A stretch of DNA of 64,000 nt from a virus: positions 1 to 64,000 of IMG/VR virus record IMGVR_UViG_3300044627_001244; one strand, written 5' to 3'. The position numbers were made by a program, and so were the translations under genes. Under the pieces are notes generated by a model, which had not been told where the DNA came from, ran no database searches, and saw only the letters and a list, made by a program, of their open reading frames with translations. Of this stretch, positions 1 to 64,000 are shown piece after piece (position 1 is the stretch's first letter; each line of letters opens with the position of its first letter).

Positions 1-2180
1 GTCACAACATCACCATTACTTCCAAGATATAAAGATTGTTCTGGTGTCCAAGTCCACGATGGATTAGTTATTGAACCGAAAGTTACTGTCTGTCCTGAAC
101 TATCCAAAATTCCTAAAATTTTATCTACTTGAGTTATGTCCGATGCTGAAGCCAAAATAGTATTGGCTGTAGAGTCCAAAGCAACAACTTTATAGGTAGC
201 ACCGGTACTATTGCTAAATTGAACATTTAAAGATTCTGCAACACCACCGCCAGTGTTTGCTTGATTGTATGCGGCTTGTGCTAACGTGGTAGCAGTATTT
301 GCGGTGTTTCTTGCTAAAGAATCAATTGCAGTACCAGTGAATGCTGTAGTTTGTGTTGTGTTATCGGGAAATGTTAATGTACCATCTGCACCAAATGTCC
401 AGTTGTTCGACATTCCTGCGGTATTTGTCCTAATTTGAACAGTTGTATTAGCGTATAATTCAGCGGCCTCCGAACCCATAAACAATGCAGTAGAATCATC
501 GCTAGTAGTTGTTAGATATGCGGTGTTAGAACCGTAAGTAGTAAAGTCTAGTTTAGAATTTCCTAATCCACTAATTGGTCCTGGTACTGTTAGTATATCA
601 TTATTGCTGAGACTAACTATGCTAGAGCCGTTGATTAATTGGCTAGTGCTACCACCAGTATTTGCTTGATTGTATGCGGCTTGTGCTAATGTAGTTGCAG
701 TATTGGCTTGTGCGTATGCACTATTCGCAGTAGTTCTTGCTAGAGAATCTGAAGTTGATAAACCTAGATATGATACTGGTCTATTTTCCCAAACACTCAG
801 AGATGAGTTATAAACAATAATGTGTGCATTTGCAAGTGCAACATTGTGATTAATGTTTACATCATGTATTTCATCAAGTTCAAATCCGTTTTGGGGATTA
901 ACATAAATTTCACCTTGGCCCTGATTTGCACGTTCAACAATACCAATAAAAACTATGTGTTCTGGCGCAAAGGGTTTGACTTTTGTTAGATTGCCTGCTG
1001 TGTTTGCTAGATAAAGTGTGTCGCCTTCGTTATATGCTTGAGTATTGACACCAACAAGTTGTCCTTGTGTAATAACAAATCCTGTGCCACCTGGAGTAAT
1101 GCTGTTGCTATAAACAAGTCCTAAAGTTTTTGCTGAAGTAGCGTCAAGTCCATTTCGTGCAAGTTTAACGGATGCTTTATTGCCAGTTGCACCAAACAAA
1201 TAAACGGCTTGTCCTTTTGTAATGGTAACATTTTCTGCATTCTTTACTTCAGCAAATACTTGTTGAACATCAGTAGGAGTAAATGACGCAGCCGATGGAG
1301 ATATAAATTCAAATTTTTGTGTTGCTTCATTATAAGATAGAACATATCCATTTTGAATACTGTCTCTATCAACATCATCTAGATATCTTAGATTGACTTC
1401 ACCCCCACCAGATGCTTTCCATGCATCATTTGCTAGTGAACTTGATACGAGGGCATTGAGTTTGTTTTTGTATTGACTTAAATCATTTTCAAGAACGGAC
1501 TTAAACTTTTCAAACTTCTGTTCTACTTGTTTACTGTCACCGTCCTTACCTGAAGGACCTTGAATTCCCTGCGGTCCCTCTGGTCCTTGAATGCCTTGAG
1601 GTCCTCGCTCTCCTTGAATTCCCTGAATCCCTCTTTCTCCTTGAGGACCGCGCTCTCCTTGAACACCCTGTTTTCCGGCAGGTCCAGCGGGACCCATTTC
1701 GCCTTTTGGTCCATCTCTTCCGTCCAGACCATTCTTTCCGAGATCGCCTTTGTCACCTTTGTCCCCCTTTTCTCCACGGTCTCCTTTATCACCTTTGAGA
1801 CCTTGAGGACCGGTTGGTCCAACTTCTCCTGACTCGCCTTTGTCGCCTTTTTCTCCGGCATTGCCCTTCTCGCCTTGAGGACCTTGTGGTCCTGTTTCTC
1901 CGATAGGACCAACCTCACCAGGAATACCGCGAGGTCCTTGTTCGCCTCTTGGTCCTTGTTCTCCGTCATTGCCTTTAGGACCTTGCGAACCTTGTTGACC
2001 CATAACGCCGCGAGGTCCAGCAGGACCTTGTGTGCCTGGTGGACCTTCAACGACCTCAACTAATTTTTCTGTAGTCTTTAATTCTTCGCGAAGTTTGCTT
2101 ATCTCTTTTTTAGTATAAGCAATTGAAGTTGCGACAGAAAACGCTTGGTCGAGAGTTAAATCATCCTTACTCTTTGTCAC
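1..2180 (-). CDS. Collagen-like tail fibre/structural protein, 3'-truncated by window edge
   Basis: This reading frame is open from a GTG at 2180 to the left edge (over 726 codons, no stop). The GTG has a GAGG ribosome site 7 nt upstream and overlaps the gp20 stop by 14 nt. The only ATG nearby is followed by a stop after two codons. Residues 1-45 are a charged helical head. Residues 46-213 are 56 uninterrupted Gly-X-Y triplets (for example GPQGPQGEKGNAGEKGDKG). A short coiled stretch and beta-rich fibre modules follow. The segment ANTATTLAQAAYNQANTGG occurs twice. Collagen repeats trimerise in phage fibres, so a trimeric fibre or head/tail decoration is inferred. Which virion part carries it is not known. 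Confidence 0.85.
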   Translation of the reverse strand, partial: MTKSKDDLTLDQAFSVATSIAYTKKEISKLREELKTTEKLVEVVEGPPGTQGPAGPRGVMGQQGSQGPKGNDGEQGPRGEQGPRGIPGEVGPIGETGPQGPQGEKGNAGEKGDKGESGEVGPTGPQGLKGDKGDRGEKGDKGDKGDLGKNGLDGRDGPKGEMGPAGPAGKQGVQGERGPQGERGIQGIQGERGPQGIQGPEGPQGIQGPSGKDGDSKQVEQKFEKFKSVLENDLSQYKNKLNALVSSSLANDAWKASGGGEVNLRYLDDVDRDSIQNGYVLSYNEATQKFEFISPSAASFTPTDVQQVFAEVKNAENVTITKGQAVYLFGATGNKASVKLARNGLDATSAKTLGLVYSNSITPGGTGFVITQGQLVGVNTQAYNEGDTLYLANTAGNLTKVKPFAPEHIVFIGIVERANQGQGEIYVNPQNGFELDEIHDVNINHNVALANAHIIVYNSSLSVWENRPVSYLGLSTSDSLARTTANSAYAQANTATTLAQAAYNQANTGGSTSQLINGSSIVSLSNNDILTVPGPISGLGNSKLDFTTYGSNTAYLTTTSDDSTALFMGSEAAELYANTTVQIRTNTAGMSNNWTFGADGTLTFPDNTTQTTAFTGTAIDSLARNTANTATTLAQAAYNQANTGGGVAESLNVQFSNSTGATYKVVALDSTANTILASASDITQVDKILGILDSSGQTVTFGSITNPSWTWTPEQSLYLGSNGDVV

Positions 2181-3819
2181 CCTTTGCCTCTTCAACTAAT
2201 GTGTCAAAGAATTTAGTCATTGACTTAGCCAATTCAACTTGATCTGCATCAGGCACGACACGTTCCTTCTCCTCTTTCTTCACATTGATTACTACTTCCT
2301 GTGGGGGAGGTGCCATGGGTGTTTGTTGTTGTTGGATTTGTGGAATCTCAGGTTCTCCATCATCTTCAGCAGACTCTTCTTCTATTTCTTTATCAATTTG
2401 TTCAATATCATCTTCAGTCAGACGCAATACGTTTTTGCGAACCCATGCAGAAGAATAGTATTTACCAACATAATTGTCAACATCGCTTAGAATACCTAAA
2501 CGTTCTTTCATGATTTCTGCTTGCTTTAATTCTGCAAAGTGCATATCATTAATGAAATCATATGAGATTTCTTCTTTGATCATATTCCACTCTGCGCGAG
2601 TGCAAATGCCTTTGAGTAACAACTGTGTTTCTAACAGTCGATCAAACAAATGAGAGAATCTTAAACGTAGACGCTGAATGAATTTATTAAACTTCAACTC
2701 ATCGCGTGTAATTTCTGATGCGCGACCTAATGAGAATCCTGTATCTGATTCTAAACGAGAAACAGGCACATTCAAAGACTTATAGAGTTTTTTCTGAAAG
2801 TATAGAACGTCATCAATCTCACCTAAGTTTTGTCCGCCCTGAAGTGTGGTAATCTCTGTACCTTTGCCACCTTCTCTACGTGGCAACCAAAAGTCTTCGA
2901 GCATTGTTTGATAACGTCTATCGTCACGAATCTCACCAGTCTGTGCATCATATACAAGTTTGTTCTTATACTTCTGCATGATTTCACGTAAGTATTGTTC
3001 AGCCTTCATCTTAGGCAAGTTACCTACGTCAATGTAAAAAATTCTACGTTCTGGTGCGCGAGAGATACGATAGATTACGGTTGCGTCTTCAAGCATACGC
3101 AACTGATTAAGTGTTTTAATTGCTTTGTGCAAATGTGAGATGACCATTCTGCCATCTTTATCTGTTATACCCGAATGAACATAACAGATAGAATCTGGTG
3201 CAATCTTAATACCTTGATTAGTATCGTTGCTGAATCCTTTGCTTGAGTAAACAAAATACTCATTCATTTCAGGAACAACTGGCTGATTGCCCAACTGAGG
3301 TTTTGATTTTTTGAATTCTTTGACTTTACGAATTTTTCGTGGATCAACATAACGAACTTCTTTCAATCCTTGACGAGGATTTTTTTCGTCAATCATCATA
3401 TGATAGTAAAGTCTACCATCAACATACCAACGTCTAAAAATATCGTAGCCTTGATTATTGAAGTCAAGTAACTTCATAACCTGATAATATTCATCACGAA
3501 TTTTCTTTTTGACTGATTCTGGTTGTTCTAGTTTGTCTAGAATAATTTGAACTGGATAGTCACCTTCTCCAAAAACAACAGATTCATTAATGATATCTTC
3601 AATAGCGGCATCGCATTCTGGTTGATTTGCCATATCGCGATAACGCTTAATTAAATCTGCATCATTACGAATTGTGCCTTCAAGATCAGTATAGATTCCA
3701 TATACACCACCGCCTGAGACTGCTACCGAGCCATCATCTTCTTTAGGTGGTACGAAAGATGTTACCTCTGGTACATCTTCTTCTTTACCAATTTTATATC
3801 CAAATAATTTTATCGCCAT
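2167..3819 (-). CDS. gp20: Portal vertex protein (T4 gp20-like)
   Basis: 550 residues, close to T4 gp20 (524). The N-terminal half carries the family segment RWYVDGRLYYHMMIDEKNPR (about residues 110-130), followed by EVRYVDPRKIRKVKE. The C-terminal third has SRLESDTGFSLGRASEITRD, then an acidic and Gln/Pro-rich tail. Portals form the dodecameric DNA channel at one capsid vertex and dock the terminase and neck. The gene follows the tail-tube genes as in T4 (18-19-20). A late promoter and a hairpin lie in its 92-nt leader, and AGGAAGATAAC precedes the ATG. Its last codons overlap the start of the collagen-like gene. Confidence 0.97.
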   Translation of the reverse strand: MAIKLFGYKIGKEEDVPEVTSFVPPKEDDGSVAVSGGGVYGIYTDLEGTIRNDADLIKRYRDMANQPECDAAIEDIINESVVFGEGDYPVQIILDKLEQPESVKKKIRDEYYQVMKLLDFNNQGYDIFRRWYVDGRLYYHMMIDEKNPRQGLKEVRYVDPRKIRKVKEFKKSKPQLGNQPVVPEMNEYFVYSSKGFSNDTNQGIKIAPDSICYVHSGITDKDGRMVISHLHKAIKTLNQLRMLEDATVIYRISRAPERRIFYIDVGNLPKMKAEQYLREIMQKYKNKLVYDAQTGEIRDDRRYQTMLEDFWLPRREGGKGTEITTLQGGQNLGEIDDVLYFQKKLYKSLNVPVSRLESDTGFSLGRASEITRDELKFNKFIQRLRLRFSHLFDRLLETQLLLKGICTRAEWNMIKEEISYDFINDMHFAELKQAEIMKERLGILSDVDNYVGKYYSSAWVRKNVLRLTEDDIEQIDKEIEEESAEDDGEPEIPQIQQQQTPMAPPPQEVVINVKKEEKERVVPDADQVELAKSMTKFFDTLVEEAKGDKE

Positions 3820-3830
3820 GTTATCTTCCT

Positions 3831-3860
3831 AAAAAAATGGGGGCGTAATAGCCCCCATTT
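3831..3860 (-). terminator. Intrinsic terminator/attenuator ahead of gp20
   Basis: A 6-bp G/C stem GGGGGC/GCCCCC (3839-3856), extended by A/T pairs, is followed on the minus strand by seven T. It lies between the tail-tube gene and gp20 and downstream of the TATAAATA at 3885. It would therefore end sheath/tube transcripts and might attenuate transcripts from that promoter. Confidence 0.75.
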
Positions 3861-3884
3861 GTGTTTGTTTGACTATTACGCAAC

Positions 3885-3892
3885 TATTTATA
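3885..3892 (-). promoter_or_regulatory. T4-type late promoter, gp20
   Basis: Exact TATAAATA on the minus strand, followed by G, 66 nt before the gp20 start. It matches the T4 late -10 consensus recognised by gp55/gp33-modified polymerase. The initiation site itself is not shown by sequence. Confidence 0.7.
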
Positions 3893-3911
3893 TGATTGCG
3901 TTTGAGCCAAT

Positions 3912-4514
3912 TTATGAAGTTGCAATTGACGTTGGTGCAGTAGCGTTACCAGAATCGCTAGTGCCTCCCATATCCATATGAGTGTATTGGAAGGTTACTG
4001 TAAATTCTTGAATAGCATCCGTTGTGTCATAAGACAAATCAATTGCAGAAACATCAGTTGGGAATGCGTTATACAAAGCATAAATTCTGCTAGTTGTACC
4101 ATCGCCTCTGTAGTGATGAATTTCAATTGTTGAACGGTAATCTTCAGTTGTGTCTCTGAGTGCTAATTCTCCGTCTGGATTGATAATAAACTTCATCCAG
4201 TTATCCATGACTTTACGCATATCTTGCTTTTCGTCATTGATAACGGTTACTGTCCAGTCTGCAAATGTTCTATCTCCAGGAACTTTAATTCTACGTCCTC
4301 TGAATGGAACTTCAATTACACCAACAGACATTGCTGGAATGGCAGCGGAACGGCATAAGAAAGAAAACTTACTTTCTTCTGCAAAAATTCCTGCCGAATC
4401 AGATAAACCTGTTGGCGCAGTAATGAAACAGCGGAAAAGGTTTGCTCTAGCGCCAGTGCCTAGCGTCTGTCTAAATTTCGAAATACTAAAAATTTCATCG
4501 TTTGTTGTTGCCAT
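3912..4514 (-). CDS. gp19: Tail tube protein, second paralogue (T4 gp19-like)
   Basis: 200 residues. It shares with its upstream neighbour the blocks GARxNLFR, FSFLCR/K, VGxIEVPF, GDRTFAxWTVTVxND and IDLSYDTTDxIxEFTVT, which are typical of T4 gp19. A Gly/Thr/Ser-rich tail (about residues 183-200) is unique to this copy. Tail tube proteins stack as hexamers around the tape measure inside the sheath. The start has GGGGAAAGAT upstream. Two tandem copies are unusual; this one could be a minor or specialised tube component. Confidence 0.9.
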   Translation of the reverse strand: MATTNDEIFSISKFRQTLGTGARANLFRCFITAPTGLSDSAGIFAEESKFSFLCRSAAIPAMSVGVIEVPFRGRRIKVPGDRTFADWTVTVINDEKQDMRKVMDNWMKFIINPDGELALRDTTEDYRSTIEIHHYRGDGTTSRIYALYNAFPTDVSAIDLSYDTTDAIQEFTVTFQYTHMDMGGTSDSGNATAPTSIATS

Positions 4515-4529
4515 ATCTTTCCCCTGTCA

Positions 4530-5081
4530 TTATTCTATTGCTGTGAAGTAGTCATAAGACCAAGTCACAGTAAATTCTTCAATGGTGTCTGTTGTATCAT
4601 ATGACAAGTCGATTGTGCTAATGTCACTAGGCCAGCAATGTTCTAGTTTATATGAGTAAACCACATTACCTGCTTGATCTAATTGCTCAATCAACATCGT
4701 TGAATATTGTGTGCCTAATGAAGAATCATCTACCTCTTTAGAGAATGTTTCTTCATAGTTAACAACAGAATATTTCTTTTGAATGTCTTCAACTAATTGA
4801 CGAACTTTTTGATTCTTATCGTTAAGAACTGTGACTGTCCATTCAGCAAAGGTTCTGTCGCCAGCAACCTTGTATCTTCTACCTGCCATGAATGGAATTT
4901 CAATCAGTCCTACTGTTGAGCCAGGCAACTGAGCCGCCTTGCATAGAAAACTAAATTCTTCGTCTGTCGCATTACCAGTAGTCTGTAATTCTGTTCCGAA
5001 TGATGGTGTCACTCGGAACAGATTAGAACGTGCACCGGTTTTAATAGCGTTAGCGAGACTTGATATTGTCGTAATTGCCAT
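4530..5081 (-). CDS. gp19: Tail tube protein, first paralogue (T4 gp19-like)
   Basis: 183 residues, the usual length for T4-type gp19 (163) plus a short extension. Conserved blocks GARSNLFR, EFSFLCKAAQLPGSTVG, GDRTFAEWTVTVLND and IDLSYDTTDTIEEFTVTW run from N to C terminus. It lies directly downstream of the sheath gene with AAGGAGAC before the ATG, the classical sheath-tube order. It is the more standard of the two copies and is the likelier major tube subunit. Confidence 0.93.
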   Translation of the reverse strand: MAITTISSLANAIKTGARSNLFRVTPSFGTELQTTGNATDEEFSFLCKAAQLPGSTVGLIEIPFMAGRRYKVAGDRTFAEWTVTVLNDKNQKVRQLVEDIQKKYSVVNYEETFSKEVDDSSLGTQYSTMLIEQLDQAGNVVYSYKLEHCWPSDISTIDLSYDTTDTIEEFTVTWSYDYFTAIE

Positions 5082-5109
5082 CTTTTTTGTCTCCTTAAGT
5101 TTCTATTAT

Positions 5110-6999
5110 TTAGCCGGCGATTTCAGTAAATGTTGCGGTTCCTCTTACAGAAACAAAGTTAAGTTGGACGAAGTTGACTGAACGAATTGGCTGAACGAAA
5201 ATGTCGCAAACAAATTCATTTGAATTTACAACTGATTCTGGATTGTTGCTTTCATCGCAAACAACACGGAACGCTGTAATACCTCTACGAGCCTGAACGC
5301 TACGCAGATATGGAACAACTAAGTTAACAAAGTTGTTTCTTGTAATCGCATCGTTTTGATCAAACAAAACATTTTCGGCTGCGTTGCCAATTGTGTTCTG
5401 AAGTTCAATGAACAACTTACGAACGTTAACGCGATTCAATGAAGTGTTCTTAACTGTGAATGTCTTATCGCCAAATAGAACTGTGCCCTTACCAACTTGC
5501 GTCAGAACTGGGTTAATGGCTGCCTTGTATAGAGAATCTCTTTCAGTCTGGTTAGGATTGAAAGCAAGACGAACTAGATTCTGAATGTTGCCGTTTGTGT
5601 AGCCTGCTGGTGACAGCCATGGCTCACGAACTGAATCGTTTCTACCAATGCAACCTGCTACGTCTGCGTTCAGAGGAACATAGATGTAGTTATCGTTGTA
5701 ACGATCATACTGATACTTCCAACCGCTATCTGCAATTGCGTATGTAGAACGTGTAACTGTGTCTGCCCATGACAGAATAGAAGTTGCTTCTGCGCCTGCA
5801 TTGTTTACTACGTTTGCTCTTAGTGGAGATACGCAAACAACTGCATCTTTACGAACTTCTGCTACGTCACCGATGATTCGATTAGCAACTGTAGCATTTG
5901 CTTGACCTGCAACAATGATTGGAGATGGAACATCTGCTTTGTTAGCAAATTTCAGATAACCTGTTGTTCTATCACCATCAGTTAATGATGCACCATCTGA
6001 ACCACCAGCAAGGCTGTAGTTCTTTGGAACAGTCACCGATGTGAATGTTGTGCCTGATGCTGTGTTACCCCAATTTGAACCAGCATTTTCGTGATCTGTC
6101 CAGTAAACATATCCTGAAGTATTGTTGACAACATCTTTGTAATAGTTTGTACCACCGTTGTCTGCTCTTGCATCAGATGCCTTAGAAACAAGTGCATACT
6201 TCTCAAGAACTGTATCACCTGAGCCAGTAACATCACCATCTTGGTCAACTACAACGATGTGCATTTCGTCACCAGAACCGCCTCTTGTTGAAGCGTATAA
6301 TGATGTGCCTGGCGCACCATCAAATTCGTTGAAATATTCCCAACGGCGAACTGCTGTAGCACCTGAAGCACCTGTTAAGTGTGCAGAAGCAAGGGTGAAG
6401 TGAGTTGTGTTTGTGATAGATGCAACTTTGATTGCACGACCTTCGCAAACGAACAAGTCACCGACTGTTAGTTCGGTGTTAGCCGCAGAACCTGCACCAA
6501 CAACTGCTGTAGCACCTGCTGTTACTGTGAATGTACCTGTCAGGTTAGACTGCCATGCGCTTGAAGATGGGCAAGTAGAAACTTTTAGAGAGTTTCCGAG
6601 TGCGCCAGCATACTTAGCAACCCAAGGACCAACGTTGAATGATGCTGTATTAATATACACATCTTCGTTCTTGATGAGTTGACCAGTACCTGCTGTGCCT
6701 GAACCTGTAGTTGCTTCAGCGGTAGCGTTCAATGCTGTGTTTGCAACACGAACGACATACAAAGGCGCTGAATAGCCAAGGTAGTTAGCCGCAGACAAAA
6801 AGTCAACTGCGTTTGTTGAGTTTGGTTTACCAAATTGTGCTACTAGATCAGCCTCAGACTGAACTGGAGTTGCTTTTTCAATAGGTCCCCAACGGAATTG
6901 TCCTGAAAATGCACCTGTTGTTGTTGCAACGGTGGCTTGTGAGGAAACAAGGTCTTGTTCGGTGATCTTGATTCCTGGTGAGATGAGACTTATAGCCAT
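5110..6999 (-). CDS. gp18: Contractile tail sheath protein (T4 gp18-like)
   Basis: 629 residues (T4 gp18 is 659). The N-terminal SPGIKITEQDLVSSQ and FSGQFRWGPIEKATPVQSE are typical of myovirus sheaths. The C-terminal domain carries VNVRKLFIELQNTIGNAAE and the strand-forming terminal segment used in sheath-sheath linking. Residues about 155-225 hold an inserted beta-module (GTFTVTAGATAVVGAG ... KVASITNTTHFTLAS) that also occurs in the DUF4815 protein of this genome. A late promoter lies 52 nt upstream, with AAGGAG before the ATG. Expected to be one of the most abundant late proteins. Confidence 0.96.
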   Translation of the reverse strand: MAISLISPGIKITEQDLVSSQATVATTTGAFSGQFRWGPIEKATPVQSEADLVAQFGKPNSTNAVDFLSAANYLGYSAPLYVVRVANTALNATAEATTGSGTAGTGQLIKNEDVYINTASFNVGPWVAKYAGALGNSLKVSTCPSSSAWQSNLTGTFTVTAGATAVVGAGSAANTELTVGDLFVCEGRAIKVASITNTTHFTLASAHLTGASGATAVRRWEYFNEFDGAPGTSLYASTRGGSGDEMHIVVVDQDGDVTGSGDTVLEKYALVSKASDARADNGGTNYYKDVVNNTSGYVYWTDHENAGSNWGNTASGTTFTSVTVPKNYSLAGGSDGASLTDGDRTTGYLKFANKADVPSPIIVAGQANATVANRIIGDVAEVRKDAVVCVSPLRANVVNNAGAEATSILSWADTVTRSTYAIADSGWKYQYDRYNDNYIYVPLNADVAGCIGRNDSVREPWLSPAGYTNGNIQNLVRLAFNPNQTERDSLYKAAINPVLTQVGKGTVLFGDKTFTVKNTSLNRVNVRKLFIELQNTIGNAAENVLFDQNDAITRNNFVNLVVPYLRSVQARRGITAFRVVCDESNNPESVVNSNEFVCDIFVQPIRSVNFVQLNFVSVRGTATFTEIAG

Positions 7000-7050
7000 T
7001 GATTTCTCCTTGTTTTTATAATGATGTGTTTGATACGGGTATTTTCATTT

Positions 7051-7058
7051 TATTTATA
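7051..7058 (-). promoter_or_regulatory. T4-type late promoter, tail sheath
   Basis: Exact TATAAATA on the minus strand, 52 nt before the gp18 start and overlapping the stop codon of the terminase gene (7054-7056). Position and match to the T4 late consensus support it. Confidence 0.75.
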
Positions 7059-8685
7059 AAAAATCGGATTTGTATCTGTCCTCATACCAAACTTGCCCTG
7101 TGCTGTCTATGATCTTTTGATCATTTTCATCATCACCGTTATTTATAAAGCCAAAAGGCGTCACTTCTTCCTCGATCATTTTGATTCTAGTTTCATATAA
7201 TTCTTTTCTCAAATTCACATTTGTCAATTCTTTGAAATATGAATTTGTTGTCAGCCATGAAAATAAAACTAAAGGCATGACAAGGTCATCATGATAACCT
7301 TCGTCCGCCATGTAAGAATTCTTTCTTTGAATGAAAGTAGATATTTCCGAAATTGTATCTGCATCATGTATTAATAATTTTTTCTCTTCTACCATAGATT
7401 TAAAGTTTGAGCAACCGATTCTCTTCACTTTTTTGTCCGTAGTTACTCCCAACTGTGTCTTACCTCCACCAAAACCTCCGTTGACAACTTGTCCTGAAGT
7501 GGTTCTGGTAACAGATATGATATTTTCATATTCATAATCTCCGTAGAGAATCTCTGCAACTTGTTCTGACGTATTGATTTCGACAAGAACGTATGCTTCA
7601 TTGAATTCTTTTGCTACTTTGTAAATGATTGACGGATAAAGTAGAGGACTAATCTTGTTGTCCCTATATTTTCCGACTAATTTATATGGCATCTGAGTAG
7701 CATCAATGATTTGAAATGCGGAATAGTCTTCACCAACACCTTTTGCGGTGTCTGCGACAATTACATAAGTGTGATCTTTTTGTGCAGATTCATAAACATC
7801 AAGTCCATCTTTGCTATAGATTGTCGGAATTGGTGACATTTGTGCAATTGTGTCTGCGGCAACAAGTGTAAGACTTGAACCCAAGAATTTACACAAGACT
7901 TCTTGGTTGAATTTGAGTTCACCGAGCAATCTACGTTGTTCTTCAGCCCACTCTTTAGTGCGTCCAGGAATGTCCCAATACGGAATGAACAGATTGACAA
8001 ATCCATTGAGATTTTGATCCGCTTCATTCCAAAACTTCCAGAAATGATTGTACCCAAGAGGTGTAGATGACAGTAAAATCTTTGTGGTTTCACCAGCAGA
8101 GATTGTAGGATAGACTGAGGTGAAGAATTGTTCAGCAATGTTGTTTGGAATGATCGCCGCCTCATCAACGTATAGTAAGTTTACAGACTTACCACGAATA
8201 CCTGATGCGCTTGTTGCCGCTGTGAAGACAATTGATCCGTTTTCGAGTGCAATGTCACCTTTGTTCCATGTAGTTACACCTTGCTGTAGCCAAACAGGAA
8301 GGTTCTCATACATTATTTGATAACGATACAATACTTCTCGCGCGGCTGTAGCCTTGTTTGCAAGAATCGCAACTGTCTTGCTTTCCTGGAAAATGGTATA
8401 CCAAAGGATATACGCCGCAGAGGTGGTAGTCTTGCCCTGCTGACGCCCTTCCATCAGAATGACTTTGCGATTGTTGTGAATCACATTGACTTTGTTTTTC
8501 TGACATTCGTATAGTTTGAATGGCTGAAGACCATGGTCCAGAGTTACAATCTTACAATAAGTTTCGATGAAGTATATCGGATCGCTTGCACATTTCAGAT
8601 ATTCTTCAATCTGTTCTTTTGTAAAATTAAGTGGTACTCCGGCAGCCTTTAGATTTGCATTTCCTAGATATTGTTTTACACTCAT
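7054..8685 (-). CDS. gp17: Terminase large subunit (T4 gp17-like)
   Basis: 543 residues. The packaging ATPase domain has Walker A GRQQGKTT (80-87) and Walker B LLYVDEA (170-176), followed by the coupling motif SSTP. The C-terminal RNase H-like nuclease starts at VIVADTAKG with a first acidic residue, and YHDDLVMPLVL supplies later acidic residues. The protein cuts concatemeric DNA and pumps it through the portal. Its start overlaps the small-subunit gene by 4 nt (ATGA), indicating translational coupling. Confidence 0.97.
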   Translation of the reverse strand: MSVKQYLGNANLKAAGVPLNFTKEQIEEYLKCASDPIYFIETYCKIVTLDHGLQPFKLYECQKNKVNVIHNNRKVILMEGRQQGKTTTSAAYILWYTIFQESKTVAILANKATAAREVLYRYQIMYENLPVWLQQGVTTWNKGDIALENGSIVFTAATSASGIRGKSVNLLYVDEAAIIPNNIAEQFFTSVYPTISAGETTKILLSSTPLGYNHFWKFWNEADQNLNGFVNLFIPYWDIPGRTKEWAEEQRRLLGELKFNQEVLCKFLGSSLTLVAADTIAQMSPIPTIYSKDGLDVYESAQKDHTYVIVADTAKGVGEDYSAFQIIDATQMPYKLVGKYRDNKISPLLYPSIIYKVAKEFNEAYVLVEINTSEQVAEILYGDYEYENIISVTRTTSGQVVNGGFGGGKTQLGVTTDKKVKRIGCSNFKSMVEEKKLLIHDADTISEISTFIQRKNSYMADEGYHDDLVMPLVLFSWLTTNSYFKELTNVNLRKELYETRIKMIEEEVTPFGFINNGDDENDQKIIDSTGQVWYEDRYKSDFL

Positions 8686-9089
8686 CTTTTAGATATCAAT
8701 TTTTGTAGTTCTGCTGTGCTTCCAACGAATAATGCATTCGTTACGTGAGTTGGACTTGATTGTTCTTCGTCTTTTTTCTGTTGAATATCTTTTTTTGCTT
8801 TTGCAAGATTCAATAAGTCTTTGTTTGTCTCTGCTAATGTTTTGATTAACTGTCCGACAACTTCATATGCTCTTGGAGATTCACCTTCTTTTGCTAAGAA
8901 AGTTAAATTCTCCATTACGTCTTTGCCATTGTCAATTAATGTGCGTAGATTCTTTCGTGCATATTCATAGTCATCGTCAACTTGTGTAGTTTCTTCGACA
9001 ACTACTAAGGGTTTCTCAGTAGTTGAAAGTTGCACATTTGGAACAATATCAAAGATATCGTTGAGTTTTTCGTCTACTGTCTTCTTCAT
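8682..9089 (-). CDS. gp16: Terminase small subunit (T4 gp16-like)
   Basis: 135 residues, in the gp16 size range. The central helical segment RKNLRTLIDNGKDVMENL, then SPRAYEVVGQLIKTLAETNK and DLLNLAKAKKD, is the coiled central domain that forms the ring regulating gp17. The N-terminus is acidic and low-complexity. It sits between gp15 and gp17 with 4-nt overlaps on both sides, as expected for a coupled packaging operon. Confidence 0.92.
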   Translation of the reverse strand: MKKTVDEKLNDIFDIVPNVQLSTTEKPLVVVEETTQVDDDYEYARKNLRTLIDNGKDVMENLTFLAKEGESPRAYEVVGQLIKTLAETNKDLLNLAKAKKDIQQKKDEEQSSPTHVTNALFVGSTAELQKLISKR

Positions 9090-9823
9090 AGTAAATGATT
9101 ATTCTCCGTAACAGTTTCAGTAATCTCAAAAGATGCATCACCTTCAAATGTTTGAGTGGTAATGATTGCTTCTTCAATTCTTGTGCGAACATCGGCTCTA
9201 TCAATGTATTTGTATTTCTGTAAAGGACCGAATAGATAACCTTTAACAGTAAAATCAAACTGCCAAGTTAAAACTCTGCGACTATCAAAGTCACCTTCCC
9301 ATTGATCGTCTGAAGTTACGCTATTGAGTTCAATTGGAATGTCCATTGTGATGCCTAGATCAGGCAAAATCTTCATCGTGACTGTCCAATCTGGCGTGAA
9401 GAATGGAACAATTTGTTCTACAATCTGTGTGCCATCTTCTGCGTTTTTAACAAATGCGTTTAATTGAAACTGCATGTCATATGGTACTGGCGCGTATGTA
9501 AAACCAAAATCGTTACCGCCTGTGTTTTGTCCTTTGACAAATTTATGTGCAGTATTAATCTTTCGACTAGGCGCATATGACATAGACATAAATTCAAATC
9601 CTAATCTAGGATTTGTAACTGCAATTTCTCTGTTCAGCGTAGGATCGCCATAAATTCTTTGATAAAATTTCTGCTTTGGACCATACTCAATAGGAACATT
9701 TAAAGTTTGTGCAACGTTGCCGCTTATATCATAGCGTTCAATTTGAATCTCATTGAAGAGATTACCAAACATAATTACAAAACGTCTAAGCGTTCCGTGA
9801 TAATAATCGTGACCGAACATCAT
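9086..9823 (-). CDS. gp15: Proximal tail sheath stabilisation protein (T4 gp15-like)
   Basis: 245 residues (T4 gp15 is 272). The N-terminus MMFGHDYYHGTLRRFVIMFG matches the gp15 family start (MFG-x-YHQRIRRY). The body carries VPIEYGPKQKFYQRI and NPRLGFEFMSMSYAPSRK. gp15 hexamers cap the tail and bind the neck proteins. AAGGA lies 10 nt before the first ATG. Order gp13-14-15-16-17 is exactly that of T4. Confidence 0.94.
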   Translation of the reverse strand: MMFGHDYYHGTLRRFVIMFGNLFNEIQIERYDISGNVAQTLNVPIEYGPKQKFYQRIYGDPTLNREIAVTNPRLGFEFMSMSYAPSRKINTAHKFVKGQNTGGNDFGFTYAPVPYDMQFQLNAFVKNAEDGTQIVEQIVPFFTPDWTVTMKILPDLGITMDIPIELNSVTSDDQWEGDFDSRRVLTWQFDFTVKGYLFGPLQKYKYIDRADVRTRIEEAIITTQTFEGDASFEITETVTENNHLL

Positions 9824-9825
9824 AA

Positions 9826-10641
9826 TTAGTAAGTCCTTGTAAGTGCAAATGGATTCAATTCGGTAAAGTCAACAACATCGTCATCAACAAGTTTTTCTCC
9901 GAGTGCTTCATTATCTGCTGTTGCGTCATATGTAATAACAGTATCGCCTTCTTTGACAAAGAATGTGCCGTCTTCGTTGAGCATGAAGTCTCCATCTTCA
10001 AGAAGTGCTTTCTCTAGATTTGCGGTTGATAGACTGTATTGATCTTCAATGCCATCAATATCTCCAACTTCAGTATTGAGTTCTTCACTAGAGTATTCGA
10101 ATCTATCGCAACGCAATTCGTATGTAAACAGTTTGCCCAACTGAAAGAAATTTTCAATGTTTTCGGTAAACTTAATTTCATACATGTATTTCATCATAGG
10201 TATCCAAATCAAGTCGCCTTCGCGAGGACGAATGATTGCTTCATAATCCCATGCGTCTGATACATCATAAAGAAGTTGTTCGCCATCTTCGTTGATTAGA
10301 TTGTATCCGTATTCTGTTAGCAAAGATGTTTTAAGTGACTGTCCAAATCTTTTCTGTGAAACTACAAAAGTGATTGATTCATCAATCTGTAGACCAAACT
10401 TTGAAATGAAGTCTTCTTGTCCTTGAAAACCATCGAAACTCTTTACAAACAATTCCATTTCAATCGCATCTTCAAATTTAGATAAAGTATCTTCACCATA
10501 GATTTGATCTAAATTTTGAAATGTTCGAGGCAAGTAATAGCCTTGAATGCCATACGTCTTGATGGATTCAATAATTAAGTCTTCTAAAACATTTTGCTCA
10601 GTATTGGTGTTATACTGATTAAAATAGCGATTTCTTGCCAT
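9826..10641 (-). CDS. gp14: Neck protein (T4 gp14-like)
   Basis: 271 residues (T4 gp14 is 256). The N-terminus MARNRYFNQYN, then LIIESIKTYGIQGYYLPRTF and LDQIYGEDTLSKFEDA, is typical of gp14. A central GDLIWIPMMKYMYEIKF and FFQLGKLFTYELRCDRFEYS follow. The last about 70 residues are acidic. gp14 with gp13 forms the neck that joins filled head and tail. Four nucleotides separate it from gp13. Confidence 0.93.
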   Translation of the reverse strand: MARNRYFNQYNTNTEQNVLEDLIIESIKTYGIQGYYLPRTFQNLDQIYGEDTLSKFEDAIEMELFVKSFDGFQGQEDFISKFGLQIDESITFVVSQKRFGQSLKTSLLTEYGYNLINEDGEQLLYDVSDAWDYEAIIRPREGDLIWIPMMKYMYEIKFTENIENFFQLGKLFTYELRCDRFEYSSEELNTEVGDIDGIEDQYSLSTANLEKALLEDGDFMLNEDGTFFVKEGDTVITYDATADNEALGEKLVDDDVVDFTELNPFALTRTY

Positions 10642-10645
10642 GTGA

Positions 10646-11389
10646 TTAGCCGATCATGTCTGAAACAGGCAGAGAGTAAGTGTTGATCATCTCTTCCTCT
10701 AACTTACGTATTTCTTCGTTTGCCTCTTCCCAGATTTTTTGTCCGTTAAATGTAACTCCGCCAGGCATTGTCATGCCTTCGAATTTTTTGAGATTGTCGC
10801 CCCATTGTCTTTTGATCAATTGTGTAGCATAGTTTTGTAGCCAACGATCAGTCCAAACGTCTGTATAGACTTCAGGATCAACTAATTGATATGCTTCAAC
10901 AACAACGTATTCGCCAACCGTTGTTTTTTCTAGCCATGCCATATCAATATAAAGTTTATTGATATGACGATTATATCTGAGTGCTTGCTTGCCTACAAAT
11001 AGTTCTTCGGCAAGTGCTACGTTTTGCAGAGCCATATAGTATGGTGCATAACTTGTAGAATTGAATGCGTATAGATCATTCAATGAAATTTGATATCTCA
11101 GATTGAAAAGATTGTTGGTAGAATAGGAATCTCCAATATCAAAGATGTTTACAACACCAATAATGTTTTGCGGTATTGTCAGATACTTATTCGTTTGATC
11201 TTGTGCTGTAATTTGATAGAGTAAATACGTCTTTTCAGAACCATCAAAATGATAATCGTGATAATATGCGAGTGCTTCGTCAACTCTGTCTTCAACTTGA
11301 TCATTATCAACGTTGATTTCAAGAACAGGCTTGCCTAGTTTTTTTAGGCAGTATTCAATGAAGTCTTCTCTAGAGGTTGGTTTTGCCAT
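10646..11389 (-). CDS. gp13: Neck protein (T4 gp13-like)
   Basis: 247 residues. It begins with TSREDFIEYCLKKLGKPVLE and DQVEDRVDEALAYYHDYHFDG, a hallmark of gp13. Later segments include YNRHINKLYIDMAW and WTDRWLQNYATQLIKRQWG. It forms the head-side ring of the neck. First gene of the gp13-gp17 run; a TATAAATA late promoter lies 29 nt upstream and AAAGGACC precedes the ATG. Confidence 0.94.
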   Translation of the reverse strand: MAKPTSREDFIEYCLKKLGKPVLEINVDNDQVEDRVDEALAYYHDYHFDGSEKTYLLYQITAQDQTNKYLTIPQNIIGVVNIFDIGDSYSTNNLFNLRYQISLNDLYAFNSTSYAPYYMALQNVALAEELFVGKQALRYNRHINKLYIDMAWLEKTTVGEYVVVEAYQLVDPEVYTDVWTDRWLQNYATQLIKRQWGDNLKKFEGMTMPGGVTFNGQKIWEEANEEIRKLEEEMINTYSLPVSDMIG

Positions 11390-11417
11390 GAATGTGGTCC
11401 TTTAAATTTAACACCTC

Positions 11418-11425
11418 TATTTATA
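11418..11425 (-). promoter_or_regulatory. T4-type late promoter, gp13 operon
   Basis: Exact TATAAATA on the minus strand followed by G, 29 nt from the gp13 start. It lies just beyond a terminator that closes the preceding gene. Confidence 0.75.
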
Positions 11426-11437
11426 ATTCGGGAGAAA

Positions 11438-11470
11438 ATAAAAAACCCACCGAGTGGTGGGATTTTTTAT
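11438..11470 (-). terminator. Intrinsic terminator before gp13
   Basis: CCCACC-GAGT-GGTGGG stem-loop (11446-11461) flanked by A runs on one side and T runs on the other, so it can act on both strands. On the minus strand it follows the 81-residue gene and is followed by TTTTTTATTTT. Confidence 0.8.
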
Positions 11471-11483
11471 ATAAAACCAAAAT

Positions 11484-11729
11484 TTAAAATTTAATTAAAT
11501 ATTTTATTTTTTGAATTATACTTTTTGGCTGTTTTTCTAGAGGTAGATTTTTTATGGGAGTTTTTTTCACATTTAAAACAATAAACATATCTGGACTATA
11601 GATTGTTCCTGATGCAAGTATCTTCGGTCCTTCAACTTTAGCGTGGTTTTTAGACTCTGCTTCGAGACAAATTAAAGTTCCTTTGTTTTTATTTGGATTT
11701 AAAAACTCTATATCGTAATATTTTGACAT
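11484..11729 (-). CDS. Hypothetical small basic protein
   Basis: 81 residues from an ATG at 11729; a TTG one codon earlier is less likely. Sequence begins MSKYYDIEFLNPNKNKG and ends in a Lys/Ile-rich helix. No family recognised. It sits between the adhesin gene and the terminator preceding gp13, so it is probably co-transcribed with the fibre genes. Confidence 0.6.
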   Translation of the reverse strand: MSKYYDIEFLNPNKNKGTLICLEAESKNHAKVEGPKILASGTIYSPDMFIVLNVKKTPIKNLPLEKQPKSIIQKIKYLIKF

Positions 11730-11755
11730 CAATAAATTCCCAACATTAAATATTT

Positions 11756-12853
11756 TTAAGTGGCATTGGTAGGATATGTTCTAGGAGATGCTCCTCCATA
11801 GATAATTCTTACGCCTCCAACTGCACCATTACCCTGACCGGAAATATAACCGTAGTGGAAACTTCCTCCACCGCCACCTGGAGCGCCTCCTTGTCCTCCA
11901 CCACCCGGACTACTAAAAAATGTTCCTGTGTCACCTCCAGAACCGCCACCACCACCAGCGCCATTCGATCCGCCTGCGCCGGCCGGACCTTGACCATAAA
12001 GTCCTGTGCCGCCACCGCCTCCGGTTCCATAAGTGCCACCAATGAATCCATGGCCACCACCACCGCCCGCGCCACCGGTACCTGGAGATCCTGCACCACC
12101 AGTGGAGGTATTGGAATTTCCTCCCTTACCTGCGTATCCTCCGGCGCCAGCGCCAGCGGCATTGTTATTTTTAATTGAATCGCCTCCATCACCACCTCCA
12201 TCACCAGTATAAGTTCCTCCTGGTCCGTTGCCGCCCGGTGGTCCGCCTGTTCCTCCAAATCCAGCAACAGTTCCAGTGCTTGAAAAATATGAAGTGCCGC
12301 CGTTGGTTCCAGTGCCGCCGGTAGACAGTCCACGGGCGCCCACAACTACTGTATATGATGAACCTGGAGATACGGGAATATTATTTTTCCAACCAAGTCC
12401 TCCGCCACCACCGCCACCCCAATCTGAACTGGCGCCAGCGCCACCGCCTCCGCCCACACACACGACAGCCACGCTTGTTACACCTGCTGGAACTGTAAAA
12501 GAATATGTTCCTGCGGTTGTATATACCGTTTCTCCTGCGGCTACGAATGGAGTGACACTATTGCTAGGAGAACTTTCTGCGCTGTATCCTACAGCATTTT
12601 CGGCGGCCACAGTAAATGTATATGAGGTTCCTGTTGTGAGTCCTGATACTGTAATCGGTGAAGATGCTCCTGTCGCAGTTTGTCCTCCGCTACTTGTTAC
12701 TCTATATCCTGTAATTGGTGCACCACCATTATTTCCCGGCGCAGTAAAAGTTACAGATACTTGAGTCGAACTAGTTGCAGTTGCAGTTCCAATTGTCGGA
12801 GCATCAGGAACTCTTGCGCCTGCTGATCCAATTAACATATTTCTTACGCTCAT
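11756..12853 (-). CDS. FN3-glycine-rich adhesin-like tail protein
   Basis: 365 residues. Residues about 15-105 form a fibronectin type III domain (PDAPTIGTATATSSTQVSVT ... TVSGLTTGTSYTFTVAAEN). Residues 110-160 are a beta segment leading into GVTSVAVVCVGGGGG. Residues about 160-350 are over half glycine, in poly-Gly loops separated by short strands. The C-terminus GGVRIIYGGASPRTYP resembles the ending of glycine-rich phage tip proteins (T2 gp38-like architecture). A host-surface binding tip is inferred from architecture. Neighbours are fibre-like genes. Confidence 0.75.
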   Translation of the reverse strand: MSVRNMLIGSAGARVPDAPTIGTATATSSTQVSVTFTAPGNNGGAPITGYRVTSSGGQTATGASSPITVSGLTTGTSYTFTVAAENAVGYSAESSPSNSVTPFVAAGETVYTTAGTYSFTVPAGVTSVAVVCVGGGGGAGASSDWGGGGGGGLGWKNNIPVSPGSSYTVVVGARGLSTGGTGTNGGTSYFSSTGTVAGFGGTGGPPGGNGPGGTYTGDGGGDGGDSIKNNNAAGAGAGGYAGKGGNSNTSTGGAGSPGTGGAGGGGGHGFIGGTYGTGGGGGTGLYGQGPAGAGGSNGAGGGGGSGGDTGTFFSSPGGGGQGGAPGGGGGSFHYGYISGQGNGAVGGVRIIYGGASPRTYPTNAT

Positions 12854-12909
12854 ATTTTATTTTCCTTAGTTAAGATTTATAGTTAATCTATTCAATTTAA
12901 CTTATTAGA

Positions 12910-14637
12910 TTAAGTCAATCCACCGCCGTTGATTACAAACTCACCAGACGCAACGCAAAGAACTGTTGCAATACCTCTTTGTGCAAGTGTTCGTGTGCCT
13001 GTGTTTGAAGTACCGGCTTGTCTTAATGTGACGCTTGCGCCTTGTAAAATAGAAATTGAACTGCTTGAGTTATTGTAAATTGTAACCACTTGACCAACGG
13101 TGAATATTGCGTTTGGAACAGTTACGTTACCTGTAGCAGTTACAGTCTTACCACTATCGGCAAGAACAAGTGTATATGAACCTGTTGTAGCATTCAGAGG
13201 AACTTCACGAACGTTACCTTTGCTGTCGTAAATGTCACCACCAGCATAAACATCTTCTGCGATACCTGCACCACCAGAGACAATCAACGCACCTGTTGTG
13301 GTGCTTGAAGATGCTGTGCTGTCAACTGCTTTTAAGGCACCAACTTGAAGTGTTGAGTATGTTGCGCCTGAGAAGTTAACGGTGTTTGCAGGTTCGTTTG
13401 CAATGCCGGCGAACAGTTTGTAAATACCAGAATCACTTGCATCGCGAACGAGACCAGTATACTTAGTGCCTGACGATGTGTATTCGCCAACAATACCTAA
13501 ATCAAGTATGTCAGCGGCGTTGTTTGAACCAACGAAAATAATTGGATTGTCAACTTGCAGAGATGATGTAGAAACTGTGTTACCGCCACCACCAAGTGTA
13601 ATTGTACCGGTAATTGCTACGTTACCACCAATGTTCAAGTTACCCACAAGACCGATACCACCGTTAACTGTCAAAGCACCTGTTGTTGTGTTTGAAGATT
13701 GTGTATCAATTTCAATGTGAATGTTTTGACCTGGAGTAATCACCATCTGAGTGTTATTTGCAGGATCATCGAAACCTTCAGCAGAGAAAATGATCTTGTT
13801 GCCTGTACCGTTACCACCAGTACCAATTACAAGGTCACCGGATTCAGTTGTTCCGACTGGTGCTTGATACAGAAGATACGCATCGTCCGCTTTAGTAACG
13901 CCATAAGCACCTTCAGCATAGTTTTCTGAGTTAACGCCCATCGATACCCAACCTTGGTCGGTGTTACCTGAGTGGTGAATTGCAATAAATTCTGCGTATG
14001 AGTTTGCGCCTGTGTTTGTGTTAACAACAAGCATATCAGTTGCGGCATTTGTATTAGCAATACCAAATACTTTGTGAGTAGTTTGATCATCGCCTTTTGC
14101 GGCTACCCAAACTGAAAGTTCTCCACCAGCACCAATGTGTTCGTCTGCGTGAAGGTCAACGGTTGCTCGAACGCCTTTTGATATTTCAAAATATCCGTTT
14201 GATGAGAAAAATGTTGCGTTATTTGCACCAGAACCAAATGTTGTATTGCCACTTAATGTCGTTGCACCAGTAACGCTAAGAGTTCCTGATGATGTTACGT
14301 TTGGTGTGCTTACTGCACCCGATACAGTCAATACATTGGTTGACGTATTGAAAGTTAATCCGGAATCATCTATCAGTAATCCTGCTGAACTAACCACAGG
14401 TATCCTACCTGAAGTTAAATCGCTAAGAGTTATTGTATTCGAAGTAATTCCGGTTGAATATAATAAATCTATTGTTCCTGTGTTAGAACTTATATTAGCA
14501 GGAAATAATAGTGTGGAACCTCTAGCAGGAGGACTATCTCCTCCAGTAATACTACTAAGCGTATTTGCTACTTCATTATGTGCTGATCTAAACTCATTAA
14601 AAGTATTAGATAATTGGACGTTTGTGAATGCTGTCAT
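12910..14637 (-). CDS. Fibre-like virion structural protein
   Basis: 575 residues, Thr/Ser/Gly/Asn-rich and beta-repetitive. N-terminal about 30 residues are helical (QLSNTFNEFRSAHNEVANTL). Repeats such as SSGTLSVTGATTLSG, TTTGALTVNGGIGLVGNLNI and TTTGALIVSGGAGIAEDVYA recur. A globular insert at about 150-300 includes DLHADEHIGAGGELSVWV. The C-terminus (SYTLVLADSGKTVTATGNVT) resembles a small beta-domain seen in many marine phage fibres. Tail fibre or whisker is inferred; exact placement is unknown. Confidence 0.72.
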   Translation of the reverse strand: MTAFTNVQLSNTFNEFRSAHNEVANTLSSITGGDSPPARGSTLLFPANISSNTGTIDLLYSTGITSNTITLSDLTSGRIPVVSSAGLLIDDSGLTFNTSTNVLTVSGAVSTPNVTSSGTLSVTGATTLSGNTTFGSGANNATFFSSNGYFEISKGVRATVDLHADEHIGAGGELSVWVAAKGDDQTTHKVFGIANTNAATDMLVVNTNTGANSYAEFIAIHHSGNTDQGWVSMGVNSENYAEGAYGVTKADDAYLLYQAPVGTTESGDLVIGTGGNGTGNKIIFSAEGFDDPANNTQMVITPGQNIHIEIDTQSSNTTTGALTVNGGIGLVGNLNIGGNVAITGTITLGGGGNTVSTSSLQVDNPIIFVGSNNAADILDLGIVGEYTSSGTKYTGLVRDASDSGIYKLFAGIANEPANTVNFSGATYSTLQVGALKAVDSTASSSTTTGALIVSGGAGIAEDVYAGGDIYDSKGNVREVPLNATTGSYTLVLADSGKTVTATGNVTVPNAIFTVGQVVTIYNNSSSSISILQGASVTLRQAGTSNTGTRTLAQRGIATVLCVASGEFVINGGGLT

Positions 14638-14639
14638 GG

Positions 14640-14891
14640 TTATTCTCTCTCTTTAGTGATTTTTAGCAATAAGGTTTTAATTTCTGTCAGATCGCACTTA
14701 ATCTGGTTGATTTCAGACTTTACCGCGTCTATTTCTGAACTATTCTTATTTATATCAATTAACTTACGTCTTTGAATTTTATACTTCAAAAGTGAGTCAA
14801 TGTCCGTGTTCAAAATAGCCTTTGAGTGAGTGTCTCTCTCTGTAAAGCCCCTAACCGGCTCCGAAACAATAAGTTTATTTGTTGGATTCAT
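14640..14891 (-). CDS. Hypothetical coiled-coil protein
   Basis: 83 residues from ATG 14891, 5 nt after the stop of the DUF4815 gene. An in-frame TTG at 14903 would overlap that gene. Residues about 45-83 form a heptad-like helix (IDAVKSEINQIKCDLTEIKT). No family recognised. Small coiled-coil proteins between fibre genes can be fibre connectors or chaperones, but nothing here proves that. Confidence 0.65.
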   Translation of the reverse strand: MNPTNKLIVSEPVRGFTERDTHSKAILNTDIDSLLKYKIQRRKLIDINKNSSEIDAVKSEINQIKCDLTEIKTLLLKITKERE

Positions 14892-14895
14892 GTGC

Positions 14896-17800
14896 TTAAG
14901 CAAGTGCGATAGCCCTCAAATCTTTTACCTTAGGTGCAATATTTGCACTACTTGAGGTAAACACGACTTTGATGGCAAAGTATTTGTATCCGTTGAATGT
15001 TCTGCCGTCAGGTGTGGTATATGCAACTTCATTATTTAGGACTTTATAAATTTCTTGTCCTGATGCAGAACCACCAAATCCGCTTTCAACTGTCAAGAAG
15101 GTGTTGTTTGCAATCGTTGCAACAACTCTTTCTGTTCTAGCAGTACCAACAGCAATTGTGTCTCCAATTTTTAAATCTTCAATGAAGCGAGTAGATGTGC
15201 CATTCACACTAGTGCCAGTAGTTACGCTAACTGTTCCTGCTAGTAATTCTGAGCCTCCAGTTTTTGCTACTGAAGGAACCACATACTTCTCTTCTTTGAA
15301 TACTTCTCTGTCGGAGGTAAATGTTTCTGCACCAACCAATGACATTTCTGTGTAGAATTTGTCATCAAAACTGTCCGTATCGTTTTCGTTCAGAAGTTTG
15401 CAGTATACTTTGATACCTGTTCCTGCTGGACGATTGATGTTCAAATAAACAGCCAAGTCAGTTGCTTCAAACCCGTCATTCAGTTCAACTGCGCGAGTAA
15501 TGTATCGTGACTCTGAAGAGTAAGGACCGCTTGGATTTTCTTCTCTACGAATCTGGATTGTCTCACCAGCACCTGATGTGGTGAAGTTTGTTGCAACTGT
15601 CAGGTATGTGTTGTTGCTGATTTGCTGAATTCTACGGTATTCATCTCCAAAATAGGCATACTCACCAGCAAATACAGTATTTGCAAAGTCAGTAGATGAG
15701 CCAACTACAATATTTGAACCGCTGTTGAACGTTACTGTGCCTGTAATGTCGGTATATGTAGAGTTGTTGATAATGTTCTTTGAGAATCCAAAACGAATGT
15801 TTTCATTATCAACATATGGCGTTACATACTGATTGTTTGTTGTTAGTGTTGCTCTCAATTGTAGAGATTTAATGTTATTTGTTGTCTCTGTAGTTGATGT
15901 TGCAATTTTTCTTCTAGATGCAAGAATTAGACGTTCATAGTTCTTAATGTCTGTCCAGTCAGAATCAACAACGTTGTTTTCATCGATTGTTTTAATCTGA
16001 TATTGAATATTTGTGTCGGAAAGAATCTGATCAGAAATCATTGCCTGTAGAGCGTCATATGTATATGCGGCGTTTATAGGAATATTGTTCCAATATGCAA
16101 TCTTAGATGTGGTATCAAACTTAGCAATTCTCATAGTAAACTTAACATCTAAGTTTTGTTTAGCCGTCCAAGTTCTATCATTCGATGATGTGAATAAAAC
16201 ACCAGTACCATAAGCGGCTTCAATTCTTGTTCCGCGTTCTGCATCTGAAATGTCTACTTCACCAAGTTCCGCTACCCAAATTGCAAAATCTGGATCGTTT
16301 GCTTCTGGCTTAATACAGAATGCATATTCATTTCCTGGACCAAGATAGATTGGATTCTTAAATGTAAATTTAGTTGCACTTGTAGCATCTTCAGAAACGT
16401 TAATGCTCGCATTGTTAACGATTGATTTATCACCAATACCAATTACTTTAGCACCAGGATAACCATTCACCATTTCACGAATTTCCACACTAACATTTCT
16501 TGTGTTGTCTCTAGACTTAGTTCTGAAAAACAGATCAATAGATGTTACATAGAATCCAGATGGATATGTTTCTGAGTCAACGAAGAACGACTGAGACAAT
16601 GGATCCCAGTTTCTTGGTGGAGGTGGCGGAGGAATAAACTCGCTATTAGTTGTAACTCGGTTCTCATTAATTGTTTGTCTTCCAACAATCTGAATTGCGT
16701 CTGCACTATTGAAACTTACATCAAATGGTCTGCTGTTAATTGTAATTGCACTCTTAACTTGAGTAAGTGCTTGAGCGAAGATAGTATTTCTAGCACTAGT
16801 TAAGGTTGTGCCTTCAGCATTTGTTGGACTGTCTGTTATTCTAAATTCTCTTTGACCAACGAAGAATGTATTTGATGGAACTGTAAACAACAAATAAATT
16901 TCATTGTTTTCTACACGCATATCTTCAGAAGCGCCGTCTTTAATACTAATCCAATCAGTATTTTCTCCGCTAATTGTTCCATCATTGTCGAAGTTTTCGT
17001 TAACTAGTTCTACTAGTGTTTTTGTTCCAGTTAAACGAATTTGTTGGCAATGTTCGGTAACATCAATATTGTCAAAGAATGCATAAATTTTAGATTCACT
17101 CTTCAAACCTGTAGCATGAATAATGAAATCTCTGCTTCTCATATAAAGAGAAGCAATTACATCAACAACTCTATCGCTAGAAATTGTTTGAGTTGCACCC
17201 TGTTGTGCAGATGCCAATTGCTGTGCAAGAGACTGAGTAGTTCTTTGCAATTGAGATGTAATTCTCCAATTACCGGATATCGTTGATTGCGTAGTGCCTG
17301 CAACGAAACTTGTTTCAGTTGGTCCTGTTAGGAATTGATTTAATGGAGCAACTTCAGAGTTCCACGCATCAACAAGTGCTGCCCAGTTATCCGCTTCTCC
17401 AGTATCATCATATATGATTGCTCTATCTGGATCATTTGTAGTCTCTACCCAATTGTCTACGAATGGGTAAATTGACATATCTCCCGTCCAAATAAAGTTA
17501 AGTTCTTCTGCAAGTCTTAACTGACGGGAAGCATATGGCTGAGTGAGTGTGCTAACTGCAACTTCAGTATAAGGCAACATTATTTTATTGCCATCTTGCA
17601 ATTCTGTTGTAGAAATTGCAGAGTTATATCTGAATGCGGTATTATTTGCGTTGTCTTGTTTCGCAGTTACAAAGCGATTCGTTCTGTCAATAGATGCAGA
17701 CCAGTCTGGACTCGAAACGGCTGATACTGAATATCCAGTAAATGCGTCAACAAGAATACCATTCTTGAATCTATCAAGTCCAACTTCATCAATTTCAGTT

Positions 17801-20800
17801 TTGTCTGAGGCTTGCTTTTCTAAGAAAGAAAGTGTGGTGAAGTATTCTAGTTTTTCAATTCGGTCGTTCATCTTAGAGATATCACGCATCGTGAATCTCT
17901 TGTTCTTCTTCAACTTAATGCGAACGTCTTTTGGACGAGAAGGATATGCAGGAATAATAACTTCAGCAATTTCAAGTGTATCTGGAAGTTTAGGTGGAGC
18001 AAATGGAGCCTGATTGCCTCCAGCCGCTGGCACACCATTGTTGACACCAAATTGTCCTTTACTGTTTACATACAGAGTAACAATTCTACCTTTGTAGTAA
18101 ATTAAGTCTGCATCAAAATCTGATGAAGGCTTAGGCGTATGAAGACCGCCAAATGGAACTTGATAAGTTCCAGGATCGGCAGGGTTGACGCCCGTAGCCG
18201 CAGTTTTAATTGGTCTAAAGTCTACGCAATTACGCAGATCATATAATCGTTTTGTAATTGGACTTGTGAAAGTTGGTATGTTAACAGTATTAATTGTTGT
18301 GTTTGACGTTGCAGTATCATCAACAGGATACGAATCTACTGACGCATAGCCAAGACCTTGTGAAGTATCGTGTGTAAAATGATCAAATACAACTAGTAAA
18401 CGACCTGTTGGAACTACACCTGCTTTAGGTGTAATTGTTGCATGTTCGTAAGAGTAATCTGTTTGACCATTATTAACTGAATAACTTGAAGTAACGTTTG
18501 TGTTACTTGTGGATGCCGCAATACTAAAGTTTGAAGACTGATAAATTGCATGAAGTTGATACAAGTCACCATAACCCAAACCAAATGGACCTGCAAGTCC
18601 GTTAGGATGTGTATTGGGGTTGATGTTTGCTTGTGTTTGATAATTTAATGTCTTGCGTTTTTCTCTCGCATTTGAACGGTCCATTGTAGCAACAATGTCT
18701 GCGGTAAATGTTGCATTCTCCTGAGTGCTAATAATAACTGCACCTGGCGAAGTTACATTAATAGTGCGTGACGATGCTAGTCCACCAACTTTGTCCATAG
18801 GAATAGTATAACCAGTCGGAAGAATCTTGGTGAATGTGTTTGCACTTGCGCCTGCTGTGTGATTAGATTCAATTGTCAAAGATGTGTTGTTTGAAATTGA
18901 AGCAACTTTAACTTCTTCACCGTTAATCTTTAAAACGTCACCAATGTTAACGGCTGATGCAAATACTGTAGAAGAACCAGTTACGATCTTGGTGCCAGCA
19001 GTAACGCTTACAGTTCCAGTAAGGGCTGCCGTTTCAACGTCTGTACCTGAATTATTTACAATAATTTGATAGTATTCGTTTTTTTGTGTCGCAGTTAGTA
19101 AATCTGTGCCAACAAAAGTTTCGCTAGAATCTGATGTTGCAACTGTGGCAGCACCTGCGTTGAAGGTAACTGTAAATTTCTTTTTGAATCTAAATCCAGA
19201 TTCTACGTTTTCTTCAGCATCTCTAACCGTCTTAATTGCACCATATGGTAATTTAAATATAAGAGCGTTGAATGATGTTTCATTTAAGACTGCACCAGTC
19301 GTACCTGTTGCAATAACAATGTCAGCATAACGCTTTACTGTTGCAGAATCATAAATTGCACGAACATCAGAGAAAACTTCTCCTGCACTCATTGTAACTT
19401 CATACAAATACATGTTGTATTTTGCTGAAGCAGTACCTTGAACACCACTTACATATTCGACCGCACGAACTCTTGCTTCACCAATTTTGCTGCCGCTTAC
19501 GCTTGCCGCAGAATATGTTCCATTTGTAATAACTTGTTGTGCGGTATCATACAAATCAACTTTTGTGGATTCTTCAAAATCCCATGCTCCACACAATTCA
19601 TTGACTTCAATGTATTGTCCGTAGTTGATTTGTGTTTTTGTTTGTTCAACATATTGTGTTGTCAAACCTTTTTCGGCTTCAATGTAATTCTTAGCAATAA
19701 ATTCGCTTCTATATCCATCAACGTATGCCGTAAATGGTTCAACTTCAAATAAAAGAAGATTGTTGTTACCACCATCTGCTAATGGGTAACGACCACCATT
19801 GCTAGACTGTAGTAAATGTTCTCTAACAGTTACAACTGGATCGTTGATTGTATAGTCTCCAGCCTCTTCTGATGTTCTTTGTGCAAGTGCATCTTCAAGT
19901 TTACTTTCAACTTCAATGTTCTTTCTCTTCTTGGCGATACCATTTTCAATGTCTAGAACAGTAACAAAATCTTCATCCGATACTGTCGCACCAAGCGCAA
20001 TTTTTGTAAGTACCGTATCAATTTTAAGTCTGTCTGCACCTGGCGCTTGAAAGTTTGGTGTGCCTTGTGCATTATCTAGCAATGATTGATCTTCAATGTA
20101 ATCCACAAAAGATTTTTGTGGAACGAGGCCAATCTTATATGAAGGAATGTTTGTATATTTGTCAAGAATCAATGTCTGTGTTGTATTCTTAACAAAATGG
20201 TCTGCAAGATAAACAACACCTTCAGACACAGTAATTTTTGAGCCTTTTGTATATTCGGCTTCTGTTGCAAGACCTTCATTAACAAGTGTTGATGTTGCTC
20301 TTGTCGTTGCTGTGTTTGCGTATGATCTTCCAGTTACGTTTGAAGTAAATACAACTTCGTTTTCTTGGAATTTTGTTAAACTTCTATTATCAAGAATTGC
20401 AGTAACGTTAAGCGGAACAGTTGTTCCAGTATTTGCAACGGTTGATGCACCACCTGTTACAAGTGTTCCATTTACGTTGGCTACAAGAATTCTATTCTGA
20501 CCAGTAATTGGATGAATGAAAGTTGTTTTAATGACTGCTGTGTTGCCACTATCAAATGTGATAGTGTTTCCTGGTGTAAGTATTGTAGCCGCATTGTTTA
20601 CAGTAAGAACTACACCACCAGATGTTTGATAGTTAATGAACAAGGTTTTTGGATCGGAACCGTCAAGGTCAGAAACAATACCGCAATATGCAGTAATGCC
20701 GCTATTTGATCCAAAGATAGTTTTACCCTCAAAAGCATCAACGTCAACATCACCACCATTAAAAGTAGATTGAAGTTTAACGTAGTCAACGTTTAAGTCT

Positions 20801-21021
20801 AAATTTTGTTCACACCCATTGATTAAAGCGCCTTGCTTGAAAAAATATTCAGCAAAACGTTTAGTTTGCGCCTGTTGAAGAGTCTGTGCTTGTGTGAGTT
20901 CTCTAGCCTGAACTGCGCGTCCAGGAACGTAGAGAACTCTTACAAACTTCTTATCTTCATCATAATCATCAAAGTATGGGCTGGTGTTTAACTCTACACC
21001 ACCAGGATTTGTATTAGCCAT
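14896..21021 (-). CDS. DUF4815-type giant virion structural protein
   Basis: 2041 residues. The N-terminus (LNTSPYFDDYDEDKKFVRVL, then PGRAVQARELTQAQTLQ) is diagnostic of DUF4815 proteins of T4-like cyanophages and relatives. The middle holds LPDTLEIAEVIIPAYP and MRDISKMNDRIEKLEYFTTL. Three copies of a beta-module with the core V(T)xGT..V.GSST.F ... I.NNT.LTVES occur near residues 690-770, 1760-1830 and 1940-2000. It lies between gp8 and the fibres, so a baseplate-peripheral or fibre-attachment role is likely. Unusually long for the family. Confidence 0.88.
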   Translation of the reverse strand: MANTNPGGVELNTSPYFDDYDEDKKFVRVLYVPGRAVQARELTQAQTLQQAQTKRFAEYFFKQGALINGCEQNLDLNVDYVKLQSTFNGGDVDVDAFEGKTIFGSNSGITAYCGIVSDLDGSDPKTLFINYQTSGGVVLTVNNAATILTPGNTITFDSGNTAVIKTTFIHPITGQNRILVANVNGTLVTGGASTVANTGTTVPLNVTAILDNRSLTKFQENEVVFTSNVTGRSYANTATTRATSTLVNEGLATEAEYTKGSKITVSEGVVYLADHFVKNTTQTLILDKYTNIPSYKIGLVPQKSFVDYIEDQSLLDNAQGTPNFQAPGADRLKIDTVLTKIALGATVSDEDFVTVLDIENGIAKKRKNIEVESKLEDALAQRTSEEAGDYTINDPVVTVREHLLQSSNGGRYPLADGGNNNLLLFEVEPFTAYVDGYRSEFIAKNYIEAEKGLTTQYVEQTKTQINYGQYIEVNELCGAWDFEESTKVDLYDTAQQVITNGTYSAASVSGSKIGEARVRAVEYVSGVQGTASAKYNMYLYEVTMSAGEVFSDVRAIYDSATVKRYADIVIATGTTGAVLNETSFNALIFKLPYGAIKTVRDAEENVESGFRFKKKFTVTFNAGAATVATSDSSETFVGTDLLTATQKNEYYQIIVNNSGTDVETAALTGTVSVTAGTKIVTGSSTVFASAVNIGDVLKINGEEVKVASISNNTSLTIESNHTAGASANTFTKILPTGYTIPMDKVGGLASSRTINVTSPGAVIISTQENATFTADIVATMDRSNAREKRKTLNYQTQANINPNTHPNGLAGPFGLGYGDLYQLHAIYQSSNFSIAASTSNTNVTSSYSVNNGQTDYSYEHATITPKAGVVPTGRLLVVFDHFTHDTSQGLGYASVDSYPVDDTATSNTTINTVNIPTFTSPITKRLYDLRNCVDFRPIKTAATGVNPADPGTYQVPFGGLHTPKPSSDFDADLIYYKGRIVTLYVNSKGQFGVNNGVPAAGGNQAPFAPPKLPDTLEIAEVIIPAYPSRPKDVRIKLKKNKRFTMRDISKMNDRIEKLEYFTTLSFLEKQASDKTEIDEVGLDRFKNGILVDAFTGYSVSAVSSPDWSASIDRTNRFVTAKQDNANNTAFRYNSAISTTELQDGNKIMLPYTEVAVSTLTQPYASRQLRLAEELNFIWTGDMSIYPFVDNWVETTNDPDRAIIYDDTGEADNWAALVDAWNSEVAPLNQFLTGPTETSFVAGTTQSTISGNWRITSQLQRTTQSLAQQLASAQQGATQTISSDRVVDVIASLYMRSRDFIIHATGLKSESKIYAFFDNIDVTEHCQQIRLTGTKTLVELVNENFDNDGTISGENTDWISIKDGASEDMRVENNEIYLLFTVPSNTFFVGQREFRITDSPTNAEGTTLTSARNTIFAQALTQVKSAITINSRPFDVSFNSADAIQIVGRQTINENRVTTNSEFIPPPPPPRNWDPLSQSFFVDSETYPSGFYVTSIDLFFRTKSRDNTRNVSVEIREMVNGYPGAKVIGIGDKSIVNNASINVSEDATSATKFTFKNPIYLGPGNEYAFCIKPEANDPDFAIWVAELGEVDISDAERGTRIEAAYGTGVLFTSSNDRTWTAKQNLDVKFTMRIAKFDTTSKIAYWNNIPINAAYTYDALQAMISDQILSDTNIQYQIKTIDENNVVDSDWTDIKNYERLILASRRKIATSTTETTNNIKSLQLRATLTTNNQYVTPYVDNENIRFGFSKNIINNSTYTDITGTVTFNSGSNIVVGSSTDFANTVFAGEYAYFGDEYRRIQQISNNTYLTVATNFTTSGAGETIQIRREENPSGPYSSESRYITRAVELNDGFEATDLAVYLNINRPAGTGIKVYCKLLNENDTDSFDDKFYTEMSLVGAETFTSDREVFKEEKYVVPSVAKTGGSELLAGTVSVTTGTSVNGTSTRFIEDLKIGDTIAVGTARTERVVATIANNTFLTVESGFGGSASGQEIYKVLNNEVAYTTPDGRTFNGYKYFAIKVVFTSSSANIAPKVKDLRAIALA

Positions 21022-21047
21022 TCAAATATTTTCCAACTAACTTTAAA

Positions 21048-22334
21048 TTAGAACTGAATAATTAGTTTAACGTCTTCAATCTGATCGGATGCTCTTGAAA
21101 TAGGTACACGGTTCTCAACGTAGATGATATCGCCAGAATATGGGCGAAGTCCTGGTGTGTCGATTACAGAGATTGTACCGGATGCGCCAGAAGTGCCACC
21201 TGAAACTGAAGCGCCGTTAGCGAATGCCAAGTTCAGAGGTAGTGTTGAATAAACATGGGAGTTTGTGTTGTCCCACTCAACAACTGTAGCGGTGTTAGAA
21301 CCACTTGTGAGGGTTTCATCAAGTGTGAATGGACCACTTGAAACACCAGTCAGGCTATACTTGAATGTCTGACGATATGAAGAAGCAACTGCGCGAGTTG
21401 TGGTGCCGTATGTATATGGATCGCGAACGATACCTACTTGACGGAATTCGTTAGCGGTAGATAGAGTATTAGACTCATTGCCATCTAGACGAACGTTCAA
21501 CATTACATACTTACCACCAAGTTCTTCAACTGCATTAGATCCATGACCACCCTTAGGTGAAATGATTGCTGTTGCGGCAGCGGCACCTGAAGCAAATGTT
21601 ACTGTTGCTCTTGTATATCCTGAACCTGGATTTGTAATTGTAACTGCGGTTACTGCGCCAGCAGAAATCGTGCAGTTTGCTGTAGCGCCTGTACCATCAC
21701 CAGTAATTGTGACTGCTGGCGCAGAGCCATAGCCAGAACCTGGAGTTGTGACTTTAACAACGTGAATTGCGCCGTCAACTGCGGCCGCTTGAACGTCCCA
21801 CTGGTCAGTACCATCGTCACCTGCTAGTGTCTGAACTGGAATGTAATCGTTTGTCAGAAACTTCAGAGCCTTAGCCGTTGTAACGGTATACATAAATTTC
21901 CAAATGTATCCGTCTGCTGTAGTGAATTCTGAAGAAGACACACCAGTTGGCTTTGTTGTGGAGGCAGCCCCACTATTGTTGAAAAGACACTTGTAAACAT
22001 TGTAATCTTCTGTCATGACATAGAAATCATCGTCCAGAAGGTTGGTGTCTTGATCATCATACTGGTCATAAACTGTGCTTGTGGTCCAGTCATGACGAGG
22101 AACCGCATGAGTTACGTCTGCGGTAGTAATACGCTTTGCACCATACATATCTCGCCATGGTGTGAATTCAATATTTGCAGTTGAATTTACTGGCGTTGGA
22201 GGTGCGTTATCATCAGGAAATGCTGTAGATTTACCGATGAAGAGATACATAATGCTATTAGAAGTTTCGGAAAAGGCTTCCACAAACTGTTCGGCATTAT
22301 GAACTCTAAATTTACTTGTTACGATTGATGGCAT
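21048..22334 (-). CDS. gp8: Baseplate wedge protein (T4 gp8-like)
   Basis: 428 residues (T4 gp8 is 334). It aligns by eye with T4 gp8 at IVTSKFR (start), PRHDW, YKCL, DGYIWKFMY and the C-terminal SGDIIYVENRVPISRASDQ, equivalent to SGEMIYMENRPPIIMAMDQ in T4. Residues about 195-265 contain two GSGY beta-repeats absent from T4, which explains the extra length. gp8 is a wedge component binding gp7 and gp10. A late promoter lies 48 nt upstream. Confidence 0.92.
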   Translation of the reverse strand: MPSIVTSKFRVHNAEQFVEAFSETSNSIMYLFIGKSTAFPDDNAPPTPVNSTANIEFTPWRDMYGAKRITTADVTHAVPRHDWTTSTVYDQYDDQDTNLLDDDFYVMTEDYNVYKCLFNNSGAASTTKPTGVSSSEFTTADGYIWKFMYTVTTAKALKFLTNDYIPVQTLAGDDGTDQWDVQAAAVDGAIHVVKVTTPGSGYGSAPAVTITGDGTGATANCTISAGAVTAVTITNPGSGYTRATVTFASGAAAATAIISPKGGHGSNAVEELGGKYVMLNVRLDGNESNTLSTANEFRQVGIVRDPYTYGTTTRAVASSYRQTFKYSLTGVSSGPFTLDETLTSGSNTATVVEWDNTNSHVYSTLPLNLAFANGASVSGGTSGASGTISVIDTPGLRPYSGDIIYVENRVPISRASDQIEDVKLIIQF

Positions 22335-22381
22335 GTAATTTCTCCCATGAGTGTGCTTTGAAAGTTAGTTTTCAGTTTATT

Positions 22382-22389
22382 TATTTATA
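22382..22389 (-). promoter_or_regulatory. T4-type late promoter, gp8
   Basis: Exact TATAAATA on the minus strand, 48 nt before the gp8 start in the gap after gp7. Confidence 0.72.
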
Positions 22390-22401
22390 CGACATAGTAA
22401 G

Positions 22402-25400
22402 TCATATCTGCTTGTATGCAAAAATATTTGAATATGGTGATAATGGTTCTCTATCAACAACCATATACGTGGTATTTGCGATGGCTTGAACTAAGAATAA
22501 TTCATTATTTGCCACATAATTATCATTTGCGGAAAAATCGGCAACAAAATTTGTGTTTGCTCCGATAACTATTGATGCTGTATTTGTAAATTCAATATCA
22601 TCAATTGCCGATAATATGGTATTTTGATATATCTCCAGTGTTACGCCTGAGAACAATGCTGTATCTGAAGTTACTGTTCCTGCTATTTTTTCATATTTAT
22701 TAACATCAATAAATGTTGGAACTTGTTGATAATTTCCACTTAACGATTGAGATTCAAATTCCGAAATTTGTTCATCTGATAATACAGAAACAAACAAACC
22801 GTCATAATCATAGTTTGCATATTTTTCGTTAGGTAAATCTCTTCTATATTCTTTAAAGAATGTGTCTGTGATTTCTACAGCCGAAGGATTTTGCCCTGTT
22901 GGCCATTGTGATGGCGACACCTGTATTGATGTTCCCCCTTCTACAAATCCTTTAAATCCTCCAACAAATACATTTGCATACTCACTTAATTGAGTAGATG
23001 ATAATTCTGAAATTTCAATAGATGACCACAATTCATATGTCATTCCTGGAGAAATATCTACCGTAATTTCTCTAGATGGCACCGCAATTGATGTTGTGTC
23101 CACATTTTGGTACGTTACAACATATTCTCTAAACGATCTTGGTGTGGAACGATATGTGCTGGATAATGTTCTATCTTTAATTTGATAGATAAATTCATTT
23201 TCTGGTATATAAGACTCAAATGTATCTCCAGCAAGTTCATCAATATACATGTCTGCAAAAGTTGTACCATATGCAAAAACTATATTTTGTGAGGTTTGAA
23301 TCTTTTGTGGAGTTACTGAAGAGAATGCAATAATCATTGTAAACTCTGCATTTGCAAAGCCTAATGATTCAATCAGAACTGAATATTCCTGTGATGTTGA
23401 TGATACAACTTCAAGAGGTCCAAGATTGTATTTTGGCGCAAATACTGTCTGAATAAAGTCGGATTCGGCATTCAAGAATGTTATACTGTCAATTTCAACT
23501 TCTCTTGTTCCGGTCTGCTCTGTCTGAATATCACTAATCAGAACCGAGGCGGCCGCATTCCAATACAATTCAAGAATAAAGTTATGCTGTTTGAAGGTTT
23601 GAACTGTTACATCTTCAAAAAATGTTGTATCTCCACCACCCGGCACAAGTTTAACAACATATTCTCCAAATCTATATGGAATTTCTCCGAATCTTTCTCC
23701 AAATGTTATTGCCGCAAAGTCAGAAATATCCATATCCGCATATGGCAACATAATTAAATCGCCGTATATTGTTTCAGAATATGCTTCAAAGATTTGAGTA
23801 TACGACACAATCAATTTTCTGATTGGCGTAACTTCGACTTCCATTTCAGTATTAATTTCATTTGGCGCAATAACTCGAATTTCTCTAATTGAAATTGTTG
23901 TATTGTCAATAATATTTGTTAAGTCATCGCCACCCGCAACAACTTGAATGACATATTCTTGCGTTGCAATATCTGTATTTGGTATGATAGCAACAGGAAG
24001 TTGAAAGAAAGATTCAATTGTTGTTTCAATTGTAATATCAAATTCACCAAACGCAGGTGCGACTGTAACAAAATCGTAAATGCGAACAATAAAGTCTTTG
24101 ATGGTTTCAATTGCTGATCTAAATTCTGGAGTTACGGTTACAGTATCAATCAACAGAATTTCACCAAAGACTTGAAGACCTGCGGGGTGAATTGACTTCT
24201 TAATTGTGTCGATGTATTTTTCTACAGTCAGACCACTCTTGATAACATATGAATAGTCTTGATAGTAGTAAGAGTCTTGAAGAATTTTATAATCTATTTT
24301 TCCATCGTCATCTAGCCAACTTCCTTCACTAACACCAATACCAGAAATGATTGGTGTTAAGTTTGCATTACCATCACCGGTCGATGTGGCGTTAGCGGTT
24401 GCTGTAGTGTAATCAATACCAAAGTTTGAAATTTCAATCGCACGAATTGATCCAATACCTGTGATGTTATTTGCAGTATCAACTTCAACGTTTGCATTCA
24501 TGCCTTGAACGCCAACAACTGTCAGAGATGCATTTGCACCAGATGAGGTGTTTACAGTAATTGTCGGTGGATTTGCGGCAAGATATCCATTACCAAAATT
24601 TGTAAATTCAATTCGTGCGATTGGTCCATAAGAACCTACGTCCCAATCTTCTGTTTTGGCGGCGTCATCGTAACTCTGCTCAAACAACATTTCAAATCCA
24701 TCTTCAAAAAGAAGTGTATTTGAAAAACTAGCGTTTGCCGTAACGGAAGCAATTTGACCTACTGCATTTGCGCCTGTGTTAGCAGTAATAACAAGAGAAT
24801 CCCCAACGTGATAATTTGTACCAGGATTGACAATTGTAACTAATTTGTCAGATAGCAAACCTAAAGATTCGATTGTTGAATCTATGAGAGTAATTGTCGG
24901 AGAAGCAAAATAGCCCGAGCCACGATTAATAACTGATACTTCAGCAACTTCACCTACAGTATAAGTGTTGCCCGTATTTGCATTGGTTACCGTATATGTG
25001 TTTGCAAGTTCAGTAACTCTAACAATGAGTCCAGTACCACCAGTGCCTGCATTATTAATTGATGCCGTAGTTCCTAAGCGATATCCGTGTCCTATAGTAT
25101 TTACTTTAAGTGCTGTAATTGGAGATTGTTTAATTGATGAAACTAAAGCCTGTGCTTCAGAACCATCACCTGATATTGTGATTGCATCGCCAACTTGATA
25201 TCCTGAACCACCATCATTGATTGTAAACCCCGCTACAATACCATAGATAGTAGCATTCAAATCTTCATCGTCAATATCTACAATTTCTTCGCCGGCATCA
25301 AAATCTGCTGAAACCAAACGCAGAGTCATTTCTGCGGTTTCAATTGAGCCGATGAAGAATTTTTTAATGTCTACAACGAAAGCAAGTGCGCCAGATGTTT

Positions 25401-26112
25401 TACCTCTGATTGTTTTATTCAGAAAGTCAAAAATGTTTCGTTCATATTGTGCGCCTGCATTATTCGTACCAAAGCCTACTGCTGTGGTACGAATAATTTG
25501 AGTCTTCTCAAAGTTACCATCCGATGAACGAATAATATCGTCACCCGGATAATAAAAGTCAATCTCTTCGTTGAAAAGAAGTCTAAACAAGAAACGATAT
25601 GATTGTTCGTTACTCTTAGAGTTGAAGAAGTCTTTAAACTTAGACGCAACTAAAGGTTTGTTGCCATAAAAATCTACAGGCAAACTTGTATATAATTCAT
25701 CTTTCAAATACTCAAAGTATTTGTCAATTGATGTGTCAAGGTTTCTGTAGTCTACTACATTACCTGTCGCACGAACAACGTTATCTTTTACGCTGTAGAT
25801 TGTAGCCGTTGCGCCTGACGTTTGACCCGTGATAGTTTCAGACTTTGCAAATGCCTTCTTTGTGGAAACTTGAATGATTAAAGAATTTGTTTTTACTTCT
25901 CTAATAATTCCAGTTGCTTTACTTGTTGCACCCACAACTTGTTCGCCACGTTGAAATGTACCAGTCTTATCTGTAAATACAACTGTAGTAGTTTGAAGCC
26001 ATTCATAGTATGCTTTTAAAAAAAGCAAAAACCTCTCATTGTCTTCGAAGAATTCATCTCCGAAGAACGAGTCTAGGTTTAGTGATGGCTTGAAGAAAAC
26101 TTCGTTAGACAT
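22402..26112 (-). CDS. gp7: Baseplate wedge initiator (T4 gp7-like)
   Basis: 1236 residues (T4 gp7 is 1032). The N-terminal part corresponds to the C-terminal part of T4 gp7: FLLFLKAYYEWLQTT, then FKDFFNSKSNEQSYRFLFRL and LLFNEEIDFYYPGDDI, matching FESRSYDFYSTKG...SYKFLFKVLYNEEV in T4. A series of GSGY-type repeats (about 280-560) follows, for example GGSGYQVGDAITISGDGS. Then come beta-rich repeats with aromatic FGEY/FAEY motifs. gp7 nucleates wedge assembly. The domain arrangement is rearranged relative to T4, so confidence is below that for gp6. Confidence 0.83.
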   Translation of the reverse strand: MSNEVFFKPSLNLDSFFGDEFFEDNERFLLFLKAYYEWLQTTTVVFTDKTGTFQRGEQVVGATSKATGIIREVKTNSLIIQVSTKKAFAKSETITGQTSGATATIYSVKDNVVRATGNVVDYRNLDTSIDKYFEYLKDELYTSLPVDFYGNKPLVASKFKDFFNSKSNEQSYRFLFRLLFNEEIDFYYPGDDIIRSSDGNFEKTQIIRTTAVGFGTNNAGAQYERNIFDFLNKTIRGKTSGALAFVVDIKKFFIGSIETAEMTLRLVSADFDAGEEIVDIDDEDLNATIYGIVAGFTINDGGSGYQVGDAITISGDGSEAQALVSSIKQSPITALKVNTIGHGYRLGTTASINNAGTGGTGLIVRVTELANTYTVTNANTGNTYTVGEVAEVSVINRGSGYFASPTITLIDSTIESLGLLSDKLVTIVNPGTNYHVGDSLVITANTGANAVGQIASVTANASFSNTLLFEDGFEMLFEQSYDDAAKTEDWDVGSYGPIARIEFTNFGNGYLAANPPTITVNTSSGANASLTVVGVQGMNANVEVDTANNITGIGSIRAIEISNFGIDYTTATANATSTGDGNANLTPIISGIGVSEGSWLDDDGKIDYKILQDSYYYQDYSYVIKSGLTVEKYIDTIKKSIHPAGLQVFGEILLIDTVTVTPEFRSAIETIKDFIVRIYDFVTVAPAFGEFDITIETTIESFFQLPVAIIPNTDIATQEYVIQVVAGGDDLTNIIDNTTISIREIRVIAPNEINTEMEVEVTPIRKLIVSYTQIFEAYSETIYGDLIMLPYADMDISDFAAITFGERFGEIPYRFGEYVVKLVPGGGDTTFFEDVTVQTFKQHNFILELYWNAAASVLISDIQTEQTGTREVEIDSITFLNAESDFIQTVFAPKYNLGPLEVVSSTSQEYSVLIESLGFANAEFTMIIAFSSVTPQKIQTSQNIVFAYGTTFADMYIDELAGDTFESYIPENEFIYQIKDRTLSSTYRSTPRSFREYVVTYQNVDTTSIAVPSREITVDISPGMTYELWSSIEISELSSTQLSEYANVFVGGFKGFVEGGTSIQVSPSQWPTGQNPSAVEITDTFFKEYRRDLPNEKYANYDYDGLFVSVLSDEQISEFESQSLSGNYQQVPTFIDVNKYEKIAGTVTSDTALFSGVTLEIYQNTILSAIDDIEFTNTASIVIGANTNFVADFSANDNYVANNELFLVQAIANTTYMVVDREPLSPYSNIFAYKQI

Positions 26113-26114
26113 TT

Positions 26115-27938
26115 TTAGGTTCTATTTACAAGGCTAATTGTTTTATCGTCTATCATTGTTACCGAAATATCAGTATCTCGAATTCGAACGATTTGATTTC
26201 TGAGTGGTAAAATGTCTTTGTTTTGTGGTACTGCTGTGAGTTTTAAAGTTGTGCCGCCATCTGCAAACGCGGAAGGCGCAAAACTTGACAACACTATAGT
26301 TCCTGTGCTATAATTCAAGGTGCCAGCGTTTGATAATACTCCAACTCTAGTTGATCTAACCACATGATAGATTCGAATAATTCCATTGTTCTCTTCTAAA
26401 AAGCAATTAGTTAATCCATTATATGTGAATTCATTTGAAGTCAGTTGATTACCTACACCATAAGGATGATCTGATGGACGTCCATCTGTTGTTGAGTTAA
26501 TTGCATTTGAAAACTTAATCTCAATTCTTTGTGCAATGTTCAATTGAATGTCTTTTTCAATTCTCATACGAACAGATATGTCCGAGTTAAGAATTGATCT
26601 TTCCGATAAATCAATTAATCTAGATAATTTTGAATATCTGAAATACTTAGAGAATTGATCAATGTCGCTATCGTTGTAATTTTTAATGGTTGTGATTGCA
26701 ATATCTTTAATTGAATTCTGACTTAGTGTTGTGATGTTAGAATCATATTTTACGTCAGCATTTACTAAAAGATAAATGTATTCTGGATCAACAATTTCAG
26801 TTCGAACAGTAAGAATCTTTTTTGGATTAATAACACTTCGAATAATGTTAGTTTTTTCTGTCGCGCTCAACACATCACCGACTGTAGGTTTGATGGCAAC
26901 AAATACTTTACCATATTCAGGAGGTTCATTGTCTTCGCCTCCCCATACTGAAACCGAATCAACGGTGCTTTGCTGTAATAGCAGAGCCTTATAGTCTTCT
27001 ACTGTAACTGCGCGATTCTGTGCTTCATATGCTTTTGGTGCGGCAAATTTTATGTGATTAATTGTTTCTTTTTCTTGTCCGCCAACGGCACCTGCGCTGG
27101 CGGTAAACACAATGTTTGTAATACCGGCAATGCTACTAGCGTATGAAACGGTTTCTATGTCATTCGCCAACGCACCTTTAGATACAAGATATTCTAATAC
27201 TACAACGTTTCCATTTTCTAATGCAACACCAAACGTGTCATCTCCAAATTTTACCTGAAACAGTCCGTCGGAACCTTCTTCTAGAAAATATACTAAGGAG
27301 TCTAAATTAACATCGATTAAATTATCTGGACTAGTAAAAGTTCTAGTTGTGGTGTCAACTGAAGAGTTTAAAACTTTAACTACAAGTGTTGATGTATCTG
27401 CGTTTGAATTCAGAAGTTGAAATTTTTGATCTGGATCATTAGTGTTTACAATAAAAGTATTTCTTACAAAAGTACCTTCGGTTAAAACAACCTCTGTTGC
27501 AACATAAGAACCTGAACTACCCGTGATTAGAATTGACTCCGTATTTAAAAAATTAAATGTAGTGCCTTCTAGTGTTCCTATAAATTTTGTATATGCAGGA
27601 ATAGTAACTGTAGCAGGTGCGCCACTAGGCGTTACAGTAAGTGTACCTGTAACTTTTGCAGAAGAAGTTGAGCGCGGCGTGTAGTTTAAGGCTTTAGCCG
27701 CATTAACAACTGAAGTTCTTTTCTGTGCGGTATTTAAAAATGCTTCGTTCAATACCATATTCAGATAGAACGAATTGTAATATGTATTATAAGCAAGCAA
27801 ATCAAGCAATACATTCAGACCAGAACCTTCAAAGTTATAGTCTCTGAATTGATCCTGAGACTTTAAGTAGTCTCTTAAATTTGTTTTGATACCTTGAAAG
27901 TCTAGTTCATTAACTTTCAAATTTAGATTGTCTGCCAT
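26115..27938 (-). CDS. gp6: Baseplate wedge protein (T4 gp6-like)
   Basis: 607 residues (T4 gp6 is 660). The N-terminus LKVNELDFQGIKTNLRDYLK, then FEGSGLNVLLDLLAYNTYYN and NAAKALNYTPRS, is the strongly conserved baseplate J-like signature. AVTVEDYKALLLQ marks the second conserved region. gp6 dimers form the iris-like inner ring of the baseplate. Neighbours gp25 and gp7 complete the wedge core. Confidence 0.96.
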   Translation of the reverse strand: MADNLNLKVNELDFQGIKTNLRDYLKSQDQFRDYNFEGSGLNVLLDLLAYNTYYNSFYLNMVLNEAFLNTAQKRTSVVNAAKALNYTPRSTSSAKVTGTLTVTPSGAPATVTIPAYTKFIGTLEGTTFNFLNTESILITGSSGSYVATEVVLTEGTFVRNTFIVNTNDPDQKFQLLNSNADTSTLVVKVLNSSVDTTTRTFTSPDNLIDVNLDSLVYFLEEGSDGLFQVKFGDDTFGVALENGNVVVLEYLVSKGALANDIETVSYASSIAGITNIVFTASAGAVGGQEKETINHIKFAAPKAYEAQNRAVTVEDYKALLLQQSTVDSVSVWGGEDNEPPEYGKVFVAIKPTVGDVLSATEKTNIIRSVINPKKILTVRTEIVDPEYIYLLVNADVKYDSNITTLSQNSIKDIAITTIKNYNDSDIDQFSKYFRYSKLSRLIDLSERSILNSDISVRMRIEKDIQLNIAQRIEIKFSNAINSTTDGRPSDHPYGVGNQLTSNEFTYNGLTNCFLEENNGIIRIYHVVRSTRVGVLSNAGTLNYSTGTIVLSSFAPSAFADGGTTLKLTAVPQNKDILPLRNQIVRIRDTDISVTMIDDKTISLVNRT

Positions 27939-27941
27939 TTA

Positions 27942-28322
27942 TTATGCTCTTTGTAATGTAGTGGTGACGCTAGATTCTAGGTTCATGTTTTTGATTGTGT
28001 ATTCAACTGTAATCTTTACACCGTGATTGTTATCTGGTATTGCTTCAACTTTCTTCAGAATAACTCTAGATTCATTTCGTTGAATGGCGTTTGCGATTTC
28101 TCTTTCCATGTCAACAATTTCAAAAGGATTAAGGCTAGAGAACAAGTATTTCTTAATGTTCGTGCCGTAGTCTGGCATGAAAGGTTTTGTGCCTTTCTGC
28201 GTCATAACTAAATTCTTGATTGAACGCTTGATCGCTACTTCGTTTGTGATGGGACGAACATCTCCCGTCACAGGATTTGGCGTAAAATCTAGCGGCAAGT
28301 CTTTGTAAAATACGAGTGCCAT
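27942..28322 (-). CDS. gp25: Baseplate wedge protein (T4 gp25-like)
   Basis: 126 residues, normal family length. The sequence has KRSIKNLVMTQKGTKPFMPD, YGTNIKKYLF and REIANAIQRNESRV, matching the GPW/gp25 family (lysozyme-like fold without demonstrated lytic residues). It clamps gp6 to the sheath. Late promoter 34 nt upstream; gene pair gp25-gp6 is separated by 3 nt. Confidence 0.96.
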   Translation of the reverse strand: MALVFYKDLPLDFTPNPVTGDVRPITNEVAIKRSIKNLVMTQKGTKPFMPDYGTNIKKYLFSSLNPFEIVDMEREIANAIQRNESRVILKKVEAIPDNNHGVKITVEYTIKNMNLESSVTTTLQRA

Positions 28323-28355
28323 AGCCTTTTGGTTTCTTCCTTAAATTATCTCTTG

Positions 28356-28363
28356 TATTTATA
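28356..28363 (-). promoter_or_regulatory. T4-type late promoter, gp25-gp6
   Basis: Exact TATAAATA on the minus strand overlapping the stop codon of the preceding 61-residue gene, 34 nt before gp25. Confidence 0.74.
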
Positions 28364-28544
28364 CTGCCTTCTCGGCAGTCTTAGCGTCTTGAATCTCTTT
28401 TCGTCTTTCTTTTACGGCTTTAGATAATTCTGCAAGTGCTTTTCTTGCTCTTGTTCCGGCTGCCTTTACGCCTTTTGCTTCGAATTTTTCATTCTCTACA
28501 ATGTATGTTTCAAATAAGTTTACTAAATTTTCATGGTTTGTCAT
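28359..28544 (-). CDS. Small basic Ala/Lys-rich helical protein
   Basis: 61 residues from ATG 28544, chosen because GGAG lies 6 nt upstream; an upstream in-frame TTG would destroy this spacing. The C-terminal half (AGTRARKALAELSKAVKER) is basic and helical, reminiscent of small histone-H1-like proteins annotated near gp5/gp25 in related phages. DNA binding is possible but unproven. Confidence 0.7.
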   Translation of the reverse strand: MTNHENLVNLFETYIVENEKFEAKGVKAAGTRARKALAELSKAVKERRKEIQDAKTAEKAV

Positions 28545-28559
28545 AGTTTTCTCCAAGGG

Positions 28560-29453
28560 TTAAATTCCAACGATTGCGGTAAATCCATTTGAACTTCCGA
28601 ACGTTGGGGTGTTCAATCTTAATGTTGCGGCATTTGCAACTGAGCCTGCGGTATTGGCTGCGGCATGTGCTGAGTTTGCTTCAGACCATGCTCTTTGAAT
28701 CCAAGTGATTAATGTTTGCAATGTAACATCATTATTTGCATCTGCAAATCTGAGGTCTGTTGCTGAGTCTAAAGAAATATAATTTGCATTTACCGAAAAT
28801 GATTCGTCAACGTTAAACGTTGTATTTCCTGAATCAAAAGTTGAGTTTGTTTCTGTATCAATAATGATCGTGTTTGAGGTAATTGAACAGGCTTCATCAA
28901 TCGTTGCAGTTAATGTGTTTGAACTAATAAAAACGTTGTTTGATATAGTATTTGCGTTAGATATGCTATACATCTCAACGTCACTATTTGACGTAAAGGT
29001 TAAAGTTGCTTTAGATAAATTGTGACTTACTTGAATGTGTCCGTTTGATTCTGTCAAACTTTTTTCAACAACTTCAATGTAATTGTTTCCTAATTCTAAA
29101 CAAGTGGTGTTGCCTGAATTACCATTTGTGTGAACACGACTAAAAGAACGTGTCACTTGCGTATTTGCAAACTTACTAGGAATTACACCAACGATAGCAG
29201 GTTCTTGTGCATTTAAAGAGTCCAAAAAGAAACCAAAGACCCAATCTCCAACTTCAAGTGGAGAATATAAGTTTGGTGTATTCGGTGAGTGAATTGCAGT
29301 TGCCCAAGGCAAATCTACAGTAGGAATCAAACTAGAGTCATCGTGATATCCAAAAACTCTAACTTTACATCTACCTAATGTTTCGGGGTCTCTGATATCT
29401 TCTACAACACCAACCCACCAGATAAACCCATCATGACCTAAAAAATTCTGCAT
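28560..29453 (-). CDS. gp5: Baseplate central spike/hub OB-fold protein (T4 gp5-like, no lysozyme domain)
   Basis: 297 residues (T4 gp5 is 575). The N-terminus WWVGVVEDIRDPETLGRCKV, then RVFGYH and DLPWATAIHSPNT, is the gp5 OB-fold. VGDWVFGFFLDSLNAQEPAI closes it. The remaining residues (about 110-260) are short strands repeating Asn/Thr/Ser, as expected of the triple-stranded beta-helix spike. The T4 lysozyme-like domain between the two is absent. A helical Ala-rich segment near 245-275 precedes the C-terminus. Wall degradation on entry is more likely supplied by the tape-measure transglycosylase domain. Confidence 0.88.
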   Translation of the reverse strand: MQNFLGHDGFIWWVGVVEDIRDPETLGRCKVRVFGYHDDSSLIPTVDLPWATAIHSPNTPNLYSPLEVGDWVFGFFLDSLNAQEPAIVGVIPSKFANTQVTRSFSRVHTNGNSGNTTCLELGNNYIEVVEKSLTESNGHIQVSHNLSKATLTFTSNSDVEMYSISNANTISNNVFISSNTLTATIDEACSITSNTIIIDTETNSTFDSGNTTFNVDESFSVNANYISLDSATDLRFADANNDVTLQTLITWIQRAWSEANSAHAAANTAGSVANAATLRLNTPTFGSSNGFTAIVGI

Positions 29454-29456
29454 TCA

Positions 29457-29690
29457 TTATCCTCTGTGCTTGAAATACTGTATGCGTTTTTCTTGTTTAG
29501 CAATCCATTCATCTGAAGGTTTGCCTTCGCCGTCATAGTATGCAAGCGGTCTTCCTGTATTCTTTGATACTAGCGCCCACTTACCATCAACTTGCTTTAA
29601 TACCTCAAGCAATTCTGGTCCGAACATATCTTCTTCCCACTCTTCTTGTGAGACTGTGGTGCCTTGAATAAAATCTTTAAAACGTTTCAT
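29457..29690 (-). CDS. Conserved small phage protein
   Basis: 77 residues: MKRFKDFIQG, then KWALVSKNTGRPLAYYDG and WIAKQEKRIQYFKHRG. This layout (short helix, a WxLVSKxTGRxLxYYDGxGKP core, terminal YFKH) is common in T4-like marine phages. Function unknown. It overlaps the kinase gene by 4 nt and lies 3 nt from gp5, so it is co-translated with the hub genes. Confidence 0.8.
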   Translation of the reverse strand: MKRFKDFIQGTTVSQEEWEEDMFGPELLEVLKQVDGKWALVSKNTGRPLAYYDGEGKPSDEWIAKQEKRIQYFKHRG

Positions 29691-30643
29691 AGGTTGTCTA
29701 GTTCTGAAGTGTCTAACGAATCTGGTGGTGTGTTATCACGAATCCAAGTTAGCAATTGCTTCTTAAGTTCAATTTCTTTCTTTGCTGGCTTTCCTGGCTC
29801 TTTCATCACAAGATACTTAAAGTCTTTAATGACAGGGTTGCCTCTTTTGTCTCTGTATGGTTTTGATGTTTTTGGATCAACGATCAAAATAGTATTTTCT
29901 GGATTGTTTAGAATTACATAGATACCACCATTTACATCTGCTGGCAAACCAGTATTGATTAAACTGTAAACTGTTTCGGCTGCACCTTTGTGTGTTGCAA
30001 GTAAAATGTCTTCTGGCACAACTCTGCTACGTGACTTGTTATTCTTAATTGCAATCTGATAGTTTGTCAACACCCAAGTCAAATGAATGTTCTTTGGTTC
30101 GTATCCTGCTTTGAGTAGAAGCGGCAATACTTTTTCCATGTCTTCTACGTCTTTGAATGTGCTGTCAAATAGAATGTTAGGCAACTGTCCTTTTTCTGCG
30201 CCAGCAAGCATTAACTCCAGCGTCTTATCTTTAGCGCCAGTAGCGCGAACAAGAACGTGCAGAATGTAAACATGCGTTGGCGTCTTCAGATTTAACTCAG
30301 ACATTTTAAGTCCTTTGTCAAGAACTTCTTTTTGAATTAACTCTCTGTCTCTTTGTGAAATCTTGTCGCCGTATTTGTCTAGCAAATCTTTTGTGCTAAA
30401 CTTACCAAGATCATCTAATTTCTGAAATGCAATTTTTAATTCATCAACGTCACGAATTTTGAATTCTTCACCTTGCATAAAATGCTTAATAGCAAAACCT
30501 TTACCAGAACCTGCACCGCCTGCTAAGAATACAATTTGTCCATAACGTGCGCCGTTGTTGTAAAGAATTTGTTTCTCTACAAGTTCCATTGCACGATAAT
30601 CTTTCATCGTAGCAAATTCTGAAAATGAAATTGGTATTGACAT
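29687..30643 (-). CDS. P-loop kinase-like protein in the hub operon
   Basis: 318 residues. Walker A GGAGSGKG (42-49) follows the strand QIVFLA. HVYILHVLVRATGAKDKTLE and NILFDSTFKDVEDMEKVLPL, then IHLTWVLTNYQIAIKNN, resemble the nucleotide-kinase/zeta-toxin layout (P-loop, lid, second acidic strand). Substrate cannot be told from sequence. Located between gp27-like and gp5 genes with 4-nt overlap downstream; the reason for a kinase among structural genes is unknown. Confidence 0.72.
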   Translation of the reverse strand: MSIPISFSEFATMKDYRAMELVEKQILYNNGARYGQIVFLAGGAGSGKGFAIKHFMQGEEFKIRDVDELKIAFQKLDDLGKFSTKDLLDKYGDKISQRDRELIQKEVLDKGLKMSELNLKTPTHVYILHVLVRATGAKDKTLELMLAGAEKGQLPNILFDSTFKDVEDMEKVLPLLLKAGYEPKNIHLTWVLTNYQIAIKNNKSRSRVVPEDILLATHKGAAETVYSLINTGLPADVNGGIYVILNNPENTILIVDPKTSKPYRDKRGNPVIKDFKYLVMKEPGKPAKKEIELKKQLLTWIRDNTPPDSLDTSELDNL

Positions 30644-30654
30644 AGTTGTTCTCT

Positions 30655-32148
30655 TTATCTGATGAAGAGTTTAGCAAGATTAGGATATGCCAATTCAATT
30701 TTGCGAATTAGTGTATCTGCTTCAGTATAGAATTCTTTTCTGCTAGACCCTCTACTTATCTCTAGTGTTTTTTGATATTTTTCCTGTGTAATGACATGCG
30801 TTACTCCAGTAACATAATAACGTCCTGAATATATTTCATCTAACGGAGGAGTTCCCGAACTTGCATTTGCCACTTTTTCAAAATAACTAATTACGTTTAA
30901 TTGAACTACATTACCTACCGATATGTTGTTGGTTCCGCCTTGAACAATTGCAGACAACTTTAAATAATTCTTTGTTAACATACCAAAAATATTGTATGGT
31001 AACCATTCTTCTTTTTTCTTAGTTCCAAAGTTATTTGCGGTTGTAAGTTTTCTAGTTCCTGTTTCCGATAAACCACCCTGAAAAAACTTATTTTCAGGTG
31101 TGAGAAACGAATTGTTGTAAAAATCTCCACTCACATCATCGAAGAATGTTTTATCTCCATATGAAATCGTTTTGTTTGTTGTTGTTCTATTTTTCAGATC
31201 AAGATATGTAAATTTTGTTTTATGTAATCCCAACAAAGTAGATTCTAAGTGATTGAAGTTGGATTCTTTTACAAGTTTTGATACACGAACGATATTCGCT
31301 TTCTCTACGTTAGCATCCGTTTTATTTCCAAATGTCAAAACTTTAATTCCAGTTTCATCGGTAGATTCAATCAATTGTTCAACTGAACCAAAATAATGAG
31401 AACCTGAGAATGATTGTCCTCCGCCAATTTCATTTGGAGAAACATATTGACCAGTGACAGGAACAAATCTTTCAAAGAAAACATAATACTTTAATGGACC
31501 TGATGATCTTTGTGCTAACGCATCGATTGCTACGTGCGGTGGTATACCGGTGCATATAAAAGGTTCAGTTAAAGTAATTTCTGGATCCTCAACCATCAAA
31601 TCATTTGCAGACATTTCTGAATATAAACTACGAACCGCATAAAGTAAAGGTGTGTTTTTAAATGACTTGTAAATTGTTTTTTTAATCGAACGCACAAAAC
31701 TATTTGAGGTAAACATCAATTGATATTTACCACTACCGCTAGTTACATCAATTTCATGTTTGTTTACTTTGTTGATAATAAAATCTTCGCGCCAAATTAA
31801 AATGTCTTCCGACTCTGGCTTGTATATTTTTAAATTAAGTCTTTCTCCGCCGCGAATTTCAAACTTTTCCAATGCTCCAATAAGGTCATTGATAATTACC
31901 GATCCGCTTACTTTAGTGTTGAACATACTCTCTTCAATTATAACACTTTCAAAGTAACCGCGCAAGTCAATTTTTGCGCCATTGTTCAGAGTCATGGAAA
32001 CTTCGCGAACACTAACATCTGCGCCAAAGGTAGGCTCCGGTGTGTTTCGATTATCATAAATCGGAACTTCAGGATTTTCCAACGTATATGCAGTTGGCTT
32101 TTTTCCCCCACCAGAAGGAGGAGTTATGACAAGTTTTTTAGATGCCAT
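30655..32148 (-). CDS. Baseplate hub protein, probable gp27-like
   Basis: 497 residues. A Gly/Lys/Pro N-terminus precedes domain 1 (IDLRGYFESVIIEESMFNTK, SGSVIINDLIGAL). FTYLDLKNRTT, VQGGTNNISVGNVVQLNVIS and YYVTGVTHVITQEKYQKTLE lie in the C-terminal half. The latter is the place and pattern of T4 gp27 (LTPGVKIIFN ... FYVDEVIHELS). Hub trimers of gp27 bind gp5 and adapt sixfold to threefold symmetry. Neighbours gp5 and gp53 support the call, but global similarity to T4 gp27 is weak. Confidence 0.7.
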   Translation of the reverse strand: MASKKLVITPPSGGGKKPTAYTLENPEVPIYDNRNTPEPTFGADVSVREVSMTLNNGAKIDLRGYFESVIIEESMFNTKVSGSVIINDLIGALEKFEIRGGERLNLKIYKPESEDILIWREDFIINKVNKHEIDVTSGSGKYQLMFTSNSFVRSIKKTIYKSFKNTPLLYAVRSLYSEMSANDLMVEDPEITLTEPFICTGIPPHVAIDALAQRSSGPLKYYVFFERFVPVTGQYVSPNEIGGGQSFSGSHYFGSVEQLIESTDETGIKVLTFGNKTDANVEKANIVRVSKLVKESNFNHLESTLLGLHKTKFTYLDLKNRTTTNKTISYGDKTFFDDVSGDFYNNSFLTPENKFFQGGLSETGTRKLTTANNFGTKKKEEWLPYNIFGMLTKNYLKLSAIVQGGTNNISVGNVVQLNVISYFEKVANASSGTPPLDEIYSGRYYVTGVTHVITQEKYQKTLEISRGSSRKEFYTEADTLIRKIELAYPNLAKLFIR

Positions 32149-32150
32149 TT

Positions 32151-32687
32151 TTATATGATAGGTTTTCTGTCAATGTTTCTAAGTAATGATGACATTGATT
32201 TTGCTATTGACGGTCTGAACAAACGAATCTTAGACTTGTTGATATTCACTCTAGTTTCATATTGATAATCCGTTTCAGTTCTTTTTCCTGAGTTGGAAGA
32301 CAACACCCCATAGTCAGCAGAATTGATAATATTTCCCGATCCGTCATAGTAATATTTTACAGTTGCCATAGCCGTTTCTAAACTTCCATACTTTTCAATA
32401 ATGTATTGTTTGAAAGTCTCAGAATCTTTAGGCCATTCGTCATAAATGTTCTGAATGTTATTTGCAATTAAAACTGTCCAATCTAAAGTTGGATCATCGT
32501 ATGCTTTATTTGCAACGTTGTCGGGACGTTCACCATCCTGAACAACATAAGGAACATAAGAAATGCCTGATACATTTTGAATAAATTCTCTGACTTTAAA
32601 TCCAGCAGTCAGATCAACGGCTTCAACGTAATCAAAGTCATCAACTTTGAAAATTGTTTTTTGTGCTTTTGAAAAAAATCCTGACAT
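32151..32687 (-). CDS. gp53: Baseplate wedge protein (T4 gp53-like)
   Basis: 178 residues (T4 gp53 is 196). The conserved block YVVQDGERPDNVANKAYDDP, then LDWTVLIANNIQNIYDEWP, is typical of gp53, which bridges adjacent wedges around the hub. The C-terminus NKSKIRLFRPSIAKSM is also characteristic. It is separated from gp48 by 1 nt. Confidence 0.92.
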   Translation of the reverse strand: MSGFFSKAQKTIFKVDDFDYVEAVDLTAGFKVREFIQNVSGISYVPYVVQDGERPDNVANKAYDDPTLDWTVLIANNIQNIYDEWPKDSETFKQYIIEKYGSLETAMATVKYYYDGSGNIINSADYGVLSSNSGKRTETDYQYETRVNINKSKIRLFRPSIAKSMSSLLRNIDRKPII

Positions 32688-32688
32688 A

Positions 32689-33762
32689 TTAATACATCAC
32701 TAGGTCTTGTGCATAATCGGCTGCCGCTCTTTCTGCCGTAACAAGAACGCTCTCTTGTAATGATAGAGTAAGAGTGACTTCTGTTGGATAATACTTGTTT
32801 CCTTCGCCCACATCAAAAAATGCGAGTTTACTTTGTGATCCGTAGTTTGTAGATACGTTTTCAATCATGCAAAGTTCCGAATCAAATAGTAGATTGGTTG
32901 TTCCACCTACTACAAGATATATTGAATACTTAACCATATCTGGATAGATAAACGTGAGTGGTGTTCCAAATTCTTTTTCTTGTTCTCCAAGACCAAGAAT
33001 ATCAGCAGAGGCAGAATCTACTGCCTCTGCCTGTTGTCTAGCCGCTGCCGCCTCAGCCGTTTCATCTTTATTTTGTTCTACTGTTGCGCTTCCCGCAATC
33101 AGTTCTTGTTCGGTATTTCCTAAACTTGAAATCTTATCTGTACCAATATCAGTTTTAGGAGATGATGCAACTCTAAAAGATGCAACAATCTTATTCATTG
33201 CTTCTGCTTCTGCTTCTGAAGTTGGACGCATAATGAATGATGGCTGAAATCTTCTAAAAACAGGACCAGCATACGCAAGTTGCTGAAAGTTATTGACCAT
33301 TCTACGCATCAAAAATTCTGCTTGAGTTTTGCCGCCGGCACCCATACTTGCGGCAAAACCTGTAACCCCAACCATTGCGTTTAGAATTTGTCGAGTAAGT
33401 GCTTCATATGCGCTCTTACCCACACTTTCGATAACACTCATACCTAAGCCGAATTGTCCTAAGAACTCTTGTGCAGGATTCCCATCACCCATAAGACCGG
33501 CATATGACGCACCAAACGCCTGCGTTGACTGCCAACCTTGAGATAAGTTTGAATCAAATCCACTATTAAAGCGAACATAAATAACAGGTGCATCTGCTAA
33601 AGGTTCTCCTCTGTTATTATAAAATTCAAATCTTGCTACAGGTACAGCATATGGCGCGTGAGCCGAATCAATATTGCCGTTTTCACCAACACCAAAATAT
33701 AGGTTATCGCTTGTCGGATAATAACCTCCGCTAGGCTTTTCTGTGTATAGAACAAATGCCAT
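32689..33762 (-). CDS. gp48: Baseplate tail-tube cap protein (T4 gp48-like)
   Basis: 357 residues (T4 gp48 is 364). Conserved features: RFQPSFIMRPTSEAEAEAM followed by NKIVASFRVASSPK, LTFIYPDMVKYSIYLV, CMIENVSTNYG and the terminal TEVTLTLSLQESVLVTAER. gp48 caps the hub and starts the tail tube with gp54. The central 130 residues are Ala/Glu-rich and low-complexity. First gene of the minus-strand structural block, diverging from gp4 only 38 nt away. Confidence 0.88.
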   Translation of the reverse strand: MAFVLYTEKPSGGYYPTSDNLYFGVGENGNIDSAHAPYAVPVARFEFYNNRGEPLADAPVIYVRFNSGFDSNLSQGWQSTQAFGASYAGLMGDGNPAQEFLGQFGLGMSVIESVGKSAYEALTRQILNAMVGVTGFAASMGAGGKTQAEFLMRRMVNNFQQLAYAGPVFRRFQPSFIMRPTSEAEAEAMNKIVASFRVASSPKTDIGTDKISSLGNTEQELIAGSATVEQNKDETAEAAAARQQAEAVDSASADILGLGEQEKEFGTPLTFIYPDMVKYSIYLVVGGTTNLLFDSELCMIENVSTNYGSQSKLAFFDVGEGNKYYPTEVTLTLSLQESVLVTAERAAADYAQDLVMY

Positions 33763-33795
33763 TCGTTTTCCTCGTGAACTAAAATTTATCTTATC

Positions 33796-33803
33796 TATTT
33801 ATG
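33796..33803 (-). promoter_or_regulatory. Possible late promoter, gp48 operon (CATAAATA)
   Basis: CATAAATAG on the minus strand, one mismatch from TATAAATA, 33 nt before the gp48 start. It covers the ATG of the divergent gp4 gene (33801-33803), so one site is both promoter and start codon if used. Confidence 0.5.
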
Positions 33804-34244
33804 TCTTATAAAGGTCGATTCAAGCCAAAAAACTATCAAAAATATAAAGGCGACCCAACAAATGTGATCTATCGCAGTCTACTTGAACGAAAATTTATGG
33901 TTTATTGTGATACGAATTCTTCAATTTTAGAGTGGTCATCTGAAGAGATAGTTGTTCCATACAAATCGCCCATCGATAATCGTTGGCATCGATATTTTGT
34001 GGACTTTTACATCAAGTATAAGACAAATACTGGTGAAGTTAAGTCTGCGCTGATTGAAATCAAACCTCAAATTCAAACTCAACCCCCAAAACGTAAAGAT
34101 ACACCAAACGGTAAGCCCACACGAAGGTTTCTGAATGAAGTTGCGACATGGGGCGTTAATCAAGCGAAATGGAAGGCTGCCAATGAGTTCTGTGAAGATA
34201 GAAAATGGGAATTTAAAATCATAACTGACAAAGATTTGAGATAA
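33801..34244 (+). CDS. gp4: Head completion protein (T4 gp4-like)
   Basis: 147 residues (T4 gp4 is 150). FKPKNYQKYKGDPTNVIYRS, LLERKFMVYCDTNSSILEWS, WHRYFVDFYIK and EIKPQIQTQPPKR, then WGVNQAKWKAANEFCEDRKW, fit the gp4 family. The fold resembles TnsA/restriction-type nucleases: the FVDFYIK Asp and EIK are the probable active-site acids. gp4 acts on filled heads before tail joining. Only 38 nt separate it from gp48 on the other strand and no strong ribosome site is visible. Confidence 0.93.
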   Translation: MSYKGRFKPKNYQKYKGDPTNVIYRSLLERKFMVYCDTNSSILEWSSEEIVVPYKSPIDNRWHRYFVDFYIKYKTNTGEVKSALIEIKPQIQTQPPKRKDTPNGKPTRRFLNEVATWGVNQAKWKAANEFCEDRKWEFKIITDKDLR

Positions 34245-34252
34245 ATAGAAGC

Positions 34253-34852
34253 ATGACAACCATATTCGATACAATTTTACAGCAAGGCGTTCGCCAAGGA
34301 ATCGTGCCCGCAAAAACAAGGGCGGCGAGGGATTGGTTTAGAGACCAAGCGGGAAGTGTAACTGGCAATATTACACCAAGTCGAATTCTAAATCGCGCAG
34401 ATGCGACTAGAAAAACATCAGACATGGAGTATGGACTCATGTATGCATTTCGCTATGATCCTAAAATGAAAAAAGAACTGCCATACTATGATACATTTCC
34501 TTTGATTTTTCCAATTCGCTTTGAGGCGGATGGATTTTTAGGTATCAACTTTCATTACTTGCCGCCTATTCTTCGAGCAAAGTTAATGGACGCATTATAT
34601 CCCAATGTAACGAATAAAAAGTATGATGCAACGACACGAATGAAAGTTTCGTATTCAATTCTTCAAGGTGCTTCTAAGTATAGATTCTTTAAGCCAACAA
34701 TTAAGAAGTATTTGAGAAATCATGTTCGTTCGCAATTTTTAGAAATACCAGCAACAGAGTGGGATATTGCTTTGTTTCTACCAACAGAATCGTTTAGAAA
34801 GTCTGACACAGGAAGAATATGGGAAGACTCACGAAAGAAAATAGGACGATAA
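34253..34852 (+). CDS. Conserved T4-like phage protein, function unassigned
   Basis: 199 residues. Motifs ELPYYDTFPLIFPI, GFLGINFHYLPPILRAKLMD and YDATTRMKVSYSILQ, then YLRNHVRSQFLEIPATEWDI, recur in T4-like marine phages next to gp4 and gp54. A link to the T4 DNA-end protector gp2 (adjacent to gene 4 in T4) is possible by position, but no sequence signature proves it. GATAAATA at 34240-34247 lies too close to the ATG to call a promoter. The stop abuts the next ATG. Confidence 0.75.
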   Translation: MTTIFDTILQQGVRQGIVPAKTRAARDWFRDQAGSVTGNITPSRILNRADATRKTSDMEYGLMYAFRYDPKMKKELPYYDTFPLIFPIRFEADGFLGINFHYLPPILRAKLMDALYPNVTNKKYDATTRMKVSYSILQGASKYRFFKPTIKKYLRNHVRSQFLEIPATEWDIALFLPTESFRKSDTGRIWEDSRKKIGR

Positions 34853-35446
34853 ATGTCTAACATCGCAAAATTATCGGAATTTAAAAGTTCAATCGCAAAA
34901 ATTGTAAGACCAAATCTCTTCTATGCAGAATTGAATGGTACGGATAGTCTGTTAATCAATGCAAATCAAGCAATCCCTCAGATTAAGGATACGTTTTCTT
35001 TTCGATGCGAACAAGCAGAGTTTCCTGGAAGAACAATCACCACAGCAGATGATGTAGGTGGTGGCGGACCTGCACTTAAGTTGCCCTATGATGTAACATA
35101 TAACGATATCAATCTTTCTATCATTTGCGCTGAAGATATGATTGAAAGAATTTTCTTTGAGTTGTGGATGGAAAGTATTGTCGCAACACCTCAATCGAAA
35201 ACTTCTGGAAATGCAGGATTGATTGCATATCATCAAGATTATGCAAGAAAAACTTCACTCACAATTCGTCAACTAAATCCGCAAGGCGAAGTGATATTTT
35301 TCTATACACTACATGACATTTTTCCAATCGCATTAACTGCTATGAATGCAACATGGGAAGAAGGAAACACTTATCAGAGATTCGGAGTAACTTTGAATTA
35401 TAGATATTATACCTTCGGAAACGAAGACATTACAGAACCAAGATGA
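34853..35446 (+). CDS. gp54: Baseplate tail-tube initiator (T4 gp54/gp19-like)
   Basis: 197 residues. It shares the tail-tube layout (RPNLFYAEL, TFSFRCEQAEFPGRTI, IIFELW-type helix, FFYTLHDIFPIALTAMN, YQRFGVTLNYRYYTFG) but differs from the two gp19 copies. T4 gp54 is a homologue of gp19 that nucleates tube growth on gp48. Its location between gp4 and gp26 and away from the tube genes supports the initiator role over a third tube subunit. Confidence 0.78.
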   Translation: MSNIAKLSEFKSSIAKIVRPNLFYAELNGTDSLLINANQAIPQIKDTFSFRCEQAEFPGRTITTADDVGGGGPALKLPYDVTYNDINLSIICAEDMIERIFFELWMESIVATPQSKTSGNAGLIAYHQDYARKTSLTIRQLNPQGEVIFFYTLHDIFPIALTAMNATWEEGNTYQRFGVTLNYRYYTFGNEDITEPR

Positions 35447-35467
35447 TTTTAACAATGGAGAAAAACT

Positions 35468-36211
35468 ATGGCACTACCTAAAATTGATGTACCTTTATTT
35501 GAGTTGATGTTACCTTCTACAGGTCAACCAGTAAAATACAGACCGTTCTTAGTTAAAGAACAAAAAATTCTTTTGCTTGCGCTTGAAGGCGAAAGCATTA
35601 AAGAGACAGTAATCGCAATGAGACAGATTGTTTCGAATTGCGTATTGAGTGAAGATGTTGATGTTGAAAAACTACCAACATTTGATCTCGAATATATTTT
35701 CTTGAAACTTCGCGCAAAATCAATCGGCGAACTTGTTGAATTAAACATGAGACACTCAACTGGCATGAACAGTAAAGGTGAAGAATGTGATGCAATAACA
35801 ATGCATAAAGTTAACCTGATGGACGTTGAAGTTGTCAAGACAATTGAACACGAAGACAAATTCATTTTAGATGAGAAGTCTGGACTTGGAATTAAATTCA
35901 AATACCCAACTCCTGATCTTGATGCGTTTGATAATAGTGAAGATAGAAGTCAACTTGATATTGCCGCAGACGCAATGTTTGCTTCAATTGAATATATTTT
36001 CGACAACGAAAACGTATACAAAAAAGAAGATTACACAAAGCAAGAACTTCAAGAGTTCATTGATTCAATGACGCAAGATCAATTTGCAAAGTGTGGTAAG
36101 TTTTTCGAAACTATGCCAAAACTAAAGCATACTGTTAAATGGAAATGTTCTAAGTGTGGATGCGATGATGAAATCACACTGGAGGGTTTGACAAGTTTTT
36201 TCGTATTCTAA
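35468..36211 (+). CDS. gp26: gp26-like baseplate/tail assembly protein (0-frame product)
   Basis: 247 residues (T4 gp26 is 208). PVKYRPFLVKEQKILLLALE, KLPTFDLEYIFLKLRAKSIG and a C-terminal zinc-knuckle WKCSKCGCDDEITLEGLTSF match T4 gp26 (IKPFLVKHEKSFLLA, LPTYAVEYLFLKLRAKSVGE). ATGGAG lies before the ATG. It is immediately followed by an out-of-frame conserved segment joined by a slippery site, and then by the tape measure. This is the arrangement of tail assembly chaperone pairs in other tailed phages, so a chaperone function is proposed. Confidence 0.88.
   Translation: MALPKIDVPLFELMLPSTGQPVKYRPFLVKEQKILLLALEGESIKETVIAMRQIVSNCVLSEDVDVEKLPTFDLEYIFLKLRAKSIGELVELNMRHSTGMNSKGEECDAITMHKVNLMDVEVVKTIEHEDKFILDEKSGLGIKFKYPTPDLDAFDNSEDRSQLDIAADAMFASIEYIFDNENVYKKEDYTKQELQEFIDSMTQDQFAKCGKFFETMPKLKHTVKWKCSKCGCDDEITLEGLTSFFVF
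36181..36202 (+). promoter_or_regulatory. Probable programmed -1 ribosomal frameshift signal
   Basis: The heptamer T TTT TTC (36196-36202) fits X XXY YYZ in the gp26 frame (codons TTT TTC). An internal Shine-Dalgarno-like GGAGG (36181-36185) lies 10 nt upstream, the spacing that stimulates -1 shifting in E. coli dnaX. The zero-frame stop follows at 36209. Confidence 0.75.
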
Positions 36212-36405
36212 TCGGACAGGAGAGTCTTAAGAACTTTTACCAGACAAACTTCGCATTGGTACAGCATCATAAATATAGCCTGACTGATATTGAAAATATG
36301 ATGCCATTTGAACGTGAAATCTACCTTATGATGCTTTCTCAGCATGTGACTGAAGAAAACCAAAGATTACAAGAACAACAAGCGGCACAAGGTAGGAAAC
36401 GATAA
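36202..36405 (+). CDS. -1 frame extension of gp26 (frameshift domain)
   Basis: 67 codons in the -1 frame relative to gp26, ending at TAA 36403-36405. It reads RILIGQESLKNFYQTNFAL, then HHKYSLTDIENMMPFEREIY and LMMLSQHVTEENQ. The frame is closed upstream by TGA (in gp26 codons DE) and contains no ATG or GTG before the conserved part, so independent initiation is unlikely. A shift at 36202 would give a 312-residue fusion (245 + 67). The pattern xxPFEREIYLxML resembles the second half of tail-chaperone pairs. Confidence 0.72.
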   Translation, partial: RILIGQESLKNFYQTNFALVQHHKYSLTDIENMMPFEREIYLMMLSQHVTEENQRLQEQQAAQGRKR

Positions 36406-36432
36406 TGTTGCACATAAAAGGCAAGGCATAAA

Positions 36433-39400
36433 ATGGCTCAAATAGGAAGTTACGCACAAGCACTCGGAGACATTGCAAAAGAAAGTGCAGTAGGAAGCCT
36501 AAAAGGTTTAGCGCAAGGCATGAAATATGCGGCAATGCGAGAATTGCCTGCGCTTTCTGCCGGCATGGTTTTTGCTAAAGATGTGCGTGGTCGAGCCGCA
36601 AAGATTGAAGATGTAAAATCAAAAGAAGTTGGTAAACGACAAACAGCCGCAACAGAAAACCTTGTTCGACAACAAGCAACAAATAATGTAATTAGTCTTG
36701 ACATGGCGCGCCAACTACGCGCAATTAATGCAAACGTTCAGTCTCAACGTCAAATGATGGGACAACAGATTCAATCGGGAAAAAGAACTGAACAATTTGC
36801 AGAAGAAGATGCAAGAGAAAAAGCAGATTTCAATCGAAAACTTCTTCGCGCACTTGAGAAGATGGGTGGTGGTGCTGGAGGTTCAGGATCACCTGCGGCC
36901 GGTGCCAATGCTTCTGGCGGAGGCATTTTTGATTCTATTCTAGGAGCAATCGGAGGAAATCTAGGAGAAATTTTAGGTGGAGCCTTGGGTGGTTATGGCG
37001 CGTATAAAGGAATTAAGTCATTAAGAACCGGCGGGGTTGTTGCTGGTGGTGGACGCGGAGGTCGTGGTGGTGGTGGTCCTCGCGGACCAACATATCGCGA
37101 TCCGAAAACAGGTCGATTTGCTAGAAGACCGCCTGGACTATTGAGAAGAGGTTTAGGTGTATTAGGTCGAGGCGCAGGCATGGTAGGAAGATTCATGCCA
37201 AAGTTTACTCCATGGACTGCGGCTATAGGTGCTGGATTAACTGGACTAAGTTTTGCGCCTGACATTTACGATTATTTCGCAGGTCCTCCTGGTGGTGACT
37301 TAGATGTAACACCTCAAGACAGACAAAGAGCATTATCCCGTTCATTCTTAACTAGATTCTTGTCTGGTGGAGATGAACGTAGAGCAAGAATTGAAGCGGC
37401 AACAAGACTTAGAAGAGCAAGATATCAAAGACCAACTCCTTACGCGCAAGGTAGATATGACTTAGAAAATCGTGCAGGAAGAACCGGAGCAAGACAATCA
37501 AATCCTGGCGGACCTGGATCATCTCCAGCAATTACCCCAAATACAGTACCTCCTCCTGCTAATTTGCCATCTGGCGCAAGTCAGAATATTAATGATTTAA
37601 TTATTCAAGTAGAATCTGGAGGTCGCACTAATGCTGCCGCAACTACAAGTAGAGCATATGGGTTAGGACAATTTGTTCCTAGAACATTTAATGGACTTGT
37701 GGCGCAAGCCAAACCTGGTGATGCCCTTTATGGAAAAACTTTTGATGATTATAAAGCAAGTCCTGCACTTCAACGTGCGGCGATGGCTAAACTAACAGAA
37801 ACAAACGTTAGAACATTACAATCAAGACAAATTCCAATTGATGATGTTTCAATTTACTTAGCACACTTTTTAGGTGCTGGTGGTGCTACAAGAGTTTTAA
37901 GGGCACCTGATACTGCATTGCTTACAGACGTTGTTGCTAAAGATCAAAGAGATGCAAATCCGGCAGTATTTTCTAAAGTAAAAACTGTTGCAGATTTAAA
38001 AGCATGGGCAAGAAGAAAAATTGACCAAGCCAAAAGACAGTTAGGCACTTCAAGTGGACGTGCCGCAGCCGCATCGACACCTTCAAGTCCGGTTGAAGGC
38101 TCTGACTATAACGCACAACTACAACTCACTCAGCAGTTGGGTGCGGCATTCGCTAGAGCATCGAATGATCCAAACACAAGTCCTTTAGCAAGAGAAAACA
38201 TTAAAACTTCGTATGAAGCGGCCGCGGCCAAACTTGCAACAATGCAACGCGAGCCTCCCGCACAATTACCTTCAGTTACGGTAACAGGACGAAGAGTTAA
38301 CAGACCAGGAATTAATGTTCCTGATGCACCAGTAAGAACTGGCAATCGCGCAGTTGATGCGTTTTTAGCACAAAGATCAGTCACTACAGCAAACGCACCA
38401 GCGACAAGAGGAATTTCTGTAGCATCAACAAGCGGCACATCTGTTACTACAGCAAACGCACCTCTTCCTGTTGTTGACGAAGAAGCAAATCAAAGACTTG
38501 CCAAGATTGAAAAATCTCAAGGTAAGGTAGAAAAAGAAACAAAAGGACTTTCTGTAAGTTCTAGACTAGCCGCACGTAACTTCTTACGTAGAGAGCGTCC
38601 TACAAGACGAATTCTATCTCCAGAAGAAGAGGCAGATCAATATCTAAAGAAAGCACAGCAAGGTTTCTTAAATGCATTTGACAGAACACTCACAAAAGCA
38701 TTTAAAGACTTTGGCACAAACTTCTTAAAGTCGGTTGGCTATGCACCAGGCGGCACACCTGTATCTGCACAAGAAGCAATGCGAGTTGGTTACGCAGGTA
38801 ATCAATTAGGTAGAATGCTTGACCTTGATAAGAAGGTCGCAAAAGGACTTGAAAAGATCATAGGTAAAGAATATGGTCGTATGCTTGCGCCAGCAGTATC
38901 TCAGTTGGGTAAAGCATATCTCAACAGCATGGCAGTTGGAATTGGACAAAGCCTGTTCACTGGTGTTAGTGGGCGCGATGCAAAATCTGCGAATGCAATT
39001 ACTGGACAGATTCTAGGTAATCTAGCAAAAGGCAATAAACAAATTGCAATGGAGCAATTGCTTTATGGTTTAACAGGCATTGCGTCTGGACCAGAAACAA
39101 TTGCACAATCATACGGATTTAGATCGGCAGCCGAAGGCATTGGCTACATGGCTGAAGTCTTTGCCGCAAGATCAACTGATGCAGTTAGAGGAATTTTTGG
39201 TTGGGAAGATAGAACAGCGCCTCAGCAAATGAGAGACCCTGTCACGGGTAGATTGTTCACTCCAGACCAAGCCGGTACCGATCAGTCAATGCGTAATATT
39301 GCGGCTGGTGGTTATGGTGGTATCTATAGAAGAGAAGCGGCACAAACACTTAGAACTTCTCAGATGACAACAATGGTTGGTAAGTCAAATAACTTACTGA

Positions 39401-41421
39401 CTGAAGGCGCACAAACTCTCAATGGAGTTCTACTAGTATCAGTTGTCAACGCAGGTGAGTTTGCGTCAGATGATGAGAAGTTTAAATCGCAAATGTTAAG
39501 TGGATTGACAGGCTTTGCGACAAGAGGCATTGATAGTGCAATGGGTGGTCCATTTGGTGCGGCTCCTAGTTATGGAATGAGAACACCTGACTTTAATCCT
39601 GCGGCACAAAGTAGATATTCTATTGCACAAGGAACACCGGATCTATCTCTAACCTCAACAAATAGATATGGTCTTGTTGGTTCGGATGTTGCCTCTGATA
39701 TTTCTAGCACCTATCAGTTAGGAAAACAAAATTATGATTTAACGGCTTCTGGTCAGCGTATGTCGTTGAATGCAATGAATACAAGCACTCAACAAAACGT
39801 ATCTATAACTTCACAAGCCGATCAAAACAACCAAGCAGGCATGGAGAATCAGACACAGCAGATTGTTCATGCAATTAATACACAGCCTCGCGCAAGCGGA
39901 GGCGGAAGCATGGGCGGAAGTTTTGGTGGAGATTTCACATCGTTCCTAGGAAACATGGCTGTTTCTTTTGTTGCGAACAAACTTACATCCAAGATTAAGA
40001 ATCCTTATTTGAGAGCGATTGCAAACTTCGGCATTCAAAGAGGCGCGCAAAGTATGTTCCCATCGGTTCTAGGTGGACCTGCCGCTGGTGGGGCTGCCGC
40101 TGGTGCAACTGGAGGTTCATTACTGACAGCAATGGGTATTGGTAGTACCGGTGCCGCAGGTATGATGAGTTTACCTTCAGCATTCAGCGCGGCAGGAGGA
40201 TTCACAGGGCTTGGCGGCGCATTCATGAACAGCATGACTGGTAATACCGCAGGAGGATTAGGGTTATCAGGATTTGCGGCAAATACATTTGCTAATATGG
40301 GATTCGCGGGAACATCCAATTTCTTCGCGGCTATGAATTATCCCTCTATGGCGGCCGCAGGTAATGCATTGGGTGCAGTAGGTACTGCTGGATATGCAGT
40401 AGGACAAGCATTACCTTATGCCGCAGCCATCACACAATTGTTCCAAGGTAACGTAAAAGGTGCGGCTACTACAGCGGCTCTGACATACATTGGTACTGCG
40501 ATTGGTGGTCCAATCGGTGGCTTTATCGGTTCCGTGGTTGGTAGCGTCTTGGGTAAAGGTAAAAAGAGAGCACCTCCACCAAAAATTGTAGATAAAGTTC
40601 TTGTAATGTCCGAGAAAGACATTGCAAAGAAGACAACAGTTCGAGAAGAAAATAATCCAACTGATGGACAAAAAGCACTTGTTGACGCATTCTTAAACGT
40701 TGCATTTAATACTGCAATGTCAATTTATCAAGCAACAAAATCAAATCCTCCCTTTGTTGCCGTTTACATTTCTTTGCAAAATAATGAATTAAGAATGGCA
40801 TTACCTGCATCATATTCAGGCGGCGTGATTGGTGATGGGTGGGTATTAGACATGAAGATGGAAGAGAAAAAGAATGCATCATTCTACATGCTTGAAATTA
40901 TGCGAAAGATCAAGGATGTGTATAAAGCATCATCTCAAGACCCAGAGTATTTAAAGAAAATTGACGAAGGCTACAAACTTGTATCCAACAAATCTGCGGG
41001 ACAACTTGCGGGTGGATTAATTGCAAATCTTAAATATGGTAAGTATGCAATAGATGGTAGAGAGTATCAATTTGGAGATACCACAAGACGTTCTGCACAA
41101 AGTTATATTTTAGGACAAGATGCAGGAAGAACAATAAGAGGAACTACAGCCGCTGGATTGTCTGTAACAACAAATACATCAACAACATCTGGAAATTCCT
41201 TAACACCAACTTCAGGAACAACAACGTCAGTTAATATCACTCCATCGGCAGCAAGAACAACTGGTGGTGCAGGCGGTACAGGAAATGTAAGTGTTGTTAC
41301 AGATAACTCTACTAAGAATATTGAAGGTTCTACAGTCAATACGACATATCTAAACACAAGCACAAGCGGTGATGTTTATGGTCGTGCTGGTGTGAATACT
41401 TCAATGCCAATGAGAGTATAA
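36433..41421 (+). CDS. Tape measure protein with lytic transglycosylase domain
   Basis: 1662 residues. Residues 1-200 are helical. About 145-330 are Gly-rich with hydrophobic segments (DSILGAIGGNLGEILGGALG). About 385-530 form an SLT-type domain: catalytic Glu 394 in IQVESGG, then SRAYGLGQFVPRTF and YLAHFLGAGGATRVL. About 1170-1375 are Ala/Gly/hydrophobic. The remainder is mixed. Large size, position right after the chaperone-like pair and membrane-active segments identify a tape measure (T4 gp29 counterpart) that spans the tube and probably opens peptidoglycan on entry. Final residues are Thr/Ser-rich. Confidence 0.83.
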   Translation: MAQIGSYAQALGDIAKESAVGSLKGLAQGMKYAAMRELPALSAGMVFAKDVRGRAAKIEDVKSKEVGKRQTAATENLVRQQATNNVISLDMARQLRAINANVQSQRQMMGQQIQSGKRTEQFAEEDAREKADFNRKLLRALEKMGGGAGGSGSPAAGANASGGGIFDSILGAIGGNLGEILGGALGGYGAYKGIKSLRTGGVVAGGGRGGRGGGGPRGPTYRDPKTGRFARRPPGLLRRGLGVLGRGAGMVGRFMPKFTPWTAAIGAGLTGLSFAPDIYDYFAGPPGGDLDVTPQDRQRALSRSFLTRFLSGGDERRARIEAATRLRRARYQRPTPYAQGRYDLENRAGRTGARQSNPGGPGSSPAITPNTVPPPANLPSGASQNINDLIIQVESGGRTNAAATTSRAYGLGQFVPRTFNGLVAQAKPGDALYGKTFDDYKASPALQRAAMAKLTETNVRTLQSRQIPIDDVSIYLAHFLGAGGATRVLRAPDTALLTDVVAKDQRDANPAVFSKVKTVADLKAWARRKIDQAKRQLGTSSGRAAAASTPSSPVEGSDYNAQLQLTQQLGAAFARASNDPNTSPLARENIKTSYEAAAAKLATMQREPPAQLPSVTVTGRRVNRPGINVPDAPVRTGNRAVDAFLAQRSVTTANAPATRGISVASTSGTSVTTANAPLPVVDEEANQRLAKIEKSQGKVEKETKGLSVSSRLAARNFLRRERPTRRILSPEEEADQYLKKAQQGFLNAFDRTLTKAFKDFGTNFLKSVGYAPGGTPVSAQEAMRVGYAGNQLGRMLDLDKKVAKGLEKIIGKEYGRMLAPAVSQLGKAYLNSMAVGIGQSLFTGVSGRDAKSANAITGQILGNLAKGNKQIAMEQLLYGLTGIASGPETIAQSYGFRSAAEGIGYMAEVFAARSTDAVRGIFGWEDRTAPQQMRDPVTGRLFTPDQAGTDQSMRNIAAGGYGGIYRREAAQTLRTSQMTTMVGKSNNLLTEGAQTLNGVLLVSVVNAGEFASDDEKFKSQMLSGLTGFATRGIDSAMGGPFGAAPSYGMRTPDFNPAAQSRYSIAQGTPDLSLTSTNRYGLVGSDVASDISSTYQLGKQNYDLTASGQRMSLNAMNTSTQQNVSITSQADQNNQAGMENQTQQIVHAINTQPRASGGGSMGGSFGGDFTSFLGNMAVSFVANKLTSKIKNPYLRAIANFGIQRGAQSMFPSVLGGPAAGGAAAGATGGSLLTAMGIGSTGAAGMMSLPSAFSAAGGFTGLGGAFMNSMTGNTAGGLGLSGFAANTFANMGFAGTSNFFAAMNYPSMAAAGNALGAVGTAGYAVGQALPYAAAITQLFQGNVKGAATTAALTYIGTAIGGPIGGFIGSVVGSVLGKGKKRAPPPKIVDKVLVMSEKDIAKKTTVREENNPTDGQKALVDAFLNVAFNTAMSIYQATKSNPPFVAVYISLQNNELRMALPASYSGGVIGDGWVLDMKMEEKKNASFYMLEIMRKIKDVYKASSQDPEYLKKIDEGYKLVSNKSAGQLAGGLIANLKYGKYAIDGREYQFGDTTRRSAQSYILGQDAGRTIRGTTAAGLSVTTNTSTTSGNSLTPTSGTTTSVNITPSAARTTGGAGGTGNVSVVTDNSTKNIEGSTVNTTYLNTSTSGDVYGRAGVNTSMPMRV

Positions 41422-41448
41422 AAAAAGGGGAAGCATTTCTGCTTCCCC
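41420..41448 (-). terminator. Intrinsic terminator after gp32
   Basis: A 9-bp perfect stem GGGGAAGCA/TGCTTCCCC (41427-41448) with loop TTTC is followed by a T run only on the minus strand. It ends the gp32 transcript and also folds at the 3' end of the convergent tape-measure transcript. Confidence 0.82.
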
Positions 41449-41477
41449 AAACTTACTACAAAGGAGACTGAAGACTT

Positions 41478-42374
41478 TTAATCTTCGGCTAACTTCTCAA
41501 AGTAACTTACATCTTCATCATCGTCAGCCCAAGGCTTTCCAGATTCAACTGTTGACTTAGGCTTAGATTCTGCTTTTGGTGTTGCAGGAGGATTAGGTTT
41601 TGCAACTGCAACTGTATCACCACCATCAATACCAAGCACCTTATTCAAACGTGCCTTGAGTTCATCATAAGACTTAAAGTTAGTTTCACTCAAGAATTCA
41701 GACAGAGCATACTCGCTCTTCCAAATCTTTTCAAGGTCATCATCATCTTGTGACAGAGGTGCTGAAGATTCAAACTCGGACTTATCGTAGTTTGTATAAC
41801 CTTCTACTTTACGAATCTTCAACTTGAAGTTCGCACCTTCCCAAAGGTGAAAGGGATTTACAGGGCTTTCATCCTCAAACTCAGGATTCATTGCTTCATT
41901 GATCTTGTCGAAAATTTTCTTTCCAAACTTGAACAAGAAGACTTTACCTTCATTATCGGGATTGCCAGGATCGCGCACAACGTAAATGTTTGCAATGTAT
42001 TGCAACTTACGCTTTTGCTTACGTGCGACTTCTTTATTTGCTTCTACACCAGAATTCCAAAGAACAGTATTGTGTTCTGAAACAGGGTCTTTCTTGTTGA
42101 TAGTAGTCAACGAGTTTTCGATGTACCAGCCACCAGGACCTTGGAAAGAGTGTGAGAAGATTTGAACCCACGGAACATCTTCGCTTGCTGGAGCAGGAAG
42201 AAAGCGAATGGTTGCTGAACCATTACCAACTTTGTCTACTGTAGGTTTCCAGAATCGAGTGTCTTCATAAGACTTCTTACCTTCTGGCTTGTCGGAGAGT
42301 TTGTTAATCTCCTGTGAGAGTCGTTCGAGGTCTTTGTTACCGGAACGCTTGAGGTCTGCAAATGAGTTTGCCAT
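41478..42374 (-). CDS. gp32: Single-stranded DNA-binding protein (T4 gp32-like)
   Basis: 298 residues (T4 gp32 is 301). Start MANSFADLKRSGNKDLERLS at 42374 has AAGGA 8 nt upstream; a longer frame upstream lacks a ribosome site. The N-terminal basic cooperative domain is followed by FWKPTVDKVGNGSATIRFLP, the core OB region and FLFKFGKKIFDKINEAM. The acidic C-terminus ends GKPWADDDEDVSYFEKLAED. The zinc cysteines of T4 gp32 are not evident. gp32 coats ssDNA during replication and recombination; it is encoded next to gp59 as in T4. Confidence 0.96.
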   Translation of the reverse strand: MANSFADLKRSGNKDLERLSQEINKLSDKPEGKKSYEDTRFWKPTVDKVGNGSATIRFLPAPASEDVPWVQIFSHSFQGPGGWYIENSLTTINKKDPVSEHNTVLWNSGVEANKEVARKQKRKLQYIANIYVVRDPGNPDNEGKVFLFKFGKKIFDKINEAMNPEFEDESPVNPFHLWEGANFKLKIRKVEGYTNYDKSEFESSAPLSQDDDDLEKIWKSEYALSEFLSETNFKSYDELKARLNKVLGIDGGDTVAVAKPNPPATPKAESKPKSTVESGKPWADDDEDVSYFEKLAED

Positions 42375-42411
42375 ATGTATTTCCTTATATAAAATGTATA
42401 TTAACGTATGT

Positions 42412-42594
42412 TTACTTGTCCACATTATCATGATCTACTATAGTATATAGTCTATCTTGATCCTTTTTTGACATGACTAGCCAACAAATTTTTTGTCGCC
42501 TAACCTGTCGAGTCTTTAATTCACCACCAGTTCTCTCAGAGACTTTTTTGCTCTTTGAGTGTCGAACTTTAAGAAGGGCTGGTATTTGTTGCAT
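42412..42594 (-). CDS. Possible small protein between gp59 and gp32
   Basis: 60 codons starting inside the end of gp59 (78-nt overlap). AGAGG lies 10 nt before the ATG and the unique part ends with RQKICWLVMSKKDQDRLYTI, a plausible folded segment. However, the region could equally be gp32 leader RNA. No family assigned. Confidence 0.38.
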   Translation of the reverse strand: MQQIPALLKVRHSKSKKVSERTGGELKTRQVRRQKICWLVMSKKDQDRLYTIVDHDNVDK

Positions 42595-43106
42595 ATTTTA
42601 CTTACCTCTTTGTAGATTGGATCGGTGATTTCTTTATCATAACGTTTGGTAAAAGATAGTATTGAATTCAAAATTGTAAGTGTCTCAAGGCTGATTTCTT
42701 TGCGTAGATACATCTGAATGATTTTTGGGTGTTCGCCTTTAGTGGTGCTAAACCACACATTCAATTCATCTGCATCCCAACCTTCGATGAAAGACATTTC
42801 GTTTTTGAAAATGTATCCCAATGACTCTTGCCTTTTTCTCCATTCATTATATTTCGATTCACATTCTTCTGATAGAAGTTCACCTACCCAAATCTTAGGG
42901 TCGTGTAAAAAATTTGCAACTAAAAACTCTTCTAAGTATTTGTCTTTCTTATTGCCCAACTTTGCAAAAAATATTTTGTCTTTGCGCTTTAGGAAAGAAT
43001 CATAACTCAGATTGATTTTCTTATTATACTTGAAATAGTCGTAACTGTCAAGCACAAAATGATTTTTGATCGCGGTATAAATTTTGTATGCATCAAATGC
43101 GTCCAT
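42516..43106 (-). CDS. gp59: DNA helicase loader (T4 gp59-like)
   Basis: 196 residues (T4 gp59 is 217). The N-terminus DAYKIYTAIKNHFVLDSYDY, then FKYNKKINLSYDSFLKRKDK and FFAKLGNK, is the gp59 signature. YLRKEISLETLTILNSILSF lies in the second domain. gp59 binds fork DNA and gp32 and loads the gp41 helicase. Neighbours gp33 and gp32 reproduce T4 order. A consensus sigma70-like promoter lies within codons 19-28. Confidence 0.93.
   Translation of the reverse strand: MDAFDAYKIYTAIKNHFVLDSYDYFKYNKKINLSYDSFLKRKDKIFFAKLGNKKDKYLEEFLVANFLHDPKIWVGELLSEECESKYNEWRKRQESLGYIFKNEMSFIEGWDADELNVWFSTTKGEHPKIIQMYLRKEISLETLTILNSILSFTKRYDKEITDPIYKEVSKICNKYQPFLKFDTQRAKKSLRELVVN
43023..43051 (-). promoter_or_regulatory. 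Sigma70-type promoter inside gp59
   Basis: TTGACA (43046-43051), 17 nt, TATAAT (43023-43028) on the minus strand. It would give an internal transcript for gp32. It is within coding sequence, so a chance match forced by codons cannot be excluded. Confidence 0.55.
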
Positions 43107-43108
43107 GA

Positions 43109-43345
43109 TTAATCTTCAAGTGGCAATCGCGCTTTCGTGTTTGGTATGAGTCTTGCTTTAATAGATTCACCTTCGATGACTGCTTTCATCTTTGGTGAAA
43201 TAAGAGAAGCCGCAGTCTCTACTTCAAGTCCTTTTTGTTCGCAGAAAAGAAGAATCGCATCTAAAAATGTAATTGGCTGTTTATCTTTGACGATTTTCTT
43301 AATCTCTACTTCGAATTCTTTTTGTGTGAGAATTTTAAGATTCAT
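43109..43345 (-). CDS. gp33: Late transcription coactivator (T4 gp33-like)
   Basis: 78 residues (T4 gp33 is 112; cyanophage forms are shorter). ITFLDAILLFCEQKGLEVET, then AASLISPKMKAVIEG, corresponds to the T4 segment MSYLEATTAFLEENSIPET. gp33 tethers the sliding clamp to RNA polymerase at late promoters, consistent with the TATAAATA sites in this window. gp59 starts 3 nt downstream. Confidence 0.85.
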   Translation of the reverse strand: MNLKILTQKEFEVEIKKIVKDKQPITFLDAILLFCEQKGLEVETAASLISPKMKAVIEGESIKARLIPNTKARLPLED

Positions 43346-43526
43346 AGTATCTAACTGAAAGAATTTTACCTGACTTGTAGTATCCTAACTTACTGACAAA
43401 CTCGCCAGGTTTTGCACTTCTCAATTTAGGATTACTCAAGTCGCTATGCGTTGCGTAGTAATGAGGAGGAAGAGCCTTCCTCCCACTATACTTCATTTCA
43501 ATCTTAGATTTTAATTTTTCGAACAT
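43335..43526 (-). CDS. Hypothetical small protein
   Basis: 63 residues from ATG 43526 (MFEKLKSKIEMKYSGRKALP). Weak AGG 10 nt upstream; an ATG three codons earlier is possible. Contains KLGYYKSGKILSVRYYES at the C-terminus. Overlaps the endolysin 3' end and the gp33 start, so probably translationally coupled. No family recognised. Confidence 0.65.
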   Translation of the reverse strand: MFEKLKSKIEMKYSGRKALPPHYYATHSDLSNPKLRSAKPGEFVSKLGYYKSGKILSVRYYES

Positions 43527-44055
43527 TATCGTCATACCTATAAAAAATGTGGTCACCAATTTGAACGATTTTAACTTTCGTTACAGCCCATGCAGGTTTC
43601 ACATGAACTGTATGAAAGTGTGTTGCGCCCTCTAACATTGTTATGATATCATTATTAGCGCCTCTTGTCAAGAGCATTCTTGAAATTTCTAAACAATCTT
43701 GCCACGTTTTACTGTTAGCAGGTGTTCTGACAATTTTATCGTTGTACCACGAAAACTGATTCGGTTCCGTTACAACATCTTTGATTGTTTTTGGATATCT
43801 CGAATCTTTCATTCGATTCAATGTGACGATACCAACTGCAATCTTACCAATTCGGGGTTCCGATCCGGCTTCATAATACAGGTTAAGTGCTAACCAATAC
43901 TCATCGATTTTGCTTACTTTTTCTATCGCAGGAACAAGAGGTGTGTATCTTGTGTGAACTTCAGGCGTTTTGCCGTAAAGATTTGTTCCTATAAAAATTG
44001 CAATTCCGATTGTGAGTGCAAATACTGCAACCTTTACAAAATTCAAGGTTCTCAT
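43504..44055 (-). CDS. SleB/CwlJ-type cell wall hydrolase, membrane-anchored endolysin
   Basis: 183 residues. Residues 5-28 are a transmembrane/signal-anchor segment (FVKVAVFALTIGIAIFIGTN). The catalytic domain carries LALNLYYEAGSEPRIGKIAV and GIVTLNRMKDSRYPKTIKDV, the Hydrolase_2 signature with the catalytic Glu in YYEA, then QFSWYND. THFHTVHVKPAW is also typical. It cleaves peptidoglycan; the N-terminal segment suggests export by the host, possibly as a signal-arrest-release endolysin. AGGAG precedes the ATG. Confidence 0.87.
   Translation of the reverse strand: MRTLNFVKVAVFALTIGIAIFIGTNLYGKTPEVHTRYTPLVPAIEKVSKIDEYWLALNLYYEAGSEPRIGKIAVGIVTLNRMKDSRYPKTIKDVVTEPNQFSWYNDKIVRTPANSKTWQDCLEISRMLLTRGANNDIITMLEGATHFHTVHVKPAWAVTKVKIVQIGDHIFYRYDDNVRKIKI
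43643..43671 (-). promoter_or_regulatory. Possible sigma70 promoter within the endolysin gene
   Basis: TTGACA (43666-43671), 17 nt, TATCAT (43643-43648). Would serve the gp33-gp59-gp32 genes. Coding location lowers confidence. Confidence 0.4.
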
Positions 44056-44075
44056 ATTTTCTCCTTTCTTGAATT

Positions 44076-44103
44076 AAAAGGTGCCACCATTGCGGCGGCA
44101 CCT
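44076..44103 (-). terminator. Hairpin terminator before the endolysin gene
   Basis: AGGTGCC-GCC / GGT-GGCACCT stem (44079-44103) followed on the minus strand by TTTT. It closes the transcript of the 68-residue gene and the glycan cassette. Confidence 0.65.
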
Positions 44104-44116
44104 ATTCTAACGAAGT

Positions 44117-44323
44117 TTAAGCCTTATCAACAAAAGTTTTAAAGGTTTCTGCTTCTTTTAGAATTTCCTGCGTAGTAGGAAACGCAGGCACCTCAGTAAG
44201 AGGTTCGTTTTTCATCTGAGAATTCGTTTGCTTGACATTCAAATCTGTGTAATATCTCTGAGTCAGTTGATCCTGAGCCATTTTAAGCAATTCTAGTCGA
44301 ATCTCATAGGGGCTTTTACTCAT
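44117..44323 (-). CDS. Conserved small phage protein (SPYEIRLELL)
   Basis: 68 residues. N-terminal MSKSPYEIRLELLKMAQDQL helix and C-terminal FPTTQEILKEAETFKTFVD helix; this pairing recurs in T4-like marine phages. Function unknown. AAGGAG before the ATG. Last gene before the hairpin at 44079. Confidence 0.8.
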   Translation of the reverse strand: MSKSPYEIRLELLKMAQDQLTQRYYTDLNVKQTNSQMKNEPLTEVPAFPTTQEILKEAETFKTFVDKA

Positions 44324-44379
44324 AGTTTTCTCCTTGTGTGTGTGTTATGAGTGCCTGCCAAAAGCGACAGGTTTTTTAT

Positions 44380-44988
44380 TTAGTATTTTAAAAAGTTTTC
44401 GCGGTGTCTTCGGTAAAATAACAGCCCTTGATTGAGATATGCAACTGTTGCACCTTTTGCAATCATTTGATTCCACATATTCCAATCTTCTTGTGTGTGC
44501 TGAGTATTGCCTAAACGCTTGTATCCAACTTCTTGTCCTAGTTTTGTTCTATACAACATAGAGCCATGATGCCCTTTACGTTGCCAATAGATATCACCTT
44601 GGTGATCTACAATTTCATTAGGATGTCTATTCCTAATTTCGTTTTTAAGTTCACCTGTTACTACGATATCATAAGTTATTATATCAGTTTTAGTGTTGGA
44701 AAGCAAGTCTATTGCATCAGACCTCAACCAATTATCTGCACCAAGAAACATGACATATTCCGATTTGACACGCATTAGCATGTCTTGGAAATTATTAACT
44801 GTACCGAGATTTTTATCTCGCAATATGAATTCTACCTCAGGATAAAGTTCTGGTAGATGAGAACAATCTCCTGCCGCATCGTCAACAAATAAAATTCGTT
44901 CAGGCTTCTTTGTCTGACTGAGAATTGATTCGATGCAATGTGACGCTAGGTGTCCATACTTGTATGAGCAAATTACAACAGTTATCAT
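44380..44988 (-). CDS. Glycosyltransferase family 2-like
   Basis: 202 residues. The N-terminus MITVVICSYKYGHLASHCIE, then SQTKKPERILFVDDAAGD, is the GT-A nucleotide-binding start; YVMFLGADNWL supplies the metal-binding acidic motif; QEDWNMWNQMIAKGATVAYL is the late acidic acceptor region. It should transfer a sugar from a nucleotide-sugar to a glycan or lipid-linked acceptor. The start overlaps the dioxygenase stop by 4 nt. Last member of a four-enzyme cassette. Confidence 0.87.
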   Translation of the reverse strand: MITVVICSYKYGHLASHCIESILSQTKKPERILFVDDAAGDCSHLPELYPEVEFILRDKNLGTVNNFQDMLMRVKSEYVMFLGADNWLRSDAIDLLSNTKTDIITYDIVVTGELKNEIRNRHPNEIVDHQGDIYWQRKGHHGSMLYRTKLGQEVGYKRLGNTQHTQEDWNMWNQMIAKGATVAYLNQGLLFYRRHRENFLKY

Positions 44989-45707
44989 GGGATTAATTTT
45001 GAATTCATGTGTTTAACAACTTCGCCGTTTATCAAGTAATCTGGATATGCGAGTGCAGACTTAGAACGGCAGAATCCGTTCATGTATGTCATACGATCCG
45101 CATTCGATTGATTCGGTTCACTACCATGAATGATTGTAACAGTCCAAATCAAAACAGAACCTTTTGGCGCGATATACTTTGTGCCTTCAAGTTCGCCGCG
45201 AGTAAAGGTACGTAGATTTCTTGGCGTAGGCCAGTATTCCCACTTGTGAGAACCTTCGATAAATTCTACTGCGCCATTGTCAAGGGTGATATCATCTACA
45301 GCAATGATTGTTTGAAAGTAATCATCAACAACATCATCTTTAAAGTTTCTTTCTTCACGAAACATTGTGTCACGGTGCCAAGCGAATTGATCATTGCTAC
45401 CGGCTTCTCTAAAATAAACTTGATTGTTGATTTGCTTTACATCATCACCAATGAATTCGCGAACAAGATTTACCATTCGAGAATCGGTGCGGATGTTATT
45501 CAGATAGTCATTTGCGAGTGCAGGAAAGAAAATAAGTTCTTTTTTTCCATACGACATTTCACTTGGCGAATAGCGATAACCAGCATCTTTGATTTGCTGA
45601 TCGGTTACAGAATATGCTTGTCGTTTAATTTCATCACATTCTTCTGTAGTAAAAACATTGGGTATGACAATGATACCTTTTTCTTCGTATTCTTTTTTTA
45701 AATCCAT
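44985..45707 (-). CDS. PhyH-like 2-oxoglutarate/Fe(II) dioxygenase
   Basis: 240 residues. N-terminal KGIIVIPNVFTTEECDEIKR is the PhyH opening. The iron ligands are visible as H-x-D in FAWHRDTM and the distal His in VTIIHGSEPNQS, with Arg about ten residues later for 2-oxoglutarate. NGAVEFIEGSHKWEYWP is also typical. Hydroxylates a small molecule or sugar; the glycan-enzyme neighbours suggest a surface-sugar substrate. Overlaps of 10 and 4 nt with neighbours indicate coupling. Confidence 0.87.
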   Translation of the reverse strand: MDLKKEYEEKGIIVIPNVFTTEECDEIKRQAYSVTDQQIKDAGYRYSPSEMSYGKKELIFFPALANDYLNNIRTDSRMVNLVREFIGDDVKQINNQVYFREAGSNDQFAWHRDTMFREERNFKDDVVDDYFQTIIAVDDITLDNGAVEFIEGSHKWEYWPTPRNLRTFTRGELEGTKYIAPKGSVLIWTVTIIHGSEPNQSNADRMTYMNGFCRSKSALAYPDYLINGEVVKHMNSKLIP

Positions 45708-46219
45708 GACACGTAGTTACGATGAATTTTAAATTGATAGTCAGGAACATTGATATTCAATGTTCCTTGTGTGACGCTATATGCTTTTTCATATCCTGCT
45801 TCTTTGACAATACGAACAACTCTTTCATTGAATGTTCCATAAGGATATGCAAAGTATTTGCATGGGAATGGTGAGGTAACTTCTCTGCGAATCTCTTCGT
45901 CTGAAAGATTACATAAGTCACGATGCGACCATGTGTGCCAACCAAGTTCAAAATCATACTTGCCGCAAAGTTCTTGCACCTGTTCAAGTGTGCAATACTT
46001 CTCTAGCGCGGGCACATGCGCTAGATCAAACGTATTATCTTTTCCCAAAAAGTCACCCATCACAAACATGATGCCAGACTTGTTGACTAGCACATCCTGA
46101 TTATCATATACGTTTTGATAGATGCCGTCAAATCCAATTGAATCATCACATGCGATAATTTGTTCTCGCGTATGATAGTTTGGATGTTTGTGAGTTCCAA
46201 TGTTGTGTGCTAATTTCAT
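45698..46219 (-). CDS. Polysaccharide deacetylase (NodB/CE4-like)
   Basis: 173 residues. Motif 1 appears as ACDDSIGFDG (first acid pair), motif 2 as GWHTWSHRDL (metal HxxxH), motif 3 as YFAYPYGTFNERV, and the terminal KIHRNYV supplies the late His. It should remove N-acetyl groups from a sugar polymer. The N-terminus is short, so a signal sequence is absent and the enzyme would act in the cytoplasm on precursors. Its start overlaps the methyltransferase stop by 4 nt. Confidence 0.84.
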   Translation of the reverse strand: MKLAHNIGTHKHPNYHTREQIIACDDSIGFDGIYQNVYDNQDVLVNKSGIMFVMGDFLGKDNTFDLAHVPALEKYCTLEQVQELCGKYDFELGWHTWSHRDLCNLSDEEIRREVTSPFPCKYFAYPYGTFNERVVRIVKEAGYEKAYSVTQGTLNINVPDYQFKIHRNYVSWI

Positions 46220-46737
46220 TCTAGTTCTATTTTCCTAAAACCATCTATTGGATTCTCGCCGAGATATTCATAGATTGTAACTTGTTGAACGTATTCTCTA
46301 TATGTAAATTCTTCTCGGTGCAAAATTTTACCATACTTGTATGGAAGCAACCAGTCTTTAATACCTGCAACTAAAATAATTCGTGCTGACGATTGCATGA
46401 TCCAATCATAAATTTTTTGATGATCATACTGTTGATACATTGTTCCAGTTGTCATTACCAAATCATATTTTCCGTCTGGTTCATGCACACGCTTTACGTT
46501 TGGTGGGAATCTAGATGCGGCTTGATCGGAAATTTCAATCCCGTGTAATGTAACGGCAGGCAAGAATTCAGTAACAAATCCTTCACCACATCCAATATCT
46601 AAAGCACGATCAAACGGACTATATGGTTTGAGAATTTCATACAGTTTATCTCTACGTTCGATATCATCCTTTGTTGTTTTGTATGCCCACGGATCAGGAT
46701 TCTTATACCAATGTTCAAGTTCTTGTTTACTCTGCAA
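46216..46737 (-). CDS. SAM-dependent methyltransferase (NodS-like layout)
   Basis: 173 residues from a TTG at 46737, chosen because AGGAG lies exactly 7 nt upstream; an earlier TTG at 46752 lacks one. The N-terminus NPDPWAYKTTKDDIERRDKL precedes the SAM motif RALDIGCGEGFVTEFLP; later YDLVMTTGTMYQQYDHQ and ARIILVAGI. DPW plus GCGEGFVTE recalls NodS-type N-methyltransferases acting on deacetylated chito-oligosaccharides, fitting the deacetylase next to it. The exact acceptor is unknown. Overlaps the upstream gene by 11 nt. Confidence 0.82.
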   Translation of the reverse strand: MQSKQELEHWYKNPDPWAYKTTKDDIERRDKLYEILKPYSPFDRALDIGCGEGFVTEFLPAVTLHGIEISDQAASRFPPNVKRVHEPDGKYDLVMTTGTMYQQYDHQKIYDWIMQSSARIILVAGIKDWLLPYKYGKILHREEFTYREYVQQVTIYEYLGENPIDGFRKIELE

Positions 46738-47155
46738 AATATTTCTCCTCAAGTCCTAAAAGAATACGCATTACATCTTCTTCTTTCATTGCAGTATTCT
46801 CTACAAGTTCTTCTAGCATTGAGAAGTCCCACGTATCTTCTGCAACATCATGCCATGCGTAAATACAAACTTCTTCCTTAGGTCTATGTATGAGACACCA
46901 AGGAGTCAAATCGTGTTCGGGAAAATCAAAATTTTCTGTGAGCGAATCTTTGTGAATAAAGATTGCGTAAGATTCTAGATTTTTATCATCTTGTTCGTCA
47001 GTTTCTTCGCTATAACCATAGCCATCAAAGATAATTTTCACTTCGGAAACATCAGAAATATTCTCACCAATTTCAAGACAATCAGGATCACGCCACATGG
47101 TGCTCAATAGATGCATCAAACAACGTTCATAGTCTTCGTAATTATAGTCACTCAT
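46727..47155 (-). CDS. Acidic protein of unknown function
   Basis: 142 residues, strongly acidic, beginning MSDYNYEDYERCLMHLLSTM and containing KIIFDGYGYSEETDEQDDKN and HVAEDTWDFSMLEELV-type segments. No family recognised. First gene of the glycan cassette and immediately downstream of the tmRNA gene; a ribosome site AAGGAT lies before the ATG. Conserved-looking composition but role unknown. Confidence 0.75.
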   Translation of the reverse strand: MSDYNYEDYERCLMHLLSTMWRDPDCLEIGENISDVSEVKIIFDGYGYSEETDEQDDKNLESYAIFIHKDSLTENFDFPEHDLTPWCLIHRPKEEVCIYAWHDVAEDTWDFSMLEELVENTAMKEEDVMRILLGLEEKYFAE

Positions 47156-47169
47156 ATTATATCCTTTGA

Positions 47170-47541
47170 ATTGGTGCTAGTTGATTCTGTTGCCAAGTTC
47201 AACTAGCAAAACTCCGGTCAGCGTTTAGGCTGCCAGTGCAAATCTTTCATCGTTTGCATTTACTTTGTTTTACTTTTAACGACTATCTGTGTCGAGTTGT
47301 CCACTTCGATACTCTTTACCCTGTCGAAACCAAGTGCATCCCCATCAGAAGAAAACTTATAATTCCTTTTCTTCACAAACTCATTGTATTCTTTTTCGGT
47401 AGATATCTGATAATCTTTATCATCATCTAACCATTTACCTATTTCTAACAATGATTTCATAAATTTTCTTTTGGTGGAGATGGGCGGAATCGAACCGCCG
47501 TCCAGAATACGTTTCTAGTTGCTTCATACAACCATAGCATC
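47170..47541 (-). ncRNA. ssrA: Circularly permuted (two-piece) tmRNA gene
   Basis: On the minus strand an acceptor piece comes first (about 47541-47472). It ends TTCGATTCCGCCCATCTCC-ACCA with T-arm GGCGG/CCGCC and encoded CCA. A 128-nt spacer follows, then a coding piece starting GGGGATGCACTTGGTTTCGA at 47343. GGGGATG pairs with CATCTCC to form a 7-bp acceptor stem (one G-U). The coding piece carries the tag ANDERFALAA (47257-47225) and stop TAA. AGAGTA near the 5' end can pair with TATTCT in the acceptor piece (helix 2). A 10-bp hairpin (47175-47208) ends the coding piece. Rescues stalled ribosomes and tags proteins for proteolysis. A consensus promoter directly precedes it. Confidence 0.9.
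47225..47257 (-). other. tmRNA proteolysis-tag reading frame
   Basis: GCA resume codon then codons for ANDERFALAA and TAA. The ALAA end is the ClpXP-type degron. The Ala resume codon follows the usual A-rich segment GTAAAT. The tag is the type I know from betaproteobacteria such as Bordetella. Confidence 0.9.
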
Positions 47542-47546
47542 TATTT

Positions 47547-47575
47547 ATTATACTTTTATTTTGCAAATCTGTCAA
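47547..47575 (-). promoter_or_regulatory. Sigma70-type promoter for tmRNA
   Basis: TTGACA (47570-47575), 17 nt, TATAAT (47547-47552), full consensus, with the -35 inside the end of the MazG-like gene and a predicted start near 47540, at the beginning of the acceptor piece. Confidence 0.85.
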
Positions 47576-47912
47576 GTTCAGGTGGGCGCCACCCTTCAGG
47601 TTTCATAACCTTACCGAGTTCATTTTTGATTACCTTCATTGTCTTACGATCAATCTTGTCTAGATTGCTTCGCGCAACTTCATGCCATGCTCCGTTCACA
47701 TCGAAACCTCGCATATGGCAATAACCAAGAATCACCCAAATCATGTCCATACACGCATCAAGTTCTTCTATTTTGTCTGCTTTCTTGTAGCCATCCATGA
47801 ATTCCCAAAACTCTTCAACAATCAACTTCTGATATAAATGTCGATTTGCTTCGGTGCGGTGTTGTTCACATGCGGCTATGAATGTGGCAACGTCAACATA
47901 CATGTTACTCAT
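47556..47912 (-). CDS. MazG-like nucleotide pyrophosphohydrolase
   Basis: 118 residues. KLIVEEFWEFMDGYKKADKI, then EELDACMDMIWVILGYCHMR, shows the ExxE...ExxD metal-binding helices of the all-alpha NTP pyrophosphohydrolase family. The ending GKVMKPEGWRPPELDRF is typical of the phage form. These enzymes hydrolyse NTPs/dNTPs or possibly alarmones. The start overlaps the nuclease gene by 8 nt. Confidence 0.85.
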   Translation of the reverse strand: MSNMYVDVATFIAACEQHRTEANRHLYQKLIVEEFWEFMDGYKKADKIEELDACMDMIWVILGYCHMRGFDVNGAWHEVARSNLDKIDRKTMKVIKNELGKVMKPEGWRPPELDRFAK

Positions 47913-48573
47913 CTTTTACCTCCTCATAGATTTCGCGATACTTAATAAACTCGCCAATGTATTCATCACGTTTTTTCACAAAGATTTGAGGTTCTTCGCT
48001 ATCAACGGCAATTACAATGACGATTCTAGGAACAGATACGCCTGTTCGTTCTTCATACATGACTGCATAAGCGGCACATTGCATGAAGTAATTGAGAATC
48101 CATTTTGCTTCTTTTGGTTTGCTTGCTGTCTTAAAATCGATGATGGATATCTTGCCATCAAATTCTGCAATACAGTCTACACGACCTGCAACTTTAAGAT
48201 GATTGGAATAAAGTGGAATTTCTAGCGCATGAATATTGTTTACATACTGATCTAGAATTGGCTGAATAGACTTAAACATAACAAGAGCATCAGGCATAGT
48301 ATTTCGTGCAAAGTCATCTTCATTGTTCAGATAATTTTCACAAAGTTTATGCACTCTGGTGCCCCGACCAGATGCTCTGGCAGACACTCGGTTTGCTTCT
48401 TCTTCACCGACACGCTTTCGCCACTCAAGAATTTTATCCTTGCCGTGTTGGGAAGTAATAGTGGTAACTGAGGGGTATAGTAACCCCTCAGGTGTTTTAT
48501 AAAATCTCTTGCCGTTTACTGTTACAGTCTCAAGATCATAGTCAATGTCGCAACCTACATGTTTGAAATTCAC
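47905..48573 (-). CDS. PD-(D/E)XK (RecB/Cas4-type) exonuclease
   Basis: 222 residues from a GTG at 48573 (AGGA 9 nt upstream). VSARASGRGTRVHKLCENYL is the early His motif; AGRVDCIAEFDGKISIIDFK, with Asp in GRVD and D-F-K, is the active site; YFMQCAAYAVMYEERTG is the trailing QxxxY motif. A DNA-end exonuclease used in recombination or degradation of host DNA is likely. Follows PhoH in the same direction. Confidence 0.85.
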   Translation of the reverse strand: MNFKHVGCDIDYDLETVTVNGKRFYKTPEGLLYPSVTTITSQHGKDKILEWRKRVGEEEANRVSARASGRGTRVHKLCENYLNNEDDFARNTMPDALVMFKSIQPILDQYVNNIHALEIPLYSNHLKVAGRVDCIAEFDGKISIIDFKTASKPKEAKWILNYFMQCAAYAVMYEERTGVSVPRIVIVIAVDSEEPQIFVKKRDEYIGEFIKYREIYEEVKDE

Positions 48574-48603
48574 TTTGCATATTCCTATTTGTTTATCATA
48601 TTT

Positions 48604-49395
48604 TTATTTAGCAGTCTCCATAATGTCTTCGTATTGAAGTTTTGCTAGAATATAGTCTTTCACTAAAGAAGAACGCACAATGTCATCCACAGTAAACTCA
48701 ATTCGCGTGAATGCATTCATGTGTTGTGCAATGTCAAAGAATTTGAGAATGCCACTCATGTCGTTTTTCTTTTTGTTTAAGTCTGTCTGGCGGTAATCAC
48801 CGCACCAAATAATCTTGGAACGATAACCAACGCGAGTCATAACGGTGTCGATTTCTTCGTATGTTAGGTTTTGCATTTCATCAACGATAATGATTGCATC
48901 ATCGAAACTCATACCACGAATGAATGATGTGGAGATGAATTCGATGAATCCTTGTTCTTCTAATCTTTGGTATGCATCGGGTCGACCAAATAACGTATGA
49001 CAAATTTGTTGATAGGGTTGGCGATAGATTTCAGTCTTTTCATCTAGATCACCAGGTAAGTGTCCAACTTCTCTTGACGGTACAGCGGAACGAACAATAA
49101 TAATTTTGTTGAATGGATTTGATTTGTCTAAAACTTCTTCAAGTGCTTTGTATAAGGCGCAAAATGTTTTACCTGTTCCTGCAACTCCATGTAATGCTAT
49201 AAAATAATCTCCTCTTTTGTATGCGTCAAAGAATGATTTTTGATTTGACGTAAGAGGCGCGAATGTTTTTAAATCGTCTATCCTGACCTTTAGGCTATTG
49301 TTTATGGATTTTAATTTTGCAGTTCTATCACTAGATTCATGATGATGTTCTGTATTTGCTGGTTCTTTTAACAGAGCCGCAGATTTTCTAGCCAT
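48604..49395 (-). CDS. phoH: PhoH-like ATPase
   Basis: 263 residues. Walker A HGVAGTGKTF (about 69-78), then IIIVRSAVPSREVGHLPGDL, Walker B AIIIVDEMQNLTYEEIDTVM and a GDYRQTDL motif: the PhoH signature. Common in marine phages; RNA helicase-related function is suspected for the family. AAGGAAAC before the ATG. Confidence 0.93.
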   Translation of the reverse strand: MARKSAALLKEPANTEHHHESSDRTAKLKSINNSLKVRIDDLKTFAPLTSNQKSFFDAYKRGDYFIALHGVAGTGKTFCALYKALEEVLDKSNPFNKIIIVRSAVPSREVGHLPGDLDEKTEIYRQPYQQICHTLFGRPDAYQRLEEQGFIEFISTSFIRGMSFDDAIIIVDEMQNLTYEEIDTVMTRVGYRSKIIWCGDYRQTDLNKKKNDMSGILKFFDIAQHMNAFTRIEFTVDDIVRSSLVKDYILAKLQYEDIMETAK

Positions 49396-49430
49396 GTAAG
49401 TTTCCTTTTGTTGGTTTACACAGCCCCATC

Positions 49431-49667
49431 TCAGAATGTATTAACATTTCCCCTTGGATGTGCTTCCTTTGCTTTTGCAAGAACTTCACGGAAGCCGTTA
49501 TCGGGCTTCCTTATTCCTAGACGAATTGGATCACCAATTGATGGAGCGCCCGTAATCAAAGTCTCATATTGAGGGTTGTCTTTCAAGAATTCTTCCCTCG
49601 CACTAATGCTCATTATTTTATCGTATGTCTCGCCAGTTTCTTTATTATGAAATGTATAAGTCGGCAT
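49431..49667 (-). CDS. Conserved small phage protein (MPTYTFHNKETGE)
   Basis: 78 residues from ATG 49667, three codons inside the longest frame, because MPTYTF is the conserved family start. SISAREEFLKDNPQYETL and PDNGFREVLAKAKEAHP follow. The start resembles the FmdB zinc ribbon, but no cysteines exist here. Function unknown. Overlaps the upstream gene by 23 nt. Confidence 0.78.
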   Translation of the reverse strand: MPTYTFHNKETGETYDKIMSISAREEFLKDNPQYETLITGAPSIGDPIRLGIRKPDNGFREVLAKAKEAHPRGNVNTF

Positions 49668-50238
49668 GTTCTTCAAGTCCTTCAGTAAACCAATTGGGAA
49701 TTTCGCGTTTTGTCCATTTCGCGAAACTTACTTTCTTATCTATGTAGTATTTATGATAGGACGCTACGGAATCGCCTGCAATTTTACATTCATCTGGCAT
49801 TGCTGGCGTTGGTTCGGTGAATGTTCCAATGGGAATATTTTTTGGTGGAACATACAAAACATCAATATACTTCTCACATGCGTGGCGCTTACCATAACGA
49901 TGAGTATATTCGGCTAACAGATGTAGCCACATTTTCAGAAGCCAAGTATAATTCTCTTTGCTTGCACGAACCCAAATGTTTGATGGATGATTGATATGGG
50001 ATGCCCGCATTAGACCTGTATTGAATTTTTCATCGGGATGACGCCAGACTTTGAGGTGACGCCAACGTGCAGGTAGAGAACCTGCAACATATCGCTTTTC
50101 TATATCTTGAACACCATCAAGCAACCTATGTGCAGTAGACATAAGTTGTGCATATTCGATGATCATTTTTACAACGTGCTTGTCGCAATGCATTTCCGCA
50201 CAAGCCTTTGGGTTGTTGTCAAGATAAAATATATTCAT
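49645..50238 (-). CDS. Conserved phage protein, unknown function
   Basis: 197 residues. The N-terminus MNIFYLDNNPKACAEMHCDK, then HVVKMIIEYAQLMSTAHRLL, is widely conserved in T4-like phages of aquatic bacteria. Several His/Cys (C13, H17, C18, H21) could bind a metal. HINHPSNIWVRASKENYTWL is the second conserved block. No activity assigned. Confidence 0.82.
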   Translation of the reverse strand: MNIFYLDNNPKACAEMHCDKHVVKMIIEYAQLMSTAHRLLDGVQDIEKRYVAGSLPARWRHLKVWRHPDEKFNTGLMRASHINHPSNIWVRASKENYTWLLKMWLHLLAEYTHRYGKRHACEKYIDVLYVPPKNIPIGTFTEPTPAMPDECKIAGDSVASYHKYYIDKKVSFAKWTKREIPNWFTEGLEEHADLYIS

Positions 50239-50391
50239 TTAAAATCCAAGTTGAACCATTGCGCCAGCAAAGTTTATTGCACTAACAAATATCATGAACC
50301 AGCCAAGAACATTTCGCTTGTCTTCAAATGCAGTAATAGAAGACTTCCATGCCCACCAGGAAAAGAATATGTTGAGTGCGGCAAATATCAT
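50239..50391 (-). CDS. Small two-helix membrane protein
   Basis: 50 residues: MIFAALNIFFSWWAWKSS, a polar loop FEDKRNV, then a second hydrophobic helix (LGWFMIFVSAINFAGAMVQL). AGGA lies 8 nt before the ATG, and the start overlaps the upstream stop by 4 nt (ATGA). Its stop abuts the next ATG (TAA ATG). Inner-membrane location inferred; function unknown. Confidence 0.72.
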   Translation of the reverse strand: MIFAALNIFFSWWAWKSSITAFEDKRNVLGWFMIFVSAINFAGAMVQLGF

Positions 50392-50609
50392 AACATTTCC
50401 TCAGAAACTTGCTTCTTACCAAACTCTTTATTCGTATAGTATTCTAGCAGTCTTCGTTCAATATAACCAACAACAATTCCGTAGTGTGGCGCACGGAATC
50501 TGTATTCACATCCGTGCCATGACCGATTGTTTCTCAGGTATTGATCATACGCTTTTCGATGTTTTCTGTTTGTTGCATCAAATAAAACTTCACTTCGTAC
50601 CGTCAGCAT
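50388..50609 (-). CDS. Hypothetical basic protein
   Basis: 73 residues, MLTVRSEVLFDATNRKHRKA start, Arg/Tyr-rich, with HYGIVVGYIERRLLEYYTN. No family recognised. First gene after a consensus sigma70 promoter, so an early gene. Confidence 0.72.
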   Translation of the reverse strand: MLTVRSEVLFDATNRKHRKAYDQYLRNNRSWHGCEYRFRAPHYGIVVGYIERRLLEYYTNKEFGKKQVSEEML

Positions 50610-50695
50610 CTTCGATCTCTTTCAAAAACTTAAAATGTAATGTTAAAATGTCCACCGCTCATTTTTTATTCCATTCAGAATGATGACCTTTGTTC

Positions 50696-50724
50696 ATTAT
50701 AACACCATGCCATATCATTGTCAA
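50696..50724 (-). promoter_or_regulatory. Sigma70-type promoter, 50609 operon
   Basis: TTGACA (50719-50724), 17 nt, TATAAT (50696-50701), full consensus with a TGTG before the -10. Confidence 0.85.
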
Positions 50725-50750
50725 AGCCACTCGGATTTGCCGAGTGGCTT
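50724..50750 (-). terminator. Hairpin after the HAD phosphatase gene
   Basis: 11-bp perfect stem AAGCCACTCGG/CCGAGTGGCTT with a 5-nt loop. On the minus strand only three T follow, so termination may be weak. It touches the -35 of the next promoter. Confidence 0.6.
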
Positions 50751-50777
50751 GTTGTAAGTAATAACGCCGATATGTTT

Positions 50778-51269
50778 TCATGACACTATTGCAACGGCAT
50801 CCAATAATTGGCGTTTGGTATCTTCAATGTTTACATGATGAATGCCAGTGCCGCCAGCCTTGTTGAACGCTTCAATCACATCAAACGTATCGTCAATGAG
50901 AATTGTATTTGCGTTTGCATATGAAGACTTTAGCCTACGACCAGGAACAACGTTCGGTAGATAATGAATATCATTCTTTTTCAGCCAAACAAGTTTTTGT
51001 TCTCGCACACTAAGGTGAAACTTTTCACCACCAGAGGAGGTTAGCATTTCAATATGCAAGTTTGGAATTGAACGCACAAATTCTAGTAGTTCTTTTCCAT
51101 TTGGATGCCAAGGCAGTTTTTCAAAATGGTGATTCCATATGAAACTTTTCCAGTCATCGCTAAATTCTTTTTTATCGCGAGACTGTAGTGGAGTCCGACC
51201 AAAGAGGCTGATCCAATGAGAATCAAAATCGCAAAGAACACCATCCATGTCAAGATATAAAGTTACCAT
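50778..51269 (-). CDS. HAD-superfamily 5'(3')-deoxyribonucleotidase-like phosphatase
   Basis: 163 residues. LYLDMDGVLCDFDSHW is the HAD motif I (DxDGV), LHIEMLTSSGG motif II, and TILIDDTFDVIEAFNKAGG motif IV. Size and motif I resemble NT5C-type nucleotidases, which dephosphorylate deoxyribonucleotides. Overlaps the upstream 38-residue gene by 7 nt. Confidence 0.83.
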   Translation of the reverse strand: MVTLYLDMDGVLCDFDSHWISLFGRTPLQSRDKKEFSDDWKSFIWNHHFEKLPWHPNGKELLEFVRSIPNLHIEMLTSSGGEKFHLSVREQKLVWLKKNDIHYLPNVVPGRRLKSSYANANTILIDDTFDVIEAFNKAGGTGIHHVNIEDTKRQLLDAVAIVS

Positions 51270-51379
51270 GTAAGACTCACCGTGAACACAAAAAGAACGG
51301 TAATAGCAAGGAGAGCAAATGCAATGCTCTCCATAAAGGGGGCTAGAGAAAACATAATATTTTTCAATTTGTCAAACAT
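51263..51379 (-). CDS. Small single-pass membrane protein
   Basis: 38 residues: MFDKLKNIMFSLAPFMES then the hydrophobic IAFALLAITVLFVFTVSL. Start overlaps the upstream stop, AGGA about 8 nt upstream. Function unknown. Confidence 0.65.
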   Translation of the reverse strand: MFDKLKNIMFSLAPFMESIAFALLAITVLFVFTVSLTW

Positions 51380-51548
51380 CAGACATCCTATTAATCAAGT
51401 CATTCATTACAGGTTCAACATGAAAAGAAGGCTGGCGCGTCATCGCACAAACATAATTAATTGCATCCGCGCCAGTCAAATCCATGTCCCACGCTTCGAA
51501 AATAAACTTCTCTATTTCCCTAACTAGACTTTCATCTAGTATATCCAT
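51372..51548 (-). CDS. Hypothetical small acidic protein
   Basis: 58 residues from ATG 51548, chosen because AAGGA lies 7 nt upstream; the longer frame would run deep into the upstream gene. MDILDESLVREIEKFIFEAW, then DLTGADAINYVCAMTRQ. No family recognised. Confidence 0.7.
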   Translation of the reverse strand: MDILDESLVREIEKFIFEAWDMDLTGADAINYVCAMTRQPSFHVEPVMNDLINRMSDV

Positions 51549-51561
51549 TTCAATTTCCTTA

Positions 51562-52032
51562 TTAGGCAACTCCACGCACATATGCGCTTGCATACGAACG
51601 ATCTTCAAAATCGGTGATATCGGTATCGATAGCATCAAGAACATCAACAGGACCAGCCTTCATTGAACGTTCGTCCGCATCAATATCAACCGCAGGCTTT
51701 ACAGTCTTGGTTGCTTTAGCAACCTTGGGAGTAATAGCCTTAGTAGCCTTAGGGGTAGAAACTGTCTTTACTGACTTAGCCTTGGCGACCTTGGAAGCAG
51801 TAGCCTTTGCAACAGGCGCAGTACCAGAACCAACAAGTTCATACGATACAACGGCGCGACCATCACGAACGGCAACAACTTCGAAGCCAGTATTTTTCTT
51901 GATCTCCCACAGATAAGTGGAAAGTCGAGTCGGAATAATTCCGCTTAGACCTTTAATGGTCGAAACAGAAACGGGACCCTTTGCATTTTGCAGGGCTTCA
52001 AACACTTTAACATATTGCAGAGATTTACTCAT
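51562..52032 (-). CDS. Winged-helix protein with Ala/Lys/Pro-rich tail
   Basis: 156 residues. Residues 1-65 look like a small winged helix (QYVKVFEALQNAKGPVSVST, then LSTYLWEIKKNTGFEVVAVR). Residues about 75-115 repeat KA/TK/PK motifs as in histone-like tails. The last 40 residues are acidic. DNA binding is inferred. It follows a sigma70-like promoter and has AAGGAAATTTT before the ATG. Confidence 0.72.
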   Translation of the reverse strand: MSKSLQYVKVFEALQNAKGPVSVSTIKGLSGIIPTRLSTYLWEIKKNTGFEVVAVRDGRAVVSYELVGSGTAPVAKATASKVAKAKSVKTVSTPKATKAITPKVAKATKTVKPAVDIDADERSMKAGPVDVLDAIDTDITDFEDRSYASAYVRGVA

Positions 52033-52071
52033 AATAAAATTTCCTTTCAGAGATAATTAACCAACAAAACA

Positions 52072-52100
52072 ATGATAACACAATACCAACACAATGTCAA
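52072..52100 (-). promoter_or_regulatory. Sigma70-type promoter, winged-helix gene
   Basis: TTGACA (52095-52100), 17 nt, TATCAT (52072-52077). The -35 overlaps the stop region of the upstream gene. Confidence 0.7.
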
Positions 52101-52525
52101 GCGGTAAGCATGTAAGGCTTGTTCCACTTGCCAATGTTCACACTAACGTAGTAAGCGGTGTTGAAATAATCAACCATCGCATCACTTTCGTCATACCAAT
52201 CAGCACCCTTTAACGCACGGAAGGCTTCTGTCAAAAACGTCTTAGCCTTGCCGGTAAAATGGTCCTGAAACCAATAAGGATTTACATCAACCGATTGATT
52301 TTTCCGAATGTATGCAACTTGATCTTCGGAAAAATGATTTGCGTAGGGCTTCTCCGCATCGGTCTTGATATAATTTTCAACAAAATCGATTGAACCAGAC
52401 TTCACGGTCAACACGATTGTGGAATGATTATTGACGGACAGAGAACCTTTCACGCCATACTTAGCCATGATGGGTTTCAACAGAGCCGCAATCTTCGCTT
52501 TCTTTTCTTGATTCATATAAGCCAT
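52097..52525 (-). CDS. Conserved phage protein, unknown function
   Basis: 142 residues. AALLKPIMAKYGVKGSLSVN, HSTIVLTVKSG, then FRALKGADWYDESDAMVDYF and YYVSVNIGKWNKPY. The layout recurs in unrelated phages; I cannot assign activity. AAGGATATTTGTC before the ATG. Confidence 0.8.
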   Translation of the reverse strand: MAYMNQEKKAKIAALLKPIMAKYGVKGSLSVNNHSTIVLTVKSGSIDFVENYIKTDAEKPYANHFSEDQVAYIRKNQSVDVNPYWFQDHFTGKAKTFLTEAFRALKGADWYDESDAMVDYFNTAYYVSVNIGKWNKPYMLTA

Positions 52526-52542
52526 GACAAATATCCTTTCAA

Positions 52543-52635
52543 TTAACCGAGAGTGGTAACGGAGTCACTAACAGCGGCGCCGAACAGCACCATCGCAGAG
52601 AACACACCAACTAGAATCATCAAAATCGTCAACAT
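52543..52635 (-). CDS. Mini membrane peptide (30 aa)
   Basis: MLTILMILVGVFSAMVLFG then AAVSDSVTTLG. AGAGG lies 6 nt before the ATG and a consensus promoter just upstream (52666-52694). Single transmembrane helix; function unknown. Confidence 0.65.
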   Translation of the reverse strand: MLTILMILVGVFSAMVLFGAAVSDSVTTLG

Positions 52636-52665
52636 TTCACACCTCTTTTCTCACTCAACAAGGAT

Positions 52666-52694
52666 AGTATACCTCAGGTGGTGGGTATTGTCAA
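52666..52694 (-). promoter_or_regulatory. Sigma70-type promoter, 52635 operon
   Basis: TTGACA (52689-52694), 17 nt, TATACT (52666-52671). Confidence 0.83.
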
Positions 52695-52721
52695 GGGTTT
52701 TTTCAACTTTTTTTCAACTAT

Positions 52722-52860
52722 TTTTGTTGTATTTTTGCAACAAAAACAGCAACTTAGGGGGCGGTTTAGGGCGGTTTTCCGTATGAGGGTCATATCAGAG
52801 TAGCACCCCACCCCCAAAAGCCGCCCAAAAGCCTGGAAAACCGGTCTTCCATAGCCGCTT
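52722..52860 (-). other. GC-rich, repeat-bearing intergenic region
   Basis: No credible gene. It holds GTTGTATTTTTGCAAC (52726-52741) and GGGCGG/CCGCCC and CGGTTTTCC/GGAAAACCG inverted pairs that can fold into one long stem. The base composition is much richer in G/C than the flanks. It lies after the 52861 gene and before the promoter at 52694. Confidence 0.6.
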
Positions 52861-53085
52861 TCAGTCCCCAAACCTACGAATCGAGCCGAAATCGTCATAA
52901 GTTAGTAAGCACTCACTTACTTCGGCTTCCCGTTCGGCATCCGCAATTTCACGGAGTTCAGCATTTACATCATCAATCCAAGCGCCACTCTCAAGCCACT
53001 CGCGGTATTCAAGTTCGGCTTGGTATGCAAGGTAACCGGAATCTTCCTCGCAGGTGATATCATCAAAGTCATCAAATGCCGCCAT
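52861..53085 (-). CDS. Hypothetical acidic protein
   Basis: 74 residues from ATG 53085 with GGAG 6 nt upstream. An ATG at 53109 would sit at the predicted transcription start. MAAFDDFDDITCEEDSGYLA, then YREWLESGAWIDDVNAELRE: acidic helical protein. No family recognised. The 3' end carries a repeat shared with intergenic modules elsewhere. Confidence 0.68.
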   Translation of the reverse strand: MAAFDDFDDITCEEDSGYLAYQAELEYREWLESGAWIDDVNAELREIADAEREAEVSECLLTYDDFGSIRRFGD

Positions 53086-53116
53086 CATCTTCTCCAATGT
53101 CGATTTCATGATTGAA

Positions 53117-53145
53117 AGTATATCAGAGAAACGATTCCATGTCAA
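53117..53145 (-). promoter_or_regulatory. Sigma70-type promoter, 53085 gene
   Basis: TTGACA (53140-53145), 17 nt, TATACT (53117-53122); overlaps the end of the upstream gene. Confidence 0.78.
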
Positions 53146-53323
53146 CATCAATTTTCTGAATGTTGCCGTCAGGCGACACTTCGAGAATCTTACCGAGAAT
53201 CAGCCACTCGTCCATCGGCATTTTTTGTTCGGTAAATTCATCAAGAAACTTTTTGCATTCCTGCAATGTTTCAAATTGTTTAGAACCGATCATATTTCGA
53301 TCAAAAGGTTTAGCAATATACAT
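53123..53323 (-). CDS. Hypothetical protein
   Basis: 66 residues, MYIAKPFDRNMIGSKQFETL, then DEWLILGKILEVSPDGNIQK. AGAGGACTAAA precedes the ATG. No family recognised. Confidence 0.72.
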   Translation of the reverse strand: MYIAKPFDRNMIGSKQFETLQECKKFLDEFTEQKMPMDEWLILGKILEVSPDGNIQKIDVDMESFL

Positions 53324-53324
53324 T

Positions 53325-53696
53325 TTAGTCCTCTACACAAAAATCTTTAAATTCTTCAAACGTTCCAGAGAACATTACATTGTCCGGATTCTTCACCACA
53401 ACACGATTTTCAAAAACGTGATATTCATATTCTTGCCAGCAGTCAGTATCGGTTACTGGATGAATGTAGAAGCCACCAACGCTTTTCTTAAAATGCGCGA
53501 CCATTTGCGCGGCAAGACAACCCATGCCATTTGCAAGTTTAGGTTTCACTTCGCCGTAACCGTTTACGATTTCAAACCCACCTAAAAATTCAGCAAGTTC
53601 AAAACCATGACCGGACGGATATCCATCGAATTGACGATATATGTTAATCACAGGCGTATCGCCTTCATACACAAAAGTTAAGCATCTAGTTCCCAT
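53325..53696 (-). CDS. Conserved phage protein, unknown function
   Basis: 123 residues. MGTRCLTFVYEGDTPVINIY, then RQFDGYPSGHGFELAEFLGG and YIHPVTDTDCWQEYEYHVFE. This RQFDGYPSGHG layout is shared by many phage proteins of unknown function. Start shares one base with the upstream stop (TAATG). Confidence 0.83.
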   Translation of the reverse strand: MGTRCLTFVYEGDTPVINIYRQFDGYPSGHGFELAEFLGGFEIVNGYGEVKPKLANGMGCLAAQMVAHFKKSVGGFYIHPVTDTDCWQEYEYHVFENRVVVKNPDNVMFSGTFEEFKDFCVED

Positions 53697-53857
53697 TACA
53701 CATTTTCCTTCATAGCATTAGCACCAGAATACATGATTGCAAGACCGAGAATAGAAAGCAACAAGCCTTCCAATAAATCAGCAGATTCAGTTTCAACACC
53801 ACCAACAGAACCGGCGACAATCAACAGACCAACAAAAAATCGAATCGAACCTTTCAT
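53696..53857 (-). CDS. Small two-helix membrane protein
   Basis: 53 residues: IRFFVGLLIVAGSVGGV, an acidic turn ETESADLLE, then GLLLSILGLAIMYSG. GGGAGG lies 6 nt before the ATG; the start overlaps the upstream stop by 4 nt. Function unknown. Confidence 0.72.
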   Translation of the reverse strand: MKGSIRFFVGLLIVAGSVGGVETESADLLEGLLLSILGLAIMYSGANAMKENV

Positions 53858-54060
53858 GCAACCTCCCGTTCAGTTTCACGTTCCATAGCAGTCACTTCGC
53901 GGTCTAGTTTCAGCATGAAACTTTCCATAGCAGTCACTTCGCGGTCTTGTAATTCAGCACCAATCGCAAAGTAAATTTGTTCCAAAGTTGCACTAGGCAA
54001 CGTAGATATTGCGGAGAAAAAATCCTTCGCAACATCAGAGGTGGGCACCAACATCAACAT
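53854..54060 (-). CDS. Hypothetical protein with internal DREVTAME repeat
   Basis: 68 residues. VAKDFFSAISTLPSATLEQI then two copies of DREVTAME encoded by a 25-bp direct repeat. GGAG 8 nt before the ATG; shares a base with the upstream stop. No family recognised. Confidence 0.7.
   Translation of the reverse strand: MLMLVPTSDVAKDFFSAISTLPSATLEQIYFAIGAELQDREVTAMESFMLKLDREVTAMERETEREVA
53881..53947. repeat. 25-bp direct repeat pair
   Basis: Identical copies at 53881-53905 and 53923-53947, 42 bp apart start to start (14 codons), in frame within the coding sequence. A recent in-frame tandem duplication is likely. Confidence 0.85.
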
Positions 54061-54293
54061 TATACAGTCTCCATATTGCGTTTAGTCAAACGCTTCAATT
54101 GACGAACAACATCTTCGGTCGAATCCAAGCGGTCAGCCGCTAGGGAAGTCAACATGGATTCGAGAACGCCGGCAAGACCAGCATAAGGCGAACCGTATTC
54201 GGCACGGAGGACATCCTCATAGTCACGAATCGCATCGCGGATCATTGCAGACCGCGCAGACCGAGCATTCATTTCCTGCACAAATTTGTTCAT
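54060..54293 (-). CDS. Hypothetical helical protein
   Basis: 77 residues from ATG 54293 (AAAGGA 6 nt upstream). MNKFVQEMNARSARSAMIRD, then TEDVVRQLKRLTKRN. First gene after a sigma70 promoter. No family recognised. Confidence 0.72.
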   Translation of the reverse strand: MNKFVQEMNARSARSAMIRDAIRDYEDVLRAEYGSPYAGLAGVLESMLTSLAADRLDSTEDVVRQLKRLTKRNMETV

Positions 54294-54323
54294 ATCAAAT
54301 CCTTTTCTCACTTAACAGACTAC

Positions 54324-54351
54324 AGTATACCACACCCTCGGAGAATGTCAA
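54324..54351 (-). promoter_or_regulatory. Sigma70-type promoter, 54293 operon
   Basis: TTGACA (54346-54351), 16 nt, TATACT (54324-54329), with GTGG before the -10. Confidence 0.82.
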
Positions 54352-54367
54352 GCACTATTTTCACGGT

Positions 54368-54405
54368 GTTGCATAAAAACAACATCGATGTTAGTAGACA
54401 CTAAC
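54368..54405. repeat. Intergenic inverted-repeat module copy 1
   Basis: GTTG-CATAAAAA-CAAC (54368-54383) next to GTTAGT-AGAC-ACTAAC (54390-54405). Same two-part module occurs at 56010-56046 and 56997-57062, each between a gene end and a sigma70 promoter. Confidence 0.7.
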
Positions 54406-54406
54406 T

Positions 54407-54628
54407 TCATTCTTTATAGACAAGTGAGGATGTTCCGTCATATCGTGAAATATCCTCGTTCCATGAAGGAGGTTTCATGCATTCAAAATGCAACACATCA
54501 CGCCCTTGAATATCTTCCTCAACATTCAGAACCTCAACCTCATCGGTGTAATGCCAGTCACTACACCACTCACAATAAACCTTATAACGGCTCTCCGCCA
54601 TCATTCGCTTACTCTGAAAGCCTGTCAT
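54407..54628 (-). CDS. Hypothetical protein with CxxC motif
   Basis: 73 residues. YKVYCEWCSDWHYTDEVEVL includes Cys-x2-Cys and His, with a further Cys at FECMKPP: possible zinc site. Adjacent to the 54628 gene by shared stop/start. No family recognised. Confidence 0.72.
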   Translation of the reverse strand: MTGFQSKRMMAESRYKVYCEWCSDWHYTDEVEVLNVEEDIQGRDVLHFECMKPPSWNEDISRYDGTSSLVYKE

Positions 54629-54852
54629 TATCGCTCCAAAATAAAATGATCACCAAGATACAAATCAAAAGTTTTTATTAGGTGTTCATAGTCACCTTTT
54701 TTCATTTCTTCGCAAATCGATTCACCCAATTCATGTGCGCCGGACCGTGCGAAAGTTTTCTTTACAACGGCAAGCAAATAGAATGCATTACCTTGCGGAC
54801 CAGCCAGGTCAATTACAATCTTATCCTGTTTTTGTTTCTTTCGAATTGTCAT
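54628..54852 (-). CDS. Hypothetical protein
   Basis: 74 residues from ATG 54852, 1 nt after the upstream stop. MTIRKKQKQDKIVIDLAGPQ, then GNAFYLLAVVKKTFARSG and YEHLIKTFDLYLGDHFILE. The layout resembles small phage proteins of unknown role. Confidence 0.72.
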   Translation of the reverse strand: MTIRKKQKQDKIVIDLAGPQGNAFYLLAVVKKTFARSGAHELGESICEEMKKGDYEHLIKTFDLYLGDHFILER

Positions 54853-54853
54853 A

Positions 54854-55051
54854 TCAACCCCAATCCTTTTGTGCGCCACCAGCATTGTAGCCAGCAGTAT
54901 ATTCTACAATTTGTTGTGCAGTCATGTTAGCCAATTCAACCCGGTCACTTGAATAGGTATCGCCAACATAATAATGTGGTTCATATGATCTACCATAATA
55001 GTAATCAGCACCACCGCGGTCAAAGGGACCGCCATGTCTATTGTCATACAT
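54854..55051 (-). CDS. Conserved small phage protein (MYDNRHGGPFDRG)
   Basis: 65 residues. MYDNRHGGPFDRGGADYYYG, then EPHYYVGDTYSSDRVEL and a GYNAGGAQKDWG ending. Tyr/Gly-rich; the same start and DWG ending occur in many phages. Function unknown. Confidence 0.8.
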   Translation of the reverse strand: MYDNRHGGPFDRGGADYYYGRSYEPHYYVGDTYSSDRVELANMTAQQIVEYTAGYNAGGAQKDWG

Positions 55052-55187
55052 TTTGAATTTCCTTCACTTCATTCAATACATCATTTGTCACAATCACGCC
55101 ACCGTAAAGATTCTGATACATTTCTGCCATTGATTGAATGTAGAATTGCATTATCTTTCCGTTTCGCATTATCAGAGTATATTGCAT
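55044..55187 (-). CDS. Small conserved-looking phage protein
   Basis: 47 residues: MQYTLIMRNGKIMQFYIQSM, then AEMYQNLYGGVIVTNDVL. Start overlaps the GP88 stop (TGATG), end overlaps the next start: coupled translation. Function unknown. Confidence 0.7.
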   Translation of the reverse strand: MQYTLIMRNGKIMQFYIQSMAEMYQNLYGGVIVTNDVLNEVKEIQNV

Positions 55188-55936
55188 CAAGCCGCCATCA
55201 ACATAATAGTAGGATATTTCACAAAACCAGTGGTGTCTTTTTTTGCTTTGCCTTTTGCATACAAACCAACCACAACACCTTTAGGGTCAAGGAAACGCAA
55301 ATCAGATTCGTCACCATTGAAAACTGGCATACCCATGTAAGTCTCGGGCATTGGCAAAGTTTTCTTAATACCGAATACTGTAGCAACATTGTAACCTTGT
55401 TGAATTGCTTTAGCAACATCGGAATCATTGCCATCAGCCGCTGAGAATGTCAGGTGATAGTTAGCGATATCAACAACCTTACGACCAAGAATCTTGGTGT
55501 AGTCATAGAATTGGACTTCTGGGAATGCGGCAAACATGTTACGAAACAATTGACCGTTACGAACAACCTCATACTTTTCGAATGCAAGGTCGGAAGTGCC
55601 ATTCAAACGGAACACAGGAATCAGGTTCATCCGTTTGCTTTGCTTAATTGCTAATTCAATATCAGCAACCAGCAGGTTCATAAATTGAATACGGTTTTCG
55701 AAAAACATTTTAGTCTTACGAATGCGGGCTTGTTGAATAACGTTAGTGGTTTCGCCACGCTTAAACATACCACCGCGACCAGCGAGGTTCAAACAAGCGG
55801 CGGTACATCCAGCGGTACGCTTGGCGCAAGTTTCATAACCACTCAAATTTGCAGGCGCAAGGTGCAGAATGTAGGTATTGTAACCTTGTGACATTCCTTT
55901 AAGAATCTTGGGATTACCTGTAGAAAGCAGTTTCAT
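55187..55936 (-). CDS. GP88-like (mycobacteriophage gene product 88 type) protein
   Basis: 249 residues. LLSTGNPKILKGMSQGYNTY, then HLAPANLSGYETCAKRTAGC and TAACLNLAGRGG with three spaced Cys, and IPVFRLNGTSDLAFEKYEV. This resembles the GP88 family found in many phages. Function is not established; the Cys cluster suggests metal binding. First gene of an operon with its own sigma70 promoter. Confidence 0.78.
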   Translation of the reverse strand: MKLLSTGNPKILKGMSQGYNTYILHLAPANLSGYETCAKRTAGCTAACLNLAGRGGMFKRGETTNVIQQARIRKTKMFFENRIQFMNLLVADIELAIKQSKRMNLIPVFRLNGTSDLAFEKYEVVRNGQLFRNMFAAFPEVQFYDYTKILGRKVVDIANYHLTFSAADGNDSDVAKAIQQGYNVATVFGIKKTLPMPETYMGMPVFNGDESDLRFLDPKGVVVGLYAKGKAKKDTTGFVKYPTIMLMAA

Positions 55937-55967
55937 ATTTCAGTCCTTTTCTCAATCAACAGTACCT

Positions 55968-55995
55968 ATTATACACGATTCCTACCACCTGTCAA
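55968..55995 (-). promoter_or_regulatory. Sigma70-type promoter, GP88 operon
   Basis: TTGACA (55990-55995), 16 nt, TATAAT (55968-55973), with TCGTG before the -10. Confidence 0.85.
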
Positions 55996-56009
55996 CAACT
56001 ATTTTAAAT

Positions 56010-56046
56010 GTTGTTTTTATGCAACACTTAGTAAGTAAGCACTAAC
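56010..56046. repeat. Intergenic inverted-repeat module copy 2
   Basis: GTTG-TTTTTATG-CAAC (56010-56025), the reverse complement of copy 1, followed by CTTAGTAAGTAAGCACTAAC (56027-56046). Confidence 0.7.
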
Positions 56047-56217
56047 TTACGAAAACATACGGCGACCATCAATCATAAACCGTTCAAAGGCTTCCATGAC
56101 CTTTTCAGAGTAAATCATCTTACCATGCTTTTGGATATCTTGCAATAATTCCAAGAAACCCATGCCCAAAAATTGACGTTCTTTTTCTAAGACACCAATT
56201 GCAGTTTCGATTTTCAT
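56047..56217 (-). CDS. Hypothetical helical protein
   Basis: 56 residues from ATG 56217 (AAGGA upstream). MKIETAIGVLEKERQFLGMG, then FLELLQDIQKHGKMIYSEK. No family recognised. Confidence 0.7.
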   Translation of the reverse strand: MKIETAIGVLEKERQFLGMGFLELLQDIQKHGKMIYSEKVMEAFERFMIDGRRMFS

Positions 56218-56227
56218 TTTGTTTTCC

Positions 56228-56407
56228 TTAATCAAAAAAGTTGCCAGACTGATATGAAAACGCATTCTGACCAGCATCAGCCCAAGCCATAGGATGCAAA
56301 TCCAACTTATCAATCACTTGACGATTGCACATTTCCATCGCGTTAAGTTTAGACTCTGCGACAAATTCATAAACATCTTTACCAACATAAAATTTGTATG
56401 TAATCAT
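56228..56407 (-). CDS. Hypothetical protein
   Basis: 59 residues from ATG 56407, 1 nt after the upstream stop; the longer frame would lie inside the upstream gene. MITYKFYVGKDVYEFVAESK, then LNAMEMCNRQVIDKLDLHPM. No family recognised. Confidence 0.65.
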   Translation of the reverse strand: MITYKFYVGKDVYEFVAESKLNAMEMCNRQVIDKLDLHPMAWADAGQNAFSYQSGNFFD

Positions 56408-56408
56408 A

Positions 56409-56645
56409 TTAAGCACCATAAAAGTCAGAAGTAAAACCACAAGCATTGTAGACACATTCCCGAACCGCGGTGTCCATTGCTTCGCCAAACATATCTGGAT
56501 TTGAATTAGCCAACACTCGCAAACACTTGTAAGTTTGTGGCCATGTCAGGTTCATTGTAATAGCAGTAACAACAACACCGTGAACGGCTAAGTTGCCAAC
56601 TTCGCTAAACATTGAGTAAGAGATATCATTTGTCAATGTAGTCAT
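56409..56645 (-). CDS. Hypothetical protein
   Basis: 78 residues, MTTLTNDISYSMFSEVGNLA, then TWPQTYKCLRVLANSNPDMF. AAGGAAATAAA before the ATG. No family recognised. Confidence 0.7.
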   Translation of the reverse strand: MTTLTNDISYSMFSEVGNLAVHGVVVTAITMNLTWPQTYKCLRVLANSNPDMFGEAMDTAVRECVYNACGFTSDFYGA

Positions 56646-56654
56646 TTTATTTCC

Positions 56655-56909
56655 TTAAATCAAATCAATCTGAACTTGCATACCGCGGGTTGTATAACCC
56701 AAACCAACCGGAATCAAATCACCAGTCTTTTCAGCGGTGCGGCGCATATAAGCCAACTTCAACAACGCATCACAAGCCGCGGCACTATGGCTAGCGGTTG
56801 CAAAGGTTTCACAAACACCACCTACTGTAGTGTAGACACCGAATCCTTCAAACATCACACGAATCTTTTGTGAATTTTTGAAGCCGTCAATAAAAGTTTT
56901 GGTACGCAT
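56655..56909 (-). CDS. Hypothetical protein
   Basis: 84 residues, MRTKTFIDGFKNSQKIRVMF, then ASHSAAACDALLKLAYMRRT. GAGGAAATTCTA before the ATG. First gene after a sigma70-type promoter. No family recognised. Confidence 0.7.
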   Translation of the reverse strand: MRTKTFIDGFKNSQKIRVMFEGFGVYTTVGGVCETFATASHSAAACDALLKLAYMRRTAEKTGDLIPVGLGYTTRGMQVQIDLI

Positions 56910-56943
56910 TAGAATTTCCTCTTAATCTCAATCAACAAAGTCT

Positions 56944-56971
56944 ATTCTACACGTTCCTAGGTAATTGTCAA
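56944..56971 (-). promoter_or_regulatory. Sigma70-type promoter, 56909 operon
   Basis: TTGACA (56966-56971), 16 nt, TAGAAT (56944-56949), with ACGTG before the -10. Confidence 0.75.
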
Positions 56972-56996
56972 GGGTTTTCCACAAAAAAATGGGGAT

Positions 56997-57062
56997 GTTG
57001 CACAAAAACAACACCCCCAACCCTTAATTTTACTACTTTTATGTTAGTTAGCCCTCACTAAC
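56997..57062. repeat. Intergenic inverted-repeat module copy 3
   Basis: GTTG-CACAAAAA-CAAC (56997-57012) and GTTAGT-TAGCCCTC-ACTAAC (57043-57062), the latter running into the 3' end of the 57048 gene. Confidence 0.7.
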
Positions 57063-57365
57063 ACTCATTTTCCTTAAATCATCAACAATTCGACCCCATC
57101 GCTCATCAGAATTTGTATCACTTTCGTTTTCATCAGATTCCCACGAATCAGTCCTGACTTCATCCCACAATGATTGAAAATTGTCATACATCTTAGAATC
57201 GATATCTTCAATCATTCCGAGCAAGGTGTAGAGAACCGTTGAAGTTTCTTCTGGTGTTGATCCAGTTTCTGTCAATCCTCTTGTCGTAACATCAAGCAAT
57301 GTTTTGAATTCGCGAACGCGGTGAATTTCATTTTCAAGTGCAGTCAAATTAGTCCAATGTTTCAT
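57048..57365 (-). CDS. Hypothetical acidic protein
   Basis: 105 residues, MKHWTNLTALENEIHRVREF, helical with a Ser/Asp/Glu-rich segment near 75-90. AAGGA upstream. Overlaps the preceding small gene by 4 nt. No family recognised. Confidence 0.72.
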   Translation of the reverse strand: MKHWTNLTALENEIHRVREFKTLLDVTTRGLTETGSTPEETSTVLYTLLGMIEDIDSKMYDNFQSLWDEVRTDSWESDENESDTNSDERWGRIVDDLRKMSVSEG

Positions 57366-57490
57366 TTCGATTTTTCCTTAATTACCGTTTTAAAGTTTTC
57401 AACTTGTTCATCAACAGACTTTGTGAGTCCAGAGACACCAACAGTAGAAATTATAATTCCTACTACAATACCAGCAAGAAATTGTATCAT
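57362..57490 (-). CDS. Small single-pass membrane protein
   Basis: 42 residues: MIQFLAGIVVGIIISTVGVS hydrophobic start then KSVDEQVENFKTVIKEKSK. ATGA overlaps at both ends show coupled translation with its neighbours. A similar start occurs in many phage mini-proteins. Function unknown. Confidence 0.72.
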   Translation of the reverse strand: MIQFLAGIVVGIIISTVGVSGLTKSVDEQVENFKTVIKEKSK

Positions 57491-57798
57491 GCTATCTCCC
57501 AACGAACTGCATCACGAATTTCAACGGACTCTGATCCGTCATACTCATGGATTCGAAACGCAGTTCCTTCAGGCAACCACGCAACATACAATCCATCAAG
57601 TCCTCCTAAGTATGCATTAGGGTATTTTTCTCCGCAATACTTTTCAATTTCACTTTCGCCTTTTGATTGTTCAAGCATTTCTGCAATCACTGGATCATAA
57701 AGCATTTGTGGTTCATCATAGTTCCAAGTAGACCAGCCTGCGCCAAAGCCACCTGAAACTAGAACCGCAACTTTTCCATCACGAATTAGTTTTTTCAT
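57487..57798 (-). CDS. Conserved phage protein, unknown function
   Basis: 103 residues. MKKLIRDGKVAVLVSGGFGA, then GWSTWN and KYPNAYLGGLDGLYVAWLPE, GTAFRIHEYDGSESVE. Layout recurs across phages; no activity assigned. Confidence 0.78.
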   Translation of the reverse strand: MKKLIRDGKVAVLVSGGFGAGWSTWNYDEPQMLYDPVIAEMLEQSKGESEIEKYCGEKYPNAYLGGLDGLYVAWLPEGTAFRIHEYDGSESVEIRDAVRWEIA

Positions 57799-57799
57799 T

Positions 57800-58708
57800 T
57801 TAAATATCTACAAATTTCAGTTCAAAACGATCTGCTCTTTCTTCATATCCATCATAACCGCGAGGGTTACAAAAGATTCTTGTGCTACCAATCATGTAGT
57901 CAAAATCTTCATGTGTGTGTCCATGAGTCCACAACTTGATTTGAGGATTGTTCAGAATGAATTCATCTTGATTCGAACTATAACCCCAATTCATTTCCAC
58001 CTCATGCGCGTAGCGAGGATGCGTAGATGCCTTACTAGGTGCATGGTGTGTGCATACAACATACTTCTTTGTGTGATCTGCTACTGAAGTTTTGATAATC
58101 TCAAGCATTTGCTTATAGTCTTCATATGCATCGGCAGGACAGAAACGTGCATCACGCTCTTTGAATGTGGTACGAACAACTGTATTATAGTCTTTCGTTC
58201 CATCTTCTTTAAGTGCATACTCAAACTCTTTGAATGACACTTTGCGACCACTATGCTTCACAATCTGAAAGTCATTCATTCTGCGTTCAATGTAGCGCAT
58301 TGTCATTTCATCGCCACCATTAAAGTCAGTCCAAAGAGTGCCACCAACAAAAGTCACACCATCAATCTCAACTGATTCTTTGTCGAGAAAATGAATGTTG
58401 CTGTAGTCATCATCATTCATCAGAAAACTACGTAGCATATGTGTGCTAGTATTGAAGTCTCCGTGATAGTGTTCATGGTTACCCATGATGTAAATCACAT
58501 TCTTGAAATTGTCAGAACAAGAACGGAAGAATTCACGCATTCTTTCATACTTACCATTACTCACAATACCAAGATTATCGGACTTATAATTCAAGTCGCT
58601 TGCAACACAAATATCACCAGACAACACCAGAACATCAATGTTGTGTTCGTTTTTCAGAATGAGTGGTCCGAATTCTAGATGAACATCGGATGTAACAGCA
58701 ATTCTCAT
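57800..58708 (-). CDS. Calcineurin-like metallophosphoesterase
   Basis: 302 residues from ATG 58708 (AGAGGA upstream). Metal motifs in order: AVTSDVHLEFG (DxH), VLSGDIC (GD), YIMGNHEHYHGDF (GNHE), VCTHHAP (H), WTHGHTHEDFDYMIG (GHxH). Substrate cannot be told: nucleotide, RNA end or phosphoprotein are possible. Overlap-free but 1 nt from the Api92-like gene. Confidence 0.9.
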   Translation of the reverse strand: MRIAVTSDVHLEFGPLILKNEHNIDVLVLSGDICVASDLNYKSDNLGIVSNGKYERMREFFRSCSDNFKNVIYIMGNHEHYHGDFNTSTHMLRSFLMNDDDYSNIHFLDKESVEIDGVTFVGGTLWTDFNGGDEMTMRYIERRMNDFQIVKHSGRKVSFKEFEYALKEDGTKDYNTVVRTTFKERDARFCPADAYEDYKQMLEIIKTSVADHTKKYVVCTHHAPSKASTHPRYAHEVEMNWGYSSNQDEFILNNPQIKLWTHGHTHEDFDYMIGSTRIFCNPRGYDGYEERADRFELKFVDI

Positions 58709-58709
58709 T

Positions 58710-59195
58710 TTATTCCTCTTCGTCTTCTTCGGAAAATTGATCGTGCAAATTCCAATGGTCAACAAGTTCTTCAGGAATCAAATCCAAATCATCTTTGTCT
58801 TGATATTCATAACACTCATCAATACCATCGATGTATTGACCCACGAAACACATACCCTCTTCAAGATACTTCGCCTCAATTACAACGTCTTCAAATTCAT
58901 TTGACATAAAATCATACAATGCAATTGGAGGACCCCAAGGAGAATCAAAAGAGAATGAGATTCGATTATTATGTTCAGATACTTCCCAATCTCGCGCACT
59001 ACAGTTCCACTTACATCCCCAATTGTTTAATGCCCATGCATACCAATCTTGGTCTGTCTCTTTAATTTCCTTAGGCATAGGCAAGAAGAAATCGAACCAA
59101 TCTTCGCCCTTTTTGTCCTCAAGAAACTTCTCAAACTTTTGAATAGTCTCTGGTTCAGCAATAATATCGATTGTATTGTAACACCAATTAGGCAT
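58710..59195 (-). CDS. Api92/DUF1281-like protein
   Basis: 161 residues. MPNWCYNTIDIIAEPETIQK, then AWALNNWGCKWNCSARDWEV and SFDSPWGPPIALYDFMSNEF are hallmark segments of the family (ferredoxin-like fold). Acidic C-terminus. Function unknown. Confidence 0.85.
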   Translation of the reverse strand: MPNWCYNTIDIIAEPETIQKFEKFLEDKKGEDWFDFFLPMPKEIKETDQDWYAWALNNWGCKWNCSARDWEVSEHNNRISFSFDSPWGPPIALYDFMSNEFEDVVIEAKYLEEGMCFVGQYIDGIDECYEYQDKDDLDLIPEELVDHWNLHDQFSEEDEEE

Positions 59196-59197
59196 GA

Positions 59198-59803
59198 TTA
59201 GTTTCCTTGCATTGCACGAATTTCTTCGATCTTTTGATTTTCAATCTTGTCTGTCTGTGCATCAAGTTCACGGAAAGATTTTGATGCGCGGAATTTAGCA
59301 TAGAGTGCTTGATTACGTTGAACCTCAGCAAGCATAATCTTGTTTGCTTCATCAGTAGAATATTTCAACTGCACAAAGGTGCGATATCCATCACGTTCAC
59401 GCACAACCTTGAAGTTAGTCCGTTGAACGCCAATCATGTTAACCTTCGCAACAATCAAACGTGTGGTACGTTCGATATCAGCGCCAGCGACACCAACACC
59501 GAGTGTTCCAGATTCAACTGCAAAGTCTTTCATCATGGAACTAGTGTGTGAAGAAAACTGTGATGCAAGTTCACGCTTTGCAGAAAGCATTGCCTTGTCA
59601 ACTGAAAACTGAAAGTCTTTTGAGAATTCAGAACCAACCGAAAAGAGTGAATTCTTTTCGCTAGGCTTGTCAGTATACCAACTAGGGTAGTCTACTTCAT
59701 TACTAAACACTTTTGTTTCCGATACACTCGACCCACGAAAATTTGTAGAGCCACATGCAGTCAACGCAAGCACCAAAGGAACAACCATCCAAGTTTTATT
59801 CAT
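59198..59803 (-). CDS. LPP20/FlgP-like lipoprotein
   Basis: 201 residues. Signal peptide with lipobox MNKTWMVVPLVLALTACGS (Cys 17). PSWYTDKPSEKNSLFSVGSE and SVDKAMLSAKRELASQF match the LPP20 family. The C-terminus is a charged helix. It should be exported and lipidated. Rare among phages. Lies with an entericidin-like lipoprotein and an exported protein, possibly acting together in the envelope. Confidence 0.77.
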   Translation of the reverse strand: MNKTWMVVPLVLALTACGSTNFRGSSVSETKVFSNEVDYPSWYTDKPSEKNSLFSVGSEFSKDFQFSVDKAMLSAKRELASQFSSHTSSMMKDFAVESGTLGVGVAGADIERTTRLIVAKVNMIGVQRTNFKVVRERDGYRTFVQLKYSTDEANKIMLAEVQRNQALYAKFRASKSFRELDAQTDKIENQKIEEIRAMQGN

Positions 59804-59806
59804 AAT

Positions 59807-59935
59807 TTATTTTCCCACGTTTTTAACATAGTTACCAGCGCGACCAAGGTCTTCTCCCGCACCTTGCATTGCACCACCCACAGTACCACAACCTAACAAA
59901 CCCATAATACAAATCATAACAAAAAGATACTTCAT
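59807..59935 (-). CDS. Entericidin-like small lipoprotein
   Basis: 42 residues: MKYLFVMICIMGLLGCGTVG, then GAMQGAGEDLGRAGNYVKNV. Lipobox LLGC and the GAGEDLGRAG core resemble entericidins (EcnA/B). AAGGTGAAT precedes the ATG. Promoter-like TTGACA-17-TAGAAT lies 82 nt upstream. Role unknown; envelope stress or toxicity is possible. Confidence 0.72.
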   Translation of the reverse strand: MKYLFVMICIMGLLGCGTVGGAMQGAGEDLGRAGNYVKNVGK

Positions 59936-59937
59936 AT

Positions 59938-60675
59938 TCACCTTAAAATTTGAATTTGATGACTTACCACTTTACGTCCCAGAAAAGGCAAATCTTTTAC
60001 CATCTGATTAAACTCTATTCTACTATAAAATGGTCGGAATGTCAAGTTCTCTTCGGTGAAGACATATACCAACAATTCCTTGGACTGAGATTTGCCACTT
60101 GGCAATCTTGCTTCAATCTTTTGATCCTTTGTCGGCAAACTAAATTCTTTGTTAGGAGCAAACACTTTGCCTTGCCAAACTAGCGTATGCTTATCGTCAA
60201 CAACATTGAAGATACCGAGACTACCAACTCGGTTTGTTGCACCAGATATTTTAAATCTATCGCCGTGCTTAAATTCTTTTTGTGATTGGATTGTTAGTTG
60301 AATCGAATTCGTAATCTTCTCTACGTCCGCTAAAATGTGTACCACACATACGGAATGCTTTTGTTCGGGATGAACTAGAGTTTCGAGTTTATGAATTTTT
60401 TTGATTTCACCGCTTGTTTCAGAATGAAACGATCTGAGTGTAGAACACTTTTCATCTTTGCAGATTTCATTTGTGCTATGTTCAATCAATTCACCAACAA
60501 AGTTTTCGATTGCATCTTGCTTTGCGCGGTCTTCTGCAATCTTACATGCTACATTCTCGGCAGTCTCAGGACCGAATCGGTATTCACCTTCACCAATTGT
60601 TTTCGAGTGTGTAAAATTTGCACTTACTGCGAGTGTAATTGCGAACGTAGTTTTTGCAATTGTTCTTGTAACCAT
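59938..60675 (-). CDS. Exported protein with FlgT-like N-terminal domain
   Basis: 245 residues. Signal peptide MVTRTIAKTTFAITLAVSAN. GEGEYRFGPETAENVACKIA, then EDRAKQDAIENFVGELIEHS recalls the N-terminal domain of FlgT-like/DUF proteins. C-terminal half is beta-rich. Periplasmic. Function in a phage is unknown. Two Cys pairs (ICKDEKC) could form a disulphide. Confidence 0.62.
   Translation of the reverse strand: MVTRTIAKTTFAITLAVSANFTHSKTIGEGEYRFGPETAENVACKIAEDRAKQDAIENFVGELIEHSTNEICKDEKCSTLRSFHSETSGEIKKIHKLETLVHPEQKHSVCVVHILADVEKITNSIQLTIQSQKEFKHGDRFKISGATNRVGSLGIFNVVDDKHTLVWQGKVFAPNKEFSLPTKDQKIEARLPSGKSQSKELLVYVFTEENLTFRPFYSRIEFNQMVKDLPFLGRKVVSHQIQILR
60017..60045 (-). promoter_or_regulatory. 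Sigma70-type promoter inside the exported-protein gene
   Basis: TTGACA (60040-60045), 17 nt, TAGAAT (60017-60022). Would serve the two lipoprotein genes. Confidence 0.65.
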
Positions 60676-60761
60676 AATTTAGCATCATCCTCATTATCAA
60701 AGTAAGGGCTGAGTATCACACCTTTTTCTGAATGAATATAGAAATAGGTGTAGGTACTCAT
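60624..60761 (-). CDS. Small protein overlapping the exported-protein start
   Basis: 45 residues: MSTYTYFYIHSEKGVILSPY, then FDNEDDAKLWLQEQLQKL. It overlaps the signal-peptide gene by 52 nt in another frame. CGGGA before the ATG is a weak ribosome site. The sequence looks like a typical small phage protein, hence included with caution. Confidence 0.55.
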   Translation of the reverse strand: MSTYTYFYIHSEKGVILSPYFDNEDDAKLWLQEQLQKLRSQLHSQ

Positions 60762-60786
60762 TCCCGCATCACGGTACTGAATTAAC

Positions 60787-61266
60787 TCAAGCAACTTTCA
60801 GTCCCAAATTTAATCCCTTGATTCTGTCTGCGGCATATGATGCGGCAAACGCTCTAGGTTTAACCATAGGAATTACATTGCAAGTACCACGAATGTAACC
60901 AATTGCTTCTTGCACCACACAAGATGAACCGTAGTTTTCGTTAGGGTTGATATCCAAATGAACTTCAACCAAACGATCTTCTAGCACATCAGCAAGTTTT
61001 AAATACAATTCAGACAATTTGTATGCTTCATTCATCAAACGAAAACGTGGACGATTGACCTTTTGATCATAGTCTCGTTCGCGTTGAACTTCACCAAACA
61101 ATTTGCATCCGTTGTTTCCATTGATGTGGACAACAATTGCTAGAATGTAATCTGCATACCAATCAGTACCAATACGAAATCTTTCGGAATCGCATCCGAT
61201 ATAGATTTTCGTTTCTGGTGATTGATTTGCGATAAATTCTTTCACTTCATCAAGATTGAACTTCAT
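60787..61266 (-). CDS. RNase H-like DUF458 protein
   Basis: 159 residues. IYIGCDSERFR opens with the catalytic-type Asp; later EVHLDINPNENYGSSCVVQE and MVKPRAFAASYAADRIKG. This matches the DUF458/YkuK family, predicted RNase H-fold nuclease. First gene after a sigma70-type promoter following the tRNAs. Confidence 0.84.
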   Translation of the reverse strand: MKFNLDEVKEFIANQSPETKIYIGCDSERFRIGTDWYADYILAIVVHINGNNGCKLFGEVQRERDYDQKVNRPRFRLMNEAYKLSELYLKLADVLEDRLVEVHLDINPNENYGSSCVVQEAIGYIRGTCNVIPMVKPRAFAASYAADRIKGLNLGLKVA

Positions 61267-61292
61267 AGGTATCTTTCAGGGTTAGTATGACT

Positions 61293-61321
61293 ATTATCTC
61301 ACGTAAAAACTTGCCTGTCAA
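61293..61321 (-). promoter_or_regulatory. Sigma70-type promoter, DUF458 operon
   Basis: TTGACA (61316-61321), 17 nt, GATAAT (61293-61298), just after tRNA-Leu. Confidence 0.78.
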
Positions 61322-61335
61322 GTTACCTTTATATA

Positions 61336-61419
61336 TGGTGCCGCCACCCGGACTCGAACCGGGACGCACAAGGCGGGAGATTTTAAGTCTCCTGTGTCTA
61401 CCTATTCCACCATGGCGGC
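61336..61419 (-). tRNA. tRNA-Leu (anticodon UAA)
   Basis: Cloverleaf: acceptor GCCGCCA/TGGCGGC, Leu-type D arm, anticodon loop CTTAAAA with TAA, long variable arm, T arm CCCGG-TTCGAGT-CCGGG, encoded CCA. Confidence 0.92.
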
Positions 61420-61420
61420 T

Positions 61421-61511
61421 TGGTGCCTCGGAAGAGAATCGAACTCTTATCAGCCGCTTATCTGGCGCTACGGGGTATAAATCCGCTGTTTTACCATTAA
61501 ACTACCGAGGC
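61421..61511 (-). tRNA. tRNA-like gene, isotype uncertain (possible UAU anticodon)
   Basis: Acceptor GCCTCGG/CCGAGGC, D arm GTTT-AATGGTA-AAAC, T arm AAGAG-TTCGATT-CTCTT and encoded CCA are all good. The centre is odd: the anticodon loop TTTATAC (anticodon TAT, Ile AUA) has an A-C mismatch closing the stem, and a 21-nt variable region follows. An alternative CAGC/GCTG pairing would enclose about 30 nt. It could be a special tRNA, an altered or interrupted one, or decayed. Confidence 0.65.
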
Positions 61512-61517
61512 GTTTTA

Positions 61518-61913
61518 TTACTTTGTTTTTTCTGCTAGTTCTTTGTAGCCAGCCCAACTTGGATGAATACCATCTTTTTGTAAACGTGTAATTGGTAGCA
61601 CAATGTCATGATTCTTTTCTGCTATCTCATTCACGATTGTTTGAACGTTGCTTCTGTTCGCAGGAAGAATCCAATAAACTTTAGAGTTTGCATTCACTCT
61701 ACTGCGAAGATTTTCTAATTCATGTTTAGTTTTAATTCCTGTATGATCGTTGCTACCAAGACTAATGATAACAACACTAGAGGTGAAGTTGCCAGTATAT
61801 TGTTTATTAAACTGCCAACTGTTAATTCCACCCTTTGCATAGGCAACACATTCTTGTTTTTGTTGATGAACTCCAACAGCGATACTATCACCCAAGATCA
61901 AACAGTCTATCAT
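61518..61913 (-). CDS. SGNH/GDSL hydrolase
   Basis: 131 residues. Block I LILGDSIAVGVH with nucleophile Ser, block III IISLGSNDHTG, block V KDGIHPSWAGYKELAEK with Asp and His. Short for the family but complete. An esterase/acetyl hydrolase acting on sugars or lipids; substrate unknown. Just downstream of the rubredoxin gene. Confidence 0.85.
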   Translation of the reverse strand: MIDCLILGDSIAVGVHQQKQECVAYAKGGINSWQFNKQYTGNFTSSVVIISLGSNDHTGIKTKHELENLRSRVNANSKVYWILPANRSNVQTIVNEIAEKNHDIVLPITRLQKDGIHPSWAGYKELAEKTK

Positions 61914-61914
61914 A

Positions 61915-62046
61915 TTATTCTAATGTTTCGTATTCGTCTTTACCTACACCACACTCTGGACAGAGAAAGTCTTCAGGCAAATCTTCCCACTTACCTTCTG
62001 TTTCTTCATCGTGAATATGTCCACAAACAATGCAAATGTGATCCAT
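61915..62046 (-). CDS. Rubredoxin
   Basis: 43 residues. CIVCGHIHDEE, then DLPEDFLCPECGVGKDEYE: two CxxC iron ligands. GGAGG lies 7 nt before the ATG and TAATG couples it to the rubrerythrin. Electron donor to the diiron protein next door. Confidence 0.9.
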   Translation of the reverse strand: MDHICIVCGHIHDEETEGKWEDLPEDFLCPECGVGKDEYETLE

Positions 62047-62498
62047 TATTGAACCTCCTGTAACATTTTCTGATATGCAGTAGCATGACGTTCTTCAACT
62101 TTCTTCAGAGCCGCAAATCGCTTCTCTGCAAGTGCCAGAACATTTCTAAATTGCTGTGCATGTTCGTTTGATTCGCGCCCTTGTTCATTGAATTCTTTGA
62201 CTGCTTCAATGTTGTCTTCTGCTTTTGCTTGATATTCAAACTTAGGATACATTTCTGTGAATTCGTAAGTCTCACCTTCAATTGCCATTTCAAGACATTT
62301 GCGTGTGTCGGGCTTACCAATCAGCAATTCAAGGTGTCCCCATGCATGTTTGATTTCTTGATCTGCGGTGTGTTCAAAATGCTTTGCAACTTCTTCAAAG
62401 CCTTCTGCTCTTGCTAGTTTAGCAAAGTATCGATACTTAATATGTGCCATAGACTCTCCTGCTAAGGCACTCTCTAAATTTTTTAGTGTAATTGACAT
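62046..62498 (-). CDS. Rubrerythrin diiron protein (without rubredoxin domain)
   Basis: 150 residues from ATG 62498 (GGAGG 5 nt upstream). ESALAGESMAHIKYRYFAKL, EVAKHFEHTADQEIKHAWGH and KKVEERHATAYQKMLQ show the ExxxxxY and ExxH ligands of the four-helix bundle. Peroxide reduction with the separate rubredoxin is inferred. The usual C-terminal rubredoxin domain is split off. Confidence 0.88.
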   Translation of the reverse strand: MSITLKNLESALAGESMAHIKYRYFAKLARAEGFEEVAKHFEHTADQEIKHAWGHLELLIGKPDTRKCLEMAIEGETYEFTEMYPKFEYQAKAEDNIEAVKEFNEQGRESNEHAQQFRNVLALAEKRFAALKKVEERHATAYQKMLQEVQ

Positions 62499-62529
62499 TA
62501 TAGCCTCCATGTATTAATATGTCATGTTA

Positions 62530-62788
62530 ATATGTATTCTCTATTGTAGAGAAAATTTCATTGTTTTTTCTCATGAAGCCTATAGATAAAAACTTTGTAG
62601 GCTACGCTTACCAAGTCGCCCCTACTTGAGTTGTCATCCCTGTCATTGCGTTTATAGTAACCTTAGCCATTGCAATTCGGCTCAGCGGTTCGGACTCCCT
62701 AAAAATGGGCACTCTTCTTAACGGTTAACCGCCCCCGATTCTATAACACCGAATAAGCGACACCGATCACGTTCGGTGCTGACGGGTT
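62530..62788. other. Non-coding region before the rubrerythrin gene
   Basis: About 260 nt without a convincing gene. Contains CACCGATCACGTTCGGTG hairpin (62761-62778), GGTTAACC palindromes and a possible 20-codon minus-strand reading frame starting MAKVTINAMTGMTTQ with no clear ribosome site. May be an RNA leader or tRNA-flanking remnant. Confidence 0.45.
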
Positions 62789-62876
62789 TGGCGGAGAGTA
62801 ACGGATTCGAACCGTTGCGCCCATTTCTGAACGACAGTTTAGCAAACTGCTGGTTTAACCACTCACCCAACTCTCC
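62789..62876 (-). tRNA. tRNA-Ser (anticodon GCU)
   Basis: Acceptor GGAGAGT/ACTCTCC, anticodon arm CAGTT-TGCTAAA-CTG with GCT, long Ser-type variable arm, T arm with TTCGAAT, encoded GCCA end. Confidence 0.92.
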
Positions 62877-62880
62877 ATTT

Positions 62881-62955
62881 TGGAGCGGGATATCGGATTT
62901 GAACCGATGACATTTTCGTTGGCAACGAAACATTCTACCGCTGAATTAATCCCGC
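62881..62955 (-). tRNA. tRNA-Gly (anticodon GCC)
   Basis: Acceptor GCGGGAT/ATCCCGC, D arm TTCAGCGGTAGAA, anticodon loop TTGCCAA with GCC, T arm ATCGG-TTCAAAT-CCGAT, encoded CCA. Confidence 0.93.
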
Positions 62956-62959
62956 ATCA

Positions 62960-64000
62960 TTACAATACTGCGTAACGGTCTTGCATAATTGTCTTAAGCA
63001 TAACCGCTTCTGGTGTGAATGATTCCATATCACCAGACAATAGTGGTTTCACAATTGCTGGAGAGAAACCAGACACCAGTGCTGTGCCAGACTTGTCAAA
63101 CTTGACTGGTGCGTTACCGTATGCGGCATTCAGATTCCAAAACACCACTTGTGGTACTTTGTAACCTGCGGCTTCATACTTACGTTCGATCATTTCCATT
63201 GCAGAGTTATCATGCTTTACGCAATGGTCAAACTGCATGTCTGACAGAATCAATACCATTGCTGGCATTTCTTCTTGTGGCACTCCACCTTTGACTGCAA
63301 CATCAAGAATATTCTTGAATGCCGCGTGAAGGTTAGTGTTCATCTCCCACTTAGACTTAACCATTTGGTCAATCTTTTGGTTGATGTTACCCTTCAGGTG
63401 TAGCAATTCTGGCTTGCTAGAGAAAGTCAGGAACGTATCCTTGAACTTACCTGTGTTCTTGTCTGCAAGATACAATCCCAGAGAGACTGCAACATCTAGG
63501 CAAGACAACTTTGTGTTCTTACCTGCTGGACAAGTCATAGAGCCAGACACATCTACCAGAGGTAGAATGTTTGCATCGCCAACATAGTTAGGCAATGCTT
63601 CCCATTGCTTTTGAATCAAGTCCATTTCTGTCTTATCAAAAGTCATTCCATAGTGACCGATGCGTCCTTTCAGAACATCGTATGGGTATGCAACGGATGC
63701 ATTTACCTTTACTGCTTTGTCTTCACCTTTCACAAGTGATTGCACATATTCCGCATACTTTTCAGTATTACGGTTAAATGCTTTCTTGTAACGTGCTGAC
63801 GCAACAGAAGGCACATGGCTAAAGTTGATTGCGTCCCATTCTTTAGCACACATATTTTGTTCCACGACCTTAGTCAATTCGACTAGGGACTTACGATAGA
63901 ACTTTGGCGACATTCCGAAGAACTCGCGAATTTCTACTGCAAGTTTACCTTGGCGTGGAGTCCACTTTGCGGCAAGACCATTGCGCTGGCGCAGGGCGTC
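62960..64000 (-). CDS. DUF2828/vWA-domain protein, 5'-truncated by window edge
   Basis: The frame is open through 64000 (ends upstream with RNGLAAKWTPRQGKLAVEI). AAKWTP, SPKFYRKSLVELTKVVEQNM, then FSHVPSVASARYKKAF are DUF2828 segments related to TROVE/Ro proteins; the vWA MIDAS LVDVSGSMTCPAG and later LILSDMQFD complete the metal site. Ro-like proteins bind small RNAs, and tRNA genes lie directly downstream. Full length unknown here. Confidence 0.85.
   Translation of the reverse strand, partial: DALRQRNGLAAKWTPRQGKLAVEIREFFGMSPKFYRKSLVELTKVVEQNMCAKEWDAINFSHVPSVASARYKKAFNRNTEKYAEYVQSLVKGEDKAVKVNASVAYPYDVLKGRIGHYGMTFDKTEMDLIQKQWEALPNYVGDANILPLVDVSGSMTCPAGKNTKLSCLDVAVSLGLYLADKNTGKFKDTFLTFSSKPELLHLKGNINQKIDQMVKSKWEMNTNLHAAFKNILDVAVKGGVPQEEMPAMVLILSDMQFDHCVKHDNSAMEMIERKYEAAGYKVPQVVFWNLNAAYGNAPVKFDKSGTALVSGFSPAIVKPLLSGDMESFTPEAVMLKTIMQDRYAVL

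Follow-up and report, generated by a model that had tools for sequence, protein, structure and literature searches.

The locus lies in a 64,000-nucleotide stretch of DNA (hereafter the window) taken from an IMG/VR virus record of 64,505 bases. Genes for gp32, gp59, portal, tail sheath and baseplate proteins identify the window genome as that of a T4-like phage, as a preliminary description of the sequence had held. That description had also proposed a phage-borne, circularly permuted tmRNA with the tag ANDERFALAA, and every search that we ran for it agreed. ARAGORN reported a permuted tmRNA with this tag on the minus strand at 47134-47564, and two Rfam covariance models, of the kind suggested earlier as a check, matched over their full length and above cut-off: RF04321 (tmRNA_permuted) at 120.7 bits (E 5e-23; cut-off 47) and RF01850 (beta_tmRNA) at 113.8 bits (cut-off 84). 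Between the two tmRNA pieces lies an intervening sequence (IVS), and the parts of the locus are as follows.

47547-47575, minus strand: sigma-70 consensus promoter, TTGACA-17-TATAAT, a 12/12 match directly upstream of the acceptor piece
47472-47535, minus strand: acceptor piece (T-arm, acceptor 3' strand, discriminator A and encoded CCA), from RF04321 and RF01850; 5' end approximate
47476-47482, minus strand: 3' strand of the acceptor stem, CATCTCC, pairing with 47343-47337
47344-47471, minus strand: IVS, 128 nt, predicted to be removed in the mature tmRNA; parsed with the encoded CCA and GGGGATG as its limits, and set against the IVSs of other phages
47457-47470, minus strand: 5' arm of a predicted 14-bp helix extending the acceptor stem, with the purine-rich leader and AUG; from MFE folds of the precursor and of the IVS
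47344-47460, minus strand: candidate IVS gene, 39 codons, MKSLLEIGKWLDDDKDYQISTEKEYNEFVKKRNYKFSSD, with purifying selection in three diverged lineages and with IMG/VR relatives
47349-47362, minus strand: 3' arm of the predicted helix, made up of the IVS gene's final codons; from MFE folds and from end pairing across ORF groups
47337-47343, minus strand: 5' strand of the acceptor stem, GGGGATG, with the G3.U70 wobble; from the Rfam models
47167-47343, minus strand: mRNA-like (coding) piece, from RF01850; 3' end approximate
47260-47343, minus strand: 27 codons and a stop by which the ORF runs on into the mRNA-like piece, not conserved as protein in comparison with loci L439, L441 and L442
47225-47257, minus strand: tag frame ANDERFALAA (47257-47228) and stop TAA (47227-47225), from ARAGORN and the RF04321 alignment

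The acceptor piece lies upstream of the coding piece and its CCA is encoded. GGGGATG and CATCTCC rebuild the predicted 7-bp acceptor stem, with 47482-47476 pairing to 47343-47337 and the G3.U70 wobble included, and the anticipated borders are found as sequence positions, with the encoded CCA ending at 47472 and GGGGATG starting at 47343. G3.U70 is the alanine identity pair, typical of alanine acceptors. All seven acceptor pairs and G3.U70 were present in 299/299 phage cases matching our survey pattern, which itself partly fixes several of these pairs, G3.U70 included. Going by known tmRNA biology, the precursor would be cut by tRNA-processing enzymes, the two pieces would be charged with alanine, and the charged tmRNA would rescue stalled ribosomes by adding ANDERFALAA. 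The phage tmRNA could instead be a decaying, non-working copy of a host gene in which the IVS gene is the sole functional part. Decay would fit the mRNA-like piece of one relative, L013, which is disturbed and contains an insertion, but the window tmRNA scores well above both Rfam cut-offs with its stem, G3.U70, CCA and tag intact, and tags in the phages examined are mostly intact with hydrophobic C-terminal residues. We consider decay very improbable. ARAGORN reported unusually long tags of ~27-33 residues (for example, ANADTFDFSAMSFTGNTVSGKSKVALAA) for the tmRNA genes at L071, L256, L088, L483 and L488.

The consensus promoter ascribed to the gene was recovered in full at 47575-47547. Matches of this 12/12 grade occur in 2/312 phage tmRNAs, a rarity that argues against such a promoter being general among them. 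At the looser level of 10/12, upstream regions qualified in 16/312 phage tmRNAs compared with 10 in shuffles, leaving the consensus promoter unsupported as a general feature.

Surrounding genes place the tmRNA within a recognizable neighbourhood. In the window (47556-48573), a PD-(D/E)XK nuclease gene is followed by a MazG-like gene and then by the tmRNA; in Pelagibacter phage Mosig (L482), the nuclease gene is followed by one more gene and then the tmRNA. Because a PD-(D/E)XK nuclease gene lies upstream in both, the tmRNA looks to occupy a shared genome position. Downstream of the tmRNA, on the minus strand at 44380-46752, is a cluster encoding a family 2 glycosyltransferase, a PhyH-type dioxygenase and a methyltransferase-like protein. 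The fit of RF01850 to the window is in line with the betaproteobacterial host that had been hinted at, but phages recorded from Stenotrophomonas and Synechococcus match that model too, which leaves the hint weak. In Synechococcus phage BUCT-ZZ01, ARAGORN places a tRNA with the anticodon CUA (labelled Pyl; L001:4426-4501) near an unannotated permuted tmRNA, and this tRNA is possibly an amber suppressor.

We then considered the reading frame that crosses the IVS. The nominal ORF spans 66 codons (47460-47260, minus strand), of which codons 1-39 fill the IVS, the last of them, GAT, being its final three bases. We compared three lineages that share a 39-residue IVS protein: the window, L013 (on the same contig as L442) and L398 (on the same contig as L441). 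The window and L013 differ by 23 substitutions, 15 of them at third codon positions, and 30 of the 38 codons compared encode the same amino acid, against 22.7 expected from random placement of those substitutions (P 5e-5; dN 0.107, dS 2.2). Third positions similarly account for 14/22 and 15/20 substitutions in the other two lineage pairs, and dN/dS across the family is ~0.05-0.09. Each of the other five frames is closed in at least one of the family sequences compared. Likeness at the protein level stops at the IVS border, with the residues beyond it unrelated in L441 and L442 and wholly different between lineages, and the window differs from L439 by 1 substitution in 117 nt of the IVS part but by 8 in 84 nt of the run-on. 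Protein-level purifying selection is thus confined to the IVS, and the conserved gene is exactly the IVS part of the frame. The preliminary description had attributed all 66 codons to an artefact of the RNA; this holds for codons 40-66, whereas codons 1-39 evolve as protein.

Relatives of the window gene in IMG/VR keep its position. All nine lie in a tmRNA IVS with an ATG 11 nt after the CCA, as in the window. In the leader, which directly follows the CCA, relatives have AAAGGAAATTTATG, and L398 and L013 have AAAGGAAA. The window leader, AAAGAAAATTTATG, offers only a weak Shine-Dalgarno sequence, and its frame has no stop inside the IVS; both features count against a coding reading. Structure prediction returned a single helix for the window peptide (pLDDT 78). 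A Pfam search with the window peptide gave no match, nor did a search of the window for Rfam intron families, which together argue against insertion of a homing endonuclease or group I intron. At L010/L434 (IMGVR_UViG_3300042326_002049), the acceptor piece and IVS gene are as in the window, but the 3' half of the mRNA-like piece is another one, the tag is ANEDSFVAERLAA and the IVS frame is open through the tag; this looks like recombination within the tmRNA gene that swapped tags.

The IVS also appears to be strongly structured. MFE folding gave z values of -5.6 for the precursor and -3.5 for the IVS, and across 37 ORF groups the 5' and 3' ends of an IVS pair with each other at a mean of -13.5 kcal/mol compared with -6.9 for swapped partners. 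Every folded ORF group that has a Shine-Dalgarno core shows that core paired, at least in part. In the window, the start codon lies inside the predicted 14-bp helix, which would block initiation on the finished precursor and counts against a coding reading. We propose from this anatomy that the IVS gene would be translated from the precursor or from the released IVS. Given the pairing between the start region and the gene's final codons, ribosomes would most likely load while the RNA is still being made and the helix has yet to close, or once processing has opened the helix or freed the IVS. Strong end pairing is equally what an IVS of pure spacer RNA should show, were it conserved only for a helix that guides processing and crossed by an ORF through chance; the run-on at codons 40-66 agrees with such an accident, and the third-position substitution excess along the ORF does not.

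Surveying permuted tmRNAs in metagenomic contigs gave a broader measure of how often an IVS holds a frame. We used pattern scans that were tied to particular acceptor sequences and required no ORF, yielding IVSs of 40-163 nt. An ORF was counted if it had an ATG in the first 30 nt of the IVS and ran to the IVS end, with a 3'-end tolerance of 8 nt in one count and 16 nt in the other, applied alike to the data and to a null of dinucleotide shuffles that kept the ends. IVSs of 60-80 nt had an ORF in 23/92 cases against 21.3 expected; this lack of excess counts against a coding reading and suits an accidental frame. At 80-100 nt, ORFs were found in 27/75 (expected 9.7), at 100-132 nt in 24/65 (expected 4.4), and among distinct IVSs of 133-163 nt in 24/26 (expected 0.58). 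Border-to-border ATG ORFs therefore exceed chance, and the window has such a start; P values from these counts are optimistic because partly related IVSs were counted separately. Among IVSs of at least 80 nt, a Shine-Dalgarno core lies in the first 15 nt of 35/50 with an ORF compared with 4/90 without one. Neither the long-IVS counts nor this enrichment is expected of a chance ORF.

Proteins encoded by the survey ORFs sort into dozens of dissimilar groups. They include single-span membrane peptides of 22-27 residues (MDNEYSALVGFIVVIVVFALVLL and relatives), membrane peptides of 41 residues with an acidic tail, soluble proteins of 38-64 residues and a zinc-ribbon-like family of 30 residues with a CxxC/HxC motif, for which structure prediction had low confidence. 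All 35 zinc-ribbon loci in IMG/VR start 11 nt after the CCA, bringing the total with the window family to 44/44. Several IVS families, other long-IVS families among them, display synonymous bias on their own. The IVS protein at L088 matches phrog_13558 (E 1e-12), and 56 cultured-phage or GenBank records contain a homologue; in both clearly annotated records that we checked, Acidovorax phage ACP17 and Caudoviricetes isolate ct2os315, the homologue is free-standing. Apart from any substitution statistics, these free-standing homologues are evidence that real protein genes can reside in an IVS. Overall, the substitution comparison in the window family and the ORF count in long IVSs have already largely refuted an accidental frame, which we regard as highly unlikely. 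In Xanthomonas phage X1 (L478; OQ427096.1, 120380-121428), a homologue of the L088 zinc ribbon sits ~470 nt upstream of the phage's own permuted tmRNA, outside the IVS. For the window ORF, the zinc ribbon and the 41-aa and 64-aa IVS proteins, we found no convincing relatives in cultured phages.

An additional explanation is that the act of translation matters rather than its product, with ribosomes on the IVS delaying or pacing precursor cleavage. Ribosome-binding sites do fall within the processing helix in ORF groups with a Shine-Dalgarno core, and the slot is occupied by many unrelated peptides. Pacing alone, however, would not need the amino-acid conservation seen within families, and we consider it unlikely. 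We instead favour, with a probability of about 0.86 and on the strength of sequence comparisons, a beta-type permuted tmRNA gene in a T4-like phage whose spacer doubles as a gene for a small, presumably translated protein. More generally, the IVS would act as a compact cargo slot in which different phages keep different small proteins, such as single-pass membrane peptides, zinc ribbons and helical proteins.

IVS genes meet the tmRNA border in two main ways. Some close with a UGA stop that is separated from the border by a single base (UGA-U/GGG). Those of the window, the zinc ribbons and some further families instead run their final complete codon, GAU, right up to the border, and release of the IVS would leave them as non-stop messages. 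This GAU border suggests a testable link between the IVS gene and the tmRNA. Conceivably, the gene is wired to its host tmRNA, such that the product would be tagged and destroyed while the tmRNA is active and would accumulate only if rescue is saturated; we consider such a ribosome-rescue sensor, built by analogy on ArfA-like logic, doubtful.

We also asked where else the arrangement is found. In nine cultured phages with a permuted tmRNA (BUCT-ZZ01, Marzo, Rb1, BUCTxx99, X1, XacN1, QDWS359, whose parse is uncertain, DLP_6 and Mosig), the IVS held no gene, which counts against a coding reading. Scanning 84,980 bacterial and archaeal genomes with a leader pattern that needs RGGR, and so misses weak leaders like that of the window, returned three hits in Clostridia, none in a permuted tmRNA, suggesting that the arrangement is largely a phage trait. 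A Ruminococcus metagenome-assembled genome (L118; CADBTV010000075.1) carries two copies, ~200 nt apart, of the 3' end of a standard tmRNA together with the hairpin downstream of it, an arrangement that looks like the trace of an integrated element.

If the coding reading is true, environmental phages, T4-like and very large ones included, repeatedly house small-protein genes in the spacer of a classic non-coding RNA gene. Annotation that masks tmRNAs or treats the spacer as filler would then miss IVS proteins. The locus would offer a simple test of a structured precursor and a message that use the same bases, and of phage coupling between small-protein expression and ribosome rescue.

A permuted tmRNA in a T4-like phage had been singled out as notable, but the kind is already published. 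One study counts 53 two-piece tmRNAs among public phage genomes, with marine or aquatic samples the source of 50 (PMC9004378), and our own searches turned up permuted tmRNAs in phages of Stenotrophomonas, Xanthomonas, Pelagibacter and Synechococcus as well as in hundreds of IMG/VR contigs. The window tmRNA itself is a further member of these phage permuted tmRNAs; the novelty is the coding IVS, the very part dismissed as artefact, and we found no report of a protein-coding tmRNA spacer in the open-access literature. Like the window tmRNA, those of phage Melnitz and the other two-piece cases are phage-borne, circularly permuted and found in T4-like myophages; the accessible portion of the Melnitz paper places a glutamine riboswitch in the 3' domain and leaves spacer genes unmentioned (PMC9004378). 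Mosig shares the upstream nuclease gene, but its IVS is short and without a gene. Betaproteobacterial permuted tmRNAs (RF01850; merged model RF04321, PMC11915505) have the piece order, T-arm, acceptor stem and layout of resume site and tag seen in the window, whose 128-nt IVS differs in being coding. In the sections of that paper open to us, IVSs holding a tRNA gene and a repeat are described and a protein gene is unreported (PMC11915505). The same sections describe group I intron tmRNAs with a homing endonuclease gene, which likewise carry a protein gene in a removable part of the precursor; there, a self-splicing intron lies in the T-loop, whereas the window has a permutation spacer in which we saw no intron or endonuclease features (PMC11915505). 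In the smpB-ssrA overlap of Carsonella (PMC4131195), as in the window, a protein frame enters the tmRNA and RNA processing would leave a non-stop message. Carsonella, however, has smpB beside ssrA in a highly reduced endosymbiont genome, whereas the window carries an unrelated small protein inside a permuted tmRNA.
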